Below, in pieces: positions 1-64,000 of a stretch of 64,000 nucleotides of DNA. This DNA is from an uncultured Lachnospiraceae bacterium (GTDB taxonomy: Bacteria; Bacillota; Clostridia; Lachnospirales; Lachnospiraceae), in assembly GCA_949948735.1 (NCBI GenBank), contig CATLGV010000016.1:1-64000 (forward strand), written 5' to 3'. The notes under the pieces are model-generated. The model was not told the origin of the DNA. It did not search any database and saw nothing but the letters and a program-made list of their open reading frames with translations. Numbering within the stretch: the stretch's first letter is position 1; each line of letters begins with the position of its first letter. A program made the translations under genes and the position numbers.

Positions 1-81
1 CCCGTAGAAGTTGACGGGCAGAAAATTCAACGACTTACTATCCATTACAAGTTCATAGGGGCACTGGAAACCCTTGAATAA
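1..81 (+). CDS. C-terminal end of a large serine recombinase (partial)
   Basis: Frame 1 is open from the window edge to TAA at 79-81 and gives 26 residues: PVEVDGQKIQRLTIHYKF then IGALETLE. A closing block of the type (V/I)QR(L/V)xIHYxFIG is characteristic of the C-terminus of large serine recombinases of the Tn4451/TnpX and DUF4368 kind, which catalyse integration and excision of transposons and conjugative elements in Clostridia. The catalytic resolvase domain lies outside the window. In such elements the recombinase gene often sits at one end, reading towards the junction with host DNA. That fits here, because the sequence right after the stop is a gene fragment lacking a start. With only 26 residues the call rests on the motif and the context. 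Confidence 0.7.
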   Translation, partial: PVEVDGQKIQRLTIHYKFIGALETLE

Positions 82-1023
82 TGGATATTTTCTAAGTCAC
101 CTATTCCAACTATCCAACAGACGCTGGACAAAAGGGATGCCATTGAGCTTTGCTTTATTCTGGGGCTGTCGCTGGAGGATGCGGATTCTTTTGTCGCGCT
201 TGTCTCGGAGGAGGGGCTGCATTGGCGGAGCCCGGACGAGCTTGTATATATATTTGCATTAAAGCAGGGATTGGATTATGCCGGGGCCCGGGCGTTGGAG
301 CAGGAGCTGCGGGAATACCTTTTGGATATAAGCCCATCCACGATGCCTGCGGCGGACAGCTTTACGCCGGTGATTCGCGCGGAGGTTTCCTCGCTGGGGA
401 CAAGGGAAGAGCTGAAGGATTATCTGCGGGATGCGGCATCAAGGCTGGGGACATATCACAACAATGCGTACAGGCTTTTTATGGATATGCTGGAGACTCT
501 GGAACACCCTGTGGTTGATGAAGCTGAGGAAAGGGCAGCAATTTTTGCACCGGAAAAATTAACGCTTCAGGACATTGTTCGGGAATATTTTTATGAGGAC
601 AGTGTACTGCGTGCCCATGGGAAGGCACATGACGGAGAGGATAAGAGAAAGCTGCTTTCGCCGGAGCAGCAGCAGGTGCTTTCCGTTATTCAGAAAAACG
701 TAAGCGAGGGATGGCCGGATGAGGCGGTATTGGCAAAAATGAAATCACGGGATACGGATGTGACAAGAAAAACGTTAATTTTGTTGTTTCTTGCGACAGA
801 TCCCGGCCCGGAGGAGGATATGGAGGCGGAGCCCTCAAGGGAGGAGCTCTTTGAAGAACTGTACCAGCGTCTGAATGACATGCTGATGCAGTGCGGGTTT
901 ATGACCCTGGATCCCCGCTCTCCCTTTGACTGGCTGGTGTTGTATTGTATCTGTGTGGAGGATGTGCTGGACGTGGATGTACATATGAGAGCTGTTTTTC
1001 AGGAGATGTTTGGTGAGAGATAG
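82..1023 (+). pseudogene. 5'-truncated gene upstream of the kinase-NACHT gene; function unknown
   Basis: Frame 1 stays open from just after the recombinase stop to TAG at 1021-1023 (313 codons). No ATG or GTG lies in the first 190 bases, only a TTG at 271 without a ribosome binding site. From about 121 the translation looks like native protein (TLDKRDAIELCFILGLSLED...), reminiscent of the helical region after an HTH in XRE-like Lachnospiraceae proteins, though no HTH is left. The rest is acidic and helical and ends in a hydrophobic stretch (DWLVLYCICVEDVLDVDV) near residues 290-308. I infer that a mobile element inserted between about 85 and 125 and removed the 5' part. The gene ends 5 bp before the kinase-NACHT gene, so the two were probably co-transcribed. 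An internal start making a shortened protein cannot be excluded. Confidence 0.65.
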
Positions 1024-1028
1024 AAAAA

Positions 1029-4010
1029 ATGGATGATAGAAGGAAGCTTGAGCAGGGGACAGGGCTTGATTTTCCGGGAATGGTATGCAGAATCGATTCC
1101 TTTCTGGGAAAAGGCTCAAACGCGATTGTTTACACAGGCTCATATCCGGACGCACAGCTTCCCGAACTGAGACACAGGGTGCTCATTAAGGAGCTGTTTC
1201 CGTTTGATGCTCAAGGGCGAATCTACCGTGATTCGGAGGGAAATATATGCTGTGCGGCGGATGCTGAGCCGATGCTGGCGCTTCACCGCCTCAGCTTTCA
1301 ACGGGGGAATGAGGTTCATCTGAAGCTGCTGGAGACTTATCCCGAGGGTATCGACGCCAATATTAATACGTTTTCGTTGAATGGGACGCTATATTCTGTT
1401 CTTGGCTTTTCGGGCGGAAGAAGCCTTGCCGGGGAATTGGCGAACGCAAAAGCCGGACAGGCTCCACTGACAGGGCATGTATGCAGGCTTACCGGAGTAT
1501 TGAATGTATTGGAGGCCTTTCACCGGTCCGGTTTTCTGCATTTGGACATCAGTCCGGACAATATTCTTCTGATTGGGGAGGGGGATAAAGAGCGGATTTC
1601 TCTGATCGATTATAACAGTGTGCATTCGCTTACGGAAATCCGGCAGGGGGAAGCGGTTTATTACAGTGCCAAGGAAGGATTTACGGCGCCGGAGGTGCGT
1701 TTGGGACAGATTGAGACTGTCGGATATCCGGCGGATTTGTACGCCGTAACGGCCGTGTTTTATTATCTGCTCATGGGGAGGCGGCTGTCTGTGCTGGAGA
1801 CCGTTCGCGGACAGATACCGGATGTTTCGGGGGCTTTCTGTCTTGCGGGGATGCCCGATACCGTATGCGGTATGGTAAGGCAGATTTTAAGGCGGGGACT
1901 TGCATCCCTGCCGCGGCGCAGGTACCAGACGGCGGAGCAGATGCGGGAGGATATGGAGGAGCTTCGGGACCGGATTGAAGGGAAGGGTATCACTCACGCG
2001 GCTCTGTGGGAGACCGGCAGACGCAATATTCTTCGGGTAATCCGTGACAATCCTGCATTTCAATATGTCAGGGAGCGTGAGAAGATCTATCCGGTCATAG
2101 CGGAAACAAGTCAGAAAGAGGCGCTTGTTCTGGAGGAGCTGGTGAACAGATTGTTGTCTCCAAAAGGCACTTCAACGCTTCTTTTGGGAGGCGGCGGGGC
2201 AGGGAAGACGACGGCGCTGATGCGGGCGGCGTATTTGCAGCCGCAGGAATACAGCGGGACTTATCCGGCATTCACTTATTTGCCGTTATATGGATGGTCG
2301 GAGGGAAGACATACCTATATAAAAGACATGATTTTGGAAAGCCTGCGGTTTAAGCCGGATACGGAAAGCATGGAAATGGCAAGACATGAGCTGCTCAAGC
2401 TGTTGTCTGCTCCGATACAGACCCGTATGGGAGAGCGCCCACGGCTGGTTATTCTTTTGGACGGGCTGAATGAGGCCTCCGGAGATATCGGGATGCTTTT
2501 ACGGGAAATTGCGGAGCTGTCAGGGTTACGGGGGGTTCGTATTCTTGTGACAAGCAGAAGCGATATCGGAGAGCTCTCTTTTCAAAAAATGACGCTGAGG
2601 CCGTTGGAGCGGGAGGAGGTTCGCAAAATCCTCGGAGAGAACGGCGTACTGGCGCCGGAACAGGAAGCTTTGTTGGAGCTGCTTCGCTCGCCGATGATGC
2701 TTTCCATATATATCAGAGCGGTGTTAGAACGGGAGAAGCAGCTTTTTATTCAGTCCAGAGAGGAGCTGCTGAATAATTATTTCGCGGCAATTCTGGATAA
2801 GGAAATCAGGGAGCTGCCGGAGGCTTCCGGTGAACGCTGGCAGACGGAGGCGGCGCTGTTTTATGTATTGCCGGAGCTGGCAAGGCTTATTCACATAAAA
2901 GGACATGCGTTATCGGATAAAGAGCTGCTGCCGGTTTTGGAAAGCTGCTATCGACGCTTGCGAAAAAGGATGATACTTCGGGTGTTTCCGGAGTGGATTG
3001 GGCATCTTGGAGAGATTCGAGGAGCGGCGGCAGATGCGGAGGCGTGGTATGGGATAATGGTGCATCGGACACTCTGGAGAAGACTTGGCCTGATTGTTCG
3101 GGACGAACAGGGGAGATACCGCGTTGCACATCAGCTGTTTGAGGAATATCTGGTAGCGCTGCAAAGACGTTTTGGCGGAAAAATTATTCGCTGCGAGAGC
3201 GTCCGAATTTCGTTGATGGCGATATGCTGCGCGGCATGTGCCGTTGCGGCGTATCAAAGCATATATATTCCATATTTCAGTGTGGGACAGGAAGAAAAAA
3301 GACCGCAATACGATATAACTGCTTCAAGAGACGTTTTGGACGCCGCGTTTTCCGCGTATATCGTCTGTGCGGAGCAGTACGGGCGCTTTGTGGAGTTGAC
3401 AGACCTGATGGCAGAAGACGCATACGACAAAGACACGTATGACAGAGCCGTGTATAGCTGCCGTAAGGCGTTGGAAAGCACAGGGGCGATAAAAGCTTCT
3501 CAGGCGGAGAATTATTTGCAAAGACTGCATCGATTTGGAGAGGTTATGCCGTGGTCAAAGCAGCCGCTTGAGGAAGAGGCGTATCTGGAATTGATTGCGC
3601 TGCCGGAGAAGCGGGCGCAGGAGTATACGAATTATTTAAATATTTTGCTCAGAGCAGCGGAGGATGAAGACGCATGGTGTTTCTTTGACGGGGAGGACTA
3701 TGTTGAGAAGCTGACCCTGCTGCTGGAGGCGGATGCCCTGCTGCTTGGGAAATATTACAGCATGGTGGCGGCGCCGGAGCTTGCGGCGATGGAGCAGAGC
3801 TCCTCCGAAGAGGAGCGGCAAAGCTATCGCCTTTATATGAAGACCTATGCAATGGTACCCGGACAGAATCAGAAGACAAAGGAGGCGGTGGACGATGTTG
3901 AGGTTTATCGAGGAAACAGAAATGCTGCGCTGCGGGCGCTTTCCGGAAACGGATTGGTTACATATTTTGCTATTTCGGAGGAAACGGAGCAGGGTTATGA
4001 GGGAGAGTAA
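1029..4010 (+). CDS. Protein kinase-NACHT NTPase with transmembrane segment (STAND-type fusion)
   Basis: 993 aa. Residues about 20-315 form a Hanks-type kinase fold: glycine loop LGKGSNAIVY (26-35), candidate ATP lysine K54, catalytic loop HLDISPDN (171-178; D173, N178), DYN in place of DFG (194-196) and an APE motif (220-222). Residues about 380-720 carry a NACHT NTPase: Walker A GGGGAGKTT (387-395), Walker B VILLDGLNE (474-482), and a TSR motif (508-510). A hydrophobic segment at about 726-746 looks like a membrane span. It is followed by about 245 helical residues that would lie outside the cell if the ATPase is inside. NACHT proteins are oligomerising STAND switches used in immunity and signalling; joining one to an N-terminal kinase and an outside tail is unusual. 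The stop overlaps the lipoprotein start by 14 bp, implying coupled expression. Catalytic activity and the trigger are unknown. Confidence 0.85.
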   Translation: MDDRRKLEQGTGLDFPGMVCRIDSFLGKGSNAIVYTGSYPDAQLPELRHRVLIKELFPFDAQGRIYRDSEGNICCAADAEPMLALHRLSFQRGNEVHLKLLETYPEGIDANINTFSLNGTLYSVLGFSGGRSLAGELANAKAGQAPLTGHVCRLTGVLNVLEAFHRSGFLHLDISPDNILLIGEGDKERISLIDYNSVHSLTEIRQGEAVYYSAKEGFTAPEVRLGQIETVGYPADLYAVTAVFYYLLMGRRLSVLETVRGQIPDVSGAFCLAGMPDTVCGMVRQILRRGLASLPRRRYQTAEQMREDMEELRDRIEGKGITHAALWETGRRNILRVIRDNPAFQYVREREKIYPVIAETSQKEALVLEELVNRLLSPKGTSTLLLGGGGAGKTTALMRAAYLQPQEYSGTYPAFTYLPLYGWSEGRHTYIKDMILESLRFKPDTESMEMARHELLKLLSAPIQTRMGERPRLVILLDGLNEASGDIGMLLREIAELSGLRGVRILVTSRSDIGELSFQKMTLRPLEREEVRKILGENGVLAPEQEALLELLRSPMMLSIYIRAVLEREKQLFIQSREELLNNYFAAILDKEIRELPEASGERWQTEAALFYVLPELARLIHIKGHALSDKELLPVLESCYRRLRKRMILRVFPEWIGHLGEIRGAAADAEAWYGIMVHRTLWRRLGLIVRDEQGRYRVAHQLFEEYLVALQRRFGGKIIRCESVRISLMAICCAACAVAAYQSIYIPYFSVGQEEKRPQYDITASRDVLDAAFSAYIVCAEQYGRFVELTDLMAEDAYDKDTYDRAVYSCRKALESTGAIKASQAENYLQRLHRFGEVMPWSKQPLEEEAYLELIALPEKRAQEYTNYLNILLRAAEDEDAWCFFDGEDYVEKLTLLLEADALLLGKYYSMVAAPELAAMEQSSSEEERQSYRLYMKTYAMVPGQNQKTKEAVDDVEVYRGNRNAALRALSGNGLVTYFAISEETEQGYEGE

Positions 4011-5241
4011 ATTTATTAAAGATGCGGCAATATTGATGACGGCGGTGTTTCTGGCCTTGCAGGCAGCAGGCTGCGGCGCGGTGCAGGAGGCCTCCGAAGC
4101 TGTGGAAGAGACCGCCGGGGAGGCTTCAGGAGAGGCTTCCGCGGATATTTCCATGGATATATCCATGGCGTCGGAGCATCTGCTGACCGTATGGTATGAT
4201 TATCTGAAGGTACTGGATAAAATGTACGCCAGCCAGATATGGGCGTTGGATTATGTGGCGGATTATCTGGAGAGCGGCGACTGGAATGACCTTACGAAGG
4301 CGAGAACGGCATGCATCGCGTCAAGCAGGTATCTGACGGAGCTTTCTATGACGGAGGAGGATTTGACGGAGGAGGAGTATCGCCTGCTGGCCGATGCCGG
4401 GATTGATACCGGATATCAGACCATCACCTTTCAGTCCGTCGAGGGGGCTTTGGAGGAGGCACACAGGATTATCAGGGAACGGATGCTGGAGGGGCTTGAG
4501 AGCGAGGTGTTTGACAAAAATATGGTAGAGCTTCTGCGCAAAGAAGCGGCCGTGCGGCAGGAGTATATTTCCTGTATGTGCCGGTACACCGCGAATCAGA
4601 CCAACTACCTTTTTGTGACGCTTGAGGAAGCGGTGGATTCAGAAGCGGCGTGGACTTATGTGCAGGAGGCATATCCGGCGTTGTTTGAGGAGTATGGGGA
4701 ATGGATAGAGAGTGAAGCACAGCTGAAGGCGCTGGCAGACGCGTGTCTTGATGAATATGAGGATATTGTCCTGAAGCAGGCTGAACTGGTATCCATGCTG
4801 GAAGCGGATCTGTATCGAATGACGCAGATTATCCGGAATAACGACATAGAGGCTTTGCTGGAGGCAGCTTATCCGATGGAAAACCTGCCGGATTTGCTGC
4901 CGATGCCAGTCTGGTATAACCCCATGCAGACGGGGTACCTGAGCTTTACCTCGGCGCAGGACGGCAGTGTTGCCTATCCTGAGTCAGGGGACGAATTGGC
5001 AGATGTGATATATTCTATGTACATACAGGCTGAAAATGTGAGTGTGGAGGATATAACCACTTATCTGGCGTATGTGCAGAATGACGCGGAGCATGTCTGG
5101 AAGGCGCAGGAGGGCGATATATGGTACATTAAGATGCCCTCGTATAATGTGAGTATTGAGTGGGCAGAAAATACCGCGACAATACTCTTTAATGGAGCGG
5201 ATGTGACCTTTGCTCCCGACTGGTACATAGGATTGCAATAG
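3997..5241 (+). CDS. Lipoprotein of unknown function, partner of the kinase-NACHT protein
   Basis: 414 aa. The ATG at 3997 follows a purine-rich GGAGCAGGG and overlaps the end of the kinase-NACHT gene, so it is preferred over longer in-frame starts. The N-terminus is a lipoprotein signal: charged MRESKFIK, hydrophobic core, then lipobox LQAAGC with the acylated cysteine near residue 22. A short A/E/S-rich linker follows, then a mostly helical, acidic domain, with a C-terminal part richer in aromatic and beta-type residues. I recognise no family. Being anchored on the outer face of the membrane, it is placed to contact the outside tail of the kinase-NACHT protein encoded just upstream. That interaction is inferred only from gene overlap and topology. 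Confidence 0.8.
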   Translation: MRESKFIKDAAILMTAVFLALQAAGCGAVQEASEAVEETAGEASGEASADISMDISMASEHLLTVWYDYLKVLDKMYASQIWALDYVADYLESGDWNDLTKARTACIASSRYLTELSMTEEDLTEEEYRLLADAGIDTGYQTITFQSVEGALEEAHRIIRERMLEGLESEVFDKNMVELLRKEAAVRQEYISCMCRYTANQTNYLFVTLEEAVDSEAAWTYVQEAYPALFEEYGEWIESEAQLKALADACLDEYEDIVLKQAELVSMLEADLYRMTQIIRNNDIEALLEAAYPMENLPDLLPMPVWYNPMQTGYLSFTSAQDGSVAYPESGDELADVIYSMYIQAENVSVEDITTYLAYVQNDAEHVWKAQEGDIWYIKMPSYNVSIEWAENTATILFNGADVTFAPDWYIGLQ

Positions 5242-5254
5242 GAGGAATGGATGG

Positions 5255-7939
5255 ATGCTGGAAAAAGAATTGTTGTCCTTTGGTTCCGGAATACTGGCCT
5301 CTGTTTTTGCTAATGTGCTGGGAGACGGCGGGGAAAAGGCTGCCAGCGGCAGGAAAAAAAAGAAGCTGGAGCAGGATATACTTGATGATCTGGATTCCCG
5401 TGTAAGGGACTGTATGGTGCAGGAGCATGTACAAAGCTGGATATTTGAGCAGGAATATCACATCAAGCAGGCAGGCTGTATTTTTGGGGAGGAGGATAAA
5501 CAGCGCATTGTGGAAGCGTTTTTCCGGAAGCATCCGGAAATCAAAGCTGTTTACGGCAGCGAGACAGAGGCGGTCCTGTCGGGCTGTATGGACAGGATGA
5601 ACGACTGGGCAAACAGCATTTTGGATGAAGAGAGCAAGCTGATGCTGGCGGTCATAAGGAAGGACGGACTAAAGCGTGAAAATAATATCATTACGCAGAT
5701 AGATACCGGAAACAGGGAGCTTTTAAAGAGTATTCAGGAGCTTCAGGAGAAAAGCACCGCGGCACAGCCCGCAGCCGTGAGCGTCAGGGAAAAGAGGGAT
5801 GCCCGTGCAAGAGCGGCATATTATGACGAAATACAAAATCTGTACCGGATTCAAAATTACTGGATACGGACGAAGGGCGGTTGTTTTGTTGCGGAGCAGA
5901 GGTCGGGGATAATCCGGACCAGAGCGCTGGTGATTCCGGTTTGCCCGGAGACGGATGAGCTGTCTGTGGAGGATATCGGGGAGCTGTTGGAAATACTGGG
6001 CAGGGAGGGCGCTGCATATCAGTACATTCACATTGTGACAAACGGCGTTGTCGGTAAAACGTATGAGAAATTGTTTTCACCGTATGCGGATAAGATAGAA
6101 ATTTACAATGAGCGGGATATCATCCATGGCATAATGGATTTTACGGGATATTTGAACGATACGATTAACCAGTATAAAAGCAGCAGCCTGTATGAACACT
6201 ATATTGAAGTTTTGGATACGAATACGGGAGCGTCTCTGGAGGACAGCGCGCGGGCATTTTTGCAGGAGGAGGAGTATAACGCCTTTTTGATACTGGGAGA
6301 CTACGGCTGTGGAAAGACCTCCTTTCTGCTCAACTTCGCCTGTCGGCTGGCGGAGGAATACTGTCAGGAGGAAAACGGATACATTCCGCTTTTTATACCG
6401 CTAAAGGAATATGCCAAGGCTGTTAGCATGGAGAATCTGCTAATGGATCTCTTTGTGAACAAGTGCCAAATGGCCGGCGTCAGCATGGAGGCGTTTAAGC
6501 TGATGCTGAGGTATATGAAGTTTGTTTTATTGTTTGACGGCTTCGACGAGGTTGCCAAGCGGGTAAATTATGATGTAAAATTCGATATTTTTAACCAAAT
6601 ATGTCAATTCTGCGGTGAAAACACAAAAATAATTATCACCTGCAGGCCCAATTATTTTCAGGAAAACAGAGAGTATAAAAGGCTGATGGAGAACGCGCAT
6701 CTGCAGTTTGAGCCGAATGTAGAGAACAAGGCGTCGTTTTATGAGACCTATATTGCGGATTTGACGCCGGAGCAGATTCATCAGTACATCCTGTCGTATG
6801 AGCCGCTATTGAAAAAAGAGGAGGTAGATGTGTATGAGATGGAGGAATTAATCGCCCAGACACACGACCTGACGGACTTATCGCGACGACCGTTCCTGTT
6901 GAGTATTATTGTAAAGACGCTGCCGAAAATCATTTCCAATCTGGATGGGAAGCGCAGGGAGGATATAACAATAAACGCGGCGGAGCTGTATCGCAACTAT
7001 ACGGAGCTGTGGCTGGACAGGGAGAACGCAAAGGGAAAAGCCCTGATTCGAAAGGAGGACAAGCTGCAGTTCTGTATGCATATTGCCTACAAGATGTTTC
7101 GGGACGATATTCTGTCCATACATTTCTCGGACATGCCTGATGAGATTCGGGAGTACTTTCCCGATTTGCATCAGATGGATGAGATTGATTACTTCAGCCA
7201 TGATATTCAAAGCTGTTCTTTTATGAACTCGGAGGGGGATGGGAACTTTAAGTTTATCCACAAGTCGTTCATGGAGTATTTTGTCGCCTGCTTTATTGTC
7301 GGAAAGCTGCGCAAGGATGCCGCAGCGGGAGAAAACACGGCCTGTGAAGTGCTGTCAGGCCGGGACGTATCAACAGAAATCGCTTTGTTTATCAATGATA
7401 TATTATGTGGAGATACCGAATTGTACCAGAAGGTCATTGATATTCTGGAGGAGCAGGCTAATGCCGGGGAGGATATGCTTCGCCAGAATGCGATGACAAT
7501 CCTGTCCAAGATGCAATACGATATTGCGGAAAACATAGAGGATGGGGAATCCTATGCACGCAGTGATTTCAGCTATTCCACCATCGCAGACAGAATCATA
7601 TGCGGCGTGAACTTTTCGGGAGCGACCTTTTACAATGCCACTATAGAAGATGTGCAGTTTATCAAGTGTTGCTTTGACGGCGCCAATTTTCAAAAGGCCA
7701 GCCTGAAAAACGTCAATTTCTCCTATCAGTCCCTGGAATACGCGAATTTATCCTACAGTGTGGTGACACACTGCGACTTTACGCAAAGTATTTTGACAGG
7801 AGCGAAAATGTCCTATGCCCGTCTGCACGGAAATGATTTTATGCAGTGCGATATGTCGGAGACGGAGACGGACGGAATAAGATATAAGAATAATCACAAT
7901 TGTCGTACGGTAATAGGCGCTCCTTATGAGATGCGGTAG
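5255..7939 (+). CDS. NACHT NTPase with possible nuclease-like domain and pentapeptide repeats
   Basis: 894 aa. AGGAGG at 5240-5245 sits about 9 bp before the ATG. Residues 1-170 are helical. Residues about 185-300 resemble the Mrr-like restriction-endonuclease fold in pattern (strand, helix, strand VTNG, then IEIYNERDII), but the usual QxK is replaced by RxR (RTRALVIPV, 221-229), so nuclease activity is doubtful. The NACHT core has Walker A GDYGCGKTS (348-356), Walker B VLLFDGFDE (424-432) and sensor-like TCRPN (462-466). From about 775 to 868 there are pentapeptide repeats of the A(N/D)(L/F)xx type (FSGATF, FDGANF, YANLSY, LTGAKM), which form a right-handed beta helix. Bacterial NACHT proteins with variable sensor and effector ends are known anti-phage proteins. 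It follows the lipoprotein gene by 13 bp and so probably belongs to the same operon. Confidence 0.82.
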   Translation: MLEKELLSFGSGILASVFANVLGDGGEKAASGRKKKKLEQDILDDLDSRVRDCMVQEHVQSWIFEQEYHIKQAGCIFGEEDKQRIVEAFFRKHPEIKAVYGSETEAVLSGCMDRMNDWANSILDEESKLMLAVIRKDGLKRENNIITQIDTGNRELLKSIQELQEKSTAAQPAAVSVREKRDARARAAYYDEIQNLYRIQNYWIRTKGGCFVAEQRSGIIRTRALVIPVCPETDELSVEDIGELLEILGREGAAYQYIHIVTNGVVGKTYEKLFSPYADKIEIYNERDIIHGIMDFTGYLNDTINQYKSSSLYEHYIEVLDTNTGASLEDSARAFLQEEEYNAFLILGDYGCGKTSFLLNFACRLAEEYCQEENGYIPLFIPLKEYAKAVSMENLLMDLFVNKCQMAGVSMEAFKLMLRYMKFVLLFDGFDEVAKRVNYDVKFDIFNQICQFCGENTKIIITCRPNYFQENREYKRLMENAHLQFEPNVENKASFYETYIADLTPEQIHQYILSYEPLLKKEEVDVYEMEELIAQTHDLTDLSRRPFLLSIIVKTLPKIISNLDGKRREDITINAAELYRNYTELWLDRENAKGKALIRKEDKLQFCMHIAYKMFRDDILSIHFSDMPDEIREYFPDLHQMDEIDYFSHDIQSCSFMNSEGDGNFKFIHKSFMEYFVACFIVGKLRKDAAAGENTACEVLSGRDVSTEIALFINDILCGDTELYQKVIDILEEQANAGEDMLRQNAMTILSKMQYDIAENIEDGESYARSDFSYSTIADRIICGVNFSGATFYNATIEDVQFIKCCFDGANFQKASLKNVNFSYQSLEYANLSYSVVTHCDFTQSILTGAKMSYARLHGNDFMQCDMSETETDGIRYKNNHNCRTVIGAPYEMR

Positions 7940-7968
7940 AGCGGTCTGGTGTGATAATGAAGAAAAGG

Positions 7969-7998
7969 TTGCGTAGATTATAAGGAGTGCGGTATACT
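7969..7998 (+). promoter_or_regulatory. Candidate sigma-A promoter for the glycosyltransferase pair
   Basis: TTGCGT at 7969-7974 and TATACT at 7993-7998 are separated by 18 bp, just after the NACHT gene stops. Transcription would start near 8005, about 75 bases before the next gene. This suggests the glycan genes to the right are a separate unit from the NACHT cluster. Confidence 0.55.
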
Positions 7999-8081
7999 AT
8001 TTTAATGAGCAGCGCATCTGGCGGATGGACGCGCTTTGATACTATGTGAATAAACAGTATTTTGCAGGCGGGGGATTAGCG

Positions 8082-8900
8082 TTGATTATAGCGATAAATT
8101 ATGCGGACAAGAGCTTTCAAAAGGCACAGCGCCTGAATCTGGAAACGGCAAGGCAGTGGGGCGCGGACCGGACCATCGCCTATACGCCGGCAGATATGGA
8201 CGCGGCCTTCCGGGAAAAAAACAAAGAGATATTACGCATCAAAAAAGGAAACGGCTTATATCTTTGGAAGCCGTATTTTCTGAATAAGGCATATCAGGAG
8301 CTGGCGGAGGGGGATTACCTGATTTACACGGATGCGGGCTCCGTGTATGTGAACAGGATTCAGCATCTGATTGACTGTATGGAGCGGGAGGGACTGGACA
8401 TCATGGTGTTCTCCCTGCAGAATGAAATGTTGGAAAAGAAATATACGAAAAGGGACGCGTTTATTCTTTTGGACTGCGATAAGCCGGAATACACGGATAC
8501 GCCGCAGTCTGTCGGCGGATATGTGCTGCTGAAGAAGTCGGATTTTGTGGAGCGCTTTCTTGCGGAGGATCTGCGGTATGCGCAGGATGCGCGTGTGATT
8601 ACGGAGCAGGAGAATACGCAGGGAAAGCCGGACTATCCGGAGTTTATCGCGCACCGGCATGACCAGTCCGTGTGGTCGCTGATGGTGAAGAAATACGGGA
8701 TAAAGCGGTTCCGCGACCCGTCGCAGTTTGGCATGGTCAACCGGTATGAGCCGGACGTGGAGGCAAGAAGCACCTTTCCTCAGATTTTGGATTCGCACCG
8801 GATGAATGTCGGCTCCCTTGCGGCGCTGAGATGGAGAAGAAGCAGGGCAGGCAGGCTCCTGAATAAAGTGCGAAACAGGATAAAGAGATCAAAATGCTAA
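8082..8900 (+). CDS. Glycosyltransferase-like protein of surface polysaccharide synthesis
   Basis: 272 aa from a TTG at 8082 that follows GGGGGA at a good distance. A longer version from GTG at 8046 has no visible ribosome binding site. The protein starts IIAINYADKSFQKAQ and contains GLYLWKPYFLNKAY then DYLIYTDAGSVYVN, the signature of a family of glycan-cluster glycosyltransferase-like proteins with a GT-A-like D-x-G metal site. A basic C-terminus (RWRRSRAGRLLNKVRNRIKR) could bind the membrane surface. There is no signal peptide, so it should act in the cytoplasm. The next gene follows closely in the same direction. Donor and acceptor sugars are unknown. Confidence 0.65.
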   Translation: MIIAINYADKSFQKAQRLNLETARQWGADRTIAYTPADMDAAFREKNKEILRIKKGNGLYLWKPYFLNKAYQELAEGDYLIYTDAGSVYVNRIQHLIDCMEREGLDIMVFSLQNEMLEKKYTKRDAFILLDCDKPEYTDTPQSVGGYVLLKKSDFVERFLAEDLRYAQDARVITEQENTQGKPDYPEFIAHRHDQSVWSLMVKKYGIKRFRDPSQFGMVNRYEPDVEARSTFPQILDSHRMNVGSLAALRWRRSRAGRLLNKVRNRIKRSKC

Positions 8901-8919
8901 GAAAGGCGTGGTTATCGGA

Positions 8920-9927
8920 ATGGACAGGGAATTACAGAAAAGGTGGCAGGCATATGAGCGGAAATGGCGCTTTCGTGACTTTTATTTTAATAAATGCCTC
9001 CGGCGGCACGGCATACTGAAATATTTCCACAGAGAGCCGGTAATGCTGTATTACGCGCACAAGTGGATATTGTCAAAGAAGAAGACCAACGACTATATTT
9101 ACAGGCTGCTTTTGACGGACAAGCCCTTTCTGGTGTGCAGGTTTGGCAATACGGAGCTGCAGACGGTTGTGGGTAATTTGAAGATTAAGATTATGGGACA
9201 TTCTGCAGAGGCGGACGCCTATCTGGATAAATGGTTTACACGGCTGGGAAAGGACTCGGGATTTTTCCCGGTCGACTATCGATATCTTGACCGTTTTACA
9301 GAGTGTATACTGGAGGCTTATCAGCAGGCGGATCTGCTTGCCATGTGGCATCTGAACATGGAGGACTTTGTTATAAACGAATATAAGCCGGAGGTGGACT
9401 TGACCTATCTGTTTCGTCTGGAGCCGTGGCTTACAAACGGCAGGCCATGGTCTGCAGCCCTGAAAGGGAAAAAGGTGCTGGTGATTCATCCGTTTGAGGA
9501 TACGATACGGGCGCAGTATGAGAAGCGGGAGCTGCTGTTTCCGGGTACGGAGATCCTGCCGGCATTTGAGCTGAAAACCCTGAAGGCGGTTCAGACGCTG
9601 TGCGGGGAGCGCGACGAGCGGTTTGAGACCTGGTTTGAAGCGCTGGAATATATGTATCAGGAGGCGCTGAAGATAGACTTTGACGTTGCGATTATCGGAT
9701 GCGGCGCATACGGAATGCCGCTTGCGGCAAGGCTTAAGCAGGCCGGAAAGCAGGCGATACACCTTGGCGGCGCGACCCAGCTTTTGTTTGGCATCAAGGG
9801 CAGGCGCTGGGAGGAGAACTATCCGTCAAAGATAGCGACCTGCTTTAACGACGCATGGACGTATCCTCTGGATTCGGAGAAGCCCGGCAAGGCGGGGACG
9901 GTGGAGAACGGGTGCTATTGGAAGTAG
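8920..9927 (+). CDS. GT-D-like glycan biosynthesis protein
   Basis: 335 aa from ATG 8920; a GTG at 8908 is also possible but sits only one base after GAAAGG. Key blocks are CRFGNTEL near residue 70, a histidine-rich middle (AMWHLN), KGKKVLVIHPFEDTI, FDVAIIGCGAYGMPLAA and KQAIHLGGATQLLFGIKG. This arrangement is found in proteins of polysaccharide clusters resembling the GT-D (DUF1792) fold, in which SRFGDGE and a C-terminal glycine-rich loop form the sugar-nucleotide site. It lies 19 bp after the preceding glycosyltransferase and its 3' end overlaps the end of a convergent membrane-protein gene by 13 bp. The family is recognised; substrate unknown. Confidence 0.6.
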   Translation: MDRELQKRWQAYERKWRFRDFYFNKCLRRHGILKYFHREPVMLYYAHKWILSKKKTNDYIYRLLLTDKPFLVCRFGNTELQTVVGNLKIKIMGHSAEADAYLDKWFTRLGKDSGFFPVDYRYLDRFTECILEAYQQADLLAMWHLNMEDFVINEYKPEVDLTYLFRLEPWLTNGRPWSAALKGKKVLVIHPFEDTIRAQYEKRELLFPGTEILPAFELKTLKAVQTLCGERDERFETWFEALEYMYQEALKIDFDVAIIGCGAYGMPLAARLKQAGKQAIHLGGATQLLFGIKGRRWEENYPSKIATCFNDAWTYPLDSEKPGKAGTVENGCYWK

Positions 9928-11621
9928 TTCCGGTACTCCGTATTCCGAAAGCCGTCCTTTAAGCCGTCGCCGCGCAGCTCCGTATTGGTAATCATCCAGG
10001 AGTGGACCGTGGACGGGAAATATCGATAGCTGTTGATGCGGTCTGATTTGGGGCTGTAAACGGTTACTCCGTTCATATCATAAGCGTCTACCTCGGAGGA
10101 GTCATAGTCCTTCTGCGCGATATAGTAGGGCGCCGTCAGGTTCTGCTTGATAAATACCATGTCGTCGGTGAAGTAATGATCCCAGTAAGGTGTAAGCACA
10201 AAAAACATCAGCAGGACAATACAGCCGCAGAGGAGCCGGTAGAAGCCGCGCTCCTTTTTGTATAGCCACATGCCCACGGAGAGCGCCGGAATCGCCAGAA
10301 GAAAGGCAAGCCCGTAGCGGATAAAGGGCGCCAAAAACAGCCATGCCACGGCGTTTAGGACGACGACGGCGTTGAGCAGGACAAGATTCCAGCAGATTTT
10401 CTTCCTGCAAAGGATGTGGTGCAGCAGGAGCACCATATCCAGAGCAAGCGCCAGCAGATTCGTCAGGATAAGCATCTGCGCGTACCGCTCCTGCGCCCCC
10501 CACCATACAGGCAGCCATTCCCGAAACGGCGTATCAATCAGGGCCGGATCATAGAGGCAGCGCGCCCAGGTCTTAATCTCCGCTGCGTCGATCGTGACGT
10601 ACTGCACAGGCAGCTTCCAGTCAAAGGAGAACAGGTCAATCGCCGGGAAGGGATACAGGAGCCACCCGGAAATGATTACATTGCGAATCAAAAACGGGAG
10701 CAGCGTCACAAGGCCGAGGGAAAGGTATACAAGCGTTTCCCTGCCGCGCTTTTCCCTGATGAGGAAAACAAGCGGATAAACGGCCAAAAGCACAAGCAGC
10801 CCCGCGGAGAGCTTGAGCGTCGCGATATATACGGCCAGGACGCTCAGCAGGCAGTAAGCGGTAATATCGCCGGTATGCGCTTCGATTTCCTCCGCCCAGC
10901 GCGCGATCAGGTACAGCGCGAAAAACATTGTCGGGTAATCGGACGCGGGTGAAACGCAGCCGGTTACGTTGACGAGCGCATAGAATAAAATCCCGATGCA
11001 GCATAAATCCGCGATATGCCGCTTGTGGGAGGAAAAGTCCTTTAAGCGGTGCAGCGCCCAGATGCAGAACAGCGCGGTGATAAAGCCGGTGGTGCAGTGG
11101 AGAGACGCGCCGCCCAGAAACGCCATGCTGAATAAGGCAGCGAGGCCAAAATATGAGCTGTTGTAGGCAAAATGCCACTGCAGATTGGCCAGCCCCTTAA
11201 CCACGCCGTACTCTTCATACCAACGGATAGCCTGCGCGTGATACAGATTGGTATCTGCGTGAATGGGGCCGCGCGAGGTAAAGAAGGCGATAAGCAGCAG
11301 GACGCCCAGATAGAGCACGCCGTCCCATGAAAGGAGAGTACGGGCAGCGCTCTTGAGCGGCTGAAGAATCTCTTTTCTGTATAAAACCGATACGGCCAGA
11401 CAGACAATCAACAGAATCAGATTGGCGACAAGCCCCACCTTGTAAAAAAGGCTGAAAACCTGCGCGTAGACCGTGCATATGACAAGCCCGCAGACAATGC
11501 TGCGCGAAAAGCTTACGGAACCGTCATGCCGAACCAGCCTGTCCAGGGCCTTAAAGAACGCAAAGCCGATGAGCTGTGCGGCAAACAGAATATACAGCCA
11601 GTTTAAGAATACGATGAACAT
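9915..11621 (-). CDS. LIC_10190-type multi-membrane glycan protein
   Basis: 568 aa on the minus strand. I use the ATG at 11621, preceded by GCGAGG on its strand, not the GTG at 11654. About 12 hydrophobic segments fill the first 470 residues, and the C-terminal 100 residues are hydrophilic. Near residue 120 the block HADTNLYHAQAIRWYEEYG is diagnostic of the LIC_10190 family of bacterial membrane proteins, which look like lipid-linked-sugar (GT-C) glycosyltransferases. It probably transfers sugar on the outer membrane face. It is the only clear minus-strand gene in the window, convergent with its left neighbour and divergent from its right one, with its own promoter. The enzymatic role is inferred. 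Confidence 0.7.
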   Translation of the reverse strand: MFIVFLNWLYILFAAQLIGFAFFKALDRLVRHDGSVSFSRSIVCGLVICTVYAQVFSLFYKVGLVANLILLIVCLAVSVLYRKEILQPLKSAARTLLSWDGVLYLGVLLLIAFFTSRGPIHADTNLYHAQAIRWYEEYGVVKGLANLQWHFAYNSSYFGLAALFSMAFLGGASLHCTTGFITALFCIWALHRLKDFSSHKRHIADLCCIGILFYALVNVTGCVSPASDYPTMFFALYLIARWAEEIEAHTGDITAYCLLSVLAVYIATLKLSAGLLVLLAVYPLVFLIREKRGRETLVYLSLGLVTLLPFLIRNVIISGWLLYPFPAIDLFSFDWKLPVQYVTIDAAEIKTWARCLYDPALIDTPFREWLPVWWGAQERYAQMLILTNLLALALDMVLLLHHILCRKKICWNLVLLNAVVVLNAVAWLFLAPFIRYGLAFLLAIPALSVGMWLYKKERGFYRLLCGCIVLLMFFVLTPYWDHYFTDDMVFIKQNLTAPYYIAQKDYDSSEVDAYDMNGVTVYSPKSDRINSYRYFPSTVHSWMITNTELRGDGLKDGFRNTEYRNYFQ

Positions 11622-11678
11622 AGCGTAGCGCCTCGCTTTCAATAAATTCGGCACAGAGAGGAAGCCGTACCGCTTCTT

Positions 11679-11708
11679 ATTATACTATAAGACCATGTTT
11701 TCATGCAA
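11679..11708 (-). promoter_or_regulatory. Minus-strand promoter for the LIC_10190-type gene
   Basis: Read on the minus strand, TTGCAT (11708-11703) and TATAAT (11684-11679) are separated by 18 bp. A start near 11672 leaves a leader of about 50 bases. It lies back to back with the plus-strand promoter at 11724-11752. Confidence 0.6.
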
Positions 11709-11723
11709 TACGCGTAAAAAATA

Positions 11724-11752
11724 TTGGCAAAAGGGGCAGAATGAAATATAAT
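11724..11752 (+). promoter_or_regulatory. Strong sigma-A-like promoter of the glycan operon
   Basis: TTGGCA (11724-11729), a 17 bp spacer and a perfect TATAAT (11747-11752) lie 33 bp before the GT4 gene. The -35 boxes of the divergent promoters are only 15 bp apart, so one regulator could control both directions. Confidence 0.7.
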
Positions 11753-11784
11753 AAAAGATAACACAATTTGGAGATGAGGAGAAA

Positions 11785-12882
11785 ATGCGGCTGATTATAG
11801 ACTGCTTTAAATTAGTAAAGGGCGCCGGCAAGAGCATCGGGATTTACAATCTGGCGCTGCATCTGGTGCGTGAGCTTGCGGCGGAGTCCGGGGACAGGCA
11901 CGAGCTTATTGTGCTGGGGAATGCGCATAACCGCAGGGATTTTGCGGCAGAGGGCGTCCGCTTTATCGAGATACGTAAGAATCCGCTGAATAAAGCGGTA
12001 TGTGTTTTCTGGGAGCTTTTTACGGTTTCCGTCATTGCAAAGAAGATGCGGGCGGACAAGCTGCTCCTTCCGCGGGGATACGCGTCGATGCTTCATTTGA
12101 CGAAGGAATATGTCATTATTCACGATATGATTCCCTTTTATTATCACGAGCATTATCCCGGCGCGTTAAACCGCCTCGAGAATTTTTACATCATGCGGCG
12201 GCTTCGGGCCTCCGCGAGAAAAGCCGATCATGTCATCACAATATCGGAGGCGTCCAAAAGAGACATTATCCGATACGCACGCACGGACGCGCGTCGGATA
12301 ACAGTCATTTACAACGGGTACAACGCGATTGCGGACCGGCAGTACGAGGAGGCATCTGCACCGTATATTGTGGCAATGACCTCTGACCTGCCGCACAAAA
12401 ACGCAGCCGGTATTGTGAAGAGCTACGCGGCGTACTGCGGCCTGACAGAGAACCCTGTCCCGCTGAAGCTTATCGGCATAAAGGACGCGTCGTCGTTTGG
12501 CGTGGATGAAAATGTGCTTAAAAATATTACCTGCATCAAGTATGTGGAAAAGAACGAGGAGCTGCATCAGATGATTCATGGGGCCAGGGTATTTGTGTTC
12601 CTTTCGCTGGCGGAGGGCTTTGGGTTTCCGCCGATTGAAGCGATGCAGCTGGGGACGCCGGTGATCTGCTCGGACAGAAGCTCCCTGCCGGAGGTGGCGG
12701 GTGACGCGGCGGTTTATGTCAATCCCGAGGACTATGGCCAGGTGGCGGAGGCGATTAAGAAAATGGTCGACGGGGATATGGATATTCATAAATTGTGTCA
12801 GAAGGGTAAGGCTAATATAGAACGATTCGATTGGAAGAAGACAGGAAAGAAATACAGAGAGGTATTGTTTGAATGGAATTAG
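11785..12882 (+). CDS. GT4 family glycosyltransferase
   Basis: 365 aa, ATG after GGAGATGAGGAG. The N-terminal Rossmann half has a GAGKSIGIYNL nucleotide-sugar contact loop, VIIHDMIPF and the HVITISEASKRDII block. The C-terminal half has YIVAMTSDLPHKN and, at the catalytic site, SLAEGFGFPPIEAM, the E-x7-E motif of retaining GT4 (GT-B fold) enzymes. It should transfer a sugar from a nucleotide donor to a lipid-linked acceptor at the cytoplasmic face. It heads an operon behind a strong promoter and overlaps the next gene by 10 bp. Sugar specificity cannot be read from the sequence. Confidence 0.88.
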   Translation: MRLIIDCFKLVKGAGKSIGIYNLALHLVRELAAESGDRHELIVLGNAHNRRDFAAEGVRFIEIRKNPLNKAVCVFWELFTVSVIAKKMRADKLLLPRGYASMLHLTKEYVIIHDMIPFYYHEHYPGALNRLENFYIMRRLRASARKADHVITISEASKRDIIRYARTDARRITVIYNGYNAIADRQYEEASAPYIVAMTSDLPHKNAAGIVKSYAAYCGLTENPVPLKLIGIKDASSFGVDENVLKNITCIKYVEKNEELHQMIHGARVFVFLSLAEGFGFPPIEAMQLGTPVICSDRSSLPEVAGDAAVYVNPEDYGQVAEAIKKMVDGDMDIHKLCQKGKANIERFDWKKTGKKYREVLFEWN

Positions 12883-14444
12883 ATATATTTGCCCGGCTGA
12901 ACAAAAGAATCCCCGGACATACAAAAATCTGCTTTGTGACGGGGCTGCTTGTCGGATGGCTGACGCATTTCTATATGCTGACGCACAAGCTTGTAAACTG
13001 GGATGATATCAACAATCTTGAGGCATGGGGCAGCGGCGATTATCTTGGCAGATGGTTTTTGAAGTATATTCATAAGCTTGGCAGCTCGTACAGTATTCCG
13101 GCGGTGCGCGGTTTTATCTTCATTTTATGTCTGACGCTGTCCGCATGTGTGATTCTTGAAATTGTGCAGATAAAGAGCGCCCTGGGAGCGGTTCTTGTGC
13201 CGGCGGTGCTGCTGACGTTTCCAAGCGCGGTCAGTACGATGACCTTTATGTTTATGGCGCATACCTCGGGGATTGCTATTTTGATGACGTGTATGGCCGT
13301 TTATCTGCTGCGCCGGTACCGGTTTGGCTGGCTGCCCTGTATGCCTTTGCTGATTTGCGCGCTCGGCACCTATCAGAGCTATGTCAGCTTTGCGATTACG
13401 CTGATGCTGATGGGTATGCTTTCGGATATTTTTCACGGAAAGAAATTTGGCGGGGTGCTGCGGCAGGGCATTCTGTATGCGGTCGTGCTGGGGGCAAGCG
13501 TATGGATTTACATGCAGCTTTCCCATATCATCTGGCCCAATATTGACAACGAGACCTACGGCGGGGTAGGCAGTATGGGGGAGATTGCGCTCGGCGAGAT
13601 GCCCAGGCTGATTGCGAGGTGCTATAAGCGGTTTCTGGAATATTTCCTTTGGAAGCCGTTTGCGTTTGTGAGCCGGACCGCGCGGCGCGCCAATACGCTT
13701 ACCTGTGCGCTGGCGTTTGCCCTGTTTGGGGCTTTGGCGATACAGCGCAGGCTGTATCGGGAGATACTGACGTTTTTGATGGCGGTTCTCGTCTGCTTTC
13801 TGATGCCGCTTGCGGCGGCCTTTATCTATTTTATGGCGCCGGAGGCGGAGTATTCCATGCTGATGCTCTATCCGTACGCGCTGGTCTATGTCGAGGTGCT
13901 GGCGCTGCTCGAGTACTGTATGCAGGACTGGAATAAGATAAAGACGCCGCAAAAATGGCGGCAGTGGGCGGCGCAGGGGATGGTGCTGGTAACGGCGGCG
14001 ACGATATTTGTGAGCTGCTATACGGATTATCTGCTTGCAAACCGCGCGTATCTGCGCACCGACATGGCGACGGAGCGGGTGAAGGCTTATTTCAACCGGG
14101 TCATTGCGATGGCGGAATCATCGCCGGGCTTTCAGGCACAGGACAGGATAGCCCTGCTTGGTGAATTCCATTACAGAGAGAACCCGAGCAGCGTGGAGCT
14201 GGATCTGTTTGATTCGGAGGACCTGAGAGAGCTGTCGGGGGTTGCGCTGGAGAACGGCCTGATTACGTCCGGCGCGCGGGAGAATTTTATCAGGACCTTT
14301 ATCGGCTATGAGACGGCGCCGCTGGAGCGGGAGCAGAAGGAGGCGCTGATGAATACGGAGGCGTACCGGGACATGCCGGTTTATCCCCAGGACGGATGTG
14401 TGAAGCAGATTGACGGCATATGGGTTGTGAAGATGTGCGAATAA
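12873..14444 (+). CDS. GtrII-like membrane glucosyltransferase
   Basis: 523 aa. There are about 10-12 hydrophobic segments up to residue 390, then a soluble C-terminal domain. The first outside loop contains NWDDINNLEAWGSGDYLGRW, matching the acidic and GRW signature of the GtrII glucosyltransferase domain. GtrII proteins take glucose from an undecaprenyl-phosphate carrier and add it to a glycan outside the membrane, working with a GtrB that loads the carrier and a GtrA that flips it. A GtrB-like gene follows 19 bp downstream and a GtrA-like gene lies at 49338, consistent with this role. It overlaps the GT4 gene by 10 bp, suggesting coupled translation. Confidence 0.75.
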   Translation: MELDIFARLNKRIPGHTKICFVTGLLVGWLTHFYMLTHKLVNWDDINNLEAWGSGDYLGRWFLKYIHKLGSSYSIPAVRGFIFILCLTLSACVILEIVQIKSALGAVLVPAVLLTFPSAVSTMTFMFMAHTSGIAILMTCMAVYLLRRYRFGWLPCMPLLICALGTYQSYVSFAITLMLMGMLSDIFHGKKFGGVLRQGILYAVVLGASVWIYMQLSHIIWPNIDNETYGGVGSMGEIALGEMPRLIARCYKRFLEYFLWKPFAFVSRTARRANTLTCALAFALFGALAIQRRLYREILTFLMAVLVCFLMPLAAAFIYFMAPEAEYSMLMLYPYALVYVEVLALLEYCMQDWNKIKTPQKWRQWAAQGMVLVTAATIFVSCYTDYLLANRAYLRTDMATERVKAYFNRVIAMAESSPGFQAQDRIALLGEFHYRENPSSVELDLFDSEDLRELSGVALENGLITSGARENFIRTFIGYETAPLEREQKEALMNTEAYRDMPVYPQDGCVKQIDGIWVVKMCE

Positions 14445-14463
14445 GAATAAAGGACGTGGCAGA

Positions 14464-15444
14464 GTGGAGAAGGACAGAAGGGGCGGTACGCTCTATATTG
14501 TAGTACCGTGCTATAACGAGGAAGAGGCTTTGGAGACATCGGCAAAGGCCCTGCTGGACAAGCTGCAGGGGCTGCAGGCGCAGCAGATCGTATCGGACAG
14601 GAGCCGCATTGTCTTTGTGGATGACGGCTCCAAAGACCGGACATGGGACATTATCGACAGGCTGTATCGTGAGAACGAGAGCGTTATCGGGCTGCGTTTT
14701 GCCAATAACAGGGGGCATCAGAACGCGATTCTCGCGGGGATGATGTACGCCAGAGCCTACTGTGATTTTACGATTACAATCGATGCGGATTTGCAGCAGG
14801 ACATTAACGCGATGGAGGCCTTTATCGCCGAGTATGACAAAGGAAGCGAGATTGTCTACGGCGTCAGGCGGTCGAGAAACACGGACGGGTTCTTTAAGAG
14901 AACGTCCGGCACGCTGTTCTATAAAATGATGCATTTTATGGGATGCAATATCTATGAGAATTCCGCCGATTATCGTCTGATGAGCGCAAAGGCACTCGAG
15001 GCGCTTTCGGAGTACGGGGAGGTCAATCTGTTCCTGCGGGGAATCATACCGGATATCGGCCTGCAGTCGGCGGTCGTTTACTTTGACGTATTTCCGCGGA
15101 TGCAGGGGCAGTCCAAATATTCGCTGTCCAAAATGCTTACGCTGGCCGCGGACGGCATTACCTCGTTCAGCATCAAGCCGATTCGCATGGTGTTTGCAAT
15201 GGGCGTATTGGCGCTGCTTGTCGGCTTTGGGATGATTATACACATTGTCTATGAGCATTATTTCGGCTATACGGTAAGCGGATGGTCGTCCATATTGATG
15301 TCCATATGGATTCTGGGCGGCGCCGTACTGATTTCGCTTGGCATTATCGGGGAATATGTGGGGCGCAGCTACATGGAGATCAAGCGGCGTCCGAGATACT
15401 ATTTTCAGGATGTGCTCTCGAGAGAGAAGGATGCGGAAAGCTGA
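14464..15444 (+). CDS. GtrB-like polyprenyl-phosphate glycosyltransferase (GT2)
   Basis: 326 aa from GTG 14464, nine bases after AAGGA. The GT2 (GT-A fold) domain spans residues 1-230: YIVVPCYNEEEAL, VFVDDGSKDRTW and the metal-binding DADLQQD, then GVRRSRNTDGFFKRTSG. Two transmembrane helices follow (about 240-265 and 275-300), the usual layout of DPM1/GtrB/ArnC enzymes. These transfer glucose or a similar sugar from a nucleotide donor to undecaprenyl phosphate. Pairing with the adjacent GtrII-like gene points to side-chain decoration of an exported glycan. Sugar identity is inferred from the family only. Confidence 0.88.
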   Translation: MEKDRRGGTLYIVVPCYNEEEALETSAKALLDKLQGLQAQQIVSDRSRIVFVDDGSKDRTWDIIDRLYRENESVIGLRFANNRGHQNAILAGMMYARAYCDFTITIDADLQQDINAMEAFIAEYDKGSEIVYGVRRSRNTDGFFKRTSGTLFYKMMHFMGCNIYENSADYRLMSAKALEALSEYGEVNLFLRGIIPDIGLQSAVVYFDVFPRMQGQSKYSLSKMLTLAADGITSFSIKPIRMVFAMGVLALLVGFGMIIHIVYEHYFGYTVSGWSSILMSIWILGGAVLISLGIIGEYVGRSYMEIKRRPRYYFQDVLSREKDAES

Positions 15445-15530
15445 GACCGTTTGCGCATGCAAAGCGGCACGGCCGATATGGCTGCAGAAGCGGACATACG
15501 GATAATAAGCTGCGAATGAGGAGGTGCGGT

Positions 15531-17348
15531 ATGCGCGGTTCTCTGGATATATTCTGGAAGAGATACGGGGGCAGATTCCTGCAGGCGGTATACGCATTGG
15601 CTGTCGTGTGCTGTTTCCCCGCGTTTTTAAAGCTGGGCGGTACGGTTGCGTTTACCTACAGCGGGTTTTCGGTGATTTTGTATGCGCTCGTCGTATGGTC
15701 GCTCGCGCGTTTTTGGGAGCGCTTCCGGAAAGGCCGCCGAATTGAAAAGGCAGGGCTTTGTCTGTTATCGTTCGCGTTTCTGCTGTGTATGGCATGGGGG
15801 CGCATGCTGGATGATAAAGGGTATCTGGACATGCGTGACATCAGGGGCTGGGCCGCGCCGGTGCTGACAGCGCCGTATGCCGCGATGCTGCTTTACAAGA
15901 TATATGCCGATATGGAGGCGGTGCTTTGCGTCAGGCGGGCACAAACGGCGCTTGATGCGGCCCCGGCGTCGAGGACGGAGCTTGCGCGGTATTTTATATT
16001 TCTGACAGTCTGCTGGGGGATTGTACTGCTGGGCGTGTTCCCGGGGTTTTTTGTGTATGATGCGGCAGATGAGCTTTTAGAGGTGATAACGCGTCAGTTT
16101 ACGACGCATCATCCGCTGCTTCATGTGCTTTATCTGGGCGGCGTGGTGCAGGCGGGCTATAAGCTGTTCGGCGATTATAATGCCGGTATTTTGCTGTTTT
16201 CGCTGCTACAGACGGCCCTGTTCGCATGCGGGATTGTTTACATGGCTGCCAGAATGCATATATTGGGCTTTGGCAGGCAGTTCTGCCGCATTGTTATCGC
16301 GTTTATGGGGCTTTTTCCGGTGATACCGATGTGCGTGCTCTGCTCCGCAAAGGACAGTATTTTTGCGCTGGTGGTGCTGCTGTGGGTGCTGGAGTCGTAT
16401 GAGGTCTTTCGCTTCCCGGGAAAGCGCATCGGGGCCAGATGGATTCTGTGGTCCGTGCTTTTATGCCTGCTGCGGCATAACGCCCTGTATGCGCTGCTTG
16501 TAACGGGCGGCGTGCTGGCATTTATATCGAAGGAGCGGCGAAAAGGCGTGCTCGTGTCGCTGCTTGTCGGCGTGGCCGCGGCAGAGTTTGTATCGTTTGG
16601 GCTGGCCGGCGCGTTTGGCGCGCAGGCGTCGGGGCATCAGGAGCTTTTGACGGTACCCATCCAGCAGCTTGCAAGGACATGGCAATTGGCGCCGGAGACG
16701 TTTTCCGATGCGGAGAAGCAAAAGCTGTACGAATATCTGCCGGCGCCGTATCTGGCCCGCTACAGGGATAAGCTGTCGGACGGGGTAAAAATCGGCTTTG
16801 TGAATGAAGCGTATGAAGCTGCGCCGGCAGGCTTTTGGCGGCTGTGGTTCACAGGACTGACAAGGGCGCCGGCGTCGTATCTGGACGCGTGGCTTCTGAC
16901 CTCCTACGGATACTGGTATCCGGATACGGTGATCGACGTGTACGCGGGCAATACGGTATATACCTATACATACGGGGAGAACGCCTATTTTGGTTATGAG
17001 ACGGAGCAGCCCGGCGCGCGGGCGTCCCTGATTCCCGCGATAGGCAATTTCTACCGCAGGCTGTCGCTGGAGATATACAAGGAAAAGCTGCCGGTGATTT
17101 CCCTGCTGTTTTCGCCGGGATTTATGCTGTGGGGGATGCTGTTTTGCCTGGGGTATCTGGTAAAGACCCGCGGCTTTCAGGGAATACTGCCATATATGAT
17201 ACTGGTTTTTATGGTGGCGACGCTGCTTCTGGGGCCGACCTTTCTGCCCAGATATGTATTTTTTCTCTGGTTTTGTATTCCGTTTATGATAGGAGACATT
17301 GTATACGGCTGTCGGGAAAAGGAGCCCTGCGCCGACGGCGGGGCGTAG
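15531..17348 (+). CDS. DUF6020-family membrane protein
   Basis: 605 aa. The ATG at 15531 is preceded by GAGGAGG; longer in-frame versions overlap the GtrB gene and were rejected. Around 12 hydrophobic segments are visible. Conserved-looking blocks are FPGFFVYDAADELLEV, then TTHHPLLHVLYLGGV near residues 185-215, and CSAKDSIFALVVLLW near 275, matching the DUF6020 family found in Firmicute polysaccharide loci. The acidic first loop followed by HHP resembles the layout of GT-C enzymes using lipid-linked sugars, so an extracytoplasmic glycosyltransferase is the likely role. No biochemical function is established for the family that I know of. Confidence 0.65.
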   Translation: MRGSLDIFWKRYGGRFLQAVYALAVVCCFPAFLKLGGTVAFTYSGFSVILYALVVWSLARFWERFRKGRRIEKAGLCLLSFAFLLCMAWGRMLDDKGYLDMRDIRGWAAPVLTAPYAAMLLYKIYADMEAVLCVRRAQTALDAAPASRTELARYFIFLTVCWGIVLLGVFPGFFVYDAADELLEVITRQFTTHHPLLHVLYLGGVVQAGYKLFGDYNAGILLFSLLQTALFACGIVYMAARMHILGFGRQFCRIVIAFMGLFPVIPMCVLCSAKDSIFALVVLLWVLESYEVFRFPGKRIGARWILWSVLLCLLRHNALYALLVTGGVLAFISKERRKGVLVSLLVGVAAAEFVSFGLAGAFGAQASGHQELLTVPIQQLARTWQLAPETFSDAEKQKLYEYLPAPYLARYRDKLSDGVKIGFVNEAYEAAPAGFWRLWFTGLTRAPASYLDAWLLTSYGYWYPDTVIDVYAGNTVYTYTYGENAYFGYETEQPGARASLIPAIGNFYRRLSLEIYKEKLPVISLLFSPGFMLWGMLFCLGYLVKTRGFQGILPYMILVFMVATLLLGPTFLPRYVFFLWFCIPFMIGDIVYGCREKEPCADGGA

Positions 17349-17399
17349 TATAATAAAGCGGATGCGGGCGTTGTCCGCATGGCGGAAATGGAGGAAATG

Positions 17400-18347
17400 A
17401 TGATTGCACTGGTAGGTTATACGGGATTTGTAGGCAGTAATATTTACGCGCGGGCGCGCAACCGCATCGAGGGTGTATTTGACTCCAAAAACATTGAGAA
17501 GGCATACGGGCTGGAGCCGGAGCTTTTGATTTACGCAGGGCTTCCGGCGCAGAAGCGCCTTGCGAACAGCGCGCCGGAGCAGGATCTGGGAATGATGCTT
17601 CAGGCCTGTGAGAATATCCGGCTGATCAATCCCAAAAAGCCGGTATTGATTTCCACGGTTGACGTGTACCGGCATCCCGCCGGCGTTGACGAGAACAGCG
17701 CCGCTTATACCGCCGCGGATCCCCAGGACGGCGTACAGCCGTACGGGCTCAACCGTTATTATTTTGAGTCGTGGCTGCAGAAGGAGTATCGGGAGGGACT
17801 GATTATCCGGCTGCCGTCGCTTTACGGGCTCCACATTAAAAAGAGCTTTATCTATGATTATCTCAATGTCATTCCGCCGGTGCTGAGCCAGGAAAAGCTG
17901 CAGGAGCTGACGGAAAAGGACGCGGCGCTGAAGGACTGCTATGAGCGGCAGGCGGACGGAAGCTACAGGTGCAAAAGGATACCGGAGGCGGAGAAGGGGC
18001 CGTTAAAGGAACGGTTCAGAAAGACCGGGATTACGGCGCTAAGCTTTACGGACAGCCGAAGCACCTATCAGTTTTATCCACTCAGCCGTCTCTGGGAGGA
18101 TATCCAGACGGCAATCGATATGGATATCCGGGTATTGAATCTGGTGACGGAGCCGGTTTCCGTCGGAGAGCTTTATGCGTATCTTACGGGGAACACCTTT
18201 GAGAACCGGCTGGACGGGGCGCCCGCGCAGTATGACTGCAGGACGGTTTACGCCGAAAAATTCGGCGGCAGAGACGGATATATTTGTACGAAGGACGAGA
18301 TACTAAAGGATATTAAGCGCTTTGTCGAGACCTATGGGCGCGGCTGA
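17400..18347 (+). CDS. NAD(P)-dependent sugar epimerase/dehydratase (SDR)
   Basis: 315 aa from ATG 17400, five bases after GGAGG (17390-17394); ATG 17397 is equally in frame. The Rossmann start MIALVGYTGFVGSN carries the GxxGxxG-type dinucleotide loop. A Thr-Val-Asp-Val-Tyr block (ISTVDVYRHP) and YGLNRYYFESWL supply the serine/threonine and YxxxK-like region, although the lysine position reads E, so catalysis may be altered. It lacks features that would identify it as RmlD, and the middle (residues 150-215) is longer than in simple epimerases. A small stem with GCGGA/TCCGC arms (17358-17378) precedes the gene. Likely role: sugar-nucleotide modification, exact reaction unknown. Confidence 0.65.
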   Translation: MIALVGYTGFVGSNIYARARNRIEGVFDSKNIEKAYGLEPELLIYAGLPAQKRLANSAPEQDLGMMLQACENIRLINPKKPVLISTVDVYRHPAGVDENSAAYTAADPQDGVQPYGLNRYYFESWLQKEYREGLIIRLPSLYGLHIKKSFIYDYLNVIPPVLSQEKLQELTEKDAALKDCYERQADGSYRCKRIPEAEKGPLKERFRKTGITALSFTDSRSTYQFYPLSRLWEDIQTAIDMDIRVLNLVTEPVSVGELYAYLTGNTFENRLDGAPAQYDCRTVYAEKFGGRDGYICTKDEILKDIKRFVETYGRG

Positions 18348-18403
18348 GCGCATCGGGACGAAGCAGTATTTAACGCAGGCGCAGAGAAAGGAATAGCGGT
18401 TCC

Positions 18404-19828
18404 ATGGAAAATGTCAGACGAAAGAATAAGATGATAGAGACGTACAGCGTTCTGCTGATAGACCTCGTCAGCCTGGCTGCGGCTTATGCATTGTCCTTGT
18501 ATATCCGCTTCCGCGTGATACACTATGAGGATTATCCCAGGCAGTTCCATCTGACGGTGGGGGCTTATCTTGTCGTGCTCTGCCTGCTGTACAGCCTGTT
18601 TCTGGACGCCAATCAGAACTTTTTTTACCGGGGCTGGTATCAGGAATTTTACTATACCGTGCGCTACAGCTTTATCCTGATTGTCGGCCTGGTGCTGGTG
18701 CTGTATCTGACCCAGCAGTCCTATGCCTTTTCGCGGCTGATTTACGGGATATTTGCGGTGCTGAATATTTTGTTCACTTATGTGGTTCACATGCTGTTCA
18801 AAAAGGTGATGTGGCGGTATTACCGGACAAGCAGCAACAGCGAGAAGCTTTTGGTGGTCACGCAGAGCGATATTGCGGGAGAGGTGGTCCGGAATCTGCT
18901 GAAGGGAAAGGAATGGTATTATGATATTACCGCGGCGGCAGTCTATGACATGGAAGAAAACGGAAAGGAGATAGAGGGCGTGCCGGTCGTGGCCTCAAAG
19001 GCGGATTTGTACGACGTGGTGGTACAGATGACGGTGGATGAGGTATTCATATGCCTGCCGGGAACGCCGGTTGCGGAAATCAGAAGCATGGTGGAGCGGT
19101 TTGAGGAAATGGGGCTGGTCTGCCACTATAATGTGGATCTGTTCAGCAGAGTCAACCCCAATACATATGTGCAGAAAATGGCGGGATACAGTGTGATTTC
19201 GTTTGCTCTGCGCACGATGGATTCGAGGCGGCTGCTGATTAAGCGCGCGATGGATATTCTGGGCGCGCTGGTGGGGCTTGCGCTCACGGCCGTGATGACG
19301 CCCTTTGTGGCGCTGGCCATTAAGCTGGACTCCCCGGGGCCCGTTTTCTTTTCTCAGGTTCGTATCGGAAAGAACGGGAGGCGGTTCAAAATATGGAAAT
19401 TCCGTTCCATGTATATCGATGCGGAAGCGCGCAAAAAGGAGCTTGAGGCACAGAACGAGATACAGGGCCTGATGTTTAAGATGCAGGATGACCCGCGCAT
19501 TACACGGGTGGGACGGTTTCTCCGCAAGACAAGCATTGATGAGACGCCGCAGTTTTTTAATATTCTGATGGGACATATGAGCCTGGTGGGGACACGCCCG
19601 CCGACAGAGGATGAATTTGAGCGGTATAACGGCTATTACAGGCGGCGGATGAGTATCACGCCCGGGCTTACGGGCATGTGGCAGGTGAGCGGCAGAAGCG
19701 ACATCCAGGACTTTGAAGAGATTGTCCGGCTGGATTTGGAATATATCGACAACTGGTCGCTGGGACTGGATTTTAAAATTCTTTTTATGACGGTCTTTGC
19801 AGTCCTTGGGCGCAAAGGGTCGAAGTAG
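18404..19828 (+). CDS. Polyprenyl-phosphate glycosyl-1-phosphate transferase (initiating enzyme)
   Basis: 474 aa. The N-terminus has four or five membrane helices (residues 10-130) and a CoA-binding-like Rossmann region ([11 protein letters not shown], 145-250). The C-terminal 220 residues are the bacterial sugar transferase domain: [13 protein letters not shown], the [14 protein letters not shown] block, [37 protein letters not shown] and [12 protein letters not shown]. Such enzymes transfer sugar-1-phosphate from UDP-sugar to undecaprenyl phosphate and start chain assembly. A WecG/TagA enzyme, which normally adds the second sugar, follows. A second enzyme of this type lies at 52313, so two chains may be started. 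The sugar is unknown. Confidence 0.88.
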
Positions 19829-19842
19829 ACGCATGCCAAAAC

Positions 19843-19872
19843 TTGACGGTTCTGATGAAATGGTGCTATAAT
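19843..19872 (+). promoter_or_regulatory. Near-consensus sigma-A promoter before the WecG/TagA gene
   Basis: TTGACG (19843-19848), 18 bp spacer and TATAAT (19867-19872) begin 14 bp after the preceding stop. This gives the wecG-like gene and what follows an independent start of transcription inside a long co-directional run. Confidence 0.7.
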
Positions 19873-19914
19873 CGTAGCAGTCTGGGCGGCGGCCCGGACA
19901 GGAGAGAGGGCAGG

Positions 19915-20679
19915 ATGAAAGAGCTGCAGTATTGTGAGATCTTAAAGACAAGAATCAACGTCACGAATATGAAGGATACGCTGTCTTATCTCTGTACGCA
20001 TCTGGATGGACTGCGCGGCAGATATATCTGTGTTTCCAATGTTCACACGACGATTATGTCTTATGAGGACGAGCGGTACCGGGCGATACAAAACGGCGCG
20101 GCAATGGCGCTGCCCGACGGCGCGCCGCTGTCACTGTACAGCAGAAGGCAGGGGTTTGCGGATGCACAGCGGGTTACGGGGCCGGATTTGATGCTGGAGC
20201 TGCTTGCGCGCGGATACAGGCACTTCTTTTACGGCTCTACACAGGAGACACTGGCAGGCATGCAGGCGGTTCTGGAGAAGGATTATCCTGCTGCGGAAAT
20301 CGCGGGAATGTATTCACCGCCGTTTCGACCGCTTACAGCGGAGGAAGAGACCATAGTAATAAAGAAAATAAACGATTCGCGGCCGGATTTTATCTGGGTC
20401 GGACTTGGCGCACCCAAGCAGGAGGAGTGGATGCATGCGCATCAGGGCAGCGTGAACGGCGTTATGCTCGGCGTAGGCGCAGGCTTTGACTATCTTGCGG
20501 GCAATATCCGGCGCGCGCCGGAATGGATGCAGCGGCTGTCTCTGGAATGGTTCTACCGGCTGATGCAGGATCCGCGGCGTTTGTGGAGGAGATACGTAAC
20601 GACAAATATCAAATTTTTGAAATATATCTATAAGGAAAAGCAGTCTCTAAAAGCGAAAAAGAAAAGCAATGGAAAATAA
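19915..20679 (+). CDS. WecG/TagA/CpsF family glycosyltransferase (GT26)
   Basis: 254 aa. ATG 19915 follows GAGAGGGCAGG; the frame extends upstream through the promoter, so that start is rejected. Family blocks are visible: YICVSNVHTTIM near residue 40, ALPDGAPL, RVTGPDLMLELL, HFFYGSTQETL, DFIWVGLGAPKQEEWM and GVGAGFDYLAG before RRAPEWMQRLSLEWFYRLMQDPRR. Enzymes of this family add ManNAc, ManNAcA or another sugar as the second residue on an undecaprenyl-diphosphate sugar, as in teichoic acid linkage units. The basic C-terminus likely holds it at the membrane. It overlaps the next gene by 11 bp, so the deacetylase and this enzyme are probably made together. Confidence 0.88.
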   Translation: MKELQYCEILKTRINVTNMKDTLSYLCTHLDGLRGRYICVSNVHTTIMSYEDERYRAIQNGAAMALPDGAPLSLYSRRQGFADAQRVTGPDLMLELLARGYRHFFYGSTQETLAGMQAVLEKDYPAAEIAGMYSPPFRPLTAEEETIVIKKINDSRPDFIWVGLGAPKQEEWMHAHQGSVNGVMLGVGAGFDYLAGNIRRAPEWMQRLSLEWFYRLMQDPRRLWRRYVTTNIKFLKYIYKEKQSLKAKKKSNGK

Positions 20680-21568
20680 AGTGTGGTATCATGCAGATGA
20701 CTATGGTGTCACCGCGGAACAGTCAAAAAGAATACTGGCGTGTTACAGGGAGGGCATGTTGAACAGCATCAGTGTGCTCCCTAATTCCGATGCGCTGGGG
20801 GAGGCGCTGCAGATATTGGATGAGGCGGATCCCGAAGCGCAGCTTCGCCGGGTGCTTCATTTAAATTTTGTTGAGGGAAGGCCGCTGGCAGGGGCGGATC
20901 AGGTGCCGCTGCTGGTGGATAAAGAGGGGTATTTTGACAAGTCCTTTATACATTATTTTGTACAGAACGGTTTGAAGCGCGGCAGTGCGCGCCGGCGGCT
21001 GGCGCAGCAGCTGAAGCTGGAAATCGCGGCGCAGCTGCGGGCGGTCACGGTATGTCATCCGTACCACATTACGGCGGTGGATTCCCACCAGCATTATCAT
21101 ATGATACCGATCATTATGGACTGCCTGATGGAGGTGCTGGCGCAGGAGGAGTTTGCCGGGTGCGGCATCCGGCAGATACGGATACCGGTGGATCCGCTTT
21201 CGCCGATTTTGCGCAGCCCCGGGCTGCGAAGGAGGATACCCGCGGTGAACTGGATGAAATGGTGCATTTTAAAGCGGTATGCGGGCAGGAGCAGGCGCCG
21301 GATAAGCGCCGCGGGCATGGAAAGCCCGGTGTTTTTCGGTATATTTTTTACCTGCGGGATGAAATGGGAGATTGTCAGGCCGCTGCTTCCGTTGTATCGG
21401 GACTATGCCAATGGACGAAGCGCGCAGCTCGAGCTGATGTTCCATCCGGGGAATCTGACTGCGGCATATGAGCTTTTAGACGCGCGCAAAAAAGAGCTGG
21501 AAGAATTTTACATGTCGGACAACCGCTATTTGGAGGCGCAGTGCTTAAAGCTTTTAAGAAAGGGCTGA
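20669..21568 (+). CDS. ChbG/HpnK (YdjC-like) carbohydrate deacetylase
   Basis: 299 aa, overlapping the WecG/TagA gene by 11 bp. Metal-site motifs of the YdjC family are present: HADDYGVT near residue 8 (Asp pair), LHLNFVEGRP near 65, DSHQHYHMIP near 140 and ELMFHPGN near 265. Family members remove acetyl groups from N-acetylated sugars, for instance chitooligosaccharides or hopanoid-linked GlcNAc. Placed right behind a second-sugar transferase, this one may deacetylate a lipid-linked amino sugar of the growing glycan. It has no signal peptide, so it would act in the cytoplasm. The residues are consistent with activity; the substrate is inference. Confidence 0.85.
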   Translation: MENKVWYHADDYGVTAEQSKRILACYREGMLNSISVLPNSDALGEALQILDEADPEAQLRRVLHLNFVEGRPLAGADQVPLLVDKEGYFDKSFIHYFVQNGLKRGSARRRLAQQLKLEIAAQLRAVTVCHPYHITAVDSHQHYHMIPIIMDCLMEVLAQEEFAGCGIRQIRIPVDPLSPILRSPGLRRRIPAVNWMKWCILKRYAGRSRRRISAAGMESPVFFGIFFTCGMKWEIVRPLLPLYRDYANGRSAQLELMFHPGNLTAAYELLDARKKELEEFYMSDNRYLEAQCLKLLRKG

Positions 21569-21579
21569 TGGAGGAGTTT

Positions 21580-22704
21580 ATGAAAAGAAAAAAGATTGTA
21601 CTGCTTTGTGCGGCAATGCTTACGGTTCTGTGCACTGCCTGCGGAAAAGACCGGGATACGGACGATGCGATTATCCGGGAGACGGATTTTGCGGATATAA
21701 GCGTTTCTGCCGGGAACGTGACGGAGACCATGCAGACGCCGGAGCAGCCGGAGCCGTCCGCCTCGACAGAGGAACCGGCGTCATCCGAGCCGGAATCGCC
21801 TGCGGAGAGCGCGCAGACACAGCCTGCTGAGACGGAAACAGAAACAGAGACGGAAACAGAAACCGAGGTGAAGGTCGACGAGCTGACGGAAGGGGAAAAA
21901 GAGGCGAGAAGAGAACAGCAGAGAAATTTTGACGAAGCAAGGCAGACGCTTTATCAGATGGCAAATTCGAAGGATAAGACAATGCGGATTAATCAGATGG
22001 ACAAGCAGATTTTGGCGAACAATTCCTATGATTTTTCGGAGAAGCAGATTGTGTTTATCGGAGACAGCATTACGGAAGGCATTACGTCCGCTGTGGATCA
22101 GAACGGCAATTTCGTCAGCTATGTTACATATGTCAACTCCTATCTGCATTTTGGGCGGCTGCTCAATCACGGCGTGGGCGGACGGATGTTTTCCGATTAC
22201 GGCGGAAACGAGCTGTCGATCTCAATGAATTTCGACAATGTGATCAATATGGATGCGGACGTCGTTGTGGTGTTCGCGGGGGTCAATGATTACCTGACCA
22301 CGCCGGCAAACAAGCGCTTTGGCAGTGTGGACAATACGCTGAGCACATCCGGTTATTGCGGCGCGGTGCGCCATTTTATGAATCAGCTTCGGGATAACTG
22401 CGGGGACAAGGAAATCTTCTTTGTGACAATGTACAATGTATCAAAAACGGCAGAATGCACATACTCGGATTATAATGGCCAGCCGACCTTAGGCGATTAT
22501 ATGGAGGCGGAGCGTCAGCTCGCCAGTGAATACGGATTTCATGTGATAGAGCTTTACGATATCGGATTTATGGACTGCTCGACGAAGGACGCGTCGGATT
22601 ACTACCTGCGCGACGGGCTTCACCCCAAGGACAACGGGAATATTGCGCTGGGGGAGCATATCGCGGCGGAGCTGTCGTTATACTTTAGCCAAAAGGCGGA
22701 ATAA
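21580..22704 (+). CDS. SGNH/GDSL-type hydrolase lipoprotein
   Basis: 374 aa from ATG 21580 after GAGGAG. The N-terminus is a lipoprotein signal with lipobox TVLCTAC (cysteine near 20). A low-complexity linker with a run of E-T repeats (residues about 85-102) spaces the enzyme from the membrane. The SGNH domain starts near 160: FIGDSITEG (nucleophile Ser), a Gly block (GVGGRMFSDYGG), FAGVNDYL (Asn) and DGLHPKDNGN (Asp and His). This domain acts as an esterase or acetyl transferase/hydrolase. Beside glycan genes it may remove or transfer O-acetyl groups on surface polysaccharide or peptidoglycan. The substrate is not evident. Confidence 0.85.
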   Translation: MKRKKIVLLCAAMLTVLCTACGKDRDTDDAIIRETDFADISVSAGNVTETMQTPEQPEPSASTEEPASSEPESPAESAQTQPAETETETETETETEVKVDELTEGEKEARREQQRNFDEARQTLYQMANSKDKTMRINQMDKQILANNSYDFSEKQIVFIGDSITEGITSAVDQNGNFVSYVTYVNSYLHFGRLLNHGVGGRMFSDYGGNELSISMNFDNVINMDADVVVVFAGVNDYLTTPANKRFGSVDNTLSTSGYCGAVRHFMNQLRDNCGDKEIFFVTMYNVSKTAECTYSDYNGQPTLGDYMEAERQLASEYGFHVIELYDIGFMDCSTKDASDYYLRDGLHPKDNGNIALGEHIAAELSLYFSQKAE

Positions 22705-22756
22705 TGCACGAAGAGAGCCAAGCGGCTGGCGGGATAAATGAGGAGAAGTACATCGC

Positions 22757-23821
22757 GTGGGAATTTTGAACTGGGGCATACTGGCATTTCTGGTACTGCC
22801 GGCGCCCTTTCTATTGGGACTGATACCGGTAAAATATATGAATAGCTTGCAAAGGACACCCGCAATGGCGTATGCCTGTGGGTGGTTTGTGAGCTTTTTT
22901 GTGTTTGAGCTGACGGCGGTTCCGTTTATTCTGCTTGAGAAGAGCTTCTCCGTGCTTGTCGCAGTCTACACCGGCCTGCTGGGTGGCTTATTGCTGTACT
23001 CCATATGGAGCGGCAGAAGGGTTCTTGCGGAGTTTGCCGGAAGAATAAAAAATATCCGGCGTATGCCGTTTTATGTGATATTGGGATGGCTTGTGGTGTT
23101 TTTGCTGATTGTCGGGCAGATGCTTTACGCGGTGCTGTACGAATATTATGACGGGGACGACGCCTATTATATAGCGACGGCGGTGTTGACAGATACCTTT
23201 GACACGATGTATCTGCGCGACGCGTATACCGGATATATATACGGGCTCGATGTGCGGCATGCCTTTTCACCGACCCCGATTTATCAGGCATGGCTGTCAC
23301 GGCTGAGCGGCATAGCGCCGGCAGCGGTGGCGCATACGGCGCTGGCGGCGGTGTGGCTGCTGCTTATGTACTGCATATATGCGCAAATCGGCAACCGGCT
23401 GTTTCCGTTTTCGAAAAGCCCGCAGCGGGACAAAAGCCGTTACAGGCCGGTGTTTATGCTGCTGATTTGCCTGTGGTTTGCATTCGGCAATATATCGCTT
23501 TACACGGCCGAAACCTTTGCGATGACAAGGACCTGGCAGGGAAAGGGGCTGATGGCGGGCACGGTGCTGCCGGCGCTGTTTCTGTGTCTTTTCTATCTGG
23601 CGGGGGACAGGATTCACAGGGGGACGTGGATGCTGTTTGTCTGTGTGGTGGTTTCTGCGGTATTTGCCACCAGCATATCCTTTATGCTGGTGCCGACCGT
23701 TGTCGGCGTGGCCGCGGTGCTGATTGCCATTCAGAAGAAGCGGCTTAGGACGTCGCTTTATATGTGCCTGTGCTGCGTCCCGTGCCTTTTGCTCGGCGGC
23801 TGCTATCTGCTGATGCGGTAA
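22757..23821 (+). CDS. DUF6077-like membrane protein
   Basis: 354 aa from GTG 22757, nine bases after GAGGAGAAG. About nine hydrophobic segments fill most of the length. A central outside loop has YYDGDDAYYIATAVLTDTFDTM then DVRHAFSPTPIYQAWLSRLS, an acidic cluster plus substrate-like loop typical of DUF6077 and GT-C-like proteins. It ends abruptly after a hydrophobic segment (YMCLCCVPCLLLGGCYLLMR), and the next gene, starting 20 bp later, looks like the second half of the same kind of membrane protein. The two may be subunits, or one ancestral gene split in two. Confidence 0.6.
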   Translation: MGILNWGILAFLVLPAPFLLGLIPVKYMNSLQRTPAMAYACGWFVSFFVFELTAVPFILLEKSFSVLVAVYTGLLGGLLLYSIWSGRRVLAEFAGRIKNIRRMPFYVILGWLVVFLLIVGQMLYAVLYEYYDGDDAYYIATAVLTDTFDTMYLRDAYTGYIYGLDVRHAFSPTPIYQAWLSRLSGIAPAAVAHTALAAVWLLLMYCIYAQIGNRLFPFSKSPQRDKSRYRPVFMLLICLWFAFGNISLYTAETFAMTRTWQGKGLMAGTVLPALFLCLFYLAGDRIHRGTWMLFVCVVVSAVFATSISFMLVPTVVGVAAVLIAIQKKRLRTSLYMCLCCVPCLLLGGCYLLMR

Positions 23822-23840
23822 TGGAGGGGCTGGCGAAACG

Positions 23841-24656
23841 ATGAAAAAAATGATTGAAACGGTCTTTGAAGACATTCTTGCATATAATAATCATAGCTTT
23901 TTGATATTGCTTTTTCTGGCGGCGCTTCTGTTTCTGTGGAGAACGGAAAAGGACAAGCGTCTCCGGACCGTGCTGGTCTACGCGGTGGTGGTGATTCTTG
24001 CAGTGTTTCTCTGCCCGCTCTATGTATGGGTGGGGACAAAGATAGACGCCGATATTTATTACAGGGTGCTGTGGTCTTTTCCGATCGGCGTGCTGGTATG
24101 CGGCGGCGCGGTAAAGCTGATGATACGTTTTCGTTCCGCGGCGGCCAAGGTGCTGGTGTTTTTGCTTGCGGCGCTTGCAATCTGCATAAACGGCGATTTG
24201 GTCTACACAAAGACGCTGCATTTCAGGGCGTCGAACGCATACCATATCCCGCAACAGGTAATAGAAGTCGTGGAGGCGCTCAGGCTGGAAAAATACAAGC
24301 CGATAGCGGTGCTCCCGGCGGAGCTGCTGCCGTTTTTCCGGCAGTATTCGGCCGATATTTTTACGCCGTACGGCAGAAATATTCTGGAGACGCAATGGGG
24401 CTTCTCAAACGCGCTGTATGATGCGATGGAAGGGGACGTTTACGACGCCGCCGAGGTGGCCCGCTGTGCGCGGGAGGAGCACTGCGCTTATGTTGTGCTC
24501 TCGTGTGCGAAACGAATCGAGGGAAGCATGGAGGAGCAAAATTATTTCCTTTTGGATTTTGTGCAGGGGTATTATGTCTACATGGATTATAATTACTATT
24601 GGGTTATGAAGGAACAGGATCTGCTGGACGCGGATGTGATCGCGGTCGGCGGATGA
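23841..24656 (+). CDS. Membrane protein, possible C-terminal partner of the DUF6077-like protein
   Basis: 271 aa. Hydrophobic helices lie at about residues 20-35, 42-63, 75-92 and 103-120, followed by a soluble domain of about 150 residues with many tyrosines near the end. A membrane part followed by a soluble tail is how full-length DUF6077 and related GT-C proteins end, so this gene and the one before may be two halves of one ancestral gene. No in-frame continuation exists: an in-frame stop and a 19 bp gap with GGAGGGG separate them and this gene has its own start. I recognise no catalytic motif. Confidence 0.55.
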   Translation: MKKMIETVFEDILAYNNHSFLILLFLAALLFLWRTEKDKRLRTVLVYAVVVILAVFLCPLYVWVGTKIDADIYYRVLWSFPIGVLVCGGAVKLMIRFRSAAAKVLVFLLAALAICINGDLVYTKTLHFRASNAYHIPQQVIEVVEALRLEKYKPIAVLPAELLPFFRQYSADIFTPYGRNILETQWGFSNALYDAMEGDVYDAAEVARCAREEHCAYVVLSCAKRIEGSMEEQNYFLLDFVQGYYVYMDYNYYWVMKEQDLLDADVIAVGG

Positions 24657-24677
24657 CGAGGAGGGAGGTGGCGCGGC

Positions 24678-25037
24678 ATGTTGAAAAAGCTGAAAAACAT
24701 CCTGTTGCTTCAGGGTGTTGTCGTCGTTTATACAATCTCAGGGGTTATGTCAAAGAACGCCTCTGCGAGCAAGGGCGATTCGGTAAGATTTCTTTTCTTT
24801 TTTGGCATGGAATTTGTGATTCTGGGAATTTATGCGCTGCTGTGGCAGCAGATAATAAAACGGTTCGAGCTTTCCGTCGCGTACGCGAACCGCTCCATGT
24901 CTGTTTTATGGTCCATGGTCTGGGCGGTGGTGCTATTCCATGACAGCATAACGCTGCACAATATAATAGGCGTTCTGCTGGTGACAGCAGGGACCATTAT
25001 CATAAATACGGATACGAAGGAGGCCCCGGATGATTAA
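24678..25037 (+). CDS. Small multidrug-resistance/EamA-type membrane protein, subunit 1
   Basis: 119 aa with about four hydrophobic helices, GAGGGAGGTGG before the ATG. The end reads ITLHNIIGVLLVTAGTIIINTD, the typical closing helix of EamA/SMR proteins (xxIGxxLIxxGxxxL). It overlaps the next gene, another protein of the same size, by 8 bp. Pairs of such four-helix proteins form heterodimers, like ArnE/ArnF, which flip undecaprenyl-linked sugars. In a glycan locus that is the most likely job. An unusual internal feature is the charged AYANRSMSVLWSM region, where the third helix begins. Confidence 0.65.
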   Translation: MLKKLKNILLLQGVVVVYTISGVMSKNASASKGDSVRFLFFFGMEFVILGIYALLWQQIIKRFELSVAYANRSMSVLWSMVWAVVLFHDSITLHNIIGVLLVTAGTIIINTDTKEAPDD

Positions 25038-25368
25038 TCGTTTTATTGCGTGTATGCTGCTGTCGGTGGCGATCGCCTCCGTGTCCCAGGTTCTTCTGAA
25101 AAAAAGCGCGCTGCGCCGGTATTCCTCCGTACTGCGGGAATATCTGAATCCCTGGGTTCTCGGCGGATACGGCCTTCTGTTTTTGTCCATGCTCCTGACA
25201 GTGTATGCCTACAGCGGTATGGATTACAAAAACGGCCCGGTTATCGAGGCATCGGGAAACGTACTGGTATTGCTTTTGAGCTTCCTGTTCTTCCGGGAGC
25301 GAATCAGCGTAAGGAAGCTGCTGGGCATCGCCTTTATCATGGCGGGGATGCTGGTATTTTATGCATAG
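25030..25368 (+). CDS. Small multidrug-resistance/EamA-type membrane protein, subunit 2
   Basis: 112 aa, four hydrophobic helices, overlapping its partner by 8 bp. Family features are the first-helix serine-rich stretch IASVSQVLLKKSAL, a middle helix with YAYSGMDYKNGPVIEASGNV and the closing RKLLGIAFIMAGMLVFYA. This resembles subunits of lipid-linked sugar flippases (ArnF-like) more than drug pumps, given the context. The last 30 bases of the gene are duplicated immediately downstream (see the repeat at 25344-25413). Confidence 0.7.
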   Translation: MINRFIACMLLSVAIASVSQVLLKKSALRRYSSVLREYLNPWVLGGYGLLFLSMLLTVYAYSGMDYKNGPVIEASGNVLVLLLSFLFFRERISVRKLLGIAFIMAGMLVFYA

Positions 25369-25413
25369 CGTTCCAGTCAGTGGGAATGCTGGTATTTTAT
25401 GCGCGGCGTTCCA
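25344..25413 (+). repeat. Imperfect tandem duplication of a gene 3' end
   Basis: About 32 bases at 25344-25375 (gene end plus flank) recur at 25382-25413 with four mismatches. One mismatch turns the stop region ATAG into GCGG, so the second copy has no stop at that point. The repeat period is 38 bp. Confidence 0.8.
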
Positions 25414-25435
25414 TATATTGCATAGCCCCCCGGGG

Positions 25436-25464
25436 TTGAGATAATGTATAAAGTCTGATATATT
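25436..25464 (+). promoter_or_regulatory. Promoter of the large GH25 gene
   Basis: TTGAGA (25436-25441), 17 bp spacer, TATATT (25459-25464). The start point would fall near 25471, the first base of the stem-loop described next, so the RNA would begin with that structure. Confidence 0.6.
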
Positions 25465-25470
25465 GATACT

Positions 25471-25545
25471 GACGAGCCGCGCAGCTGTGGAGCGGCCGGC
25501 TCAGGCGGGATGGGGCGAAGCAGAAAAGAGCCTGCCCGGCTCGTC
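25471..25545 (+). promoter_or_regulatory. Long 5' leader stem-loop
   Basis: GACGAGCCG (25471-25479) is an exact inverted repeat of CGGCTCGTC (25537-25545). Inside, GCCGGCTCAGGC and GCCTGCCCGGC can extend the stem with a few mismatches. No T-run follows, so it does not look like a terminator. It may stabilise the mRNA or regulate the GH25 gene starting 60 bp later. Confidence 0.5.
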
Positions 25546-25605
25546 AGGGAAGTTATAGTACAATATCACATGGAAAGGGAGGAAGTCTGAAGGACACAAA
25601 ATCAC

Positions 25606-28600
25606 ATGAAAAAGAGAAAAACATTCGGATTGTATGGCACAAATAAGAGAAAAACAGCAAAAAGAGCTGATAAATATACAGAAGAATTTTATGAGGCCTT
25701 TGACGACGATGCGGACGGCTTTTATACCGAGGACGGCGCATATGGTGCCGCGCCTTATGCGGAAGAGTTCGCGCAGGAGTTTGAGGACGGCGCATACGAC
25801 GGCGTAACGTTTGCGGATGATGAAGCGGATGAGGCATACGGAAGTGAAGCGTACGAAAATGCATCCTATACAGAGGAGGCCTATGAGGACGCGTTTTATG
25901 CGGAAGACGAGGTATATGTGAGCGACGCCTGTGAGAACGCGTCTTATATGGAAGAAGACGCCTATGAGGATGCGTCTTATGCGGAAGAATTTGCGCAGGA
26001 GTTTGAGGATGATGCGTATGACGGCGTGACGTTTGCGGATGAAGATGATGAGGCATACGGGGACGGCGCGTATGAGAACGCGTCCTATGAGGATAACGGT
26101 GCGTATGAGGATGTACCCTATGCGGACAGCGGCGCGTATGAGAGCGCTTCTTATGAGGAGAACGGCGCGTACGAGGATGTACCTTATGCGGACAGCGGTG
26201 CGTATGAGAGCGCTTCTTATGCAGAGAACGGCGTGTATGAGGACGCAGCTTATATGGAAGAGGAAGCCTGTGAGGACGCAGGATACGCACAGGAATTTGA
26301 GGACGAAGCATACGACGGCGTGACGTTTGCGGATGAAGACGACGAGGCATACGGGGACGGCGTGTATGAGAACGTGTCCTGTGCGGAGGGAAATTCGTAT
26401 GACGGCGGAGCAGACCCGGACGATACATATGGCGGTACAGCTTATGCAGATGCGTATGCACAGGACGAATATGCAGAGCCGGTGTATAACGAGGATGCGT
26501 ACGCGGATGAGGAGGCATATGCGGACGAAGCATACGAGGACTATGAGGACGGCTACGAAACTGCGTACGGTGATATGGATGCTTCCGATATGTACGATAT
26601 GTATGAGGAGGATGCGGTAGAGCTGGGGCCGGATTTGCAGGGCGGCTTTGGCGCGCGGATTCTGCAGTGGCTCCGCAATATGACTGCATTTGACGTCATT
26701 CTTGCCTCTACGGGAGTTATTCTTGTTGTGGCCGCGGTGGTTGCCGGAAGCATGTATTTGGAGACCAGGCGGATTAATGAGGGGATTGAAGCGCTCGCTC
26801 CGATGGGAGAGGAGCTTGCCAATGTCGGCATTGTCGGGGAAGACGGGCTTTATGCCATGACGAGCTCGGCATTGTCGGGGCAATTTGCCGCGGAGCTTGA
26901 AAGTGAGACGATTTCTTCCATGGAGGTCGTGGACGTAGATGCGCCTGCAGCGTCAAGCGGCAGGGTAAACGTGAATTTTACTTCTGTGGAGAAGGATCTG
27001 AAAATCCGTTTTACGGACGCCGATACAGGACAGCTCATCACCGGTACGGTGTTCGAGGTGGTGCTGACCAATGCAAAGGGCAAGCGGCTGGTGCTTACGG
27101 ATGACGATATGGACGGCATTATCTATGCCCAGAATGTAAATCCGGGAAAGTTTGACGCGGTAATCACATCGACCGATAAATACCAGTTCCCTGAGCAGGC
27201 GCAGCAGGTTACCGTAAAGGATAAGGTAGAGTATGTGGTGATTCACGACGTACAGGATGAGGTCAAGAAGGAGTCGCAGGTCAATGTAGCGGTTGAGGAT
27301 ACGCAGAAGCAGGACGCCCAAAAAGAAGAGGAAAAGATTAAGGACACGGTAGAATGGGTCGAGTCCACCAAGACCCTGATTGGCGGTACGGAAGGGTACC
27401 TGCCGGTGGATAAGAATACCATAGCGGATCCCTCGCAGGCAGCCAGGGCTGCTGCGCGTATGCTGTTCGATACCCTGAACGTAACGCTTGACAAAACGGC
27501 GCTCACGCTGACAATCGGGAGCAGCGCGGACTTATCCGGCACCAAATATTCGGATTCCACAGAGGGTGATGTTTCGTATAAATATACGACAGAATGGAAA
27601 TCCTCTAATGAGAGCGTTGCGTCCGTAAGCGACGGCAAGGTTACTGCGAAGGCGGCCGGAACCGCTACGATTACGTATACTGTGACGAAAAAGACGATTA
27701 CGACAGAGAAGGTGGAGGGCGAGACCCAGACAAGCACAACGACCGAGGAAAAGGAATTGTCCGAAGCGGAGTATGAGGCCTATAAAAAGGAGACGGAAGC
27801 CAAGTCTGACGAGAAGACCGAATATAAGGTTGAAGGGACAAAGGGAGATGCCGTGACCGGCGAGGCTTCGACAGAGCCCTCCGGGGAAACGAAATACAAA
27901 TACACGATAACCATTACGACAACGCAGAAGGGCGAGGGTACGACAAAGACCAGCGAGACCTCGGAGACAGCCAGCGCTTCCTGCGAGGTTACGGTAAAGG
28001 CAGCAGGGATTACTGCCGCAAGCCTGGAGCTCTCAAAGAGTGCGGACAGCTGTAATGTGGGGAGTACGCTTACCGTAAAGCCGTCAAAGCTTGTATACAC
28101 GAAAGAGGACGGCACAAAGGAAGAGGTCACAAGCTTCCCCACGGTGACATGGGCAAGCTCCGACAAGGCGATTGCGACCATTGACGCTAACGGCGTGGTT
28201 ACGGGCGTAAAGGCCGGAAAAGTTACGATTACCGCCACGATTACCGGCATTAAGGGGGCGGACGGCAAGGAGCTTCCGATCAGCGCGACAATTGATGTGA
28301 CAATCAGCGAGGCGCCGGTCTTTTCACTTACGCTGGACAGAACAAGCGAGGTATATCTTGCCGTGCGCGGACAGACGACACTGGTAGCGACGGTGAAAAA
28401 CTATAAGAGCGATTCCGGCGTTACATGGGAGTCCTCGGACAAAAAGATAGCGACCGTGGACGAGAAGGGCGTTGTGACGGGTGTTTCGGCCGGAAAGGTC
28501 ACTATTACGGCTACGACGAAGGAAAAAGGCGCCGACGGAAAGCCCCTGAAGGCAACATGTATTGTTACAATCAATTCCGACGCGACCTCGGATACGACGA

Positions 28601-29460
28601 CGAAGCTCAAGGACAAGAACGGCAATCAGATCTACATCAAGGATAAGGACGGCAACTATAAGGAAGCCGTTTACGCGGATTACTTCACTGCACCGGAGTT
28701 TTATATCCGGACAGAGGGGCAGTATGCGTACACCGGATGGCAGACGATTAACGGGAAGACCTATTACTATGATAAGAACGGCAAGGTGGTAACCGGGACA
28801 CAGGTTATTCAGGGCGTTACCTACAACTTTGATTCGACCGGCGCGATTGCGGCCTCGGTCAACGGATCCACGTTTGGTATTGATGTTTCGAGACATAACG
28901 GAAACATCGACTGGAATGCGGTAAAGGCCTCCGGCGTAGACTATGTTATAATCCGCTGCGGTTACCGCGGCTCAGCGACCGGCGTGCTGGTTGAGGATGA
29001 GAACTTCAAAAAGAATATCAAGGGTGCGACAGCCGCCGGCTTAAAGGTCGGAATCTATGTATTCTCACAGGCCGTGGACGAGGTGGAGGCCGTAAAGGAG
29101 GCTTCCCTTGCGGTAAGCCTTGCAAAGGGCTACAACCTGACGTACCCGATATTTATCGATACCGAATCCAGCGGCGGCAGAGCTGACAAGATCGACACGG
29201 CTACCAGAACGGCGGTCGTCAACGCATTCTGCCAGACTGTTGCAAACGCAGGCTACCAGCCGGGAATCTATGCGTCGAAATCATGGTACGAGACAAAGCT
29301 GAACATGAGCGCCATCGGCAATTACAAGATATGGCTCGCTCAGTATGCGGCCGCGCCCAGCTATAAGGGCAGATATGACATGTGGCAGTATTCCAGCAAG
29401 GGAACCATCAGCGGAATCAGCGGAAAGGTCGACTTAAATTTGAGCTATCTCGGATATTAA
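25606..29460 (+). CDS. Large membrane-anchored GH25 muramidase with tyrosine-rich acidic tail and Big_2 domains
   Basis: 1284 aa; the ATG lacks a textbook ribosome binding site. Residues 1-20 are basic. Residues 21-340 are extremely acidic and repetitive with more than 40 tyrosines and alanine, including three copies of a QEFEDxAYDGVTFAD block (near 58, 132, 229). A single membrane helix lies at 362-384, so this tail is probably cytoplasmic and the rest outside. Outside are a beta-sandwich module (about 463-560) also found in the second GH25 protein, three Big_2-type Ig domains (about 628, 806 and 906 onward), a cell-wall-binding repeat (GWQTINGKTYYYDKNGKVV, about 1047) and a C-terminal GH25 lysozyme domain (1090-1284; DVSRHNGNIDW with D1093, FIDTES with D1185 and E1187). 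GH25 enzymes cut the MurNAc-GlcNAc bond of peptidoglycan. The tail's function is unknown. Confidence 0.88.
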   Translation: MKKRKTFGLYGTNKRKTAKRADKYTEEFYEAFDDDADGFYTEDGAYGAAPYAEEFAQEFEDGAYDGVTFADDEADEAYGSEAYENASYTEEAYEDAFYAEDEVYVSDACENASYMEEDAYEDASYAEEFAQEFEDDAYDGVTFADEDDEAYGDGAYENASYEDNGAYEDVPYADSGAYESASYEENGAYEDVPYADSGAYESASYAENGVYEDAAYMEEEACEDAGYAQEFEDEAYDGVTFADEDDEAYGDGVYENVSCAEGNSYDGGADPDDTYGGTAYADAYAQDEYAEPVYNEDAYADEEAYADEAYEDYEDGYETAYGDMDASDMYDMYEEDAVELGPDLQGGFGARILQWLRNMTAFDVILASTGVILVVAAVVAGSMYLETRRINEGIEALAPMGEELANVGIVGEDGLYAMTSSALSGQFAAELESETISSMEVVDVDAPAASSGRVNVNFTSVEKDLKIRFTDADTGQLITGTVFEVVLTNAKGKRLVLTDDDMDGIIYAQNVNPGKFDAVITSTDKYQFPEQAQQVTVKDKVEYVVIHDVQDEVKKESQVNVAVEDTQKQDAQKEEEKIKDTVEWVESTKTLIGGTEGYLPVDKNTIADPSQAARAAARMLFDTLNVTLDKTALTLTIGSSADLSGTKYSDSTEGDVSYKYTTEWKSSNESVASVSDGKVTAKAAGTATITYTVTKKTITTEKVEGETQTSTTTEEKELSEAEYEAYKKETEAKSDEKTEYKVEGTKGDAVTGEASTEPSGETKYKYTITITTTQKGEGTTKTSETSETASASCEVTVKAAGITAASLELSKSADSCNVGSTLTVKPSKLVYTKEDGTKEEVTSFPTVTWASSDKAIATIDANGVVTGVKAGKVTITATITGIKGADGKELPISATIDVTISEAPVFSLTLDRTSEVYLAVRGQTTLVATVKNYKSDSGVTWESSDKKIATVDEKGVVTGVSAGKVTITATTKEKGADGKPLKATCIVTINSDATSDTTTKLKDKNGNQIYIKDKDGNYKEAVYADYFTAPEFYIRTEGQYAYTGWQTINGKTYYYDKNGKVVTGTQVIQGVTYNFDSTGAIAASVNGSTFGIDVSRHNGNIDWNAVKASGVDYVIIRCGYRGSATGVLVEDENFKKNIKGATAAGLKVGIYVFSQAVDEVEAVKEASLAVSLAKGYNLTYPIFIDTESSGGRADKIDTATRTAVVNAFCQTVANAGYQPGIYASKSWYETKLNMSAIGNYKIWLAQYAAAPSYKGRYDMWQYSSKGTISGISGKVDLNLSYLGY
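25771..26360 (+). repeat. Intragenic repeats encoding an acidic Tyr/Ala tail
   Basis: A block of about 24 codons beginning near 25771 recurs near 25993 and 26287 (spacings 222 and 294 bases). Between the second and third copies a shorter unit encoding GAYEDVPYADSGAYESASY occurs twice in direct tandem (about 26098-26220). Such DNA can change length by slippage or recombination. Confidence 0.8.
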
Positions 29461-29461
29461 C

Positions 29462-29490
29462 TTGCATTATTTCCCATTTCGGGATAGAAT
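29462..29490 (+). promoter_or_regulatory. Promoter of rmlB
   Basis: TTGCAT (29462-29467), 17 bp spacer, TAGAAT (29485-29490), starting right after the GH25 stop. A strong AGGAG/GGAGG pair follows before the rmlB ATG. It gives the rhamnose genes their own transcript start. Confidence 0.6.
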
Positions 29491-29521
29491 AAATTAGGAG
29501 AATGAACGGAGGTAGATTTCG

Positions 29522-30598
29522 ATGAGGACATATTTGGTAACGGGAGGCGCCGGCTTCATTGGCTCCAATTATATTCATTATATGCTGCGCAAATACGGCG
29601 ATGCGATTAAGATCATCAACGTGGACGCCCTGACCTACGCCGGGAACCTTGAGAACCTCAAGGACATTGAGGACAGAGACAACTATGTGTTTGTCAAGGC
29701 GGATATAACGGACAAGGCGGCGATTGCGGCGATTTTTGCGGAGAACGACATTGACAGAGTGGTCCACTTTGCGGCGGAAAGCCATGTTGACAGAAGCATC
29801 AAAAATCCCGAGGTCTTTGTGCAGACAAATGTGCTTGGCACGGCGGTGATGCTCAATTGTGCCAAGGACGCGTGGGAGCTTGAGGATGGCAGCTTCCGTG
29901 AAGGGAAGAAATTCCTCCATGTGTCGACCGATGAGGTGTACGGTTCGCTTGAGAACGAGGGGGAGTACTTCTATGAGACAACCCCTTATGACCCGCACAG
30001 CCCTTATTCGGCGAGCAAGGCCTCCTCGGATATGCTGGTGAAGGCCTATATGGATACCTACAGGTTCCCGGCCAATATCACCAACTGTTCAAACAACTAC
30101 GGGCCCTATCAGTTTCCTGAGAAGCTGATACCGCTGATTATCAATAATGCCTTACAGGGCAGGAAGCTTCCGGTCTACGGGGACGGAAAGAACGTCCGCG
30201 ACTGGCTTTACGTGGAGGACCATGCCAAGGCGATTGATATGGTACAGGAGCAGGGGCGCCTGTTCGAGACCTATAACATTGGCGGGCACAACGAGAAGCA
30301 GAATATTGAAATCATCGAGATTATTATAGAGACGCTGCAGGAGCAGCTTGCGGACGATGACCCGAGAAAGCCGCTGGTGTCAAAGGATTTGATTACCTAT
30401 GTGGCGGACCGGAAAGGACATGACCGAAGGTACGCCATTGCGCCGGACAAGATCAAGGCGGAGATTGGCTGGGAGCCGGAGACCATGTTCAAGGAGGGCA
30501 TCAAGAAGACAATCAAGTGGTATTTTGACCATGAGGATTGGATGAAAAACGTCACAAGCGGCGATTATCAGAATTATTATGCGGAAATGTATCAGTAA
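29522..30598 (+). CDS. rmlB: dTDP-glucose 4,6-dehydratase
   Basis: 358 aa, GGAGGT eight bases before the ATG. The NAD-binding start YLVTGGAGFIGSNYI, the block HFAAESHVDRSI, catalytic STDEVYG (Thr-Asp-Glu) and YSASK (Tyr, Lys) are all intact, as are NNYGPYQFPEKLIPL and GDGKNVRDWLYVEDH. This is full-length RmlB, which converts dTDP-glucose to dTDP-4-keto-6-deoxyglucose, the second step of dTDP-L-rhamnose synthesis in the cytoplasm. rmlA and rmlC follow in the same direction, but with a GH25 gene between them; rmlD is not in the window. Confidence 0.96.
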   Translation: MRTYLVTGGAGFIGSNYIHYMLRKYGDAIKIINVDALTYAGNLENLKDIEDRDNYVFVKADITDKAAIAAIFAENDIDRVVHFAAESHVDRSIKNPEVFVQTNVLGTAVMLNCAKDAWELEDGSFREGKKFLHVSTDEVYGSLENEGEYFYETTPYDPHSPYSASKASSDMLVKAYMDTYRFPANITNCSNNYGPYQFPEKLIPLIINNALQGRKLPVYGDGKNVRDWLYVEDHAKAIDMVQEQGRLFETYNIGGHNEKQNIEIIEIIIETLQEQLADDDPRKPLVSKDLITYVADRKGHDRRYAIAPDKIKAEIGWEPETMFKEGIKKTIKWYFDHEDWMKNVTSGDYQNYYAEMYQ

Positions 30599-30616
30599 GA
30601 GCATGGAAGACTTAAA

Positions 30617-30639
30617 GGGAACGTCAATATGGCGTTCCC
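30617..30639 (+). other. Intergenic hairpin between rmlB and rmlA
   Basis: GGGAACG (30617-30623) pairs perfectly with CGTTCCC (30633-30639) around a nine-base loop. There is no T-run after it, so it is more likely an mRNA-processing or stability element, or a weak terminator. Confidence 0.5.
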
Positions 30640-30693
30640 GATTTGGCGTAAATAAAACAAACAAAATAACGTAAATTAAAAAGGAGTTTATTG

Positions 30694-31563
30694 ATGAAAG
30701 GAATTATTTTAGCGGGCGGCTCCGGCACCCGCCTCTATCCGTTGACGAAGGCGATTTCCAAACAAATCATGCCGGTCTATGACAAACCGATGATATATTA
30801 TCCGCTTTCGACGCTGATGCTTGCGGGAATCCGGGATATCCTGATTATTTCGACACCGAGGGATCTTCCGATATTCAAGGAGCTTTTCGGAACGGGGGAA
30901 CAGCTTGGACTGCGCATGGAATATGCGGTGCAGGAGCAGCCCAGAGGGCTTGCGGACGCGTTTATTATCGGAGCGGATTTTATCGGCGGGGATTCGGCGG
31001 CGCTGGTGCTTGGCGACAATATTTTCTACGGGCAGAGCTTTTCCAGGCTGCTGCAGCGGGTGGCGCAGAAGGAGAGCGGCGCGACGATCTTCGGCTATTA
31101 TGTCAGAGATCCCAGAGAGTACGGCGTTGTGGAGTTTGACGAGAACGGCAAAGCGATTTCCATTGAGGAGAAGCCGGAGCATCCCAGGAGCAATTACGCG
31201 GTTCCCGGACTCTATTTTTACGACAATGACGTGGTGGAAATCGCACGGAATGTGAAGCCCTCCGCAAGAGGGGAGATCGAGATCACCAGCATCAATAACG
31301 AATATCTGCGGCGCGGCACGCTTACGGTGGAGACAATGGGGCGCGGCTTTGCGTGGCTGGATACGGGGAACCATGATTCCCTTCTGGACGCGGCGGATTT
31401 TGTGTGCGCGTTCCAGAAGCGGCAGGGCCTGTATATTTCATGTATTGAAGAGATTGCATATAAGAGGGGCTTTATCACGCGGGAGCAGCTTTTAAAGCTG
31501 GCGGAGCCGCTGATGAAGACAGAGTACGGAAAATATTTGGTAGAGGTTGCGAATGGACTCTAA
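30694..31563 (+). CDS. rmlA: Glucose-1-phosphate thymidylyltransferase
   Basis: 289 aa from ATG 30694, preceded by AAGGAG; a TTG three bases upstream is less likely. Signature blocks are [14 protein letters not shown] (nucleotide binding), [22 protein letters not shown] and [22 protein letters not shown]. This is RmlA, which makes dTDP-glucose from glucose-1-phosphate and dTTP, the first rhamnose step. Glucose-1-phosphate could come from the phosphoglucomutase at 47539. The end overlaps the second GH25 gene by 11 bp, so rmlA and that muramidase are translated from one message. Confidence 0.96.
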
Positions 31564-32869
31564 GGGAAAGCGGATAGGCATACTGCTTGTATTGTCAGCG
31601 GTAATGCTGGTCATGGCGGCGCTGGCGGTCGTGAACTTTAACCGGCTGATGGGCGATACGCCGCAGGAGGAGCAGGATAAGGATGCGCAGACCTATGCGG
31701 GGCGTACGATTGAGGCCGACGGCAGGGTCAGAGGGGCTGATTTATCCGCGTTTCTGCGGGATGAGGATTTTTTTGACGAGAGCACGCCCGGCGGCGACAG
31801 CCTGCTTCAGGCTACATATGATGAAATCGATGAGAACGGGGAGCTTGTCCGGACGCTGACGCTGCTGGTAAGCTCCGTAGAGCGGGACATCCGTGTGAAG
31901 GTCGTGGACGACAAGGGAGCAGTCGTATCGGGGCAGGCGTTTACGGTGGAGGTTGCGGATACCGGCGTGTATATGGACGAGGACAAGGACGGTATTATCC
32001 ATATATCCGGCATCAAGCCGGGGCAGTATCAGGTGTCGCTCTCAGCGCTTGAGGGCTTTCAGGTTCCGGAGGAGCCGGCCAATGTCCGGGTAAAGTCCAT
32101 CGTGTCCTATACGGCGATTGACGATATCGAATATTTTGTACACTCCGAATCGGAGGTGGATATCCTCAAGGAGGATGCGGAGCGCGGAACCGGCGTGGTA
32201 GACGAGGAGGACGAGGATGACACGCAGTACACGGCTCTTTTGGATACGGATGAACGCGATAACGCGGTTGCGCTCGGTATCGACGTATCGAAGTGGAACG
32301 GAGAGATTGACTGGGATATTGTAAAGGCCGAGGGCGTCGAATTCGCGATTATCCGCTGCGGCTACCGCGGTTCTTCGTCCGGCTGGCTTGTAGAGGATCC
32401 GTATTTCTACAAAAATATCGAGGGTGCGCGGAAGGCGGGCGTCAAGGTCGGCATCTACTTCTTCACACAGGCTGTCAGCCTGGTGGAGGCCGTGGAGGAG
32501 GCCAGTATGGTCATTGCGCTTCTGGGCGATTTTGAACCGGAATATCCGATATTTATCGATGTGGAGGGTGCGGCGGGCGGCAACGGCCGCGCGGACGGTC
32601 TGGATGCGGCGACGCGGACGGCGGTGGTCAACGCTTTTTGTCAGACCATCCAGAATGCGGGAATGGAGGCCGGCGTCTATTCCAGCCGGAACTGGTATTA
32701 CAACAATCTGGAGCTGGACGACACGTATCATCATCGGGTATGGCTTGCCGAATACCGGCAGACGCCGCTGTATACAGGCAGATATGATATGTGGCAGTAT
32801 ACCTCCAACGGATCCGTGGCCGGCATTGAAGGGCGTGTGGACCTGAATGTCAGCTACCTGGGCTATTAG
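31553..32869 (+). CDS. Membrane-anchored GH25 muramidase, smaller paralogue
   Basis: 438 aa from ATG 31553, six bases after GAGG. A signal-anchor helix lies at about residues 8-28 ([20 protein letters not shown]). Residues about 105-205 form the same beta-sandwich module as in the large GH25 protein ([37 protein letters not shown]). After an acidic linker the GH25 domain runs from about 243 to the end: [13 protein letters not shown] (catalytic Asp), [32 protein letters not shown]. It lacks the acidic tail, the Big_2 domains and the wall-binding repeat. It should cleave peptidoglycan outside the membrane, perhaps making room for glycan attachment. It lies between rmlA and rmlC, an odd spot for a muramidase. 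Confidence 0.9.
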
Positions 32870-32916
32870 GAAAAAGTGTGCGGTATTGCAATAAAAGAGA
32901 GAAAGGATTTGGTAAA

Positions 32917-33468
32917 ATGGGAAAGATTACAGTAGAAACATGTGAGATAGAAGGACTGAAAATCATTACGCCGACCGTCCATGGGGATAACAGAGGTTAT
33001 TTTATGGAAACCTACAATTACAATGATTTTAAGGAAGCCGGGATTGACCAGGTGTTTGTACAGGATAATCAATCCGCATCCCGCAGAGGCGTTCTGAGAG
33101 GGCTGCATTTTCAGAAGGAGTTTCCGCAGGACAAGCTGGTTCGCGTGATTAAGGGAGAGGTATACGACGCGGTGGTCGACCTCAGAGAAGGCTCCAAAAC
33201 CTTCGGAAAATGGTATGGCGTCCTGCTCTCCGAGGAAAACAAAAAGCAGTTTTTTGTCCCGAAGAATTTTGCGCACGGCTTTTTGGTGCTTTCCGACTAT
33301 GCGGAGTTCTGCTATAAATGTACCGAATTTTATCATCCAAACGATGAGGGCGGGCTGCGCTGGGACGACCCGGATATCGGCGTTGCATGGCCGATTCCTG
33401 CGGGAATGGAGCTGATACTGGCAGAGCGTGACCAGAAATGGGGCGGCATCAAGGACTTCAAGAGGTAG
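32917..33468 (+). CDS. rmlC: dTDP-4-dehydrorhamnose 3,5-epimerase
   Basis: 183 aa from ATG 32917 after GAGAAAGGATTTGG; the upstream extension has no ribosome binding site. The cupin fold blocks of RmlC are present: HGDNRGYFMETYN, RRGVLRGLHFQ (catalytic His), LVRVIKGEVYDAVVDLREGS, TFGKWYGVLLSEEN and FVPKNFAHGFLVLS. It converts dTDP-4-keto-6-deoxyglucose to the L-rhamnose configuration. The final enzyme, RmlD, is not encoded in this window and may lie elsewhere. The next gene, the export permease, starts 6 bp after it, linking precursor supply to export. Confidence 0.95.
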   Translation: MGKITVETCEIEGLKIITPTVHGDNRGYFMETYNYNDFKEAGIDQVFVQDNQSASRRGVLRGLHFQKEFPQDKLVRVIKGEVYDAVVDLREGSKTFGKWYGVLLSEENKKQFFVPKNFAHGFLVLSDYAEFCYKCTEFYHPNDEGGLRWDDPDIGVAWPIPAGMELILAERDQKWGGIKDFKR

Positions 33469-33474
33469 CATCCG

Positions 33475-34476
33475 ATGAAAAGGGGTTTATCCAAGACGAC
33501 GATAAAGCTGCTGGTGACGGCCGCGGCGGCAGCTCTGGCGGCGGTGATTGTGATTCATCACAATCCGCTGGCGGACCAGCATGAAGAAAATGTAAAAAAG
33601 GTGATTGCCTGCCTGATGATTGTCGGAGCAATGGGGATTTTCTACCGCTTTTACGATAAGCTGATGTCGCTGCCGGCCGAGCTGTGGCAGTCGCGGCATC
33701 TGCTGTGGAAGCTTGCGAAAAACGATTTTAAGAACCGTTATGCGGGCTCCTATCTTGGCCGTGTCTGGGCGTTCACGCAGCCGGTGGTTACGGTGCTCCT
33801 GTACTGGTTTGTCTTTGGGCATGTGATGGGGCAGGACAAGCTGGAAACGCTGGCGGTCGGCGTGGAAGCGCCTTATGTGCTGTGGCTTACGGCGGGACTG
33901 GTTCCATGGTTTTACTTCAGCGAGGCCATTAACAACGGGACGACGTCACTTCTGGAGTACAGCTATCTTGTCAAGAAGGTAGTCTTTAAGATCAGTATTA
34001 TTCCGATTGTCAAGCTGATTGCGGCTTCGTTTATCCATATTTTCTTTGTATGCTTTATGCTGGTAGTGTATTTTGTGTACGGATACCAGCCGGATGTCTA
34101 TCTGCTGCAGCTGATTTATTATAGCTTCTGCATGTTCATATTTGTTCTGGCGCTCAGCTATTCCACCTGCGCGATTGTCATATTCTTTCGTGACCTGACG
34201 CAGATTATCGCGATTTTCCTGCAGGTGGGGATGTGGGCAACGCCGATTCTCTGGAATATTTCCATGCTGGACGGCAGTCCCGTCCTGCAGAAGATATTAA
34301 AGATTAACCCGGTATTTTATATTGTAAACGGTTATAGAGACGCCATGTTCGCCAAGACATGGTTCTGGCAGGACTTTTATTCAACCGCGTACTTCTGGAT
34401 TGTCACGGTGGTCTTCTTCGGGATTGGTGCGCTGATTTTCAGAAGACTGAAGACGCATTTTGCGGATATGCTATGA
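33475..34476 (+). CDS. ABC-2 type polysaccharide export permease (Wzm-like)
   Basis: 333 aa. Two N-terminal helices (about 12-27 and 42-58) precede the ABC-2 core, and six more hydrophobic segments follow. Conserved-type features are KNDFKNRYAGSYLGRVWAFTQPVV (cytoplasmic gate helix) and NGTTSLLEYSYLVKKVVFKISIIP, and WATPILWNISML near 255. Such permeases form dimers and, with a Wzt-type ATPase, export undecaprenyl-linked polysaccharides or teichoic acids. The Wzt-like ATPase lies 236 bp downstream behind an odd structured spacer. The extra two N-terminal helices are not standard for Wzm. Confidence 0.9.
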   Translation: MKRGLSKTTIKLLVTAAAAALAAVIVIHHNPLADQHEENVKKVIACLMIVGAMGIFYRFYDKLMSLPAELWQSRHLLWKLAKNDFKNRYAGSYLGRVWAFTQPVVTVLLYWFVFGHVMGQDKLETLAVGVEAPYVLWLTAGLVPWFYFSEAINNGTTSLLEYSYLVKKVVFKISIIPIVKLIAASFIHIFFVCFMLVVYFVYGYQPDVYLLQLIYYSFCMFIFVLALSYSTCAIVIFFRDLTQIIAIFLQVGMWATPILWNISMLDGSPVLQKILKINPVFYIVNGYRDAMFAKTWFWQDFYSTAYFWIVTVVFFGIGALIFRRLKTHFADML

Positions 34477-34494
34477 AAAAACCAAGCAACTCTA

Positions 34495-34650
34495 AGAGCA
34501 CTGAAAAACGTGCTCTAAGACTTGCTAAGTTTTTAGAAGAACGCAAGGGCTGCGTTCTTCGGAGAAATAGCAACAAACCATGAAAGCAGCCCGATAGGGC
34601 GGATTTTGAATGTTTTTAGGATTGCGGGAGCATGAAATGCGGAGCAATCC
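34495..34650 (+). repeat. Three-hairpin structured element between permease and ATPase genes
   Basis: Hairpin 1: AGAGCAC (34495-34501) with GTGCTCT (34510-34516). Hairpin 2: TTGCTA (34522-34527) with TAGCAA (34568-34573), enclosing GAAGAACGCA (34536-34545) with TGCGTTCTTC (34551-34560). Hairpin 3: GGATTGC (34619-34625) with GCAATCC (34644-34650), enclosing GCAT/ATGC. There is no long reading frame. It looks like a dispersed REP/MITE-like insert or a structured intergenic RNA; a genome search is needed to choose. Confidence 0.6.
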
Positions 34651-34712
34651 GTGGGTATCATAGAAATAGCATGGTGCGCTTATCAATAGAGAGAAAGGCT
34701 TGGTTTGCAGGT

Positions 34713-36029
34713 ATGGAACAGGAAGAAATCGCGATTGCGGTAGACAATGTATGCAAAGTATATAAGCTGTATGACAGACCGATGGACCGGATGAAGGAGG
34801 CGCTCGGCCTTACAAGGAAGAAGAAGTACCGCGAGCATTTTGCCCTTTCCAATGTGAGCTTTGACATCCGGCAGGGAGAGTGCGTAGGCATTATAGGGAC
34901 GAACGGCTCCGGAAAGTCCACTATTCTCAAAATAATAACGGGCGTTCTCAATCCGACCGGCGGTACGGTCCGGGTCAACGGCAGGATTTCCGCGCTGTTG
35001 GAGCTTGGCGCAGGCTTTAATATGGAGTACTCCGGTATGGAGAACATTTACCTCAACGGCACGATGAACGGCTTTTCGCAGAATGAGATTAACGAAAGGC
35101 TGCAGGATATTCTGGACTTTGCGGATATCGGCGATTATGTGCACCAGCCGGTGAAAACTTATTCGAGCGGTATGTTCGTGCGTCTTGCCTTTTCGGTGGC
35201 GATTAATATTGATCCCGAGATTTTGATTGTCGACGAGGCGCTGTCGGTGGGGGACGTGTTTTTTCAGGCAAAATGCTATCACAAGTTTGAGGAATTTAAG
35301 AAGATGGGCAAGACCATCATTATCGTCAGCCATGATTTGAGCAGTATCGCCAAGTACTGCGACAGGGTTATTCTGCTCAATCAGGGCGTGAAGCTCGGCG
35401 AGGGGCTTCCAAAGGATATGATCGACGATTTCAAGCGGGTGCTTGTGGGGCAGTATGAGCTGCCCGACGCAAAGTCGGAGCAAAGCCTTTTGCAGGATGC
35501 GGAGGTTCAGGAGGCCGTGCTGGCAAAGAGCGCCGCGCAGAAGAAAGCGGGACAGGGGGATTCGGACAGCAAAACGCTCGAATACGGTACCCGGGAGGCC
35601 CAAATCGAAGCGTTCTATGTGACGGACGACAGAGATATCCGCACCAATGCGATTATGAAGGGCGCGGAGTTTACGATACACATGCGCGTGCGGTTTGAGA
35701 AGGCGCTGCCCGCGCCGATTTTTGCCTTTTCCTTCAAGACGGCAAAGGGAACGGAGATTACAGGAACGAACACCATGTTTGAGAAGGCGTTTCTGGAGTC
35801 GGTCGAGGCCGGTGCGGTAAAGGAGATTCGCTTCACGCAGAAAATGTCCCTGCAGGGCGGAGAATATCTGCTCTCGTTCGGTGTCACGGGATATAACGGA
35901 AACGATTTTCAGGTATACCACAGGCTGTATGACGCGCTCGACGTGACGGTGATTTCCGATAAGAATACCGTGGGGTATTATGATATGGACTCTAAGGTTG
36001 CGGTGTGCGACGCATCCGGCGAGGACTGA
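34713..36029 (+). CDS. ABC exporter ATPase with C-terminal glycan-binding domain (Wzt-like)
   Basis: 438 aa from ATG 34713; in-frame extension upstream runs into hairpin 3 of the spacer. The ATPase domain (1-245) has Walker A GTNGSGKST (62-70), the Wzt-type LELGAGFNMEYSGMENIYLNG block, signature YSSGMFVRLAF and Walker B EILIVDEAL, and a switch HD in IVSHDLSS. After a charged linker, residues about 290-438 look like the Wzt C-terminal beta-sandwich (AFSFKTAKGTEITGTN). In O9a-type systems this domain recognises the chemically capped end of the finished glycan before export. The adjacent methyltransferase/kinase-like gene fits such a cap-and-export scheme. Confidence 0.9.
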   Translation: MEQEEIAIAVDNVCKVYKLYDRPMDRMKEALGLTRKKKYREHFALSNVSFDIRQGECVGIIGTNGSGKSTILKIITGVLNPTGGTVRVNGRISALLELGAGFNMEYSGMENIYLNGTMNGFSQNEINERLQDILDFADIGDYVHQPVKTYSSGMFVRLAFSVAINIDPEILIVDEALSVGDVFFQAKCYHKFEEFKKMGKTIIIVSHDLSSIAKYCDRVILLNQGVKLGEGLPKDMIDDFKRVLVGQYELPDAKSEQSLLQDAEVQEAVLAKSAAQKKAGQGDSDSKTLEYGTREAQIEAFYVTDDRDIRTNAIMKGAEFTIHMRVRFEKALPAPIFAFSFKTAKGTEITGTNTMFEKAFLESVEAGAVKEIRFTQKMSLQGGEYLLSFGVTGYNGNDFQVYHRLYDALDVTVISDKNTVGYYDMDSKVAVCDASGED

Positions 36030-36034
36030 GAGAA

Positions 36035-38137
36035 ATGGAGAAGAAGATGCAGGCAGGGATGGCGGATAAGCAGGAAAAAACAGGAAATGTGATATTGGAC
36101 CTGACCTATTATCAGGGCGAGGATTTCTATACGGACGGGGCGATTGAGGACGAGCTGCTTGAGATTGTAAAGAACAATGCGCCGGAGGCGTTTCCCGGAA
36201 TTATCGAACAGAAAAAAAGCTGGCCGGTTTTCTACCATCTGTCCGAATTCCGCCCGAACATCATCAACTGGCTGCCCTTCAAGAAGACGGACAGGGTTTT
36301 GGAAATCGGCGCGGGCTGCGGCGCGATAACGGGCGCTTTGGCAAAGCGCGCAGGAAGCGTGACCTGCGTTGACTTATCCAGAAAGCGGAGCAGAATCAAT
36401 GCTTACCGGAATCAGGAATACGGCAACATTACGATTATGGTGGGCAATTTTAAGGATATTGAGCCGCATCTGCCGAAGGATTTCGATTATGTACTCCTGA
36501 TCGGCGTATTTGAGTACGGGCAGGCATATATCGGCGGGAACACGCCCTACGAGGATTTTATGCGCATCTGTAACCGGCACCGGAGCGCTGCCGGCCGCAT
36601 GATAATTGCGATTGAAAACAAATTCGGCCTGAAATACTGGGCGGGCTGCCGGGAGGATCATCTGGGTACTTATTTTTCGGGGCTCGAGGGGTACCGGGAG
36701 GGCGGGAGCGCCCGCACATTCACGCGGCGGGGACTGGAGCGTATTCTGCGGCAGGCGGAAATTGACGAATATTCCTTCTACTATCCGTATCCCGACTATA
36801 AATTTATGACGACGCTGTATTCGGACGACTATCTTCCCAGGAAGGGGGAGCTGTCCAACAACCTTCGGAATTTTGACCGGGACCGGGTGCTTTTGTTTGA
36901 CGAAAAGCAGGTGTTTGACCAGATTATAGAGGAGGAGGCATTCCCGATGTTCTCCAATTCCTACCTGCTGCTTGTCGGCCCTGCGCCGGAGACGGTGTAT
37001 ACAAAGTTTTCAAATGACAGGAGCCGGGATAAGGCGATTCGAACCGCGATTGTGCGGGAGCCCGCGGGAGGACTGCATGTGGAGAAGCTGCCGGATACGC
37101 CGGCGGCGCGCGGACATATCGAGAATACGCTGCGCGCGTATGAGCTGCTCTCGAAGCGTTACGAGGGGACCAAGGTTACCATCAACCGCTGCCGCCCGAT
37201 TGGCGGGGACGCCGGCGCGGGGCTGGCATTTGAATTTTGCGGCGGCGTGACGCTGGAGGGAATGCTGGACGCATGTCTGGCCGGGGCGGATATGGAGGGC
37301 TTTGAGCGGCTGGTCGCGGAATATATGGAGTGGCTGCGCTATAACGAGGCGTCCGGCGTCAGCAATATTGACTTTATTTTTCCGAATATATTGATAGACG
37401 GCGAACGCTGGCATGTCATCGATTATGAATGGACCTTTGAGCGGCATATCCCTGCGGAGGATATTGCCTTTCGGGCGTTTTATACCTACATGATGGGAAG
37501 CGAGGGCCGCAGGGCCTGCGAGGAGCTGCTGATGCGCAGGATGCTTGGCTTTACGCCCAAGCGGGTGCAGGAGGGCGCAGCGGCGGAGCAGGAATTCCAA
37601 CGCTATGTGGGCGGTGCGTGCGCGTCGGTCGGCGCGATGCGCGAGCTGATAGGAAACCGCGCCTATGAGCTTGCGGGTATGCTGGAGTATTGTATCTATG
37701 CCGACAGCAAGTTTTCGGCGAAGATCTACATCGATTACGGAGACGGCATTTTCAGTGAGGAGCATTCCGTTACGTTCAGGGACTGCTATGTGGAGGAGCG
37801 CAGTCTGAGTCTTTCATACGAGATTCCCGCGGAAGCAGTACGGCTGCGGATTGATCCGTGTTCCTATGCGTGCGCGGTGGATATTGAGCGGATAGCGGTG
37901 GGAGAACAGGAGTATACGCGGGATATGATAGCGGTAAACGGTGTATGGCAGGCATGTGGTCTCCTGGTCTTTGACAATGCCGACCCGAATCTGACGATTT
38001 CTGTCACAGGCGGACAGCGGCTGGCGGTGAAGATGGAGGTTCTGGAGCTGCCGGAGGAATTATCAAGGCAGCTGGCGGACCGGCAGCCGGAGCAGGAGGG
38101 GGTTCTTTCCAGAGCCAGACGGTTTTTGAAACGGTAG
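36035..38137 (+). CDS. SAM methyltransferase/kinase-like protein, possible glycan chain terminator
   Basis: 700 aa from ATG 36035; starts further upstream overlap wzt, and ATG 36050 (after GGAGAAG) is also possible. Residues 1-260 form a class I methyltransferase: motif I VLEIGAGCGAITGAL (88-102), the CVDLSRKR acidic strand and a DYVLLIGVFEY strand. Residues about 330-480 resemble a kinase-type fold: K351, an FPNILID loop and D463 in IDYEW, comparable to the N and DFG aspartate of APH/WbdD-type kinases, but without an obvious HxD. A helical part and beta-rich C-terminus follow. WbdD, a methyltransferase-kinase, caps O9a glycans for Wzt recognition. The matching layout beside wzt supports a similar role, inferred from order and motifs. 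Confidence 0.7.
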   Translation: MEKKMQAGMADKQEKTGNVILDLTYYQGEDFYTDGAIEDELLEIVKNNAPEAFPGIIEQKKSWPVFYHLSEFRPNIINWLPFKKTDRVLEIGAGCGAITGALAKRAGSVTCVDLSRKRSRINAYRNQEYGNITIMVGNFKDIEPHLPKDFDYVLLIGVFEYGQAYIGGNTPYEDFMRICNRHRSAAGRMIIAIENKFGLKYWAGCREDHLGTYFSGLEGYREGGSARTFTRRGLERILRQAEIDEYSFYYPYPDYKFMTTLYSDDYLPRKGELSNNLRNFDRDRVLLFDEKQVFDQIIEEEAFPMFSNSYLLLVGPAPETVYTKFSNDRSRDKAIRTAIVREPAGGLHVEKLPDTPAARGHIENTLRAYELLSKRYEGTKVTINRCRPIGGDAGAGLAFEFCGGVTLEGMLDACLAGADMEGFERLVAEYMEWLRYNEASGVSNIDFIFPNILIDGERWHVIDYEWTFERHIPAEDIAFRAFYTYMMGSEGRRACEELLMRRMLGFTPKRVQEGAAAEQEFQRYVGGACASVGAMRELIGNRAYELAGMLEYCIYADSKFSAKIYIDYGDGIFSEEHSVTFRDCYVEERSLSLSYEIPAEAVRLRIDPCSYACAVDIERIAVGEQEYTRDMIAVNGVWQACGLLVFDNADPNLTISVTGGQRLAVKMEVLELPEELSRQLADRQPEQEGVLSRARRFLKR

Positions 38138-38182
38138 GTTAAAGAAAAAGAAGGAATTGTATGCGCGAAAAGCGGCGCAGAA

Positions 38183-40267
38183 ATGAAGAAAATTATGATA
38201 AGCAGAATTAAAACAGCGATTCAGGACAAATTATACGAGAACTGCATAACGGAATACCGAAGGGAGCTGCGCTGCCAGACAGATCCATATCTGGTATGGA
38301 TTAAGGAGAATGAAGGGGCGGACGACGGGGATACGGAGGAATCCTATCCCTCTCTTGGCGTTGTGTATATGGAGCAGTGCACGGGGGGCTTTTCGCTGGC
38401 GGATATCAATAAAGAATATATTGTCTTTGTGTCGCGAGGCGGGAAGATTTCCGTCAATGCCTTCCGGGAGATTATGAAGTATTTTGACGGCCACAAAGCG
38501 GTCGATGTCGTCTATGCCGACGAGGACGTATGGATGCTGCCCGAGGAGGACGAAGACGCCCAGGGGCGCGTGCTGTCCAGGGAGGCGGACGATGAGCTGG
38601 CGCACCGTATTTATCCGTGGACGAAGCCGATGTGGTCGCCGGATACGCTGTTTTCCTTCTTTTATTTCGGGAATATCTTTGCGGTCAGGAGAAATGCCCT
38701 TGCGTCCGTCGAATGGCTTGGCGACGAGGACTACCGCAAGAATATCTATGATTTTGCCCTGAAGGCGACAGAGTCCGGGAAGCGTGTGGGGCATATTGAG
38801 AAAATCCTTTTTCACGCGTATGAGCGGGGAAGGAGCAGAGAGGAAATCGAGGAGCGCCTGATGCACGAGACGAAGTATATCGGCGTGGGGCCGGCCTATG
38901 ACTTTATCCGCAAGGCGGCCATGGAGCGGCGCGGCCTGCAGGGCAGAATGTTTCTCGACAGTATGACGGGAATCACCTACCCCGTCTATGAAGCGCCCGA
39001 AAATCCCTGCGTCAGCATTATCATTCCGTCGAAGGATAATTCCGCTGTGCTCAGGCAGTGCATCGCGTCGATTTACGACCATACGGCATACAAAAATTTT
39101 GAGATTATCGTGGTGGATAACGGAAGCACGGCGCAGACGCGTATCCGGACAGAAAACCTGCGGGAAAGCTATGCGTTTACCTATATCTACAAGCCGATGG
39201 CGTTTAACTTTTCGGCAATGTGCAACCTTGGCGTCGCACAGGCAAAGGGCGAGTATATTCTGCTGCTGAATGACGATATGGAGGTTATCGAGGATTCATG
39301 GCTGACACGGATGCTGGGACAGGCGGCGCTGGGGCATGTCGGCGCGGTCGGCGCGAAGCTTTTGTATCCGCAGACGACGCTGATACAGCATGCAGGCATA
39401 AGCAATACCATTTACGGTCCCGGGCATAAGCTGAAGAAAATGGACGACACAGTATCCTATTATTATGGCAGGAACCGCTTTATCTATGATATGATCGGCG
39501 TGACCGCGGCATGCCTTTTGATGCGCAAGAGCTATTATGTCGCGATGGGCGGTCTCTACAACGGCCTTGCGGTCGCGTACAATGATGTGGACCTGTGCTT
39601 CCGGCTCTGCATGAAGGGACTGTACAATGTGCAGAGAAACGATGTGGTGCTTTACCACCATGAGTCCCTGAGCCGCGGGGACGATATGCAGGACAAGGAA
39701 AAGCTTAAGCGGCTGGCGGCTGAGAAGGATATGCTTTACCGCAGACACCGCAAATTCTATCGGCAGGACCCGTTTATCGGAACGCTGATGAACAGCGGGG
39801 AACCGGAGTATCACTGCAGATGGCTGGAGGGATATGAGTTTGTCAACCTCACCGGATACGACGAGAAGCTGCAGGAGGGGAAGCCGCTTCCGAATGAGCG
39901 GGGCATGAATCAGGCCATCATGGTTGTAGTGGAGGATTGCTGTAAGGAAGCGTATACGCAGAAAACTTATTATCTGATAAAGGGATGGGCTTATGTGCCG
40001 GGCGCCGATAACGCGCGCTATAAGTTCAAAATCCTGTTTCGGAATGCGCTCGGGGACGTCTGGGAGATGCCGGTGCAGAAGCGCTACCGCAAAGACGTCG
40101 CAGCCATTCTGGAGGGGGAGAAAAATGTGGAGATGACCGGCTTTTGCAGCTGGATATTTGACGGCGTTCTGCCGCCGGGCACCTATGAGCTGTGGATGAC
40201 TGCAAAGGACAGCTGTTCCAGACAGCGGCTTTACCGGAAAATGGATAAACAGCTGGTGATAGATTAA
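38183..40267 (+). CDS. Large GT2-family glycosyltransferase with degenerate N-terminal GT domain
   Basis: 694 aa. The ATG at 38183 has only a weak ribosome binding site, GAAAAGCGGCGC. Residues about 50-230 look like a worn GT-A domain (VDVVYADEDVW, WSPDTLFSFFYFGNIFAV). The active GT2 domain (about 275-545) is clear: VSIIIPSKDNSAVLRQCIASI, IIVVDNGST, LLLNDDMEV (DxD-like), VGAKLLYP, IQHAGI, AYNDVDLCFRL and the YHHESLSRG base region. The final 110 residues (IMVVVEDCC to the end) form a beta-rich domain repeated in the next protein. This is the architecture of polymer-forming rhamnosyl- or hexosyltransferases of Clostridia. It follows the chain-terminator-like gene by 45 bp. Confidence 0.85.
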   Translation: MKKIMISRIKTAIQDKLYENCITEYRRELRCQTDPYLVWIKENEGADDGDTEESYPSLGVVYMEQCTGGFSLADINKEYIVFVSRGGKISVNAFREIMKYFDGHKAVDVVYADEDVWMLPEEDEDAQGRVLSREADDELAHRIYPWTKPMWSPDTLFSFFYFGNIFAVRRNALASVEWLGDEDYRKNIYDFALKATESGKRVGHIEKILFHAYERGRSREEIEERLMHETKYIGVGPAYDFIRKAAMERRGLQGRMFLDSMTGITYPVYEAPENPCVSIIIPSKDNSAVLRQCIASIYDHTAYKNFEIIVVDNGSTAQTRIRTENLRESYAFTYIYKPMAFNFSAMCNLGVAQAKGEYILLLNDDMEVIEDSWLTRMLGQAALGHVGAVGAKLLYPQTTLIQHAGISNTIYGPGHKLKKMDDTVSYYYGRNRFIYDMIGVTAACLLMRKSYYVAMGGLYNGLAVAYNDVDLCFRLCMKGLYNVQRNDVVLYHHESLSRGDDMQDKEKLKRLAAEKDMLYRRHRKFYRQDPFIGTLMNSGEPEYHCRWLEGYEFVNLTGYDEKLQEGKPLPNERGMNQAIMVVVEDCCKEAYTQKTYYLIKGWAYVPGADNARYKFKILFRNALGDVWEMPVQKRYRKDVAAILEGEKNVEMTGFCSWIFDGVLPPGTYELWMTAKDSCSRQRLYRKMDKQLVID

Positions 40268-40285
40268 GATGACCGGAGACGGACT

Positions 40286-42451
40286 ATGGATTATCAGGAG
40301 ACATTGTTTGCGCAGTATACGCCCTATCTGCAATGGCTGAAGGAGCAGCGCCCGGGGGCGGAGCAACAGGATAACGATACGGAATTGGGGAAGAGGGTGT
40401 GTGTGCTTCCCTTTTCGTCATGTATGGATCCGGTTGGCGCGCTTGCGGATGTGCAGCGGATAGAAGAGGCGCGTATTTATATCTTTGCAAACCGAGGCGG
40501 CAGGATGGCGGCGCATGCGCCGGCACAGCTTGCGCAGGCCTTTGCGCGGCATGCGGACGCTGTGCTGGTCTATACGGATGAGGATTATCTTGGCACGCTT
40601 AGGATGCTTTACGGGATTGAGGAGGAGCGTTTTGCGGCGTCGTTTTTGGCAGGCTGGCGGGATGAGGAGACAGGGCTTTACAGGGGGGCGCCGTGGTTTA
40701 AACCGGATTTTTCACCGGATACGCTGCGTTCCTTTTTCTATATCGGCGGCCTGTTTGCCCTGCGGGGAGCGGTTCTTCGGCGTGTGTGGCGTCCGCAGCG
40801 GAGTCTGTACGAGACAGTGGCGGCAGCGGTAGCGCTGTGCGGGCAAGGCAGGGACAGAGGCGTCGTGCATCTGCCCCGGGTGCTTTTCACGAACAGGCGG
40901 CTGGCCGACAGCAGGGAGCTGCCGGGCAGAGGCGCACTGGCGCCGGACACGGAGCCGGATATCGCAAAGCGGCTGGTATCCGTTATTATTCCGAGTAAGA
41001 ATAACAGCAGTGTTTTAGAGCGCTGCCTGCGGACGCTGACTGCCTGTACAACGGCGGTTTTGTATGAGCTGATTATTGTCGATAATGGCAGCTGCGACGA
41101 GGAAAAGAGGCGGCTGCAGCGGCTGTTTGATGCGCTTGGAACGGACAGGCCGGCGCTTACCCTCACCTATCTGTATGAGGAGAGCCCCTTTAATTTTTCT
41201 GCGATGTGCAATCGCGGCGCCCGCGCGGCAAAAGGGGAATACCTGTTATTTCTAAATGACGATATGGAGATTGTCCGGCCCGGCTGGCTGCACAGCATGC
41301 TGGGAGCGGCGTGTCAGGCGCATGTCGGGGCGGTCGGCGCGAAGCTCTGGTATCCGGACGGGGATACGGGAGGGACAGGCATCCACCGGCTCCAGCATGC
41401 GGGGATAACCAATATGGGGATTGGGCCGGCGCATAAGCTCTCCGGTATGATGGATGAGGGAAATCTGTACCACGGGCACAATATTGTCACATACAATATG
41501 CTTGCGGTGACGGGCGCGTGCCTGCTGGTTGCGCGGGAGAAGTTTGACCTTGCCGGAGGCTTTGACGAGGAGCTTGCGGTTGCGTACAACGATGTGTCGC
41601 TCTGCTTCCGGTTGTATGAATTGGGATTTTTCAACGTCGTCTGCAATGACGCGGCGCTGTTTCACCATGAATCGCTGAGCCGCGGGCAGGATACTTCACC
41701 GCAAAAGCAAAAACGGCTGCAGCAGGAGCTGGACAGATTGTATAAAAAGCACCCGCAATTAAAAGGTCGGGATCCTTTTTACAGTCCGAATCTGGTACAA
41801 TGGAAAAAGGACGTGCAGTATCATACCGGCTATTTATATGCCTGCGATAAGCCGGTGCAGGCAAGACGCATGGATGCGGGGGCTGTGAGGGCGTTACCGC
41901 GGGCGCACCAAAATCCTTATATCAGAAGGCTTACCGGTGAAAACCTGTCCATGCTGTCTATTGACAGCGTGATGTCGACAGACAGCGTGATGCTGATAAA
42001 CAGCGTGATGTCGACAGACAGCATAGCGTTCGTTGACGACGTCGTATCGGTTGAAGGCGTTTCAGCTGATTATATATCCGCGAGGGAAGAGCCTGCGTCC
42101 GGGAGGCTGATTGTGGTGACGGGCTGGTATGTGTTAAGAGGACATGATAATGTGTCCGTCACGAAAGCGCTTTTACTGCGCAATATAAATAACATGAGTG
42201 ATGTTTATGAGCTGCCGATACACCCGCTGCTGCGGGAGGATGTATCGGAGCTGTTTCGGCAGGAGACAGGGAAAAGGGCGACGCGCAACACGGAGCTTTC
42301 CGGAATACAGGTGATATTTAACGGCGGTGAGATTCCGGCGGGGAGCTATGAAATCGGGGTTCTTGCAAAAAAGAACAGGAGTTATATTATTTGGAGCGGA
42401 CAGACCTTGACGATGGATGCAGTCTGTGAAGAGGAACGGGATGAATCCTGA
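40286..42451 (+). CDS. Large GT2-family glycosyltransferase, paralogue of the preceding protein
   Basis: 721 aa. It has the same plan as its neighbour: a degenerate N-terminal GT-A region (residues 60-210; AVLVYTDEDYL, FSPDTLRSFFYIGGLFAL), a full GT2 domain (about 230-480; VSVIIPSKNNSSVLERCLRTL, IIVDNGSC, LFLNDDMEIV, VGAKLWYPDG, LQHAGITN, AYNDVSLCFRL, HHESLSRG) and a beta-rich C-terminus. A run of near-identical hexapeptides ((D/N)SVMST type, about residues 554-589) separates the GT and C-terminal domains and is not in its paralogue. The two genes arose by duplication (inference from shared layout). Both should add sugars at the cytoplasmic face. Confidence 0.85.
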   Translation: MDYQETLFAQYTPYLQWLKEQRPGAEQQDNDTELGKRVCVLPFSSCMDPVGALADVQRIEEARIYIFANRGGRMAAHAPAQLAQAFARHADAVLVYTDEDYLGTLRMLYGIEEERFAASFLAGWRDEETGLYRGAPWFKPDFSPDTLRSFFYIGGLFALRGAVLRRVWRPQRSLYETVAAAVALCGQGRDRGVVHLPRVLFTNRRLADSRELPGRGALAPDTEPDIAKRLVSVIIPSKNNSSVLERCLRTLTACTTAVLYELIIVDNGSCDEEKRRLQRLFDALGTDRPALTLTYLYEESPFNFSAMCNRGARAAKGEYLLFLNDDMEIVRPGWLHSMLGAACQAHVGAVGAKLWYPDGDTGGTGIHRLQHAGITNMGIGPAHKLSGMMDEGNLYHGHNIVTYNMLAVTGACLLVAREKFDLAGGFDEELAVAYNDVSLCFRLYELGFFNVVCNDAALFHHESLSRGQDTSPQKQKRLQQELDRLYKKHPQLKGRDPFYSPNLVQWKKDVQYHTGYLYACDKPVQARRMDAGAVRALPRAHQNPYIRRLTGENLSMLSIDSVMSTDSVMLINSVMSTDSIAFVDDVVSVEGVSADYISAREEPASGRLIVVTGWYVLRGHDNVSVTKALLLRNINNMSDVYELPIHPLLREDVSELFRQETGKRATRNTELSGIQVIFNGGEIPAGSYEIGVLAKKNRSYIIWSGQTLTMDAVCEEERDES
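41945..42052 (+). repeat. 18-bp tandem repeat inside a GT2 gene
   Basis: Six imperfect 18-bp units encode hexapeptides related to DSVMST. Units at 41963-41980, 41981-41998 and 41999-42016 are nearly identical (GACAGCGTGATGTCGACA type); the flanking ones have drifted. Repeat number may vary between strains without breaking the frame. Confidence 0.8.
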
Positions 42452-42532
42452 AACGGTTTACGGAATGGGTTATGCATTCTGAATACACATATGGATAATG
42501 TCACAGGGGAAATGATAGAAGGGAGCGGTACT

Positions 42533-44527
42533 ATGGAGAAGGAAAATCAGGATTGTAATCAGCAGGCGCAGGATGCGGAATTCTACAGGCAGGCTTATGA
42601 GCAGGAGAAGGCGCGGGCGGCGTCCCTGGCCGGACGGCTTGCCGACGCCAGAAACGAGGCGGATAATCTGCAGTTTCAGCTGGACCGTATCAAGCGCAAC
42701 CCCGTCTGGAAGGCGAGCAAGCCGCTGCGCGCGGGAATGCACTGGGGGCTGCGCAATTACAGGAGGCTGCGGAATCTTGGCGGGCCCAAGGGCATTGCGC
42801 GCAAGCTGCGCCAGAAGCGGATTGAGGCGGAGGCAAAGAAGCTGCACGGCACGGCAAGCTTTCCGACACCGGAGGAGGCAAAGCGGCAGCGGGAGACGCG
42901 GTTTGACCGGATGGTGAAGATCAGCATTCTTGTGCCGCTGTGGAATACGCCCCTTCCGTTTCTGGAGGAGATGATAGGCTCCGTGCAGGCGCAGACCTAT
43001 CAGAACTGGGAGCTGTGTCTGGCCGACGGCTCGGATAGCGCACATAATGAGGTAGAGGAGCGCTGCCGCGCGTATATGGCAGAGGATGCGCGAATCGTCT
43101 ATCAAAGACTGGAAAAAAACGAGGGGATTTCCGGGAATACAAACAGGTGTTATGAAATGGCGACAGGGGACTATATCGGCCTGTTTGACCATGATGATGT
43201 GCTGCACCCGGCGGCGCTGTACGAGTATGTCCGGGTTATTAACGAGCAGGGGGCGGATTATATTTACTGCGATGAGACCACCTTTAAGGGAGACAGCATC
43301 AACAATATGATTACGCTGCACTTTAAGCCGGATTACGCAATCGACAACCTGCGTGCCAACAATTATATCTGCCATTTCAGCGTTTTTGCCAGGACGCTTC
43401 TGGAAGGGACGGAGCTGTTCCGCAGCGGCTTCGACGGCAGCCAGGATCACGATATGATACTGCGCCTTACCAGCAATGCGAAAAAGGTGGTGCATGTGCC
43501 CAGGCTCCTGTATTACTGGCGTTCCCACAAGGGCAGCACAGCCAGCGACATCAGCGCGAAGCCCTATGCCATAGCGGCGGCCAAGGGCGCGGTGGCGGAT
43601 CATCTGACCAAGAGCGGCTTTAAGAACTTTGAGCTTAAGAGCACCAGAGCGTTTGACACGATTTTTGAGATCAAATACGAAATTCTCAGCGAGGATATGA
43701 TTTCCATCCTGATTCCGAATAAGGACCATGTAGAGGATCTGCGGCGCTGCATCGAATCGGTGAAGAGCCGCTCAACCTATGAGAATTATGAAATTATCAT
43801 TATTGAAAACAACAGTGAGGAGAAGGCGACCTTTGATTATTATAAGACGCTGGAGGACGATGATAAAATAACAGTAGTCACATATAAGGGGCCGTTTAAT
43901 TATTCCAGAATCAACAACTTTGGCGCGCGCTCCGCGAAGGGGAAGTATCTTCTGCTGTTAAATAATGATACGCAGGTGATTACAATGAACTGGCTGGAAA
44001 ATATGCTGATGTATGCGCAGCGGCCGGACGTCGGGGCTGTCGGTGCGAAGCTCTATTATGGGAACCGCACGATACAGCATGCGGGGGTGGTTATCGGCCT
44101 GGGCGCGCACCGGACGGCGGGGCATACGCATTATAAGATTAACTACGATAATCTCGGCTATATGGGAAGGCTCTGCTATGCGCAGGATGTGTCGGCGGTG
44201 ACGGGGGCGTGCCTGATGGTGAAGAAGAGCCTTTTTGACGCGCTTGGCGGTCTGGACGAGACCTTTGAGATTGCGCTCAACGACGTGGATTTCTGCCTGC
44301 GTCTGCGGGAGCAGGGCTATTTGAATGTGTTCACGCCGTTTGCGGAGCTGTATCACTTTGAGTCGGCGTCGCGCGGAAGCGACGTCATGGATGCAGAGAA
44401 GGCGGCGCGCTACGAGGAGGAATCCGAGCAGTTCCGGATGAAGTGGCGGCGGGTGCTGGAGCAGGGAGATCCGTATTATAACCCGAACTTTTCGCTGGAT
44501 TACAGCGATTATTCGCTGCGGGTATAA
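42533..44527 (+). CDS. Two-domain GT2 glycosyltransferase
   Basis: 664 aa from ATG 42533 behind GGGAGCGG; the ATG at 42491 lacks a ribosome binding site. Residues 10-60 are a coiled coil. Two GT2 domains follow. The first (about 125-370) has ISILVPLWNTPLPFLEEMIGSV, DHDDVLHPAALYEYV and the CDETTF block. The second (about 400-640) has ISILIPNKDHVEDLRRCI, IIIIENNSEE, LLLNNDTQV, VGAKLYYGNRTIQHAGV, ALNDVDFCLRL and a YHFESASRG end. Proteins with two GT2 sites often add two alternating sugars. With the two paralogues before it, this makes three large assembly enzymes behind the exporter. The linkage is unknown. Confidence 0.88.
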   Translation: MEKENQDCNQQAQDAEFYRQAYEQEKARAASLAGRLADARNEADNLQFQLDRIKRNPVWKASKPLRAGMHWGLRNYRRLRNLGGPKGIARKLRQKRIEAEAKKLHGTASFPTPEEAKRQRETRFDRMVKISILVPLWNTPLPFLEEMIGSVQAQTYQNWELCLADGSDSAHNEVEERCRAYMAEDARIVYQRLEKNEGISGNTNRCYEMATGDYIGLFDHDDVLHPAALYEYVRVINEQGADYIYCDETTFKGDSINNMITLHFKPDYAIDNLRANNYICHFSVFARTLLEGTELFRSGFDGSQDHDMILRLTSNAKKVVHVPRLLYYWRSHKGSTASDISAKPYAIAAAKGAVADHLTKSGFKNFELKSTRAFDTIFEIKYEILSEDMISILIPNKDHVEDLRRCIESVKSRSTYENYEIIIIENNSEEKATFDYYKTLEDDDKITVVTYKGPFNYSRINNFGARSAKGKYLLLLNNDTQVITMNWLENMLMYAQRPDVGAVGAKLYYGNRTIQHAGVVIGLGAHRTAGHTHYKINYDNLGYMGRLCYAQDVSAVTGACLMVKKSLFDALGGLDETFEIALNDVDFCLRLREQGYLNVFTPFAELYHFESASRGSDVMDAEKAARYEEESEQFRMKWRRVLEQGDPYYNPNFSLDYSDYSLRV

Positions 44528-44649
44528 GGCGCGAAGCAGGAAGCGGTACGGCAACGTAAAATACCCGTGTCAATTGAGGGTAATGTTCCGCAATCTATAT
44601 CAACGTTTTTGCATTTATATATAGTATACTTATCACAAGGTGCGTGGCT

Positions 44650-45478
44650 ATGAAATATACAGAAATCCTTCAAAATGTACTGGATTATATAGAAGAGAAT
44701 TTGTATGAGGATTTGAATCTGGACAGGCTTACCGCCGCTGCAGGTTATTTAAAATATCATTTCCTGCGGATATTTAAGGAAGAGTTGCATATGACGCCTG
44801 CGGAATATATCCGCAGGAGAAGGATTACGGAGATTGTTCGCGACATATCGGACAAAAATGATTCCATAGCCTGGATCGGGTATAGACATGGGTTTAATTC
44901 CAAAGAGAATTTTACGAGAGCGTTTTGGTCGGAGCATCATATATTGCCGTCGGCATACAGAAGTGTTGACAGCAGCCTGAAATTGCTTAACCCTAATACC
45001 GCGCGGAACGACAAGCCTGTGTCAGCGCCGGACATTCTGGAAGTGAAGTCGTTTTGGGCAACGGTATATAAAAGTGATGAAGAGGACTGCACCGGATTTT
45101 GTAATAAGTATCATTGCGACAGGCTTTCGCGCAAATTATCCGGCGGGGAAGTGTGCCCGGATTACGGGTTTAGCGTATGGGATGCAGAGAAAAACAAGCT
45201 GGATTACTATATTGGCATTTTGACCGAACATGCCAGGGGGAGATTTGGCGGACACCATGCAGCTAAAGGCAGAGGGCGGTTTGCATGCGGTGTTTGAGAC
45301 GCCCAAAGCGGATAGGTTTACCTTTGTCAATACCATACGCAGAACATGGAATTATATATACAGGGAATGGATTCCCCCGGGCGGCTATCGCATTGCGGGC
45401 GACTGTGATTTTGAGACCTACCGGCAAGACAGCAGGGCGTTCTCAGAACAAATCTTTATTCACTTGACAGAGCGGTAA
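44650..45478 (+). pseudogene. AraC-type regulator with GyrI-like effector domain, frameshifted
   Basis: ATG 44650 lies ten bases after AAGG. Residues 1-115 are an AraC-type double HTH (ILQNVLDYIEENLYEDLNLDRL, HMTPAEYIRRRR, IAWIGYRHGFNSKENFTRAF). After about 195 residues the reading frame goes wrong inside GGGGG (45236-45240). Dropping one G restores HARGDLADTMQ and continues into frame 2 to the TAA at 45476-45478, giving an effector-binding domain of the GyrI type (WNYIYREWIPPGGYRIA, DCDFETY). As read, the frame stops at 45297 (about 215 aa). It is either a real frameshift in a decaying regulator or a sequencing error in a G-run. The intact form would sense a small molecule and act on nearby genes. 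Confidence 0.75.
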
Positions 45479-45582
45479 AGAAGCATAAGCAACGGGAGAA
45501 GACGGAGGGAGCATTTTCCTTATACGGCTGGCGGTGACAGAGGCAGTTGTCTGACAAAGACGGTTAAAACGAAGGGAGAGGT

Positions 45583-46084
45583 ATGATGGCGGAAATTGTG
45601 AAGGTGTTTCGGGAAGAAGTGCCGGCTATGCGGTTCATAGGTAAAAAATACCATGATTTCAATGGTTGGGGAGAGTGGTTTGCAAACGGCTGGTTTGATG
45701 CGGTCGAAAGCAGTATGGGTGGAGTGGACCGGATACGGGGCATCTGGGAAAACGGCGGTGCGTATGTCGGTCTGGAATGCCGCAAGGGCGGTGCGCTTCT
45801 GGAATATTGGATCGGCATGTTTACACCCGAGAATACAAAGGTCTCGGAAGGATTTGATTTTCTTGATTTGCCCAAGTCGGCTCTGGGAACCTGTTGGATT
45901 TGCAGCAGGGAAGAGGAGGTGCACGGAATTGCCGGCTCCCCAAGCACTGCGGAACGCGGGCATGGAAATCAACGCTGTTGAAGACGGCGTGGAGAGGTCT
46001 TTCGAGAATTGCGTGTGCCTCCGTTTTACAACGCCGGATGAGAAAGGGAATATTATACTGGATTACTGTTATTTTGTAAAATAG
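45583..46084 (+). pseudogene. GyrI-like small-molecule-binding protein, frameshifted
   Basis: ATG 45583 or 45586 follows GGGAGAGG. The start MMAEIVKVFREEVPAMRFIGKKYHD is typical of free-standing GyrI-like or AraC effector domains, with GMFTPENTKVSEGFDFLDLP and WICSREEEVHGIAG later. After GIAG the frame is lost in CCCC (45938-45941). Removing one C lets it continue as QALRNAGMEINAVEDGV and end IILDYCYFVK at 46082-46084, completing a domain of about 165 residues. As read it stops at 45981. The family binds small molecules and often works with AraC-type regulators; its neighbour is one, likewise broken by one extra base in a short run. Confidence 0.75.
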
Positions 46085-46103
46085 AGGTATTTGTGGAGCG
46101 TAC

Positions 46104-46208
46104 ATGAAAGAGAAGTCCATAGAATTTCTGCTGAATAATGCGGGGCCGGACCGTGATCCGACCTTTTGGGCAGTGCAGCCGGAGACGCCGGTGAAAGCGT
46201 CTGCGTGA
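46104..46208 (+). CDS. Short reading frame, probable gene remnant
   Basis: 34 aa from an ATG six bases after GGAG. The first half, MKEKSIEFLLNNAGP, reads like the start of a longer clostridial protein; the rest (DRDPTFWAVQPETPVKASA) does not, and it ends at TGA 46206-46208. It is probably the truncated 5' end of a lost gene beside the two frameshifted ones. It could also be a small peptide gene. Confidence 0.35.
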   Translation: MKEKSIEFLLNNAGPDRDPTFWAVQPETPVKASA

Positions 46209-46288
46209 ACGGATACCGATAAGTGAGCAGTAAGTGAAAACTACTTCTGGGAATATTTATAAAAGTTCGCGAATTGTTAAGATTAATA

Positions 46289-46317
46289 TTGTAAATGTAA
46301 TGGAAATGTGGTAGAAT
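46289..46317 (+). promoter_or_regulatory. Promoter of the AT-rich two-gene unit
   Basis: TTGTAA (46289-46294), 17 bp spacer, TAGAAT (46312-46317). The stretch 46209-46396 holds no gene: this promoter sits in AT-rich sequence and is followed by a leader of about 70 bases up to TAGGAGG. Confidence 0.55.
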
Positions 46318-46396
46318 AATGAAGAAATCAATTCCTGTAAGCAACAAGCTGTGTCTGGCTGCAACAGGATTTTTGCTGTTTGATAGGAGGATACAT

Positions 46397-46570
46397 ATGA
46401 AAATAAAGGGATTAGAAGAATATTTGCAGGATGATGCAGATTTAAGTAAAAAGATCACATATCAGGAATATGAGGAAAAAAAAGCGGCACCGATGAATAG
46501 CGATCATCGAATTGAGGATGCCTATGCAGAATATTGTGCAGTATTAAAACAGGCAGAGGATAAGGATTAA
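46397..46570 (+). CDS. Small acidic protein of unknown function
   Basis: 57 aa from ATG 46397 with TAGGAGG about eight bases upstream, the strongest ribosome binding site in this stretch. The protein is acidic and helical (MKIKGLEEYLQDDADLS... ITYQEYEEKKAAPMN... IEDAYAEYCAVLKQAEDKD) with no cysteine pair, signal or membrane segment. It is followed after 17 bases by a 203-aa unknown, and both sit in AT-rich DNA between broken regulator genes and a terminator. Such a small gene plus larger gene under one promoter could be a regulatory or partner pair. No family is recognised. Confidence 0.6.
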   Translation: MKIKGLEEYLQDDADLSKKITYQEYEEKKAAPMNSDHRIEDAYAEYCAVLKQAEDKD

Positions 46571-46587
46571 AGTCGAGGTATGGAAGA

Positions 46588-47199
46588 ATGACAAGAGAGT
46601 TTTTTGACATGATATACGATAATGACATACTTCCTTTTATTCAAACAGTCGACCATAACAATTCTCTGCTTGACATAAAGGATATGGATCAATGCAAAAG
46701 CGATATTTATGACAGATATTGCAAATTAAGAAAAGTTTATAAAGATCAAATTTTTGATAAAACGGATGAAGCTTTGCTGGACAGACATAAAGTGGCATCG
46801 TGTATATGTGCTGCTTTTTTGCAGGTTTCCGTATTTAACAAGCAGAGAATGGTGCAGCGAATTAAAGAGACAAAAGTAGCAGTTCATTCATATTTTTTCT
46901 ATGCCAATGAGTTGGTTGCATTATATGCAGCCAACAGATTTTTGTCGTTTTTCATGGTTATGGATTATCGCGGCAATTTTGAATTACAGAGGGACATTTT
47001 GGAGAAGTTTCCGTTAATGCCGCCGAGTTTCAAAAGCAAGAAGGGCTTTTGGACAAGCGTATTGTTTAATCTTGCAAGTATTAAGGATGAGGACGTAATA
47101 GGTCAGGAGCATTTTGATATTTATGCCTATGCGATCATATTCTTTATGCTGGAGATATATTACATTGAGAAGAGGAATTTGCAGCTGGCTTCCGCTTAG
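46588..47199 (+). CDS. Hypothetical helical protein
   Basis: 203 aa, ATG about eight bases after GAGG. The sequence is AT-rich and helical, with lysine and isoleucine codons unlike the GC-rich neighbours. Aromatic residues and cysteines (VASCICAAFLQVSVF) are frequent in the middle, and the C-terminus IFFMLEIYYIEKRNLQ is moderately hydrophobic but short of a clear membrane helix. The gene ends 26 bp before a good terminator, closing a two-gene unit. I do not recognise a family. Composition suggests recent transfer. A link to a mobile element is possible but unsupported by any recombinase here. Confidence 0.55.
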   Translation: MTREFFDMIYDNDILPFIQTVDHNNSLLDIKDMDQCKSDIYDRYCKLRKVYKDQIFDKTDEALLDRHKVASCICAAFLQVSVFNKQRMVQRIKETKVAVHSYFFYANELVALYAANRFLSFFMVMDYRGNFELQRDILEKFPLMPPSFKSKKGFWTSVLFNLASIKDEDVIGQEHFDIYAYAIIFFMLEIYYIEKRNLQLASA

Positions 47200-47225
47200 A
47201 ACATAAATAATAAAAAAATAATGAT

Positions 47226-47270
47226 TACCCTTTCTTTGTCAAAAAACGAATGAAAGGGTATTTTCTTGTT
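47226..47270 (+). terminator. Rho-independent terminator
   Basis: TACCCTTTC (47226-47234) pairs with GAAAGGGTA (47252-47260) and is followed by TTTTCTTGTTT. It closes the small two-gene AT-rich unit. Confidence 0.85.
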
Positions 47271-47538
47271 TGCTGTGATGGTGATTTATTGCCGGTTCAA
47301 ACCGGCAGATTGAGAGAGGAGCATTCTCATTAAAACGACAAAAAATAGCTGACACTCCTGTGTCCGCCGGCTTATATTCTGGATCTGGACAACTGTATGG
47401 GGGAGTGGGCTGCGGCGCTTCGAAAACGAAGCGGATAAAGATTGATTAAATTTTTACATATTCTTGAAAAATATCCATATTTTTGCTTTAATAAGATTAT
47501 GGTAATTTATCATAACTATATAATATGGAGGGATTAGT
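47271..47538 (+). promoter_or_regulatory. Gene-free spacer with hairpin and phosphoglucomutase promoter
   Basis: No convincing gene lies between 47200 and 47538. A perfect small hairpin GCCGGT-TCAA-ACCGGC sits at 47291-47306. A promoter TTGAAA (47464-47469), 17 bp, TTTAAT (47487-47492) lies before GGAGGG and the ATG at 47539. The middle (about 47350-47445) can be read as a short open frame but shows no recognisable protein. Confidence 0.5.
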
Positions 47539-49263
47539 ATGGGTTTTATGGACGAATTTAATTTCTGGCTGAAGGACGATTATTTCGACCAGGCAACAAA
47601 AGACGAGCTCTTGAAGATCAAGGACAATGAGAGCGAGATTGAGGAGCGTTTCTATAAAGAGCTGGAGTTCGGTACGGGAGGCCTTCGGGGCGTCATCGGC
47701 GCAGGCACCAACCGCATGAACATCTATACGGTCAGAAAGGCTTCGCAGGGCCTTGCCAATTATATCATCAAGGCAGGCGGACAGAAGAAGGGAATTGCCA
47801 TTGCATACGATTCACGTTTTATGTCGCCGGAGTTTGCCGATGAGGCGGCGCTGTGCATGGCCGCAAACGGCATCAAGGCCTATGTATTTGAGTCCTTAAG
47901 ACCGACGCCGGAGTTGTCCTTTGCGCTCAGAACGCTTGGCTGTGTTTCCGGTATCGTGATTACTGCCAGCCATAATCCGCCGGAGTACAACGGCTACAAG
48001 GTATACTGGGAGGACGGCGCGCAGGTTGCGTCCCCGAGAGATAAGGAGATTATCGGCGAGGTGAACGCCGTTACGGATTACCATACTGTAAAGACCATGG
48101 ACAAGCAGGAAGCGATAAACGCCGGATTATACGAAGTGATCGGCAAGGAGATCGACGACGCTTACATGGCGGAGCTTAAGAAACAGATTATCCATCCGGA
48201 CGTTATCAAGGAAGTGGCGGATGACATCAAGATCGTTTATACGCCGCTGTGCGGTACGGGAAACAAGCCGGTGAGAAGAATACTTTCGGAGCTTGGCTTT
48301 AAGAATGTATATGTTGTACCGGAGCAGGAGAATCCGGATCCCAGGTTTACGACGCTGGATTACCCGAATCCCGAGGAGCCCAAGGCATTTACATATGCCC
48401 TGAAGCTTGCAAAGGAGAAGCAGGCGGATATCGTTCTGGCAACGGATCCGGACGCGGACAGACTGGGCATATATGCATACGATACCAAGAGCGGCGAATA
48501 CAAGTCCTTTACCGGCAATATGTCGGGAATGCTTATCGCGGAGTATATTCTCAGAGAGCGCACCGCTACAGGTACAATGCCTGAGAATCCGGCGCTTGTC
48601 ACAACCATTGTGACCACCAATATGACCGCGCCTATCACTAAAGCATACAATGTAAAGCTGATCGAGGTGCTGACCGGCTTCAAGTTTATCGGGGAGCAGA
48701 TCAAGCTCTTTGAGCAGAGCGGCTCCAACAACTATGTATTCGGTCTTGAGGAGAGCTACGGCTGCCTTGCGGGAACCCATGCAAGGGATAAGGACGCGAT
48801 CGTGGCGGTTATGTGTCTGTGCGAGGTTGCGGCATGGTGCAAGAAGCAGGGGAAGACCCTGTATGACATGATGCTGGAGATTTATGAGAAATACGGCTAT
48901 TATAAAGAGACGCAGTACGCGATCACCTTAAAGGGCATCGACGGCTCCAAGCAAATCGCGGCGCTGATGGATAAGCTCAGAAGCAATCCGCCTAAGCGGT
49001 TCGGCGAGCTGGAGGTGGTGCGCCTGAGAGACTATGAGAACGATAAGATTACGGAGCTTGCAACAGGAAAGGAGTACCCGACAGGCTTACCCAAGTCCAA
49101 TGTACTGTACTTTGACCTGACAAACGACTCCTGGTGCTGTGCGAGACCTTCCGGAACAGAGCCGAAGATCAAGTTCTATATGGGTGTAAAGGGAACCAGC
49201 CTTGAGGACGCTCAGAAAAGGGTAGAAGACTTAACCAATGAAGTGAAAGCGGTAATAGAATAA
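47539..49263 (+). CDS. pgcA: Phosphoglucomutase/phosphomannomutase
   Basis: 574 aa, GGAGGG before the ATG. Alpha-D-phosphohexomutase signatures are intact: FGTGGLRGVIGAGTNRMN near residue 45, catalytic serine loop TASHNPPEYNGYK, metal-binding TDPDADRLG, and RPSGTEPKIKFYMG near the C-terminus. Length and order fit the PgcA class of Firmicutes, which interconverts glucose-1-phosphate and glucose-6-phosphate (or mannose phosphates). It would feed RmlA with glucose-1-phosphate. It stands behind its own promoter and is followed by a hairpin terminator, so it seems to be transcribed alone. Preference for glucose or mannose cannot be fixed from the sequence. Confidence 0.93.
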   Translation: MGFMDEFNFWLKDDYFDQATKDELLKIKDNESEIEERFYKELEFGTGGLRGVIGAGTNRMNIYTVRKASQGLANYIIKAGGQKKGIAIAYDSRFMSPEFADEAALCMAANGIKAYVFESLRPTPELSFALRTLGCVSGIVITASHNPPEYNGYKVYWEDGAQVASPRDKEIIGEVNAVTDYHTVKTMDKQEAINAGLYEVIGKEIDDAYMAELKKQIIHPDVIKEVADDIKIVYTPLCGTGNKPVRRILSELGFKNVYVVPEQENPDPRFTTLDYPNPEEPKAFTYALKLAKEKQADIVLATDPDADRLGIYAYDTKSGEYKSFTGNMSGMLIAEYILRERTATGTMPENPALVTTIVTTNMTAPITKAYNVKLIEVLTGFKFIGEQIKLFEQSGSNNYVFGLEESYGCLAGTHARDKDAIVAVMCLCEVAAWCKKQGKTLYDMMLEIYEKYGYYKETQYAITLKGIDGSKQIAALMDKLRSNPPKRFGELEVVRLRDYENDKITELATGKEYPTGLPKSNVLYFDLTNDSWCCARPSGTEPKIKFYMGVKGTSLEDAQKRVEDLTNEVKAVIE

Positions 49264-49274
49264 GATATCAGAGG

Positions 49275-49304
49275 CAGATGGCTGGAAGGATTTCCGGCCA
49301 TCTG
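49275..49304 (+). terminator. Strong hairpin after phosphoglucomutase
   Basis: CAGATGGC (49275-49282) pairs with GCCATCTG (49297-49304), and the inner GGAA pairs with TTCC. Only a short T-rich tract (TTCCTG) follows, so it may be a leaky terminator or an attenuator before the GtrA gene. Confidence 0.6.
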
Positions 49305-49337
49305 TTCCTGCAAAAAGAAGAGGAAGAAGCATCGGTT

Positions 49338-49793
49338 ATGAAAAAATTAATGGAACAGATGATAAAGTTCGGATTCGTAGGCGGACTTTGCTTTTTGATA
49401 GATTTTGCCATCGGCTATGTGCTTGTGGCGCTGCTTGCCGGTACGGTGTCGAACAGTGTGGCGGCGGCGGTCGGCGGATTTTTTGGGTTTACGGTTTCGG
49501 TTATCGTGAATTATATCCTCAGCATGAAGTTTGTCTTTGTAAGGGACGAGAGCCTGAGCAGGAAGAAGGAGTTTGTGATTTTTATCGTGCTGAGTGTGAT
49601 TGGATTGGGAATCAATGAGGGCATCCTGGTGGTTTGCGCAAAGATTTACGAGGCAAATCTGTTTTTGGAGGAGACCTTTCAATTTACATTATGGTATACA
49701 ATATCGAAGGTAATTGCGACAGCGGTGGTGATGGTCTATAATTTTGTCAGCCGGAAGATTTTTTTGGAGAAGAAGGAGCAGCCATGTCAATAG
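49338..49793 (+). CDS. GtrA-like flippase
   Basis: 151 aa from ATG 49338; an in-frame extension covers the hairpin and is unlikely. Four membrane helices match the GtrA domain: IKFGFVGGLCFLIDFAIGYVLV, AAAVGGFFGFTVSVIVNYILS, EFVIFIVLSVIGLGINEGILV and VIATAVVMVYNFVSRKIF. The NYILSMKFVF and YNFVSRKIFL ends are typical. GtrA moves polyprenyl-phosphate-linked glucose or similar sugars across the membrane and works with GtrB (14464) and GtrII-type transferases (12873). It overlaps the following GT2 gene by 10 bp. Confidence 0.88.
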   Translation: MKKLMEQMIKFGFVGGLCFLIDFAIGYVLVALLAGTVSNSVAAAVGGFFGFTVSVIVNYILSMKFVFVRDESLSRKKEFVIFIVLSVIGLGINEGILVVCAKIYEANLFLEETFQFTLWYTISKVIATAVVMVYNFVSRKIFLEKKEQPCQ

Positions 49794-51172
49794 CACAGAA
49801 TATCAGGAAAACGATCAATTACAGCAGGAAAAATGGCTATGGAGAGGCGCTTTGCGCCGCGTGGGAGCGGGTAACCGCAAAGTATTATGCCGACTACACC
49901 TATACGGCGCCTTCACGGGAAACGCTGGCGGCGCAGGCCGCGGATCAGACGCTGCCTGAGCTTCGGTTTTCGATACTGGTGCCGGCGTACGAGACGCAGG
50001 AGGTCTACATGCGGGCGCTGATAGACAGCTGTATCGCGCAAAGCTATGCGAACTGGGAGCTGATTATCGCGGACGGCAGCGCTACGGACGTCGTGCAAAG
50101 GACGGTCGGCGCTTACGAGGAGCCGCGGATTAAATATATCCGGCTGGAGAAGAACGGCGGAATCGCCGACAATACAGACTGCGCGATTGAGCATGCCACG
50201 GGGGATTACTGCGGGCTGCTTGATCACGACGACATGCTGACGCCCGACGCGCTGTACGAGATGGCCAGGGCAATCGGCGGCAAAACGCCGATTCTTGTCT
50301 ATTCGGACGAGGACAAGTGCGATTCGGCGGGGCAGCGGTTTTATGAGCCGCACTTTAAACAGGACTTCAATCTGGATTTAATTCTCACAAACAATTATAT
50401 CTGCCATTTTCTGGTTGCGGACACGGAGACGCTCAAGAGGCTCCGCATCCGAAAGGAATATGACGGATCGCAGGACTTTGACCTGATACTGCGCGTAGTG
50501 AGCAGCCTTTTGCTCAAGGAGCGGGAGGGTGTGCAGGGAGAAGGCGCAAGGAAGCTGGAGGAGGCAATCCTCCATGTGCCGAAGGTGCTGTATCATTGGC
50601 GGTGCCACCAGAATTCTACCGCGGACAACCCGCAGAGCAAGATGTATGCCTATGAGGCCGGCAAGAAGGCGCTGATTGACTTTGCAAGCCGCATGGGATG
50701 GAAGGCGGACATACGCCACAACAAGCACCTGGGCTTTTACCGGATTGTATACAGGAACAATGTGCTGATACACCGGCCGGATCTTGCGGCCGTGGGCGGA
50801 TATGTTGTCCGGCGCGGGAAAATCGCAAGCGGCATTTACCGCGGGCAGCCGATTATTTATGCGGGGTATATGAACCGCATGGATTTGTACCAGAACGTGA
50901 CGGTGCTGGATATTCGCAATATGGCCGTGGGAAAGGCGTTTTATGACCTCTACGAAAAGGTGACAGGGCATCCGTACGAGAGTACGCTTGCGCCCTCCGA
51001 TTATGACCGTCCGGGCGGCGCAAAGCGGGAGCTGCCGCAGTGGATCAAGGAGCTGGATAAGACGGCGGAGGGCAGAAAGCGTCTGGATAAGCTGGGCGCG
51101 GCGCTGAGTAAGCAGCTCCTTGCGGGCGGCGGAAGGCTTCTGCTGGATCCGGAATGTGTCAGAAAGCTGTAA
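49784..51172 (+). CDS. GT2-family glycosyltransferase
   Basis: 462 aa, overlapping gtrA-like by 10 bp with AGAAGGAG before its ATG. After about 60 residues comes the GT2 domain: FSILVPAYETQEVYMRALIDSCI, IADGSATD, LDHDDMLTPDALYEMA (acidic motif), VYSDEDKCD, HFKQDFNLDLILTNNYI and KVLYHWRCHQNST. This matches the first GT2 domain of the protein at 42533, so the two are related single- and double-domain versions. A C-terminal 100-residue region (RRGKIASGIYRGQPIIYAGYM onward) is probably not catalytic. Likely transfers a sugar to a growing lipid-linked chain; the sugar is unknown. Confidence 0.85.
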   Translation: MSIAQNIRKTINYSRKNGYGEALCAAWERVTAKYYADYTYTAPSRETLAAQAADQTLPELRFSILVPAYETQEVYMRALIDSCIAQSYANWELIIADGSATDVVQRTVGAYEEPRIKYIRLEKNGGIADNTDCAIEHATGDYCGLLDHDDMLTPDALYEMARAIGGKTPILVYSDEDKCDSAGQRFYEPHFKQDFNLDLILTNNYICHFLVADTETLKRLRIRKEYDGSQDFDLILRVVSSLLLKEREGVQGEGARKLEEAILHVPKVLYHWRCHQNSTADNPQSKMYAYEAGKKALIDFASRMGWKADIRHNKHLGFYRIVYRNNVLIHRPDLAAVGGYVVRRGKIASGIYRGQPIIYAGYMNRMDLYQNVTVLDIRNMAVGKAFYDLYEKVTGHPYESTLAPSDYDRPGGAKRELPQWIKELDKTAEGRKRLDKLGAALSKQLLAGGGRLLLDPECVRKL

Positions 51173-51211
51173 AAGGCGGGCGTAAAGGAAGCGTGTATAA
51201 GGGGGACAGAA

Positions 51212-52195
51212 ATGACGGCAGACTGCAAATCAACGGTAGTGATTCCCAATTATAACGGAATAAAATATATTGAGGCCTGTCTGGAGAGCCTCTATGCGGG
51301 AACAGCCAGGCATTTTCGGGTGATTGTGGTTGACAACGGATCCACGGACGGCAGCGTTGGGCTTATCCGGCAAAAGTTTCCGCAGGTCTGCCTGATAGAG
51401 AACCCGGTAAACGCCGGGTTTGCCGAGGCGGTAAATCAGGGAATTGCGGCGAGTACAACGCCGTATGTGATTCTGCTCAACAACGACACGCAGACGGGGA
51501 TTGCGTTTATCCATGAGCTGGAAAAGGCAATGGATAACGACGCGGGGCTGTTTTCGGCCTCGGCAAAGCTTATATCCCTGTATGATAAAGACAAAATCGA
51601 CGACGCGGGGGATTTCTACTGTGCGCTGGGCTGGGCGTTTGCAAGGGGGAAAGGGAAGGATCCCGCTTTATTCGACAAGGACTGCGATATTTTTGCAGCC
51701 TGCGGCGGTGCGGCGATTTACCGCAGGGCGCTCCTTGCGGCGGATGCGGTAGGCCCCTTCGACAAAAATCATTTTGCATATTTAGAAGATATTGACATAG
51801 GCTATCGGGCGCGATTACATGGATATAGAAACCGTTTTGTGGCAAACTCTATAGTATACCATGCAGGCAGTGCAACAAGCGGCTCGCGCTATAATGCGTT
51901 CAAGGTAAAGCTTGCGTCCCGAAACAGCGTTTATCTTATTTATAAGAACATGCCGTTTTTGCAGATTTTGTTGAATTTGCCGTTTTTGACTGCCGGCTTT
52001 CTGATAAAGGCCCTGTTCTTTGCGCGCAAGGGACTAGGGAAGGAATATGTCGGCGGACTGCTGGACGGGGTGCGGCTCTGCGCGGGAGCGGAGGGCAGGA
52101 CGCACAGGCTGCGGTTCGAAGCAAAAAGAATAAATCATTATGCCGCGATACAGCTTTCTCTGTGGCGGAATCTGCTGCGGCTGGCGCGGCAGTAA
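51212..52195 (+). CDS. GT2 glycosyltransferase (WbbL/rhamnosyltransferase-like)
   Basis: 327 aa with AAGGGGGAC before the ATG. The GT2 fold is clear: TVVIPNYNGIKYIEACLESL, VIVVDNGSTDGSV, NPVNAGFAEAVNQGIA, ILLNNDTQTG (DxD-like), CGGAAIYRRALL and YLEDIDIGYRARLHGYRN, with VYHAGSATSGSRYN, a set typical of WbbL-type enzymes, many of which use dTDP-rhamnose. That agrees with rmlABC in the window. A short hydrophobic segment near 250-272 (LQILLNLPFLTAGFLIKALFFA) may bind the membrane. Rhamnose specificity is inferred. Confidence 0.85.
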   Translation: MTADCKSTVVIPNYNGIKYIEACLESLYAGTARHFRVIVVDNGSTDGSVGLIRQKFPQVCLIENPVNAGFAEAVNQGIAASTTPYVILLNNDTQTGIAFIHELEKAMDNDAGLFSASAKLISLYDKDKIDDAGDFYCALGWAFARGKGKDPALFDKDCDIFAACGGAAIYRRALLAADAVGPFDKNHFAYLEDIDIGYRARLHGYRNRFVANSIVYHAGSATSGSRYNAFKVKLASRNSVYLIYKNMPFLQILLNLPFLTAGFLIKALFFARKGLGKEYVGGLLDGVRLCAGAEGRTHRLRFEAKRINHYAAIQLSLWRNLLRLARQ

Positions 52196-52210
52196 AAATT
52201 TGTTGTACTT

Positions 52211-52239
52211 TTGACTCAAATATTGTAAAATAATAGGAT
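52211..52239 (+). promoter_or_regulatory. Promoter of the second initiating sugar transferase
   Basis: TTGACT (52211-52216), 17 bp spacer, TAGGAT (52234-52239), 16 bp after the previous stop. The leader to the TTG start is about 70 bases. Confidence 0.6.
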
Positions 52240-52312
52240 AGATGGAAATTATTATGAGAAAATTCTACAAATAGCTTGAAAAGACGGATGTCCGTTTGTT
52301 GGGTGAAATAGA

Positions 52313-53722
52313 TTGATAAGGGATAATCAGAAATATTTTAACAGGCTGCTGGTATTGCTGGATGCGCTTGTTACAGGAGCGTCCTATTGGCTTGCGTGGT
52401 TCTTATGGCTGAGCGGTTCTGTTAAGGAGACACAGCCGGGGATTGGTATCTTACCTGCGGGGTTGTACTTTTCGGCACTGATCGCCATTATTCCGGCCTA
52501 TTTGATTTTATACAATGCGTGCGACATGTATTCGTCCAAGCGTACCGCGAAGACGACATACGAGGTTTTCAATATTATAAAGGCCAATACGACGGGCCTT
52601 CTGGCAATCATGGTGGTTCTGTTTGCAGTGAACATACCGGATTTTTCCCGTGGTATGGTCGGCGTATTTTATATCGTTAATATCGCGGCGGAGTCCATGA
52701 TGCGCAAATCCGTTCGCGGAGCCCTGCGCTATTTCAGGAAAAAGGGCTACAACATTAAGCATATACTGCTTGTCGGTTATTCGCGCGCCGCGGAGGAGTA
52801 TATCGGTAAGATTACGGCAAACCCCGAGTGGGGGTATGTGGTGTGCGGCATCCTTGACGACAGAGTCCCGATCGGGGCGGTGTATAAGGGCGTCGAGGTC
52901 GTGGGTGAGACGGACAGCCTGCAGACAATTCTGACAGAGAATCAGCTTGATGAGATCGGGATCACGCTTGCGCTGGAGGATTACGACCGTCTGGAGGCGA
53001 TTGTGAATACCTGTGAGAAATCGGGCGTTCACACCAAATTCATACCGGATTATAACAGCGTAATCCCGAGCCATCCGTATCTGGAGGACTGGGGGGGGCT
53101 TGCGGTCGTCAATATAAGGCGCGTACCGCTGGCCAATACGACGAATATGTTGATGAAGCGCGTCGTCGATATTTTTGGCGCGGTGGTGGCAATTCTTCTT
53201 TTCTCGCCGGTTATGCTGGCAGCGGCCGTCGGCGTAAAGGCGACAAGCAAGGGGCCGCTTATTTTTAAGCAGGAGCGCGTGGGGCTGCATAACAAGCCCT
53301 TCAAAATGTACAAATTCCGCAGTATGGAGGTACAGGACGACGCCGATGAGAAAAAGGGATGGACAAAGAAAAACGACCCCCGGGTTACCAAAATCGGGAG
53401 AATATTAAGAAAAACAAGCATTGACGAGCTTCCGCAGTTTTTCAATGTTTTGAAGGGCGATATGAGTCTGATTGGCCCGCGTCCGGAAAGACCTCTCTTT
53501 GTTGAAAAATTCAAAGAGGAAATACCAAGGTATATGATAAAGCATCAGGTGCGCCCGGGAATCACGGGATGGGCGCAGGTCAGCGGATACAGGGGGGACA
53601 CCTCCATCCGCAAAAGGATAGAATATGACCTGTACTATATTGAGAACTGGTCAATGGCCTTTGACTTCAAAATTCTGTTCCTGACCTTTTTTAAAGGCTT
53701 TATCAACAGAAATGCCTATTGA
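52313..53722 (+). CDS. Polyprenyl-phosphate glycosyl-1-phosphate transferase, second copy
   Basis: 469 aa from a TTG start at 52313 eight bases after GGGTGA. Four to five membrane helices occupy residues 10-130, then a Rossmann-like CoA-binding region (HILLVGYSRAAEEYIGK). The C-terminal sugar transferase domain is complete: [80 protein letters not shown] and VRPGITGWAQVSGYRGDT. It transfers a sugar phosphate to undecaprenyl phosphate to start a chain. It differs from the one at 18404 in the last block, so the two may use different sugars. An LCP gene follows, linking initiation with final attachment. Confidence 0.9.
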   Translation: MIRDNQKYFNRLLVLLDALVTGASYWLAWFLWLSGSVKETQPGIGILPAGLYFSALIAIIPAYLILYNACDMYSSKRTAKTTYEVFNIIKANTTGLLAIMVVLFAVNIPDFSRGMVGVFYIVNIAAESMMRKSVRGALRYFRKKGYNIKHILLVGYSRAAEEYIGKITANPEWGYVVCGILDDRVPIGAVYKGVEVVGETDSLQTILTENQLDEIGITLALEDYDRLEAIVNTCEKSGVHTKFIPDYNSVIPSHPYLEDWGGLAVVNIRRVPLANTTNMLMKRVVDIFGAVVAILLFSPVMLAAAVGVKATSKGPLIFKQERVGLHNKPFKMYKFRSMEVQDDADEKKGWTKKNDPRVTKIGRILRKTSIDELPQFFNVLKGDMSLIGPRPERPLFVEKFKEEIPRYMIKHQVRPGITGWAQVSGYRGDTSIRKRIEYDLYYIENWSMAFDFKILFLTFFKGFINRNAY

Positions 53723-53739
53723 TGATGGGAGAAAAGGAA

Positions 53740-55266
53740 ATGAAGGATAATAATCAGGAAAACTCAAATGTTAGAAGAAATTCTGCAAGTCGGGAGCCTG
53801 TAAGACGCGACGGAAGAAGGGTGGCAGGAAACGGGGGAGCCCAGCAAAGGCCGTCTGCAGGACGCCAGCCACAGCAGGCGGGGCAGCAGGGAAGAAGTGC
53901 AGCCGGCGCAAGACCGGCAGGAGCGGCGCAGGGCAGACCGCGCGCGGGCGCGGGAGAGCAGCCGTATTCGTCAGAACAGCCAAGGCGGCAGGCACAGCCG
54001 GGGCAGCCAAGACGCCCGCAGCAGTCACGACAGTCTTCACAGACAGGCGCGGGACAGCGCCAGAGGCCGCAGGCGGCGGCAGGCGGCGCAAGGAAAAAGG
54101 CGGCTTCCGCAAAAGGGGCCGGGAACAGAAAGAAAAATGCGAGAAATCTTACGTCCAAACAGGCGGCGCGCAAAAAACGCAACAAGATTGTCCTGTTTAT
54201 CTCCGAGATCTTCGTGCTGCTGATACTGCTGGTGGTTTTCTGGGGTTTCCAGAAGGCGAGCAAGATTAAGGTCATTACGATTGACGACGAGGACGTGCAA
54301 ATCAGCGAGGAGGTCAAAAAGGCGCAGGAGGAAGAGACCAGCACCATGAACCAATACCGCAATATTGCCCTGTTCGGCGTAGACTCCCGTACGAAGCGGC
54401 TTACCGACAATACGCTGAGCGACGTTATGATGATCGCTTCCATCAATCTTGAAACGAAGGAGGTGCGGCTGGTATCCGTTTACCGTGATACCTGGCTGAA
54501 TCTGGGCACCGATAAATATAATAAAGCCAATGCTGCTTACAGCAAGGGAGGGCCGCAGCAGGCGCTCAGTATGCTGAATATGAATCTGGATATGAACATT
54601 ACGGATTTTGTGACGGTGGGCTTCGAAGGACTGGTCAAGGTCATCAATGCTGTCGGCGGGATTGAGATTGACGTCAAGGAGAACGAGATTGCGCATCTCA
54701 ACAGCTATCAGATCAGCATGTGCGGAAAGCCGGACGGAACGCTCAACGCCAAGGGAGAACAGAACTTTGTCCCGGATCCGAACAATCCGCTATATCAGTA
54801 TTACAAACCGGTAGAGCATGCCGGCGTCCAGACGCTCAACGGCCTTCAGGCGACGGCATACTGCCGTATCCGTTATGTCGGGGACGATTTCCAGCGTACC
54901 CAGCGGCAGCGGACCGTGCTTGAGAAGACAGCCAGAAAGGCGATGACCTTAAACCCCGCGACGCTCAACGAGATTGCGGACGCGGTCTTCCCGGAGATTG
55001 CGACCTCCCTCGAGCTGTCAGAGATTTTATCGCTGCTTGCGGATATTGGCAACTACGAGATTGGGCCTCAGACGGGCTTCCCGTTTGACGAGATGCGCGA
55101 TACCGGACGGGTCGGTAAGGCGGCCGTTGTCATTCCGGTGGATTTGGAGAAAAATGTAATTGAGTTGCATCGCTTCCTGTTTGACGAGGAGTGGAGTCCG
55201 TCTGAGACGGTAAAGAAGTGCAGCCAGAAGATTGCTGCCGATACGGGCGTCAGCGCAAATTCATAA
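53740..55266 (+). CDS. LytR-CpsA-Psr (LCP) family glycopolymer ligase
   Basis: 508 aa from ATG 53740, eight bases after GGGAGA; ATGs at 53722 and 53725 lack a site. Residues 1-147 are a low-complexity cytoplasmic tail very rich in R, Q, G, A and P, followed by one membrane helix (149-170). The LCP domain starts near 208: NIALFGVDSR, LSDVMMIASINLETKEVRLVSVYRDTWL (arginine and aspartate contacts) and KYNKANAAYSKGGPQQALSMLN, and continues with YCRIRYVGDDFQRTQRQRTVL near 380. LCP enzymes move wall glycopolymers from undecaprenyl diphosphate to peptidoglycan outside the cell. The long basic tail is unusual and may contact the membrane or nucleic acid. Confidence 0.92.
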   Translation: MKDNNQENSNVRRNSASREPVRRDGRRVAGNGGAQQRPSAGRQPQQAGQQGRSAAGARPAGAAQGRPRAGAGEQPYSSEQPRRQAQPGQPRRPQQSRQSSQTGAGQRQRPQAAAGGARKKAASAKGAGNRKKNARNLTSKQAARKKRNKIVLFISEIFVLLILLVVFWGFQKASKIKVITIDDEDVQISEEVKKAQEEETSTMNQYRNIALFGVDSRTKRLTDNTLSDVMMIASINLETKEVRLVSVYRDTWLNLGTDKYNKANAAYSKGGPQQALSMLNMNLDMNITDFVTVGFEGLVKVINAVGGIEIDVKENEIAHLNSYQISMCGKPDGTLNAKGEQNFVPDPNNPLYQYYKPVEHAGVQTLNGLQATAYCRIRYVGDDFQRTQRQRTVLEKTARKAMTLNPATLNEIADAVFPEIATSLELSEILSLLADIGNYEIGPQTGFPFDEMRDTGRVGKAAVVIPVDLEKNVIELHRFLFDEEWSPSETVKKCSQKIAADTGVSANS

Positions 55267-55288
55267 CGCAGTACACAAGGAACCAACA

Positions 55289-55313
55289 GGGTCGTGTCAT
55301 AACGGCCCTTTTT
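55289..55313 (+). terminator. Terminator after the LCP gene
   Basis: GGGTCGT (55289-55295) pairs with ACGGCCC (55302-55308) including one G-T pair, followed by TTTTT (55309-55313). It separates the LCP unit from the next GT2 gene. Confidence 0.75.
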
Positions 55314-55341
55314 GCCTAATTTACGATACCGGAGGTTTGTC

Positions 55342-56274
55342 ATGCAGCAGAGCGTAGACGTTATCATATTGACTTACAAGCCGCAAAAGCAGGTATTTCG
55401 TCTGATTGAGGCGCTTGAGAAGCAAACCTGTCCCGTACACAAGCTGATTATTATGAATACGGAGGAAAAGTATTTTAACGCGCTTTTTTACGGTACGGGA
55501 TTTATAGAGAAATACAAGAATATTGAGGTACATCATGTTTCGGAGCGCGAGTTTGACCATGCGGGTACCCGGACAAAAGCGGCCGGATATTCCGGGGCGG
55601 ATATTCTGGTATTTATGACGCAGGACGCCCTGCCGGCGGACGAGACGCTGATTGAGGCGCTTGTGGCTGCGCTTTTGCAGGAGCAGAAGGTGGCTGCAGC
55701 CTACGCAAGACAGCTTCCCTATCCCGACTGCAGGGAGACGGAGCGCTTTACACGGGGCTTTAACTATCCCGCAGAGCCGATGATGAAGTCCTATGCGGAC
55801 ATTGACCGGATGGGGATTAAGACCTTTATGTGCTCGAATGTGTGCGCGGCCTATGACCGGGCGGTCTTTGACGCGCTGGGTGGATTTGTAAAGAGGGCTG
55901 TCTTCAACGAAGATATGCTTTACGCCGCTAAGGCGGTAAAGGCCGGCTTCCGGATTGCCTATGCCGCGCAGGCGCGCGTGTTTCATTCGCATAATTATAC
56001 CTGTATGCAGCAGTTTCGGCGGAATTTTGACCTGGGCGTGTCGCAGGCGGAGCATCCGGAGGTTTTTGCGGAGGTGTCTTCGGAAAGCGAGGGCATACGG
56101 CTGGTCAGGGATACCGCGAGGCATTTGCGCAAAACCGGAAATACGGGGCAGATACCTTATCTGATTGTATCCAGCGCTTGTAAATATATGGGATATTTAC
56201 TTGGAACGCACTATAAACGCCTTCCGTATGGTATAATAAAATGGTGCAGCTCCAGTAAGGGATATTGGGCATAG
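55342..56274 (+). CDS. GT2 glycosyltransferase (rhamnosyltransferase-like)
   Basis: 310 aa from ATG 55342 after GGAGG; a longer frame begins inside the terminator. GT2 blocks are DVIILTYKPQKQVFRLIEAL, HVSEREFDHAGTR, ILVFMTQDALPAD (acidic motif), GFVKRAVFNEDMLYAAKAVKAGFRI and ARVFHSHNYTCMQQFRRNFDLG. The EREFDHAGTR and TQDALP signatures are typical of rhamnosyltransferases of the RfbF/RgpF-like kind. Supply of dTDP-rhamnose from rmlABC fits. It ends 36 bp before glmS, with a likely glmS promoter inside its last 45 bases. Confidence 0.82.
   Translation: MQQSVDVIILTYKPQKQVFRLIEALEKQTCPVHKLIIMNTEEKYFNALFYGTGFIEKYKNIEVHHVSEREFDHAGTRTKAAGYSGADILVFMTQDALPADETLIEALVAALLQEQKVAAAYARQLPYPDCRETERFTRGFNYPAEPMMKSYADIDRMGIKTFMCSNVCAAYDRAVFDALGGFVKRAVFNEDMLYAAKAVKAGFRIAYAAQARVFHSHNYTCMQQFRRNFDLGVSQAEHPEVFAEVSSESEGIRLVRDTARHLRKTGNTGQIPYLIVSSACKYMGYLLGTHYKRLPYGIIKWCSSSKGYWA
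56229..56237 (+). promoter_or_regulatory. Extended -10 promoter for glmS
   Basis: TGG followed directly by TATAAT (56232-56237) forms an extended -10 element with no good -35 box. It lies inside the end of the preceding gene and would start transcription near 56244, about 67 bases before glmS. Confidence 0.5.
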
Positions 56275-56310
56275 AATTTTATCAAAGAGGAGAAAGGAGC
56301 CGTTTAAAAT

Positions 56311-58137
56311 ATGTGTGGAATAGTGGGTTATATCGGGACGCATGCCGCAGCCCCCGTGATTTTGGAGGGGCTTGCGAAGCTGGAGTACAGAGGATATGAT
56401 TCGGCGGGAATGGCGGTTTTCGACGGGGAAAGAATACAGATTACAAAATCAGTCGGCCGGCTGAAGGTGCTTGAGGAGCTGACGCATGACGGAGCGACCA
56501 TGCCCGGAACCGTCGGCATCGGGCATACGCGATGGGCTACGCACGGTGCGCCCAGCAATGAGAATTCACACCCGCATTTTAACGCGGAGGAGACGATTGC
56601 CGTTGTGCACAACGGCATTATTGAGAACTATCTGCCGCTCAAGGAAAAGCTGCTTTCAAAGGGCTATCAGTTTGTGTCCGAGACGGATACAGAGGTGCTT
56701 GCGCATTTGATTGATTACTATTATAAAGGGAATCCGTTAGAGGCCATCACCAAGGTTATGCACCGGGTACAGGGCTCCTATGCGCTTGGAATCATCTTTG
56801 CGGAGCACCCGGACGAGATTTTTGCGGTGCGCAAGGACAGTCCGCTGATTGTCGGGCAGAATGAGAACGGCTGCTTTATTGCCTCGGATGTGCCTGCGAT
56901 ACTCAAATACACCAGAAAGGTTTACTTTATAGAGAATCAGGAGGTCGTGCGCCTGCGCGCGGATCATATGCATTTCTATACGGTGGACGAGGAGGAGCTT
57001 ACCAAGGAGCCGGTGACGATTGAGTGGGATTCTGACGCGGCGGAAAAGGGCGGATATGAGCATTTCATGCTTAAGGAAATGTACGAGCAGCCCAAGACCG
57101 TGACGGATACGCTGATGCCGCGGCTAAAGGACGGGGACATCGTGATCGAAGAGCTTGGTATGAGCGATGCCGAAATCCAGAGCATCCGCAAGATTTATAT
57201 TGTGGCGTGCGGCTCCGCATACCATACGGGCGTGACCGCCAAATATGTCATCGAGGGGATTGCCAGAATCCCGGTGGAGGTGGACGTCGCGAGCGAATTC
57301 CGGTACCGGGATCCTATTCTGGAGGAGGGGACGATGGTCGTCGTGATCAGCCAGTCCGGCGAGACGGCGGATACCCTGGCGGCGCTTCGGGAATCGCAGA
57401 AGCGCGGACATAAGGTGCTTGGAATCGTGAACGTGGTGGGCAGCTCCATTGCGCGTGAGGCGGATAACGTCATGTATACATGGGCGGGGCCGGAGATCGC
57501 GGTGGCGACCACAAAGGCGTACAGCGCGCAGCTGATTGCGCTTTATCTGCTGGCAATGAAGTTTGCGAAGGTGCGCGGTATGCTGGAGGAGGATACATTT
57601 GGGTGTATGCTGGAGGATTTGAGACGGCTTCCGGAGCAAATCGAGATGCTGCTGTCCAACAAAAAGAAAATACAGAAGTTTGCAAACCGCTATGTTGCGG
57701 CCAAGGACGTGTTCTTTATCGGAAGAGGCATCGATTACGCGATATCCATGGAGGGCTCCCTGAAGCTCAAGGAAATCTCCTACATTCATTCGGAGGCGTA
57801 TGCGGCGGGCGAGCTCAAGCACGGCACCATATCCCTGATTGAGGAGGGGACGCTGGTTGCCGCCGTTGCGACGCAGGATAGGCTTTTTCAGAAGACGCTC
57901 AGCAATATGGTGGAGGTAAAAGCAAGAGGCGCCTTTGTGCTTGCCGTGACGAATGAAGGCAACACCGATATTGAAAAGGCGGCGGACTATGTGATTTATA
58001 TTCCAAGGACGAATCCGTATTTTGCGAATTCGCTGGCGATTATCCCGCTGCAGCTGTTCGGGTATTATGTGGCTGTCGGAAAGGGCTGCGACGTGGATAA
58101 ACCGAGGAATCTCGCAAAATCCGTTACGGTGGAATAA
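56311..58137 (+). CDS. glmS: Glutamine--fructose-6-phosphate aminotransferase (isomerising)
   Basis: 608 aa, AAGGAG before the ATG. The glutaminase domain begins with Cys2 (MCGIVGYIGTHAA) and has KLEYRGYDSAGMAV, IGHTRWATHGAPSNENSHPH and a VVHNGIIENY block. Two SIS sugar-isomerase domains follow: ACGSAYHTGVTAKYVIE, ISQSGETADTLAALRESQ, RGIDYAISMEGSLKLKEISYIHSEAYAAGELKHG, and it ends KPRNLAKSVTVE. It makes glucosamine-6-phosphate from fructose-6-phosphate and glutamine, the entry to UDP-GlcNAc for peptidoglycan and glycans. The 36-base gap upstream is too short for a glmS ribozyme, so that control seems absent here. Confidence 0.97.
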   Translation: MCGIVGYIGTHAAAPVILEGLAKLEYRGYDSAGMAVFDGERIQITKSVGRLKVLEELTHDGATMPGTVGIGHTRWATHGAPSNENSHPHFNAEETIAVVHNGIIENYLPLKEKLLSKGYQFVSETDTEVLAHLIDYYYKGNPLEAITKVMHRVQGSYALGIIFAEHPDEIFAVRKDSPLIVGQNENGCFIASDVPAILKYTRKVYFIENQEVVRLRADHMHFYTVDEEELTKEPVTIEWDSDAAEKGGYEHFMLKEMYEQPKTVTDTLMPRLKDGDIVIEELGMSDAEIQSIRKIYIVACGSAYHTGVTAKYVIEGIARIPVEVDVASEFRYRDPILEEGTMVVVISQSGETADTLAALRESQKRGHKVLGIVNVVGSSIAREADNVMYTWAGPEIAVATTKAYSAQLIALYLLAMKFAKVRGMLEEDTFGCMLEDLRRLPEQIEMLLSNKKKIQKFANRYVAAKDVFFIGRGIDYAISMEGSLKLKEISYIHSEAYAAGELKHGTISLIEEGTLVAAVATQDRLFQKTLSNMVEVKARGAFVLAVTNEGNTDIEKAADYVIYIPRTNPYFANSLAIIPLQLFGYYVAVGKGCDVDKPRNLAKSVTVE

Positions 58138-58175
58138 AGCGTATTGTTTGTTTGAAGAAGCAAGGAGAGAAACGG

Positions 58176-59618
58176 ATGAATAACAATACAAATAACAGGA
58201 GTAATCCGAATAACCGCAGAAAAAGGTCCTCCGTGGCGATGACGGTGGCGGCGATTCTGGGCTGTATCATTATATCGTCGGGATATGCGGCGGCAGGCGT
58301 GTTTGCCTGTCGGTATGTGTTAAGTCACAGGGACGCGTTTACGGAGACGTTTGCCTTTCTGCCGGAGGCTTCCGGGGAGTCTGCGGATGAGGCGCGGGGA
58401 GAATCGGCGCAGTCCCGCGCGGCGAGGAAAAGAGAAGAGGGCGCCAGGGGCGCGCAGGCAGGGGACGAGTCGGCGGCAGAGACCGAGACTGGGCAGGAGT
58501 CGGCAAAGATGATGCCCGGGCAGGACGCGCAGACGCAGGAGCCTGCGGATGAGGCTTCCCCGGACGTTCCCGCACCCAGTGTGGACAATGTACAGACCGT
58601 GCAGCAGGCCGATACCGTGACGGCGGTGGTCTGTGACGTGACGGAGGTCGTCAAGGCTGCCATGCCCTGTGTGGTCGCGATTACAAACGAATACACGGCG
58701 TATGATTACTGGTATGACCGGATGGTGGACGAGGAGGCGAACGGCTCCGGCATTATTGTCGGGCAAAACGACGAGGAGCTGCTGATTGTCACGAATTATC
58801 ATGTTGTGGAGGACTGTAACGACTTGTATGTCCAGTTTATCGATGACAGTGAGATTCAGGCGTATGTCAAGGGCGCCGCGCCGGACAATGACCTTGCGAT
58901 TGTCAGCGTATTTATCGAGGACATCGGCAGAGATACGCTGGACGCCATTGCGATAGCGGTTCTGGGCGATTCCGACGCGCTTCAGGTGGGCGAGCCGGCG
59001 ATTGCCATCGGCAATTCTCTTGGCTATGGACAGTCCGTGACCACCGGCGTGATCAGCGCCCTCAACAGGGATGTTTTTGCCGACGACCCGGATATCAATC
59101 AGGGGTACCTGATACAGACGGATGCGGCCATCAACCCCGGAAATTCCGGCGGTGCGCTGCTGAATATCCGCGGAGAGGTAATCGGCATCAATTCCAGCAA
59201 GATTGCGGATTATGTGATTGAGGGGATGGGCTATGCGATACCGGTTGCGACGGCGAAGCCGATTATCGAGGAGCTGATCGCACAGGAGACGCGGCGCAAG
59301 GCAGCCGCGGACGAGCGCGCGTTTCTGGGCATATCCGGAAATGACGTCTCGGCAGACGCCGTCAACAGCTATAATATGCCGCAGGGAGTGTATGTTGCAC
59401 GCGTTATCAAGGGCAGCGCGGCGGAGAACGCAGGCATATTGAAGGGCGATATTATCACGGAGATAGACGGTGAGGAGATTACCGCGATGACACAGCTGCA
59501 GAGCATTCTGGAATACTATACCGCAGGGACACAGGCGGAGGTGGTTGTTATGCGGCAGGAAAAGGGAGAATACATAGAAATAACGCTTGATGTGGTATTG
59601 CAGCATAACGACAAATAA
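58176..59618 (+). CDS. HtrA/DegP-family membrane-anchored serine protease with PDZ domain
   Basis: 480 aa from ATG 58176 with AAGGAG upstream. An Asn/Arg-rich start precedes an anchor helix (20-45), then an acidic Ala/Glu linker to about 140. The trypsin-like domain has the triad: His209 in VTNYHVV, Asp239 in DNDLAIV and Ser324 in INPGNSGGALLN. A PDZ domain follows from about 385 (YVARVIKGSAAENAGILKGDIITEIDGEEI). HtrA proteases degrade or refold misfolded exported proteins outside the membrane. The next gene, also a protein-quality-control ATPase, starts about 25-40 bp downstream, so both may respond to envelope stress. Regulation is not visible in the sequence. Confidence 0.93.
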   Translation: MNNNTNNRSNPNNRRKRSSVAMTVAAILGCIIISSGYAAAGVFACRYVLSHRDAFTETFAFLPEASGESADEARGESAQSRAARKREEGARGAQAGDESAAETETGQESAKMMPGQDAQTQEPADEASPDVPAPSVDNVQTVQQADTVTAVVCDVTEVVKAAMPCVVAITNEYTAYDYWYDRMVDEEANGSGIIVGQNDEELLIVTNYHVVEDCNDLYVQFIDDSEIQAYVKGAAPDNDLAIVSVFIEDIGRDTLDAIAIAVLGDSDALQVGEPAIAIGNSLGYGQSVTTGVISALNRDVFADDPDINQGYLIQTDAAINPGNSGGALLNIRGEVIGINSSKIADYVIEGMGYAIPVATAKPIIEELIAQETRRKAAADERAFLGISGNDVSADAVNSYNMPQGVYVARVIKGSAAENAGILKGDIITEIDGEEITAMTQLQSILEYYTAGTQAEVVVMRQEKGEYIEITLDVVLQHNDK

Positions 59619-59657
59619 CCGCGCAGATGTGGTTGGAAAGGTATGGTCAGGAATAGA

Positions 59658-61265
59658 ATGGACAACAACGAGGATTTGGAAATGATAGATATTACCGACG
59701 AGGAGGACGATGCGCAGGAAGGCGCATCAAAGACGGAGGGCACAGATACGCCGTCCGCCGCGGTTTCCACGGGGGAGGATGCGGATAAGGACAAAGAGAA
59801 TGAGTACGAGGATGTGTGCTTTATCTGCCGCCGGCCCGAGAGTAAGGCGGGAAGAATGTTTAAGCTGCCGAATCATATCTCCGTTTGTTCGGATTGTATG
59901 CATAAGACGATGGACACTGTCAGCCAATTTGATTATCAGGGAATGCTGAATCATACCATCAATCTGGAGGAGGAGACCGATAAGGACGCTAAGCGGCGTT
60001 TCCCCAATATCAGCTTTGTGAATATTGCGGATCTGCAGGGCGACGGCGGCATTCCCAACCGCCAGAAGCTCAAGCGCAAAAAGCCGAAGGAGAAGAAGCA
60101 GGAGGCGGTGTTTAATATCAACAGCCTGCCTGCGCCGCATAAAATCAAAGGACAGCTTGATGATTTTGTCGTGGGGCAGGAGCACGCCAAAAAGGTCATC
60201 TCGGTGGCGGTGTATAATCACTATAAGCGCGTGACGACCGGGACGATGGATGACATTGAGATCGAGAAGTCCAATATTCTGCTGCTGGGGCCGACCGGCT
60301 GCGGCAAGACCTATATGGTAAAGACGCTGGCGCGGCTTCTGGATGTGCCGCTTGCGATAGCGGACGCGACCTCCCTGACAGAGGCCGGGTATATTGGCGA
60401 CGATATTGAATCGGTGATTTCAAAGCTTCTTGCGGCTGCGGACAATGATGTGGAGAAGGCGGAGCGCGGCATTGTCTTTATCGACGAGATTGACAAGATT
60501 GCGAAAAAGAAAAACACGACCTCCCGCGATGTAAGCGGGGAATCCGTGCAGCAGGGAATGCTCAAGCTTTTAGAGGGCGCGGACGTGGAGGTTCCCGTAG
60601 GCGCCAACAGTAAGAACGCGATGGTGCCGCTGACAACGGTAAATACAAGAAATATTTTATTTATCTGCGGCGGGGCGTTTCCGGATTTGGAGGAGATTAT
60701 CAAGCAGCGGCTTTCCAAGCAGTCCTCCATAGGCTTTAATGCCGAGCTTAAGGACCGGTTTGACAAGGAGCCGAATATCCTTTCCAGGGTAACGGTGGAG
60801 GATATCAAGAAGTTTGGCATGATTCCGGAGTTTATCGGGCGGCTGCCGATTATATGCCCGATGGACGGCCTGACAAAGGAGAGCTATGTCAAGATACTAA
60901 AGGAGCCTAAAAACGCAATTCTCAAACAGTACCAGAAGCTTTTGGAGCTGGATGAGGTAAAGCTGATGTTCGACGACAGCGCACTGGAGGCGATTGCCGG
61001 GAAGGCGATGGAGCGGGAAACAGGCGCCAGAGCGCTGCGCGCTATTATCGAAGAGTTTATGCTGGACATCATGTATGAGATACCAAAGGATGACAATATC
61101 GGGGAAGTGACGATTACCGGGGATTATATCAACGGAACCGGCGGCCCCGTTATCGAGATACGCACGGCGAAGGTGCATCCGAAGGCGCCTGCGGCGATTG
61201 AGGAGCAGCAGACGCAGCAGGCAGCGGCGCCCAAGGCGGAGGAGCATAATTTTTATGAATTTTAA
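59658..61265 (+). CDS. clpX: ClpX-type ATPase with zinc finger, long N-terminal extension
   Basis: About 535 aa from ATG 59658 (after AGGA), or 540 from ATG 59643. It is longer than the usual ClpX of about 420 because of an acidic N-terminus of about 50 residues and a basic linker (KLKRKKPKEKKQ). Numbered from 59643: zinc-finger pairs C59/C62 and C82/C85, Walker A GPTGCGKT (216-223), pore-1 loop EAGYIGDD (canonical GYVG), IVFIDEID, and the IGF ClpP-binding loop (SSIGFNAE). It would unfold tagged proteins and pass them to ClpP. Whether this is the sole clpX or a second paralogue cannot be told here; no clpP or tig gene is adjacent. Confidence 0.85.
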   Translation: MDNNEDLEMIDITDEEDDAQEGASKTEGTDTPSAAVSTGEDADKDKENEYEDVCFICRRPESKAGRMFKLPNHISVCSDCMHKTMDTVSQFDYQGMLNHTINLEEETDKDAKRRFPNISFVNIADLQGDGGIPNRQKLKRKKPKEKKQEAVFNINSLPAPHKIKGQLDDFVVGQEHAKKVISVAVYNHYKRVTTGTMDDIEIEKSNILLLGPTGCGKTYMVKTLARLLDVPLAIADATSLTEAGYIGDDIESVISKLLAAADNDVEKAERGIVFIDEIDKIAKKKNTTSRDVSGESVQQGMLKLLEGADVEVPVGANSKNAMVPLTTVNTRNILFICGGAFPDLEEIIKQRLSKQSSIGFNAELKDRFDKEPNILSRVTVEDIKKFGMIPEFIGRLPIICPMDGLTKESYVKILKEPKNAILKQYQKLLELDEVKLMFDDSALEAIAGKAMERETGARALRAIIEEFMLDIMYEIPKDDNIGEVTITGDYINGTGGPVIEIRTAKVHPKAPAAIEEQQTQQAAAPKAEEHNFYEF

Positions 61266-61905
61266 AATTAAGAATTTGGCGTGGTTTGCCCGGCCGCCGA
61301 AGTTCGGAAAACGCATGGCGATGATGCTCTGCGGCGTGACTGCGCAGGGCTTGGGGCTTTCCCTGCTGCGGGCGATCAATCTGGGCACGGATCCCTGTTC
61401 ATGCCTGACGCAGGGCGTTACCAACTATGTAAACCTGAGCTTCGGTACCTGCCAGTTTCTGTGCCACCTGGTGACCTTTGTGTTTGTCGTGCGCTATGAT
61501 TTGAGCAGGATTGGCTTTGGCACGATTGGGAATATGTGTTTTCTGGGGTATATATCGGATTTTTTCCGGTGGATTTGGTCGCTGATTCTTCCGGCAGGCT
61601 TTTTTGAGCTGACAGTCAGCCGGTACGCGCTGCTGCTTCCGGCGCTTGCGATATTTCTGGTGGGCGCGGCGGCTTATATATGCGCGGGCCTTGGCTCCTC
61701 TCCGTATGACGCAATGCCGTTTATTCTGTCCACGCATATCAAACGCTTTTCGTTTAAGGCAATACGCATGACATGGGACATCGCTTTTATGCTTGGCGGC
61801 CTTGTGCTTGGCGGGGACGTCGGTATTGTGACGATTCTGGTGGCGTTTTTCCTGGGGCCGATGATTACGCTGATGCAGAAAAAGATGGAAGTGTTGTTGG
61901 ATTAA
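61255..61905 (+). CDS. YczE/YitT-family integral membrane protein
   Basis: 216 aa from ATG 61255, which overlaps the end of the ClpX gene by 11 bp. About five hydrophobic helices are visible. Family-like blocks are GLSLLRAINLGTDPCSCLTQGV in the first third and AAAYICAGLGSSPYDAMPFILS in the second: two related half-repeats (LGTDPC / LGSSPYD) typical of YczE/YyaS/YitT proteins. Their molecular function is not settled; some are suggested transporters or regulators of surface behaviour. Overlap with clpX suggests coupled translation but no obvious functional link. Confidence 0.78.
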   Translation: MNFKIKNLAWFARPPKFGKRMAMMLCGVTAQGLGLSLLRAINLGTDPCSCLTQGVTNYVNLSFGTCQFLCHLVTFVFVVRYDLSRIGFGTIGNMCFLGYISDFFRWIWSLILPAGFFELTVSRYALLLPALAIFLVGAAAYICAGLGSSPYDAMPFILSTHIKRFSFKAIRMTWDIAFMLGGLVLGGDVGIVTILVAFFLGPMITLMQKKMEVLLD

Positions 61906-61917
61906 GGGAATATTCGG

Positions 61918-62712
61918 ATGACCAAACTCGAGGCGTACTACAACAAATTTAACGAGGAAAAGCGGCTGGGTTCCCGTCACGGACAGGTGGAATACCGTGT
62001 CTCAATGGAATACATTCACCGGTTTCTGGCGGCTTGTGAGGCCGGCGGAGCCGCCAGGCAGGAAATAAAGCTTTTGGATATCGGCGCGGGAACAGGGCGC
62101 TACAGCGTGGCGCTCGCCGACGAGGGCTATGATGTGACGGCGGTGGAGCTTGTGCGGTATAATCTGGGTATACTAAAGAAAAAGGCAAGCGCCGTAAAGG
62201 CGATGCAGGGGAATGCGCTGAGCCTGAAAAAGCTTGCGGACAATGTGTTTGATGTGACGCTGTTGTTTGGGCCGATGTATCATTTGTTTTCATTTGAGGA
62301 AAAGCTGCGGGCGCTTGCGGAAGCGAAGCGGGTCACAAAGACAGGCGGCGTCATATTTGCAGCCTATTGTATGAATGAGTACGGTGTGATCAGCTATGCG
62401 TTTAAGGAGCGCAATGTGCTTGCGTGCATGGAGGAGCAGCGTCTGACGCGGGATTTCCATACGGTTGCGGATGAGAAGGCGCTGTATGATTATGTGCGCG
62501 TGGAGGATATTGACGCCCTGAACCGGGCGGCCGGCCTGGAACGTCTGAAGCTCTTTTCGCCGGACGGCCCGGCCAATTATATGCGGCCGTTTCTGAACCG
62601 TCTGACGGATGAAGAATTTGAGGCCTTTGTGCAGTACCAGCTTGCAACATGCGAACGGCAGGATTTGATCGGGGCAGGGGCGCACACCGTGGATATTCTG
62701 CGAAAAATCTGA
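61918..62712 (+). CDS. Class I SAM-dependent methyltransferase
   Basis: 264 aa, 12 bases after the previous stop. The start MTKLEAYYNKFNEEKRLGSRHGQVEY is common in small clostridial methyltransferases. Motif I (LLDIGAGTGRYSVALA) lies near residue 55, motif II YDVTAVELV near 77, and motif IV FDVTLLFGPMYHLFS near 118, where a catalytic carboxylate or histidine would sit. It resembles the many free-standing enzymes of unknown substrate in Firmicutes. No neighbour suggests the acceptor. Confidence 0.85.
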   Translation: MTKLEAYYNKFNEEKRLGSRHGQVEYRVSMEYIHRFLAACEAGGAARQEIKLLDIGAGTGRYSVALADEGYDVTAVELVRYNLGILKKKASAVKAMQGNALSLKKLADNVFDVTLLFGPMYHLFSFEEKLRALAEAKRVTKTGGVIFAAYCMNEYGVISYAFKERNVLACMEEQRLTRDFHTVADEKALYDYVRVEDIDALNRAAGLERLKLFSPDGPANYMRPFLNRLTDEEFEAFVQYQLATCERQDLIGAGAHTVDILRKI

Positions 62713-62729
62713 TAACAGGAGGAAGAGCG

Positions 62730-64000
62730 ATGGATATAAATCGGGTATTGGATGAGCTGGATGCTCTTTTTGCGGAAGAAAAAACCGGTGAAATCGAGGA
62801 CTTTCTGTCGTCCGCCATTGCGCGGGCGCGTGCGGAGGGGAATCAGGAGGCGGAGCTGATTTTATACAGTGAGCTGATTGGATTTTACCGGGAAACAGGC
62901 CAGTATGATAAATCTGTGTCGTGCTGTAACAGAGCGATTGGGCTGATGGAGGAGATGCAGATTCAGGGGACGATTCCGTATGCCACCGTGCTTTTGAATA
63001 TCGCGAACGCCTACCGTGCCGCAGGCCTGCTTTCGGAGTCGCTGGAATATTATAACCGGGTGCTGCCGGTCTATGATCAGGTACTGGATCCGGATGATAT
63101 GTATTATGCATCGCTTTACAACAATCTCAGCCTGCTGTATCAGGAGATGGGGGATTTCGGCGCGGCAAAGGAGCAGCTTGAAAAGGCGCTTGACATTGTA
63201 AAGGGCAAGGCGGATACGCAGTTCGAGATTGCCGTGACTTATGCCAATCTCGCCAATACCTGCATTGAGCTTGGCGAGGATGACCAGGCGAAAGCGCAGG
63301 CGGAGGAGGCAATCCGTATTTTTGAGGAGATCGGCGTTGATGACGCGCATTACAGCGCGGCGCTTTCTGCGCTCGGCAGCCTTTATTATATGGAAAAGAA
63401 TTACGAGGAAGCCTGTGCGGTTATGGAAAAGAGCCGCGACTGTGTGGCAAAATATCTCGGGACGGAGAATGTGCAGTACGAGCGGTTAAGCGAAAACATC
63501 GCGATTATCCGCCTCAAGCTGGGGAAGAAGGCGGCCGACGGGGAGCCGGAGGGGCTTTCGGAGGAAACGTCGTCTTGGGAAGAGCCGACGGAGAATGCGG
63601 AATCGGAGACAGCGAAAGCGGCGGCGGAGCCTATGCGGGAAGAGCCGATAGAGAATGCGGAATCGGAGACAGCGGAAGCAGCGGCGGAGCCTGTGTGGGA
63701 AGAGTCGACGGAGAATGTGGAATCGGAGACAGCGAAAGCGGCGGCGGAGCCTATGCGGGAAGAGCCGACGGAGAATGTGGAATCGGAGACAGCGAAAGCG
63801 GCGGCGGAGCCTATGTGGGAAGAGCCGATAGAGAATACAGAGCCGGAGGGGCTTTCGGAGGAAACGTCGTCTTGGGAAGAGCCGACGGCGGAGTCTGTCT
63901 TGGAAGAGCCGATGGCGGATGCAGAGATGGAGGCCGCAGAAGCAGCGGCGGCAGAGCCTATGTGGGAAGAGCCGGCGGAGAATGAAGAATCGGAGACAGC
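62730..64000 (+). CDS. TPR-repeat protein with acidic tandem-repeat tail (runs off the window)
   Basis: At least 423 codons from ATG 62730 (AGGAGG upstream, 17 bases after the methyltransferase stop), no stop before 64000. Residues about 40-260 hold at least five tetratricopeptide helical hairpins (NIANAYRAAGLLSESLEYYNRV, NNLSLLYQEMGDFGAAKEQLE, NLANTCIELGEDDQAKAQAEE, LGSLYYMEKNYEEACAVMEKS). TPRs bind partner proteins. From residue 272 a very acidic repetitive tail begins, with a 20-residue unit (WEEPTENAESETAKAAAEPM type) encoded by a 60-bp repeat. No signal peptide is seen, so the TPR part is probably cytoplasmic. The partner and function are unknown. Confidence 0.8.
   Translation, partial: MDINRVLDELDALFAEEKTGEIEDFLSSAIARARAEGNQEAELILYSELIGFYRETGQYDKSVSCCNRAIGLMEEMQIQGTIPYATVLLNIANAYRAAGLLSESLEYYNRVLPVYDQVLDPDDMYYASLYNNLSLLYQEMGDFGAAKEQLEKALDIVKGKADTQFEIAVTYANLANTCIELGEDDQAKAQAEEAIRIFEEIGVDDAHYSAALSALGSLYYMEKNYEEACAVMEKSRDCVAKYLGTENVQYERLSENIAIIRLKLGKKAADGEPEGLSEETSSWEEPTENAESETAKAAAEPMREEPIENAESETAEAAAEPVWEESTENVESETAKAAAEPMREEPTENVESETAKAAAEPMWEEPIENTEPEGLSEETSSWEEPTAESVLEEPMADAEMEAAEAAAAEPMWEEPAENEESET
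63543..63890 (+). repeat. 60-bp tandem repeats and a 48-bp long-range copy
   Basis: Four near-identical 60-bp units occupy 63577-63636, 63637-63696, 63697-63756 and 63757-63816, and a diverging unit follows. A separate segment of about 48 bases at 63543-63590 recurs at 63840-63887, 297 bp away. All copies keep the frame. Confidence 0.9.

Follow-up and report, generated by a model that had tools for sequence, protein, structure and literature searches.

A conserved gene set encoding a membrane receptor-like kinase, in most members with a built-in NACHT domain, a partner protein and a predicted lipoprotein in Lachnospiraceae

Four co-directional genes at the start of a contig from an uncultured Lachnospiraceae bacterium raise the question of whether a kinase-NACHT fusion protein, a lipoprotein and their neighbours form one system that carries a signal across the cell membrane, and whether such a system belongs to bacterial immunity. 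The locus lies in the draft genome GCA_949948735.1 (84% complete, 68 contigs), and the window analysed here is the whole 64,000-nucleotide stretch at positions 1-64,000 of contig CATLGV010000016.1 (C16). A preliminary description had named a truncated first gene, a membrane-spanning kinase-NACHT fusion, an overlapping lipoprotein and a second NACHT protein with pentapeptide repeats, all tightly packed and pointing in one direction, and all four ORFs, here called A, B, C and D, were found on the + strand at 115-7939 (Table 1).

Table 1. Features of the locus. Coordinates are those of the window unless a contig or locus is named; domain borders of B were read from a predicted structure model.
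Feature	Position	Strand	Remark
Recombinase end: last 26 codons (1-78), stop and ~43 bp	1..124	+	identical 124 bp elsewhere
Gene A, 3′ part, ~codon 85 to end	115..1023	+	63% identical to the L035 relative (its residues 85-390)
Gene A, 5′ part	contig C9 125444-125713		residues 1-90 match
Gene B, 993 aa: kinase, NACHT, transmembrane (TM) segment, ectodomain	1029..4010	+	
B kinase domain, aa 1-317	1029..1979	+	K54, D173, N178, D194 present
B NACHT region, about aa 355-699	2091..3125	+	Walker A at aa 387, Walker B at aa 474
B TM segment, residues 727-745	3207..3263	+	positive-inside
B all-helical ectodomain, about aa 748-993	3270..4007	+	predicted model
Gene C, predicted lipoprotein, Cys26	3997..5241	+	14-nt overlap with B
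Gene D, 894 aa, NACHT-pentapeptide, hydrophobic N-terminal segment	5255..7939	+	accessory neighbour
XRE-like ORF copies	L044 9058-9381; L051 13905-14228; L047 9495-9884; L064 7352-7711; L068 14056-14391		

The fusion in B was borne out by Pfam, motifs and topology prediction, with a Pkinase match above cut-off (38.8 bits), a NACHT match of 25.8 bits, 0.9 bit below the cut-off of 26.7, and one TM segment. The catalytic Lys, HRD-type Asp, Asn and DFG-type Asp that define a Hanks-type Ser/Thr kinase were retained in 27/27 aligned B proteins, and the kinase of B is predicted to be active. NACHT was matched by Pfam at E≤1e-3 in 19 of these 27 members (best 3.6e-12), and a Walker A GK[ST] together with a Walker B acidic motif was present in all 23 NACHT-bearing ones, the first Gly of the strict Walker A pattern being missing in L054; by domain and Walker motifs B is thus assigned as a predicted NACHT/STAND NTPase. 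The alignment was made without L052, L062, L114, L115, L117 and L118, and in L052 no strict P-loop was seen. A Lys/Arg excess on the N side of the hydrophobic segment was determined in 26/27 members, the sole exception being L110, for which the script picked the wrong stretch, its TM lying at 370. Matches of B in the VIA-align structure comparison were taken up by the kinase domain, and all 25 PADLOC matches listed (of 30) for window B fell in or around the kinase part as well (PD-T4-6, MkoA, mad6). The NCBIfam scores of window B lay far under the cut-offs, with no full-length match to a known anti-phage system protein, and neither A nor C matched known anti-phage systems in PADLOC or NCBIfam.

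The overlapping lipoprotein also proved to be as described, since C begins within the end of B and displays a lipobox-type Cys. The C proteins comprise two families, C1 and C2, which are distant homologues (hhalign probability 96.2%); the aligned Cys was conserved in 13/13 C2 members, with a non-canonical context in L109, and a lipobox Cys was read in 10 of the 12 C1 sequences, L047 and L050 being the two others. In L052, C is fused to B in one protein of 1336 aa (kinase 1-317, NACHT 326-735, C-like 897-1327). Homology of the B ectodomain to C was rejected (hhalign probability 1.7%), and a joint alignment of the L052 ectodomain plus C with homologues was dropped because B ectodomains landed on the C region.

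The truncation of the first gene holds as far as the draft genome shows. Its frame is open from position 82, and homology to full-length relatives starts only at 115 and runs to 1023. When a full-length relative was compared with the source genome, two matches were obtained, namely the window part (residues 85-390) and a stretch of the ~85 first codons near the end of contig C9 (total length 125827), whose flank reads like glycan genes. At the break, positions 1-124 of the window are identical to the start of contig C21 (G000:C21:1-124) and to 4082-4205 of the IMG/VR locus L156, and the three copies diverge at base 125 into three different flanks. The L156 recombinase ORF carries Resolvase, Recombinase, Zn_ribbon_recom and DUF4368 domains; by its sequence, the ORF that follows the junction there resembles a type IA topoisomerase. 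Of the element, only the end was recovered: with window 1-1023 as query, the source genome showed it where C16 and C21 begin and nowhere else, and the recombinase end had no match among phage or plasmid records. Since the two parts of A lie on two contigs and the 124-bp end is shared by three different flanks, A has most likely been split by a serine-recombinase element, and an intact A partner is therefore probably absent from the source genome. From this break, it is an even call whether the source locus is a decaying remnant, with A inactivated and with B, C and D still in place only owing to a recent insertion: the recombinase end between the two halves of A favours this, while the frames of B, C and D are intact and the conserved motifs of B are kept, the element might excise, and in a fragmented draft genome the break in A rests on contig ends.

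A is predicted to be a cytoplasmic, all-helical protein with an HTH-like N-terminal domain and a helical C-terminal domain, with an invariant Thr at their junction (T168 in the L043 relative; alignment made without L063, L065, L123 and L124). Foldseek with A gave no match at E≤0.001, and neither A nor C had a convincing match when PDB sequences were searched. In other Clostridia (L136-L143, L154, L155), ~145-aa proteins like the N-terminal domain of A adjoin kinases, mostly divergent, and a kinase, a PP2C phosphatase and an A relative are consecutive at L145 1505-5569 and L146 965-5097, possibly a minimal kinase-phosphatase-substrate set.

Relatives of B with 62-64% identity over nearly the full length were found in three genomes of the same genus, and in three further ones the kinase-domain relatives have a shorter open frame. 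In all six, A stands before B and a lipoprotein-like C after it, so that the A-B-C (ABC) set, present in 7/38 same-genus genomes with the source genome counted, is not rare among these gut clostridial relatives. At the family level, A relatives were identified in 29/397 genomes (13 at E≤1e-60), and all of A, B and C in at least 6/397, part of the 29 A carriers having been inspected. Scanning genome contigs for A yielded 26 loci, including the six of the same genus, and 20 further regions brought the total to 46; after dropping L108, a copy of L058, 45 were examined (L043, L044, L051, L060, L062 and L068 correspond to the loci L035, L033, L034, L036, L037 and L038, respectively). The immediate neighbour of A was a kinase in 40/45 loci versus 6 kinases among 330 other ORFs. 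As for the exceptions, the kinase lies 385 bp (L065) or 119 bp (L122) from A, C stands between A and the kinase in L113, the next kinase is 4 kb off in L112, and L124 has none. That the kinase has its most constant partner in A was overlooked in the preliminary description.

A separate C gene was present in 26 loci, and with the L052 fusion all 27 C-bearing B proteins fell, in the kinase tree of 38 rows, into a single group of 28 (support 93/96), whose only row lacking C is L056; the lipoprotein thus accompanies the kinase gene as the preliminary description had anticipated. No C was detected in the 10 tree rows outside this group, six of which are labelled as soluble STAND-type or similar long forms, while L114, L115, L117 and L118 are short TM-bearing kinases adjoining A, indicating that C is tied to one branch of membrane kinases and not to all. 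A, B and C are a real conserved set, co-occurring far beyond chance. The place of NACHT is different: the tree rows comprise 23 with NACHT, 9 short and 6 long without this NACHT, and mapping the NACHT label on the tree requires four gains or losses. L060, L062, L068 and L110 have no NACHT yet keep the TM, the ectodomain, A and C, so in this family NACHT resembles an extra layer of a receptor kinase, and the earlier view of it as the core of the system is not supported. L056 is also without NACHT, possibly through a sequence or frame artefact. The tree was built without L063, L067, L112, L124, L048 and L106, which are broken, cut at a contig end or have no near kinase, and without L122, whose kinase match in two pieces fell below the script cut-off; placement of the long branches L116, L119 and L123 is unsure. 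At L063 8001-11196 the ABC set is seemingly broken (split ORFs), beside genes reading like glycan genes.

The second NACHT and the pentapeptide repeats of D were both confirmed above the Pfam cut-offs (39.3 and 53.5 bits), and D as a core part was rejected. Among the ORFs of the 46 A loci retrieved, blastp with D found a single relative, in L045 (60% identity, 99% coverage), where it lies directly upstream of A and after JetB, JetC and JetD. The 37 other same-genus genomes yielded weak matches at best, in 5 of them (best E 2.8e-10). No match was found in 396 other family genomes at E≤1e-40, in 390 other class genomes at E≤1e-30 (a sample overlapping the family set) or in phages, and 36 plasmid records carry distant NACHT relatives (21-28% identity among six matches listed). 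The proposed two-NACHT system was therefore not upheld, as just 2 loci were found to have a close D next to ABC, on different sides of the set. D is a rare companion of ABC, and the link, which rests on two loci and lacks an independent sample because L045 was found through A, looks real. That D is independent of the set and came to lie behind C by chance seems the less probable reading, which the single match among the A loci and the weak matches in the genus favour, and against which the L045 relative again adjoins ABC, on the other side (in a locus found via A), and D is absent at the cut-offs from the family and class genomes.

Past D (8046-62712), the window is largely occupied by an extensive surface-glycan biosynthesis cluster, with Pfam matches to Glycos_transf_2 in 7/35 proteins and to Bac_transf, Wzt_C and LytR_CpsA_psr. 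Together with the wall-facing lipoprotein and ectodomain, this setting lends some credit to the idea that ABC is an envelope or surface-glycan stress sensor, PASTA-kinase-like in job though not in parts, with A regulating surface genes. We hold this idea as a tentative one, as most of the other ABC loci whose neighbours were read lie away from glycan genes, no PASTA model was among the Pfam matches of window B (E≤1) or of 27 members (E≤1e-3, 14 families), and no known glycan-binding domain was among those of window B or C.

Elsewhere the surroundings of ABC are varied. JetB, JetC and JetD of Wadjet lie directly ahead of D-A-B-C at L045 36-8001; at L050 3624-16892, ABC is flanked by TerD genes and by genes for a putative P-type ATPase and a putative VWA protein; genes reading like kinase-VWA-PP2C adjoin it in L051; leuCD are near it in L068, by reading of sequences; and L057 and L058 share one common chromosomal setting. 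A small XRE-like ORF, which may belong to a common family, is repeatedly present close to the 3′ side of ABC, encoded on the opposite strand (Table 1). PADLOC was run at E≤1e-10 on 130 of the 203 neighbour proteins listed (a list without proteins >1100 aa and loci L108, L063, L067, L121 and L124; the Pfam table lists 25 of 129 families), and matched mostly single members (JetC, JetD, DpdF, PsyrT and others), Wadjet in L045 being the only known defence system placed, among the 25 of 54 families listed. In a control scan, 35 window proteins from one contig gave 3 PADLOC matches; all these are raw counts. Placement in defence islands as a rule, the link to defence earlier suggested, is unsupported by these neighbours. 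It is accordingly unlikely that ABC is an anti-phage or anti-plasmid NLR-type system, in which infection would be detected by the C/B ectodomain or by NACHT, followed by NACHT assembly and by dormancy or death brought on by the kinase, possibly together with D: NACHT in both B and D, the sole close D relative beside ABC and Wadjet, and the L050 and L051 neighbours fit it, whereas the mostly single PADLOC matches, the several B lineages without NACHT, the shared setting of L057 and L058, and the A relatives, with no match in plasmids or phages and none confirmed in viral contigs (two peptide patterns), speak against it.

Compared with known systems, B differs from the PASTA-type receptor Ser/Thr kinases (StkP, PknB, Stk1) by the lack of any PASTA found, by the NACHT that most B proteins carry between kinase and TM, by the separate lipoprotein and by the dedicated partner A. 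With the bacterial NACHT/STAND immune proteins (bNACHT, Avs) it has NACHT and its Walker motifs in common, but B is membrane-anchored after NACHT and carries an active-looking kinase. Soluble kinase-STAND-TPR proteins are represented by the kinase-NB-ARC-TPR proteins adjoining A relatives in L147 and L151, in which, unlike B, no TM was found and beside which lipoprotein C is missing; close to the L037 set, another kinase-NB-ARC protein matched the FxSxx_TPR model at low score. Kinase-VWA-PP2C sets of the Ter type are a further point of comparison. The likeness to these and to GAP1-N2 sets consists of the kinase, PP2C and A in L145/L146 and the kinase, VWA and PP2C readings beside ABC in L051, but VWA or PP2C occurs in few ABC loci read. 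Sets of kinase, PP2C and VWA are part of GAP1-N2 conflict systems in actinobacteria, and the accessible portions of that paper make no mention of A or C (PMC7159879). The recognisable domains are already known, and their combination, a kinase-NACHT-TM protein with a lipoprotein, was not found in the literature searched (including accessible portions of PMC7159879, PMC8195603, PMC13236601 and PMC10907252), a scope outside which subscription papers lie, so that an earlier description is possible.

On balance, we consider it rather probable that A, B and C make up a three-component transmembrane module for phospho-signalling from the surface to the cytoplasm, running from C through B to A. Lipoprotein C would be anchored at the outer surface of the cell membrane, working with the helical ectodomain of B, a partnership suggested by the lipobox, the topology prediction, the co-occurrence and the one B-C fusion, from which we infer the contact and a ligand. 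The signal would pass through the one TM helix of B, and the NACHT ATPase, present between kinase and TM in most members and missing in some lineages, may gate or cluster the kinase, as NACHT biology suggests. The Hanks-type kinase, predicted to be active, would phosphorylate A, and phosphorylated A may alter gene expression or another output; in the source genome this chain is probably broken at A, and D would be an occasional add-on NACHT protein. The outside-to-inside design first proposed for the locus is thereby retained in a membrane-crossing B and a genetically tied C, with putative signalling steps between them. A more specific version is doubtful, namely an NLR-type NACHT switch inside a transmembrane kinase, added or lost several times, in which the lipoprotein triggers clustering and the kinase phosphorylates the hinge Thr of the HTH regulator.

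We file ABC as a variant of receptor-kinase signalling with NACHT built in. The set brings together two subjects usually treated apart, envelope receptor kinases and the NACHT switches of immunity, and with one receptor occurring naturally in NACHT-bearing and NACHT-less forms, the contribution of NACHT to a kinase can be tested directly.
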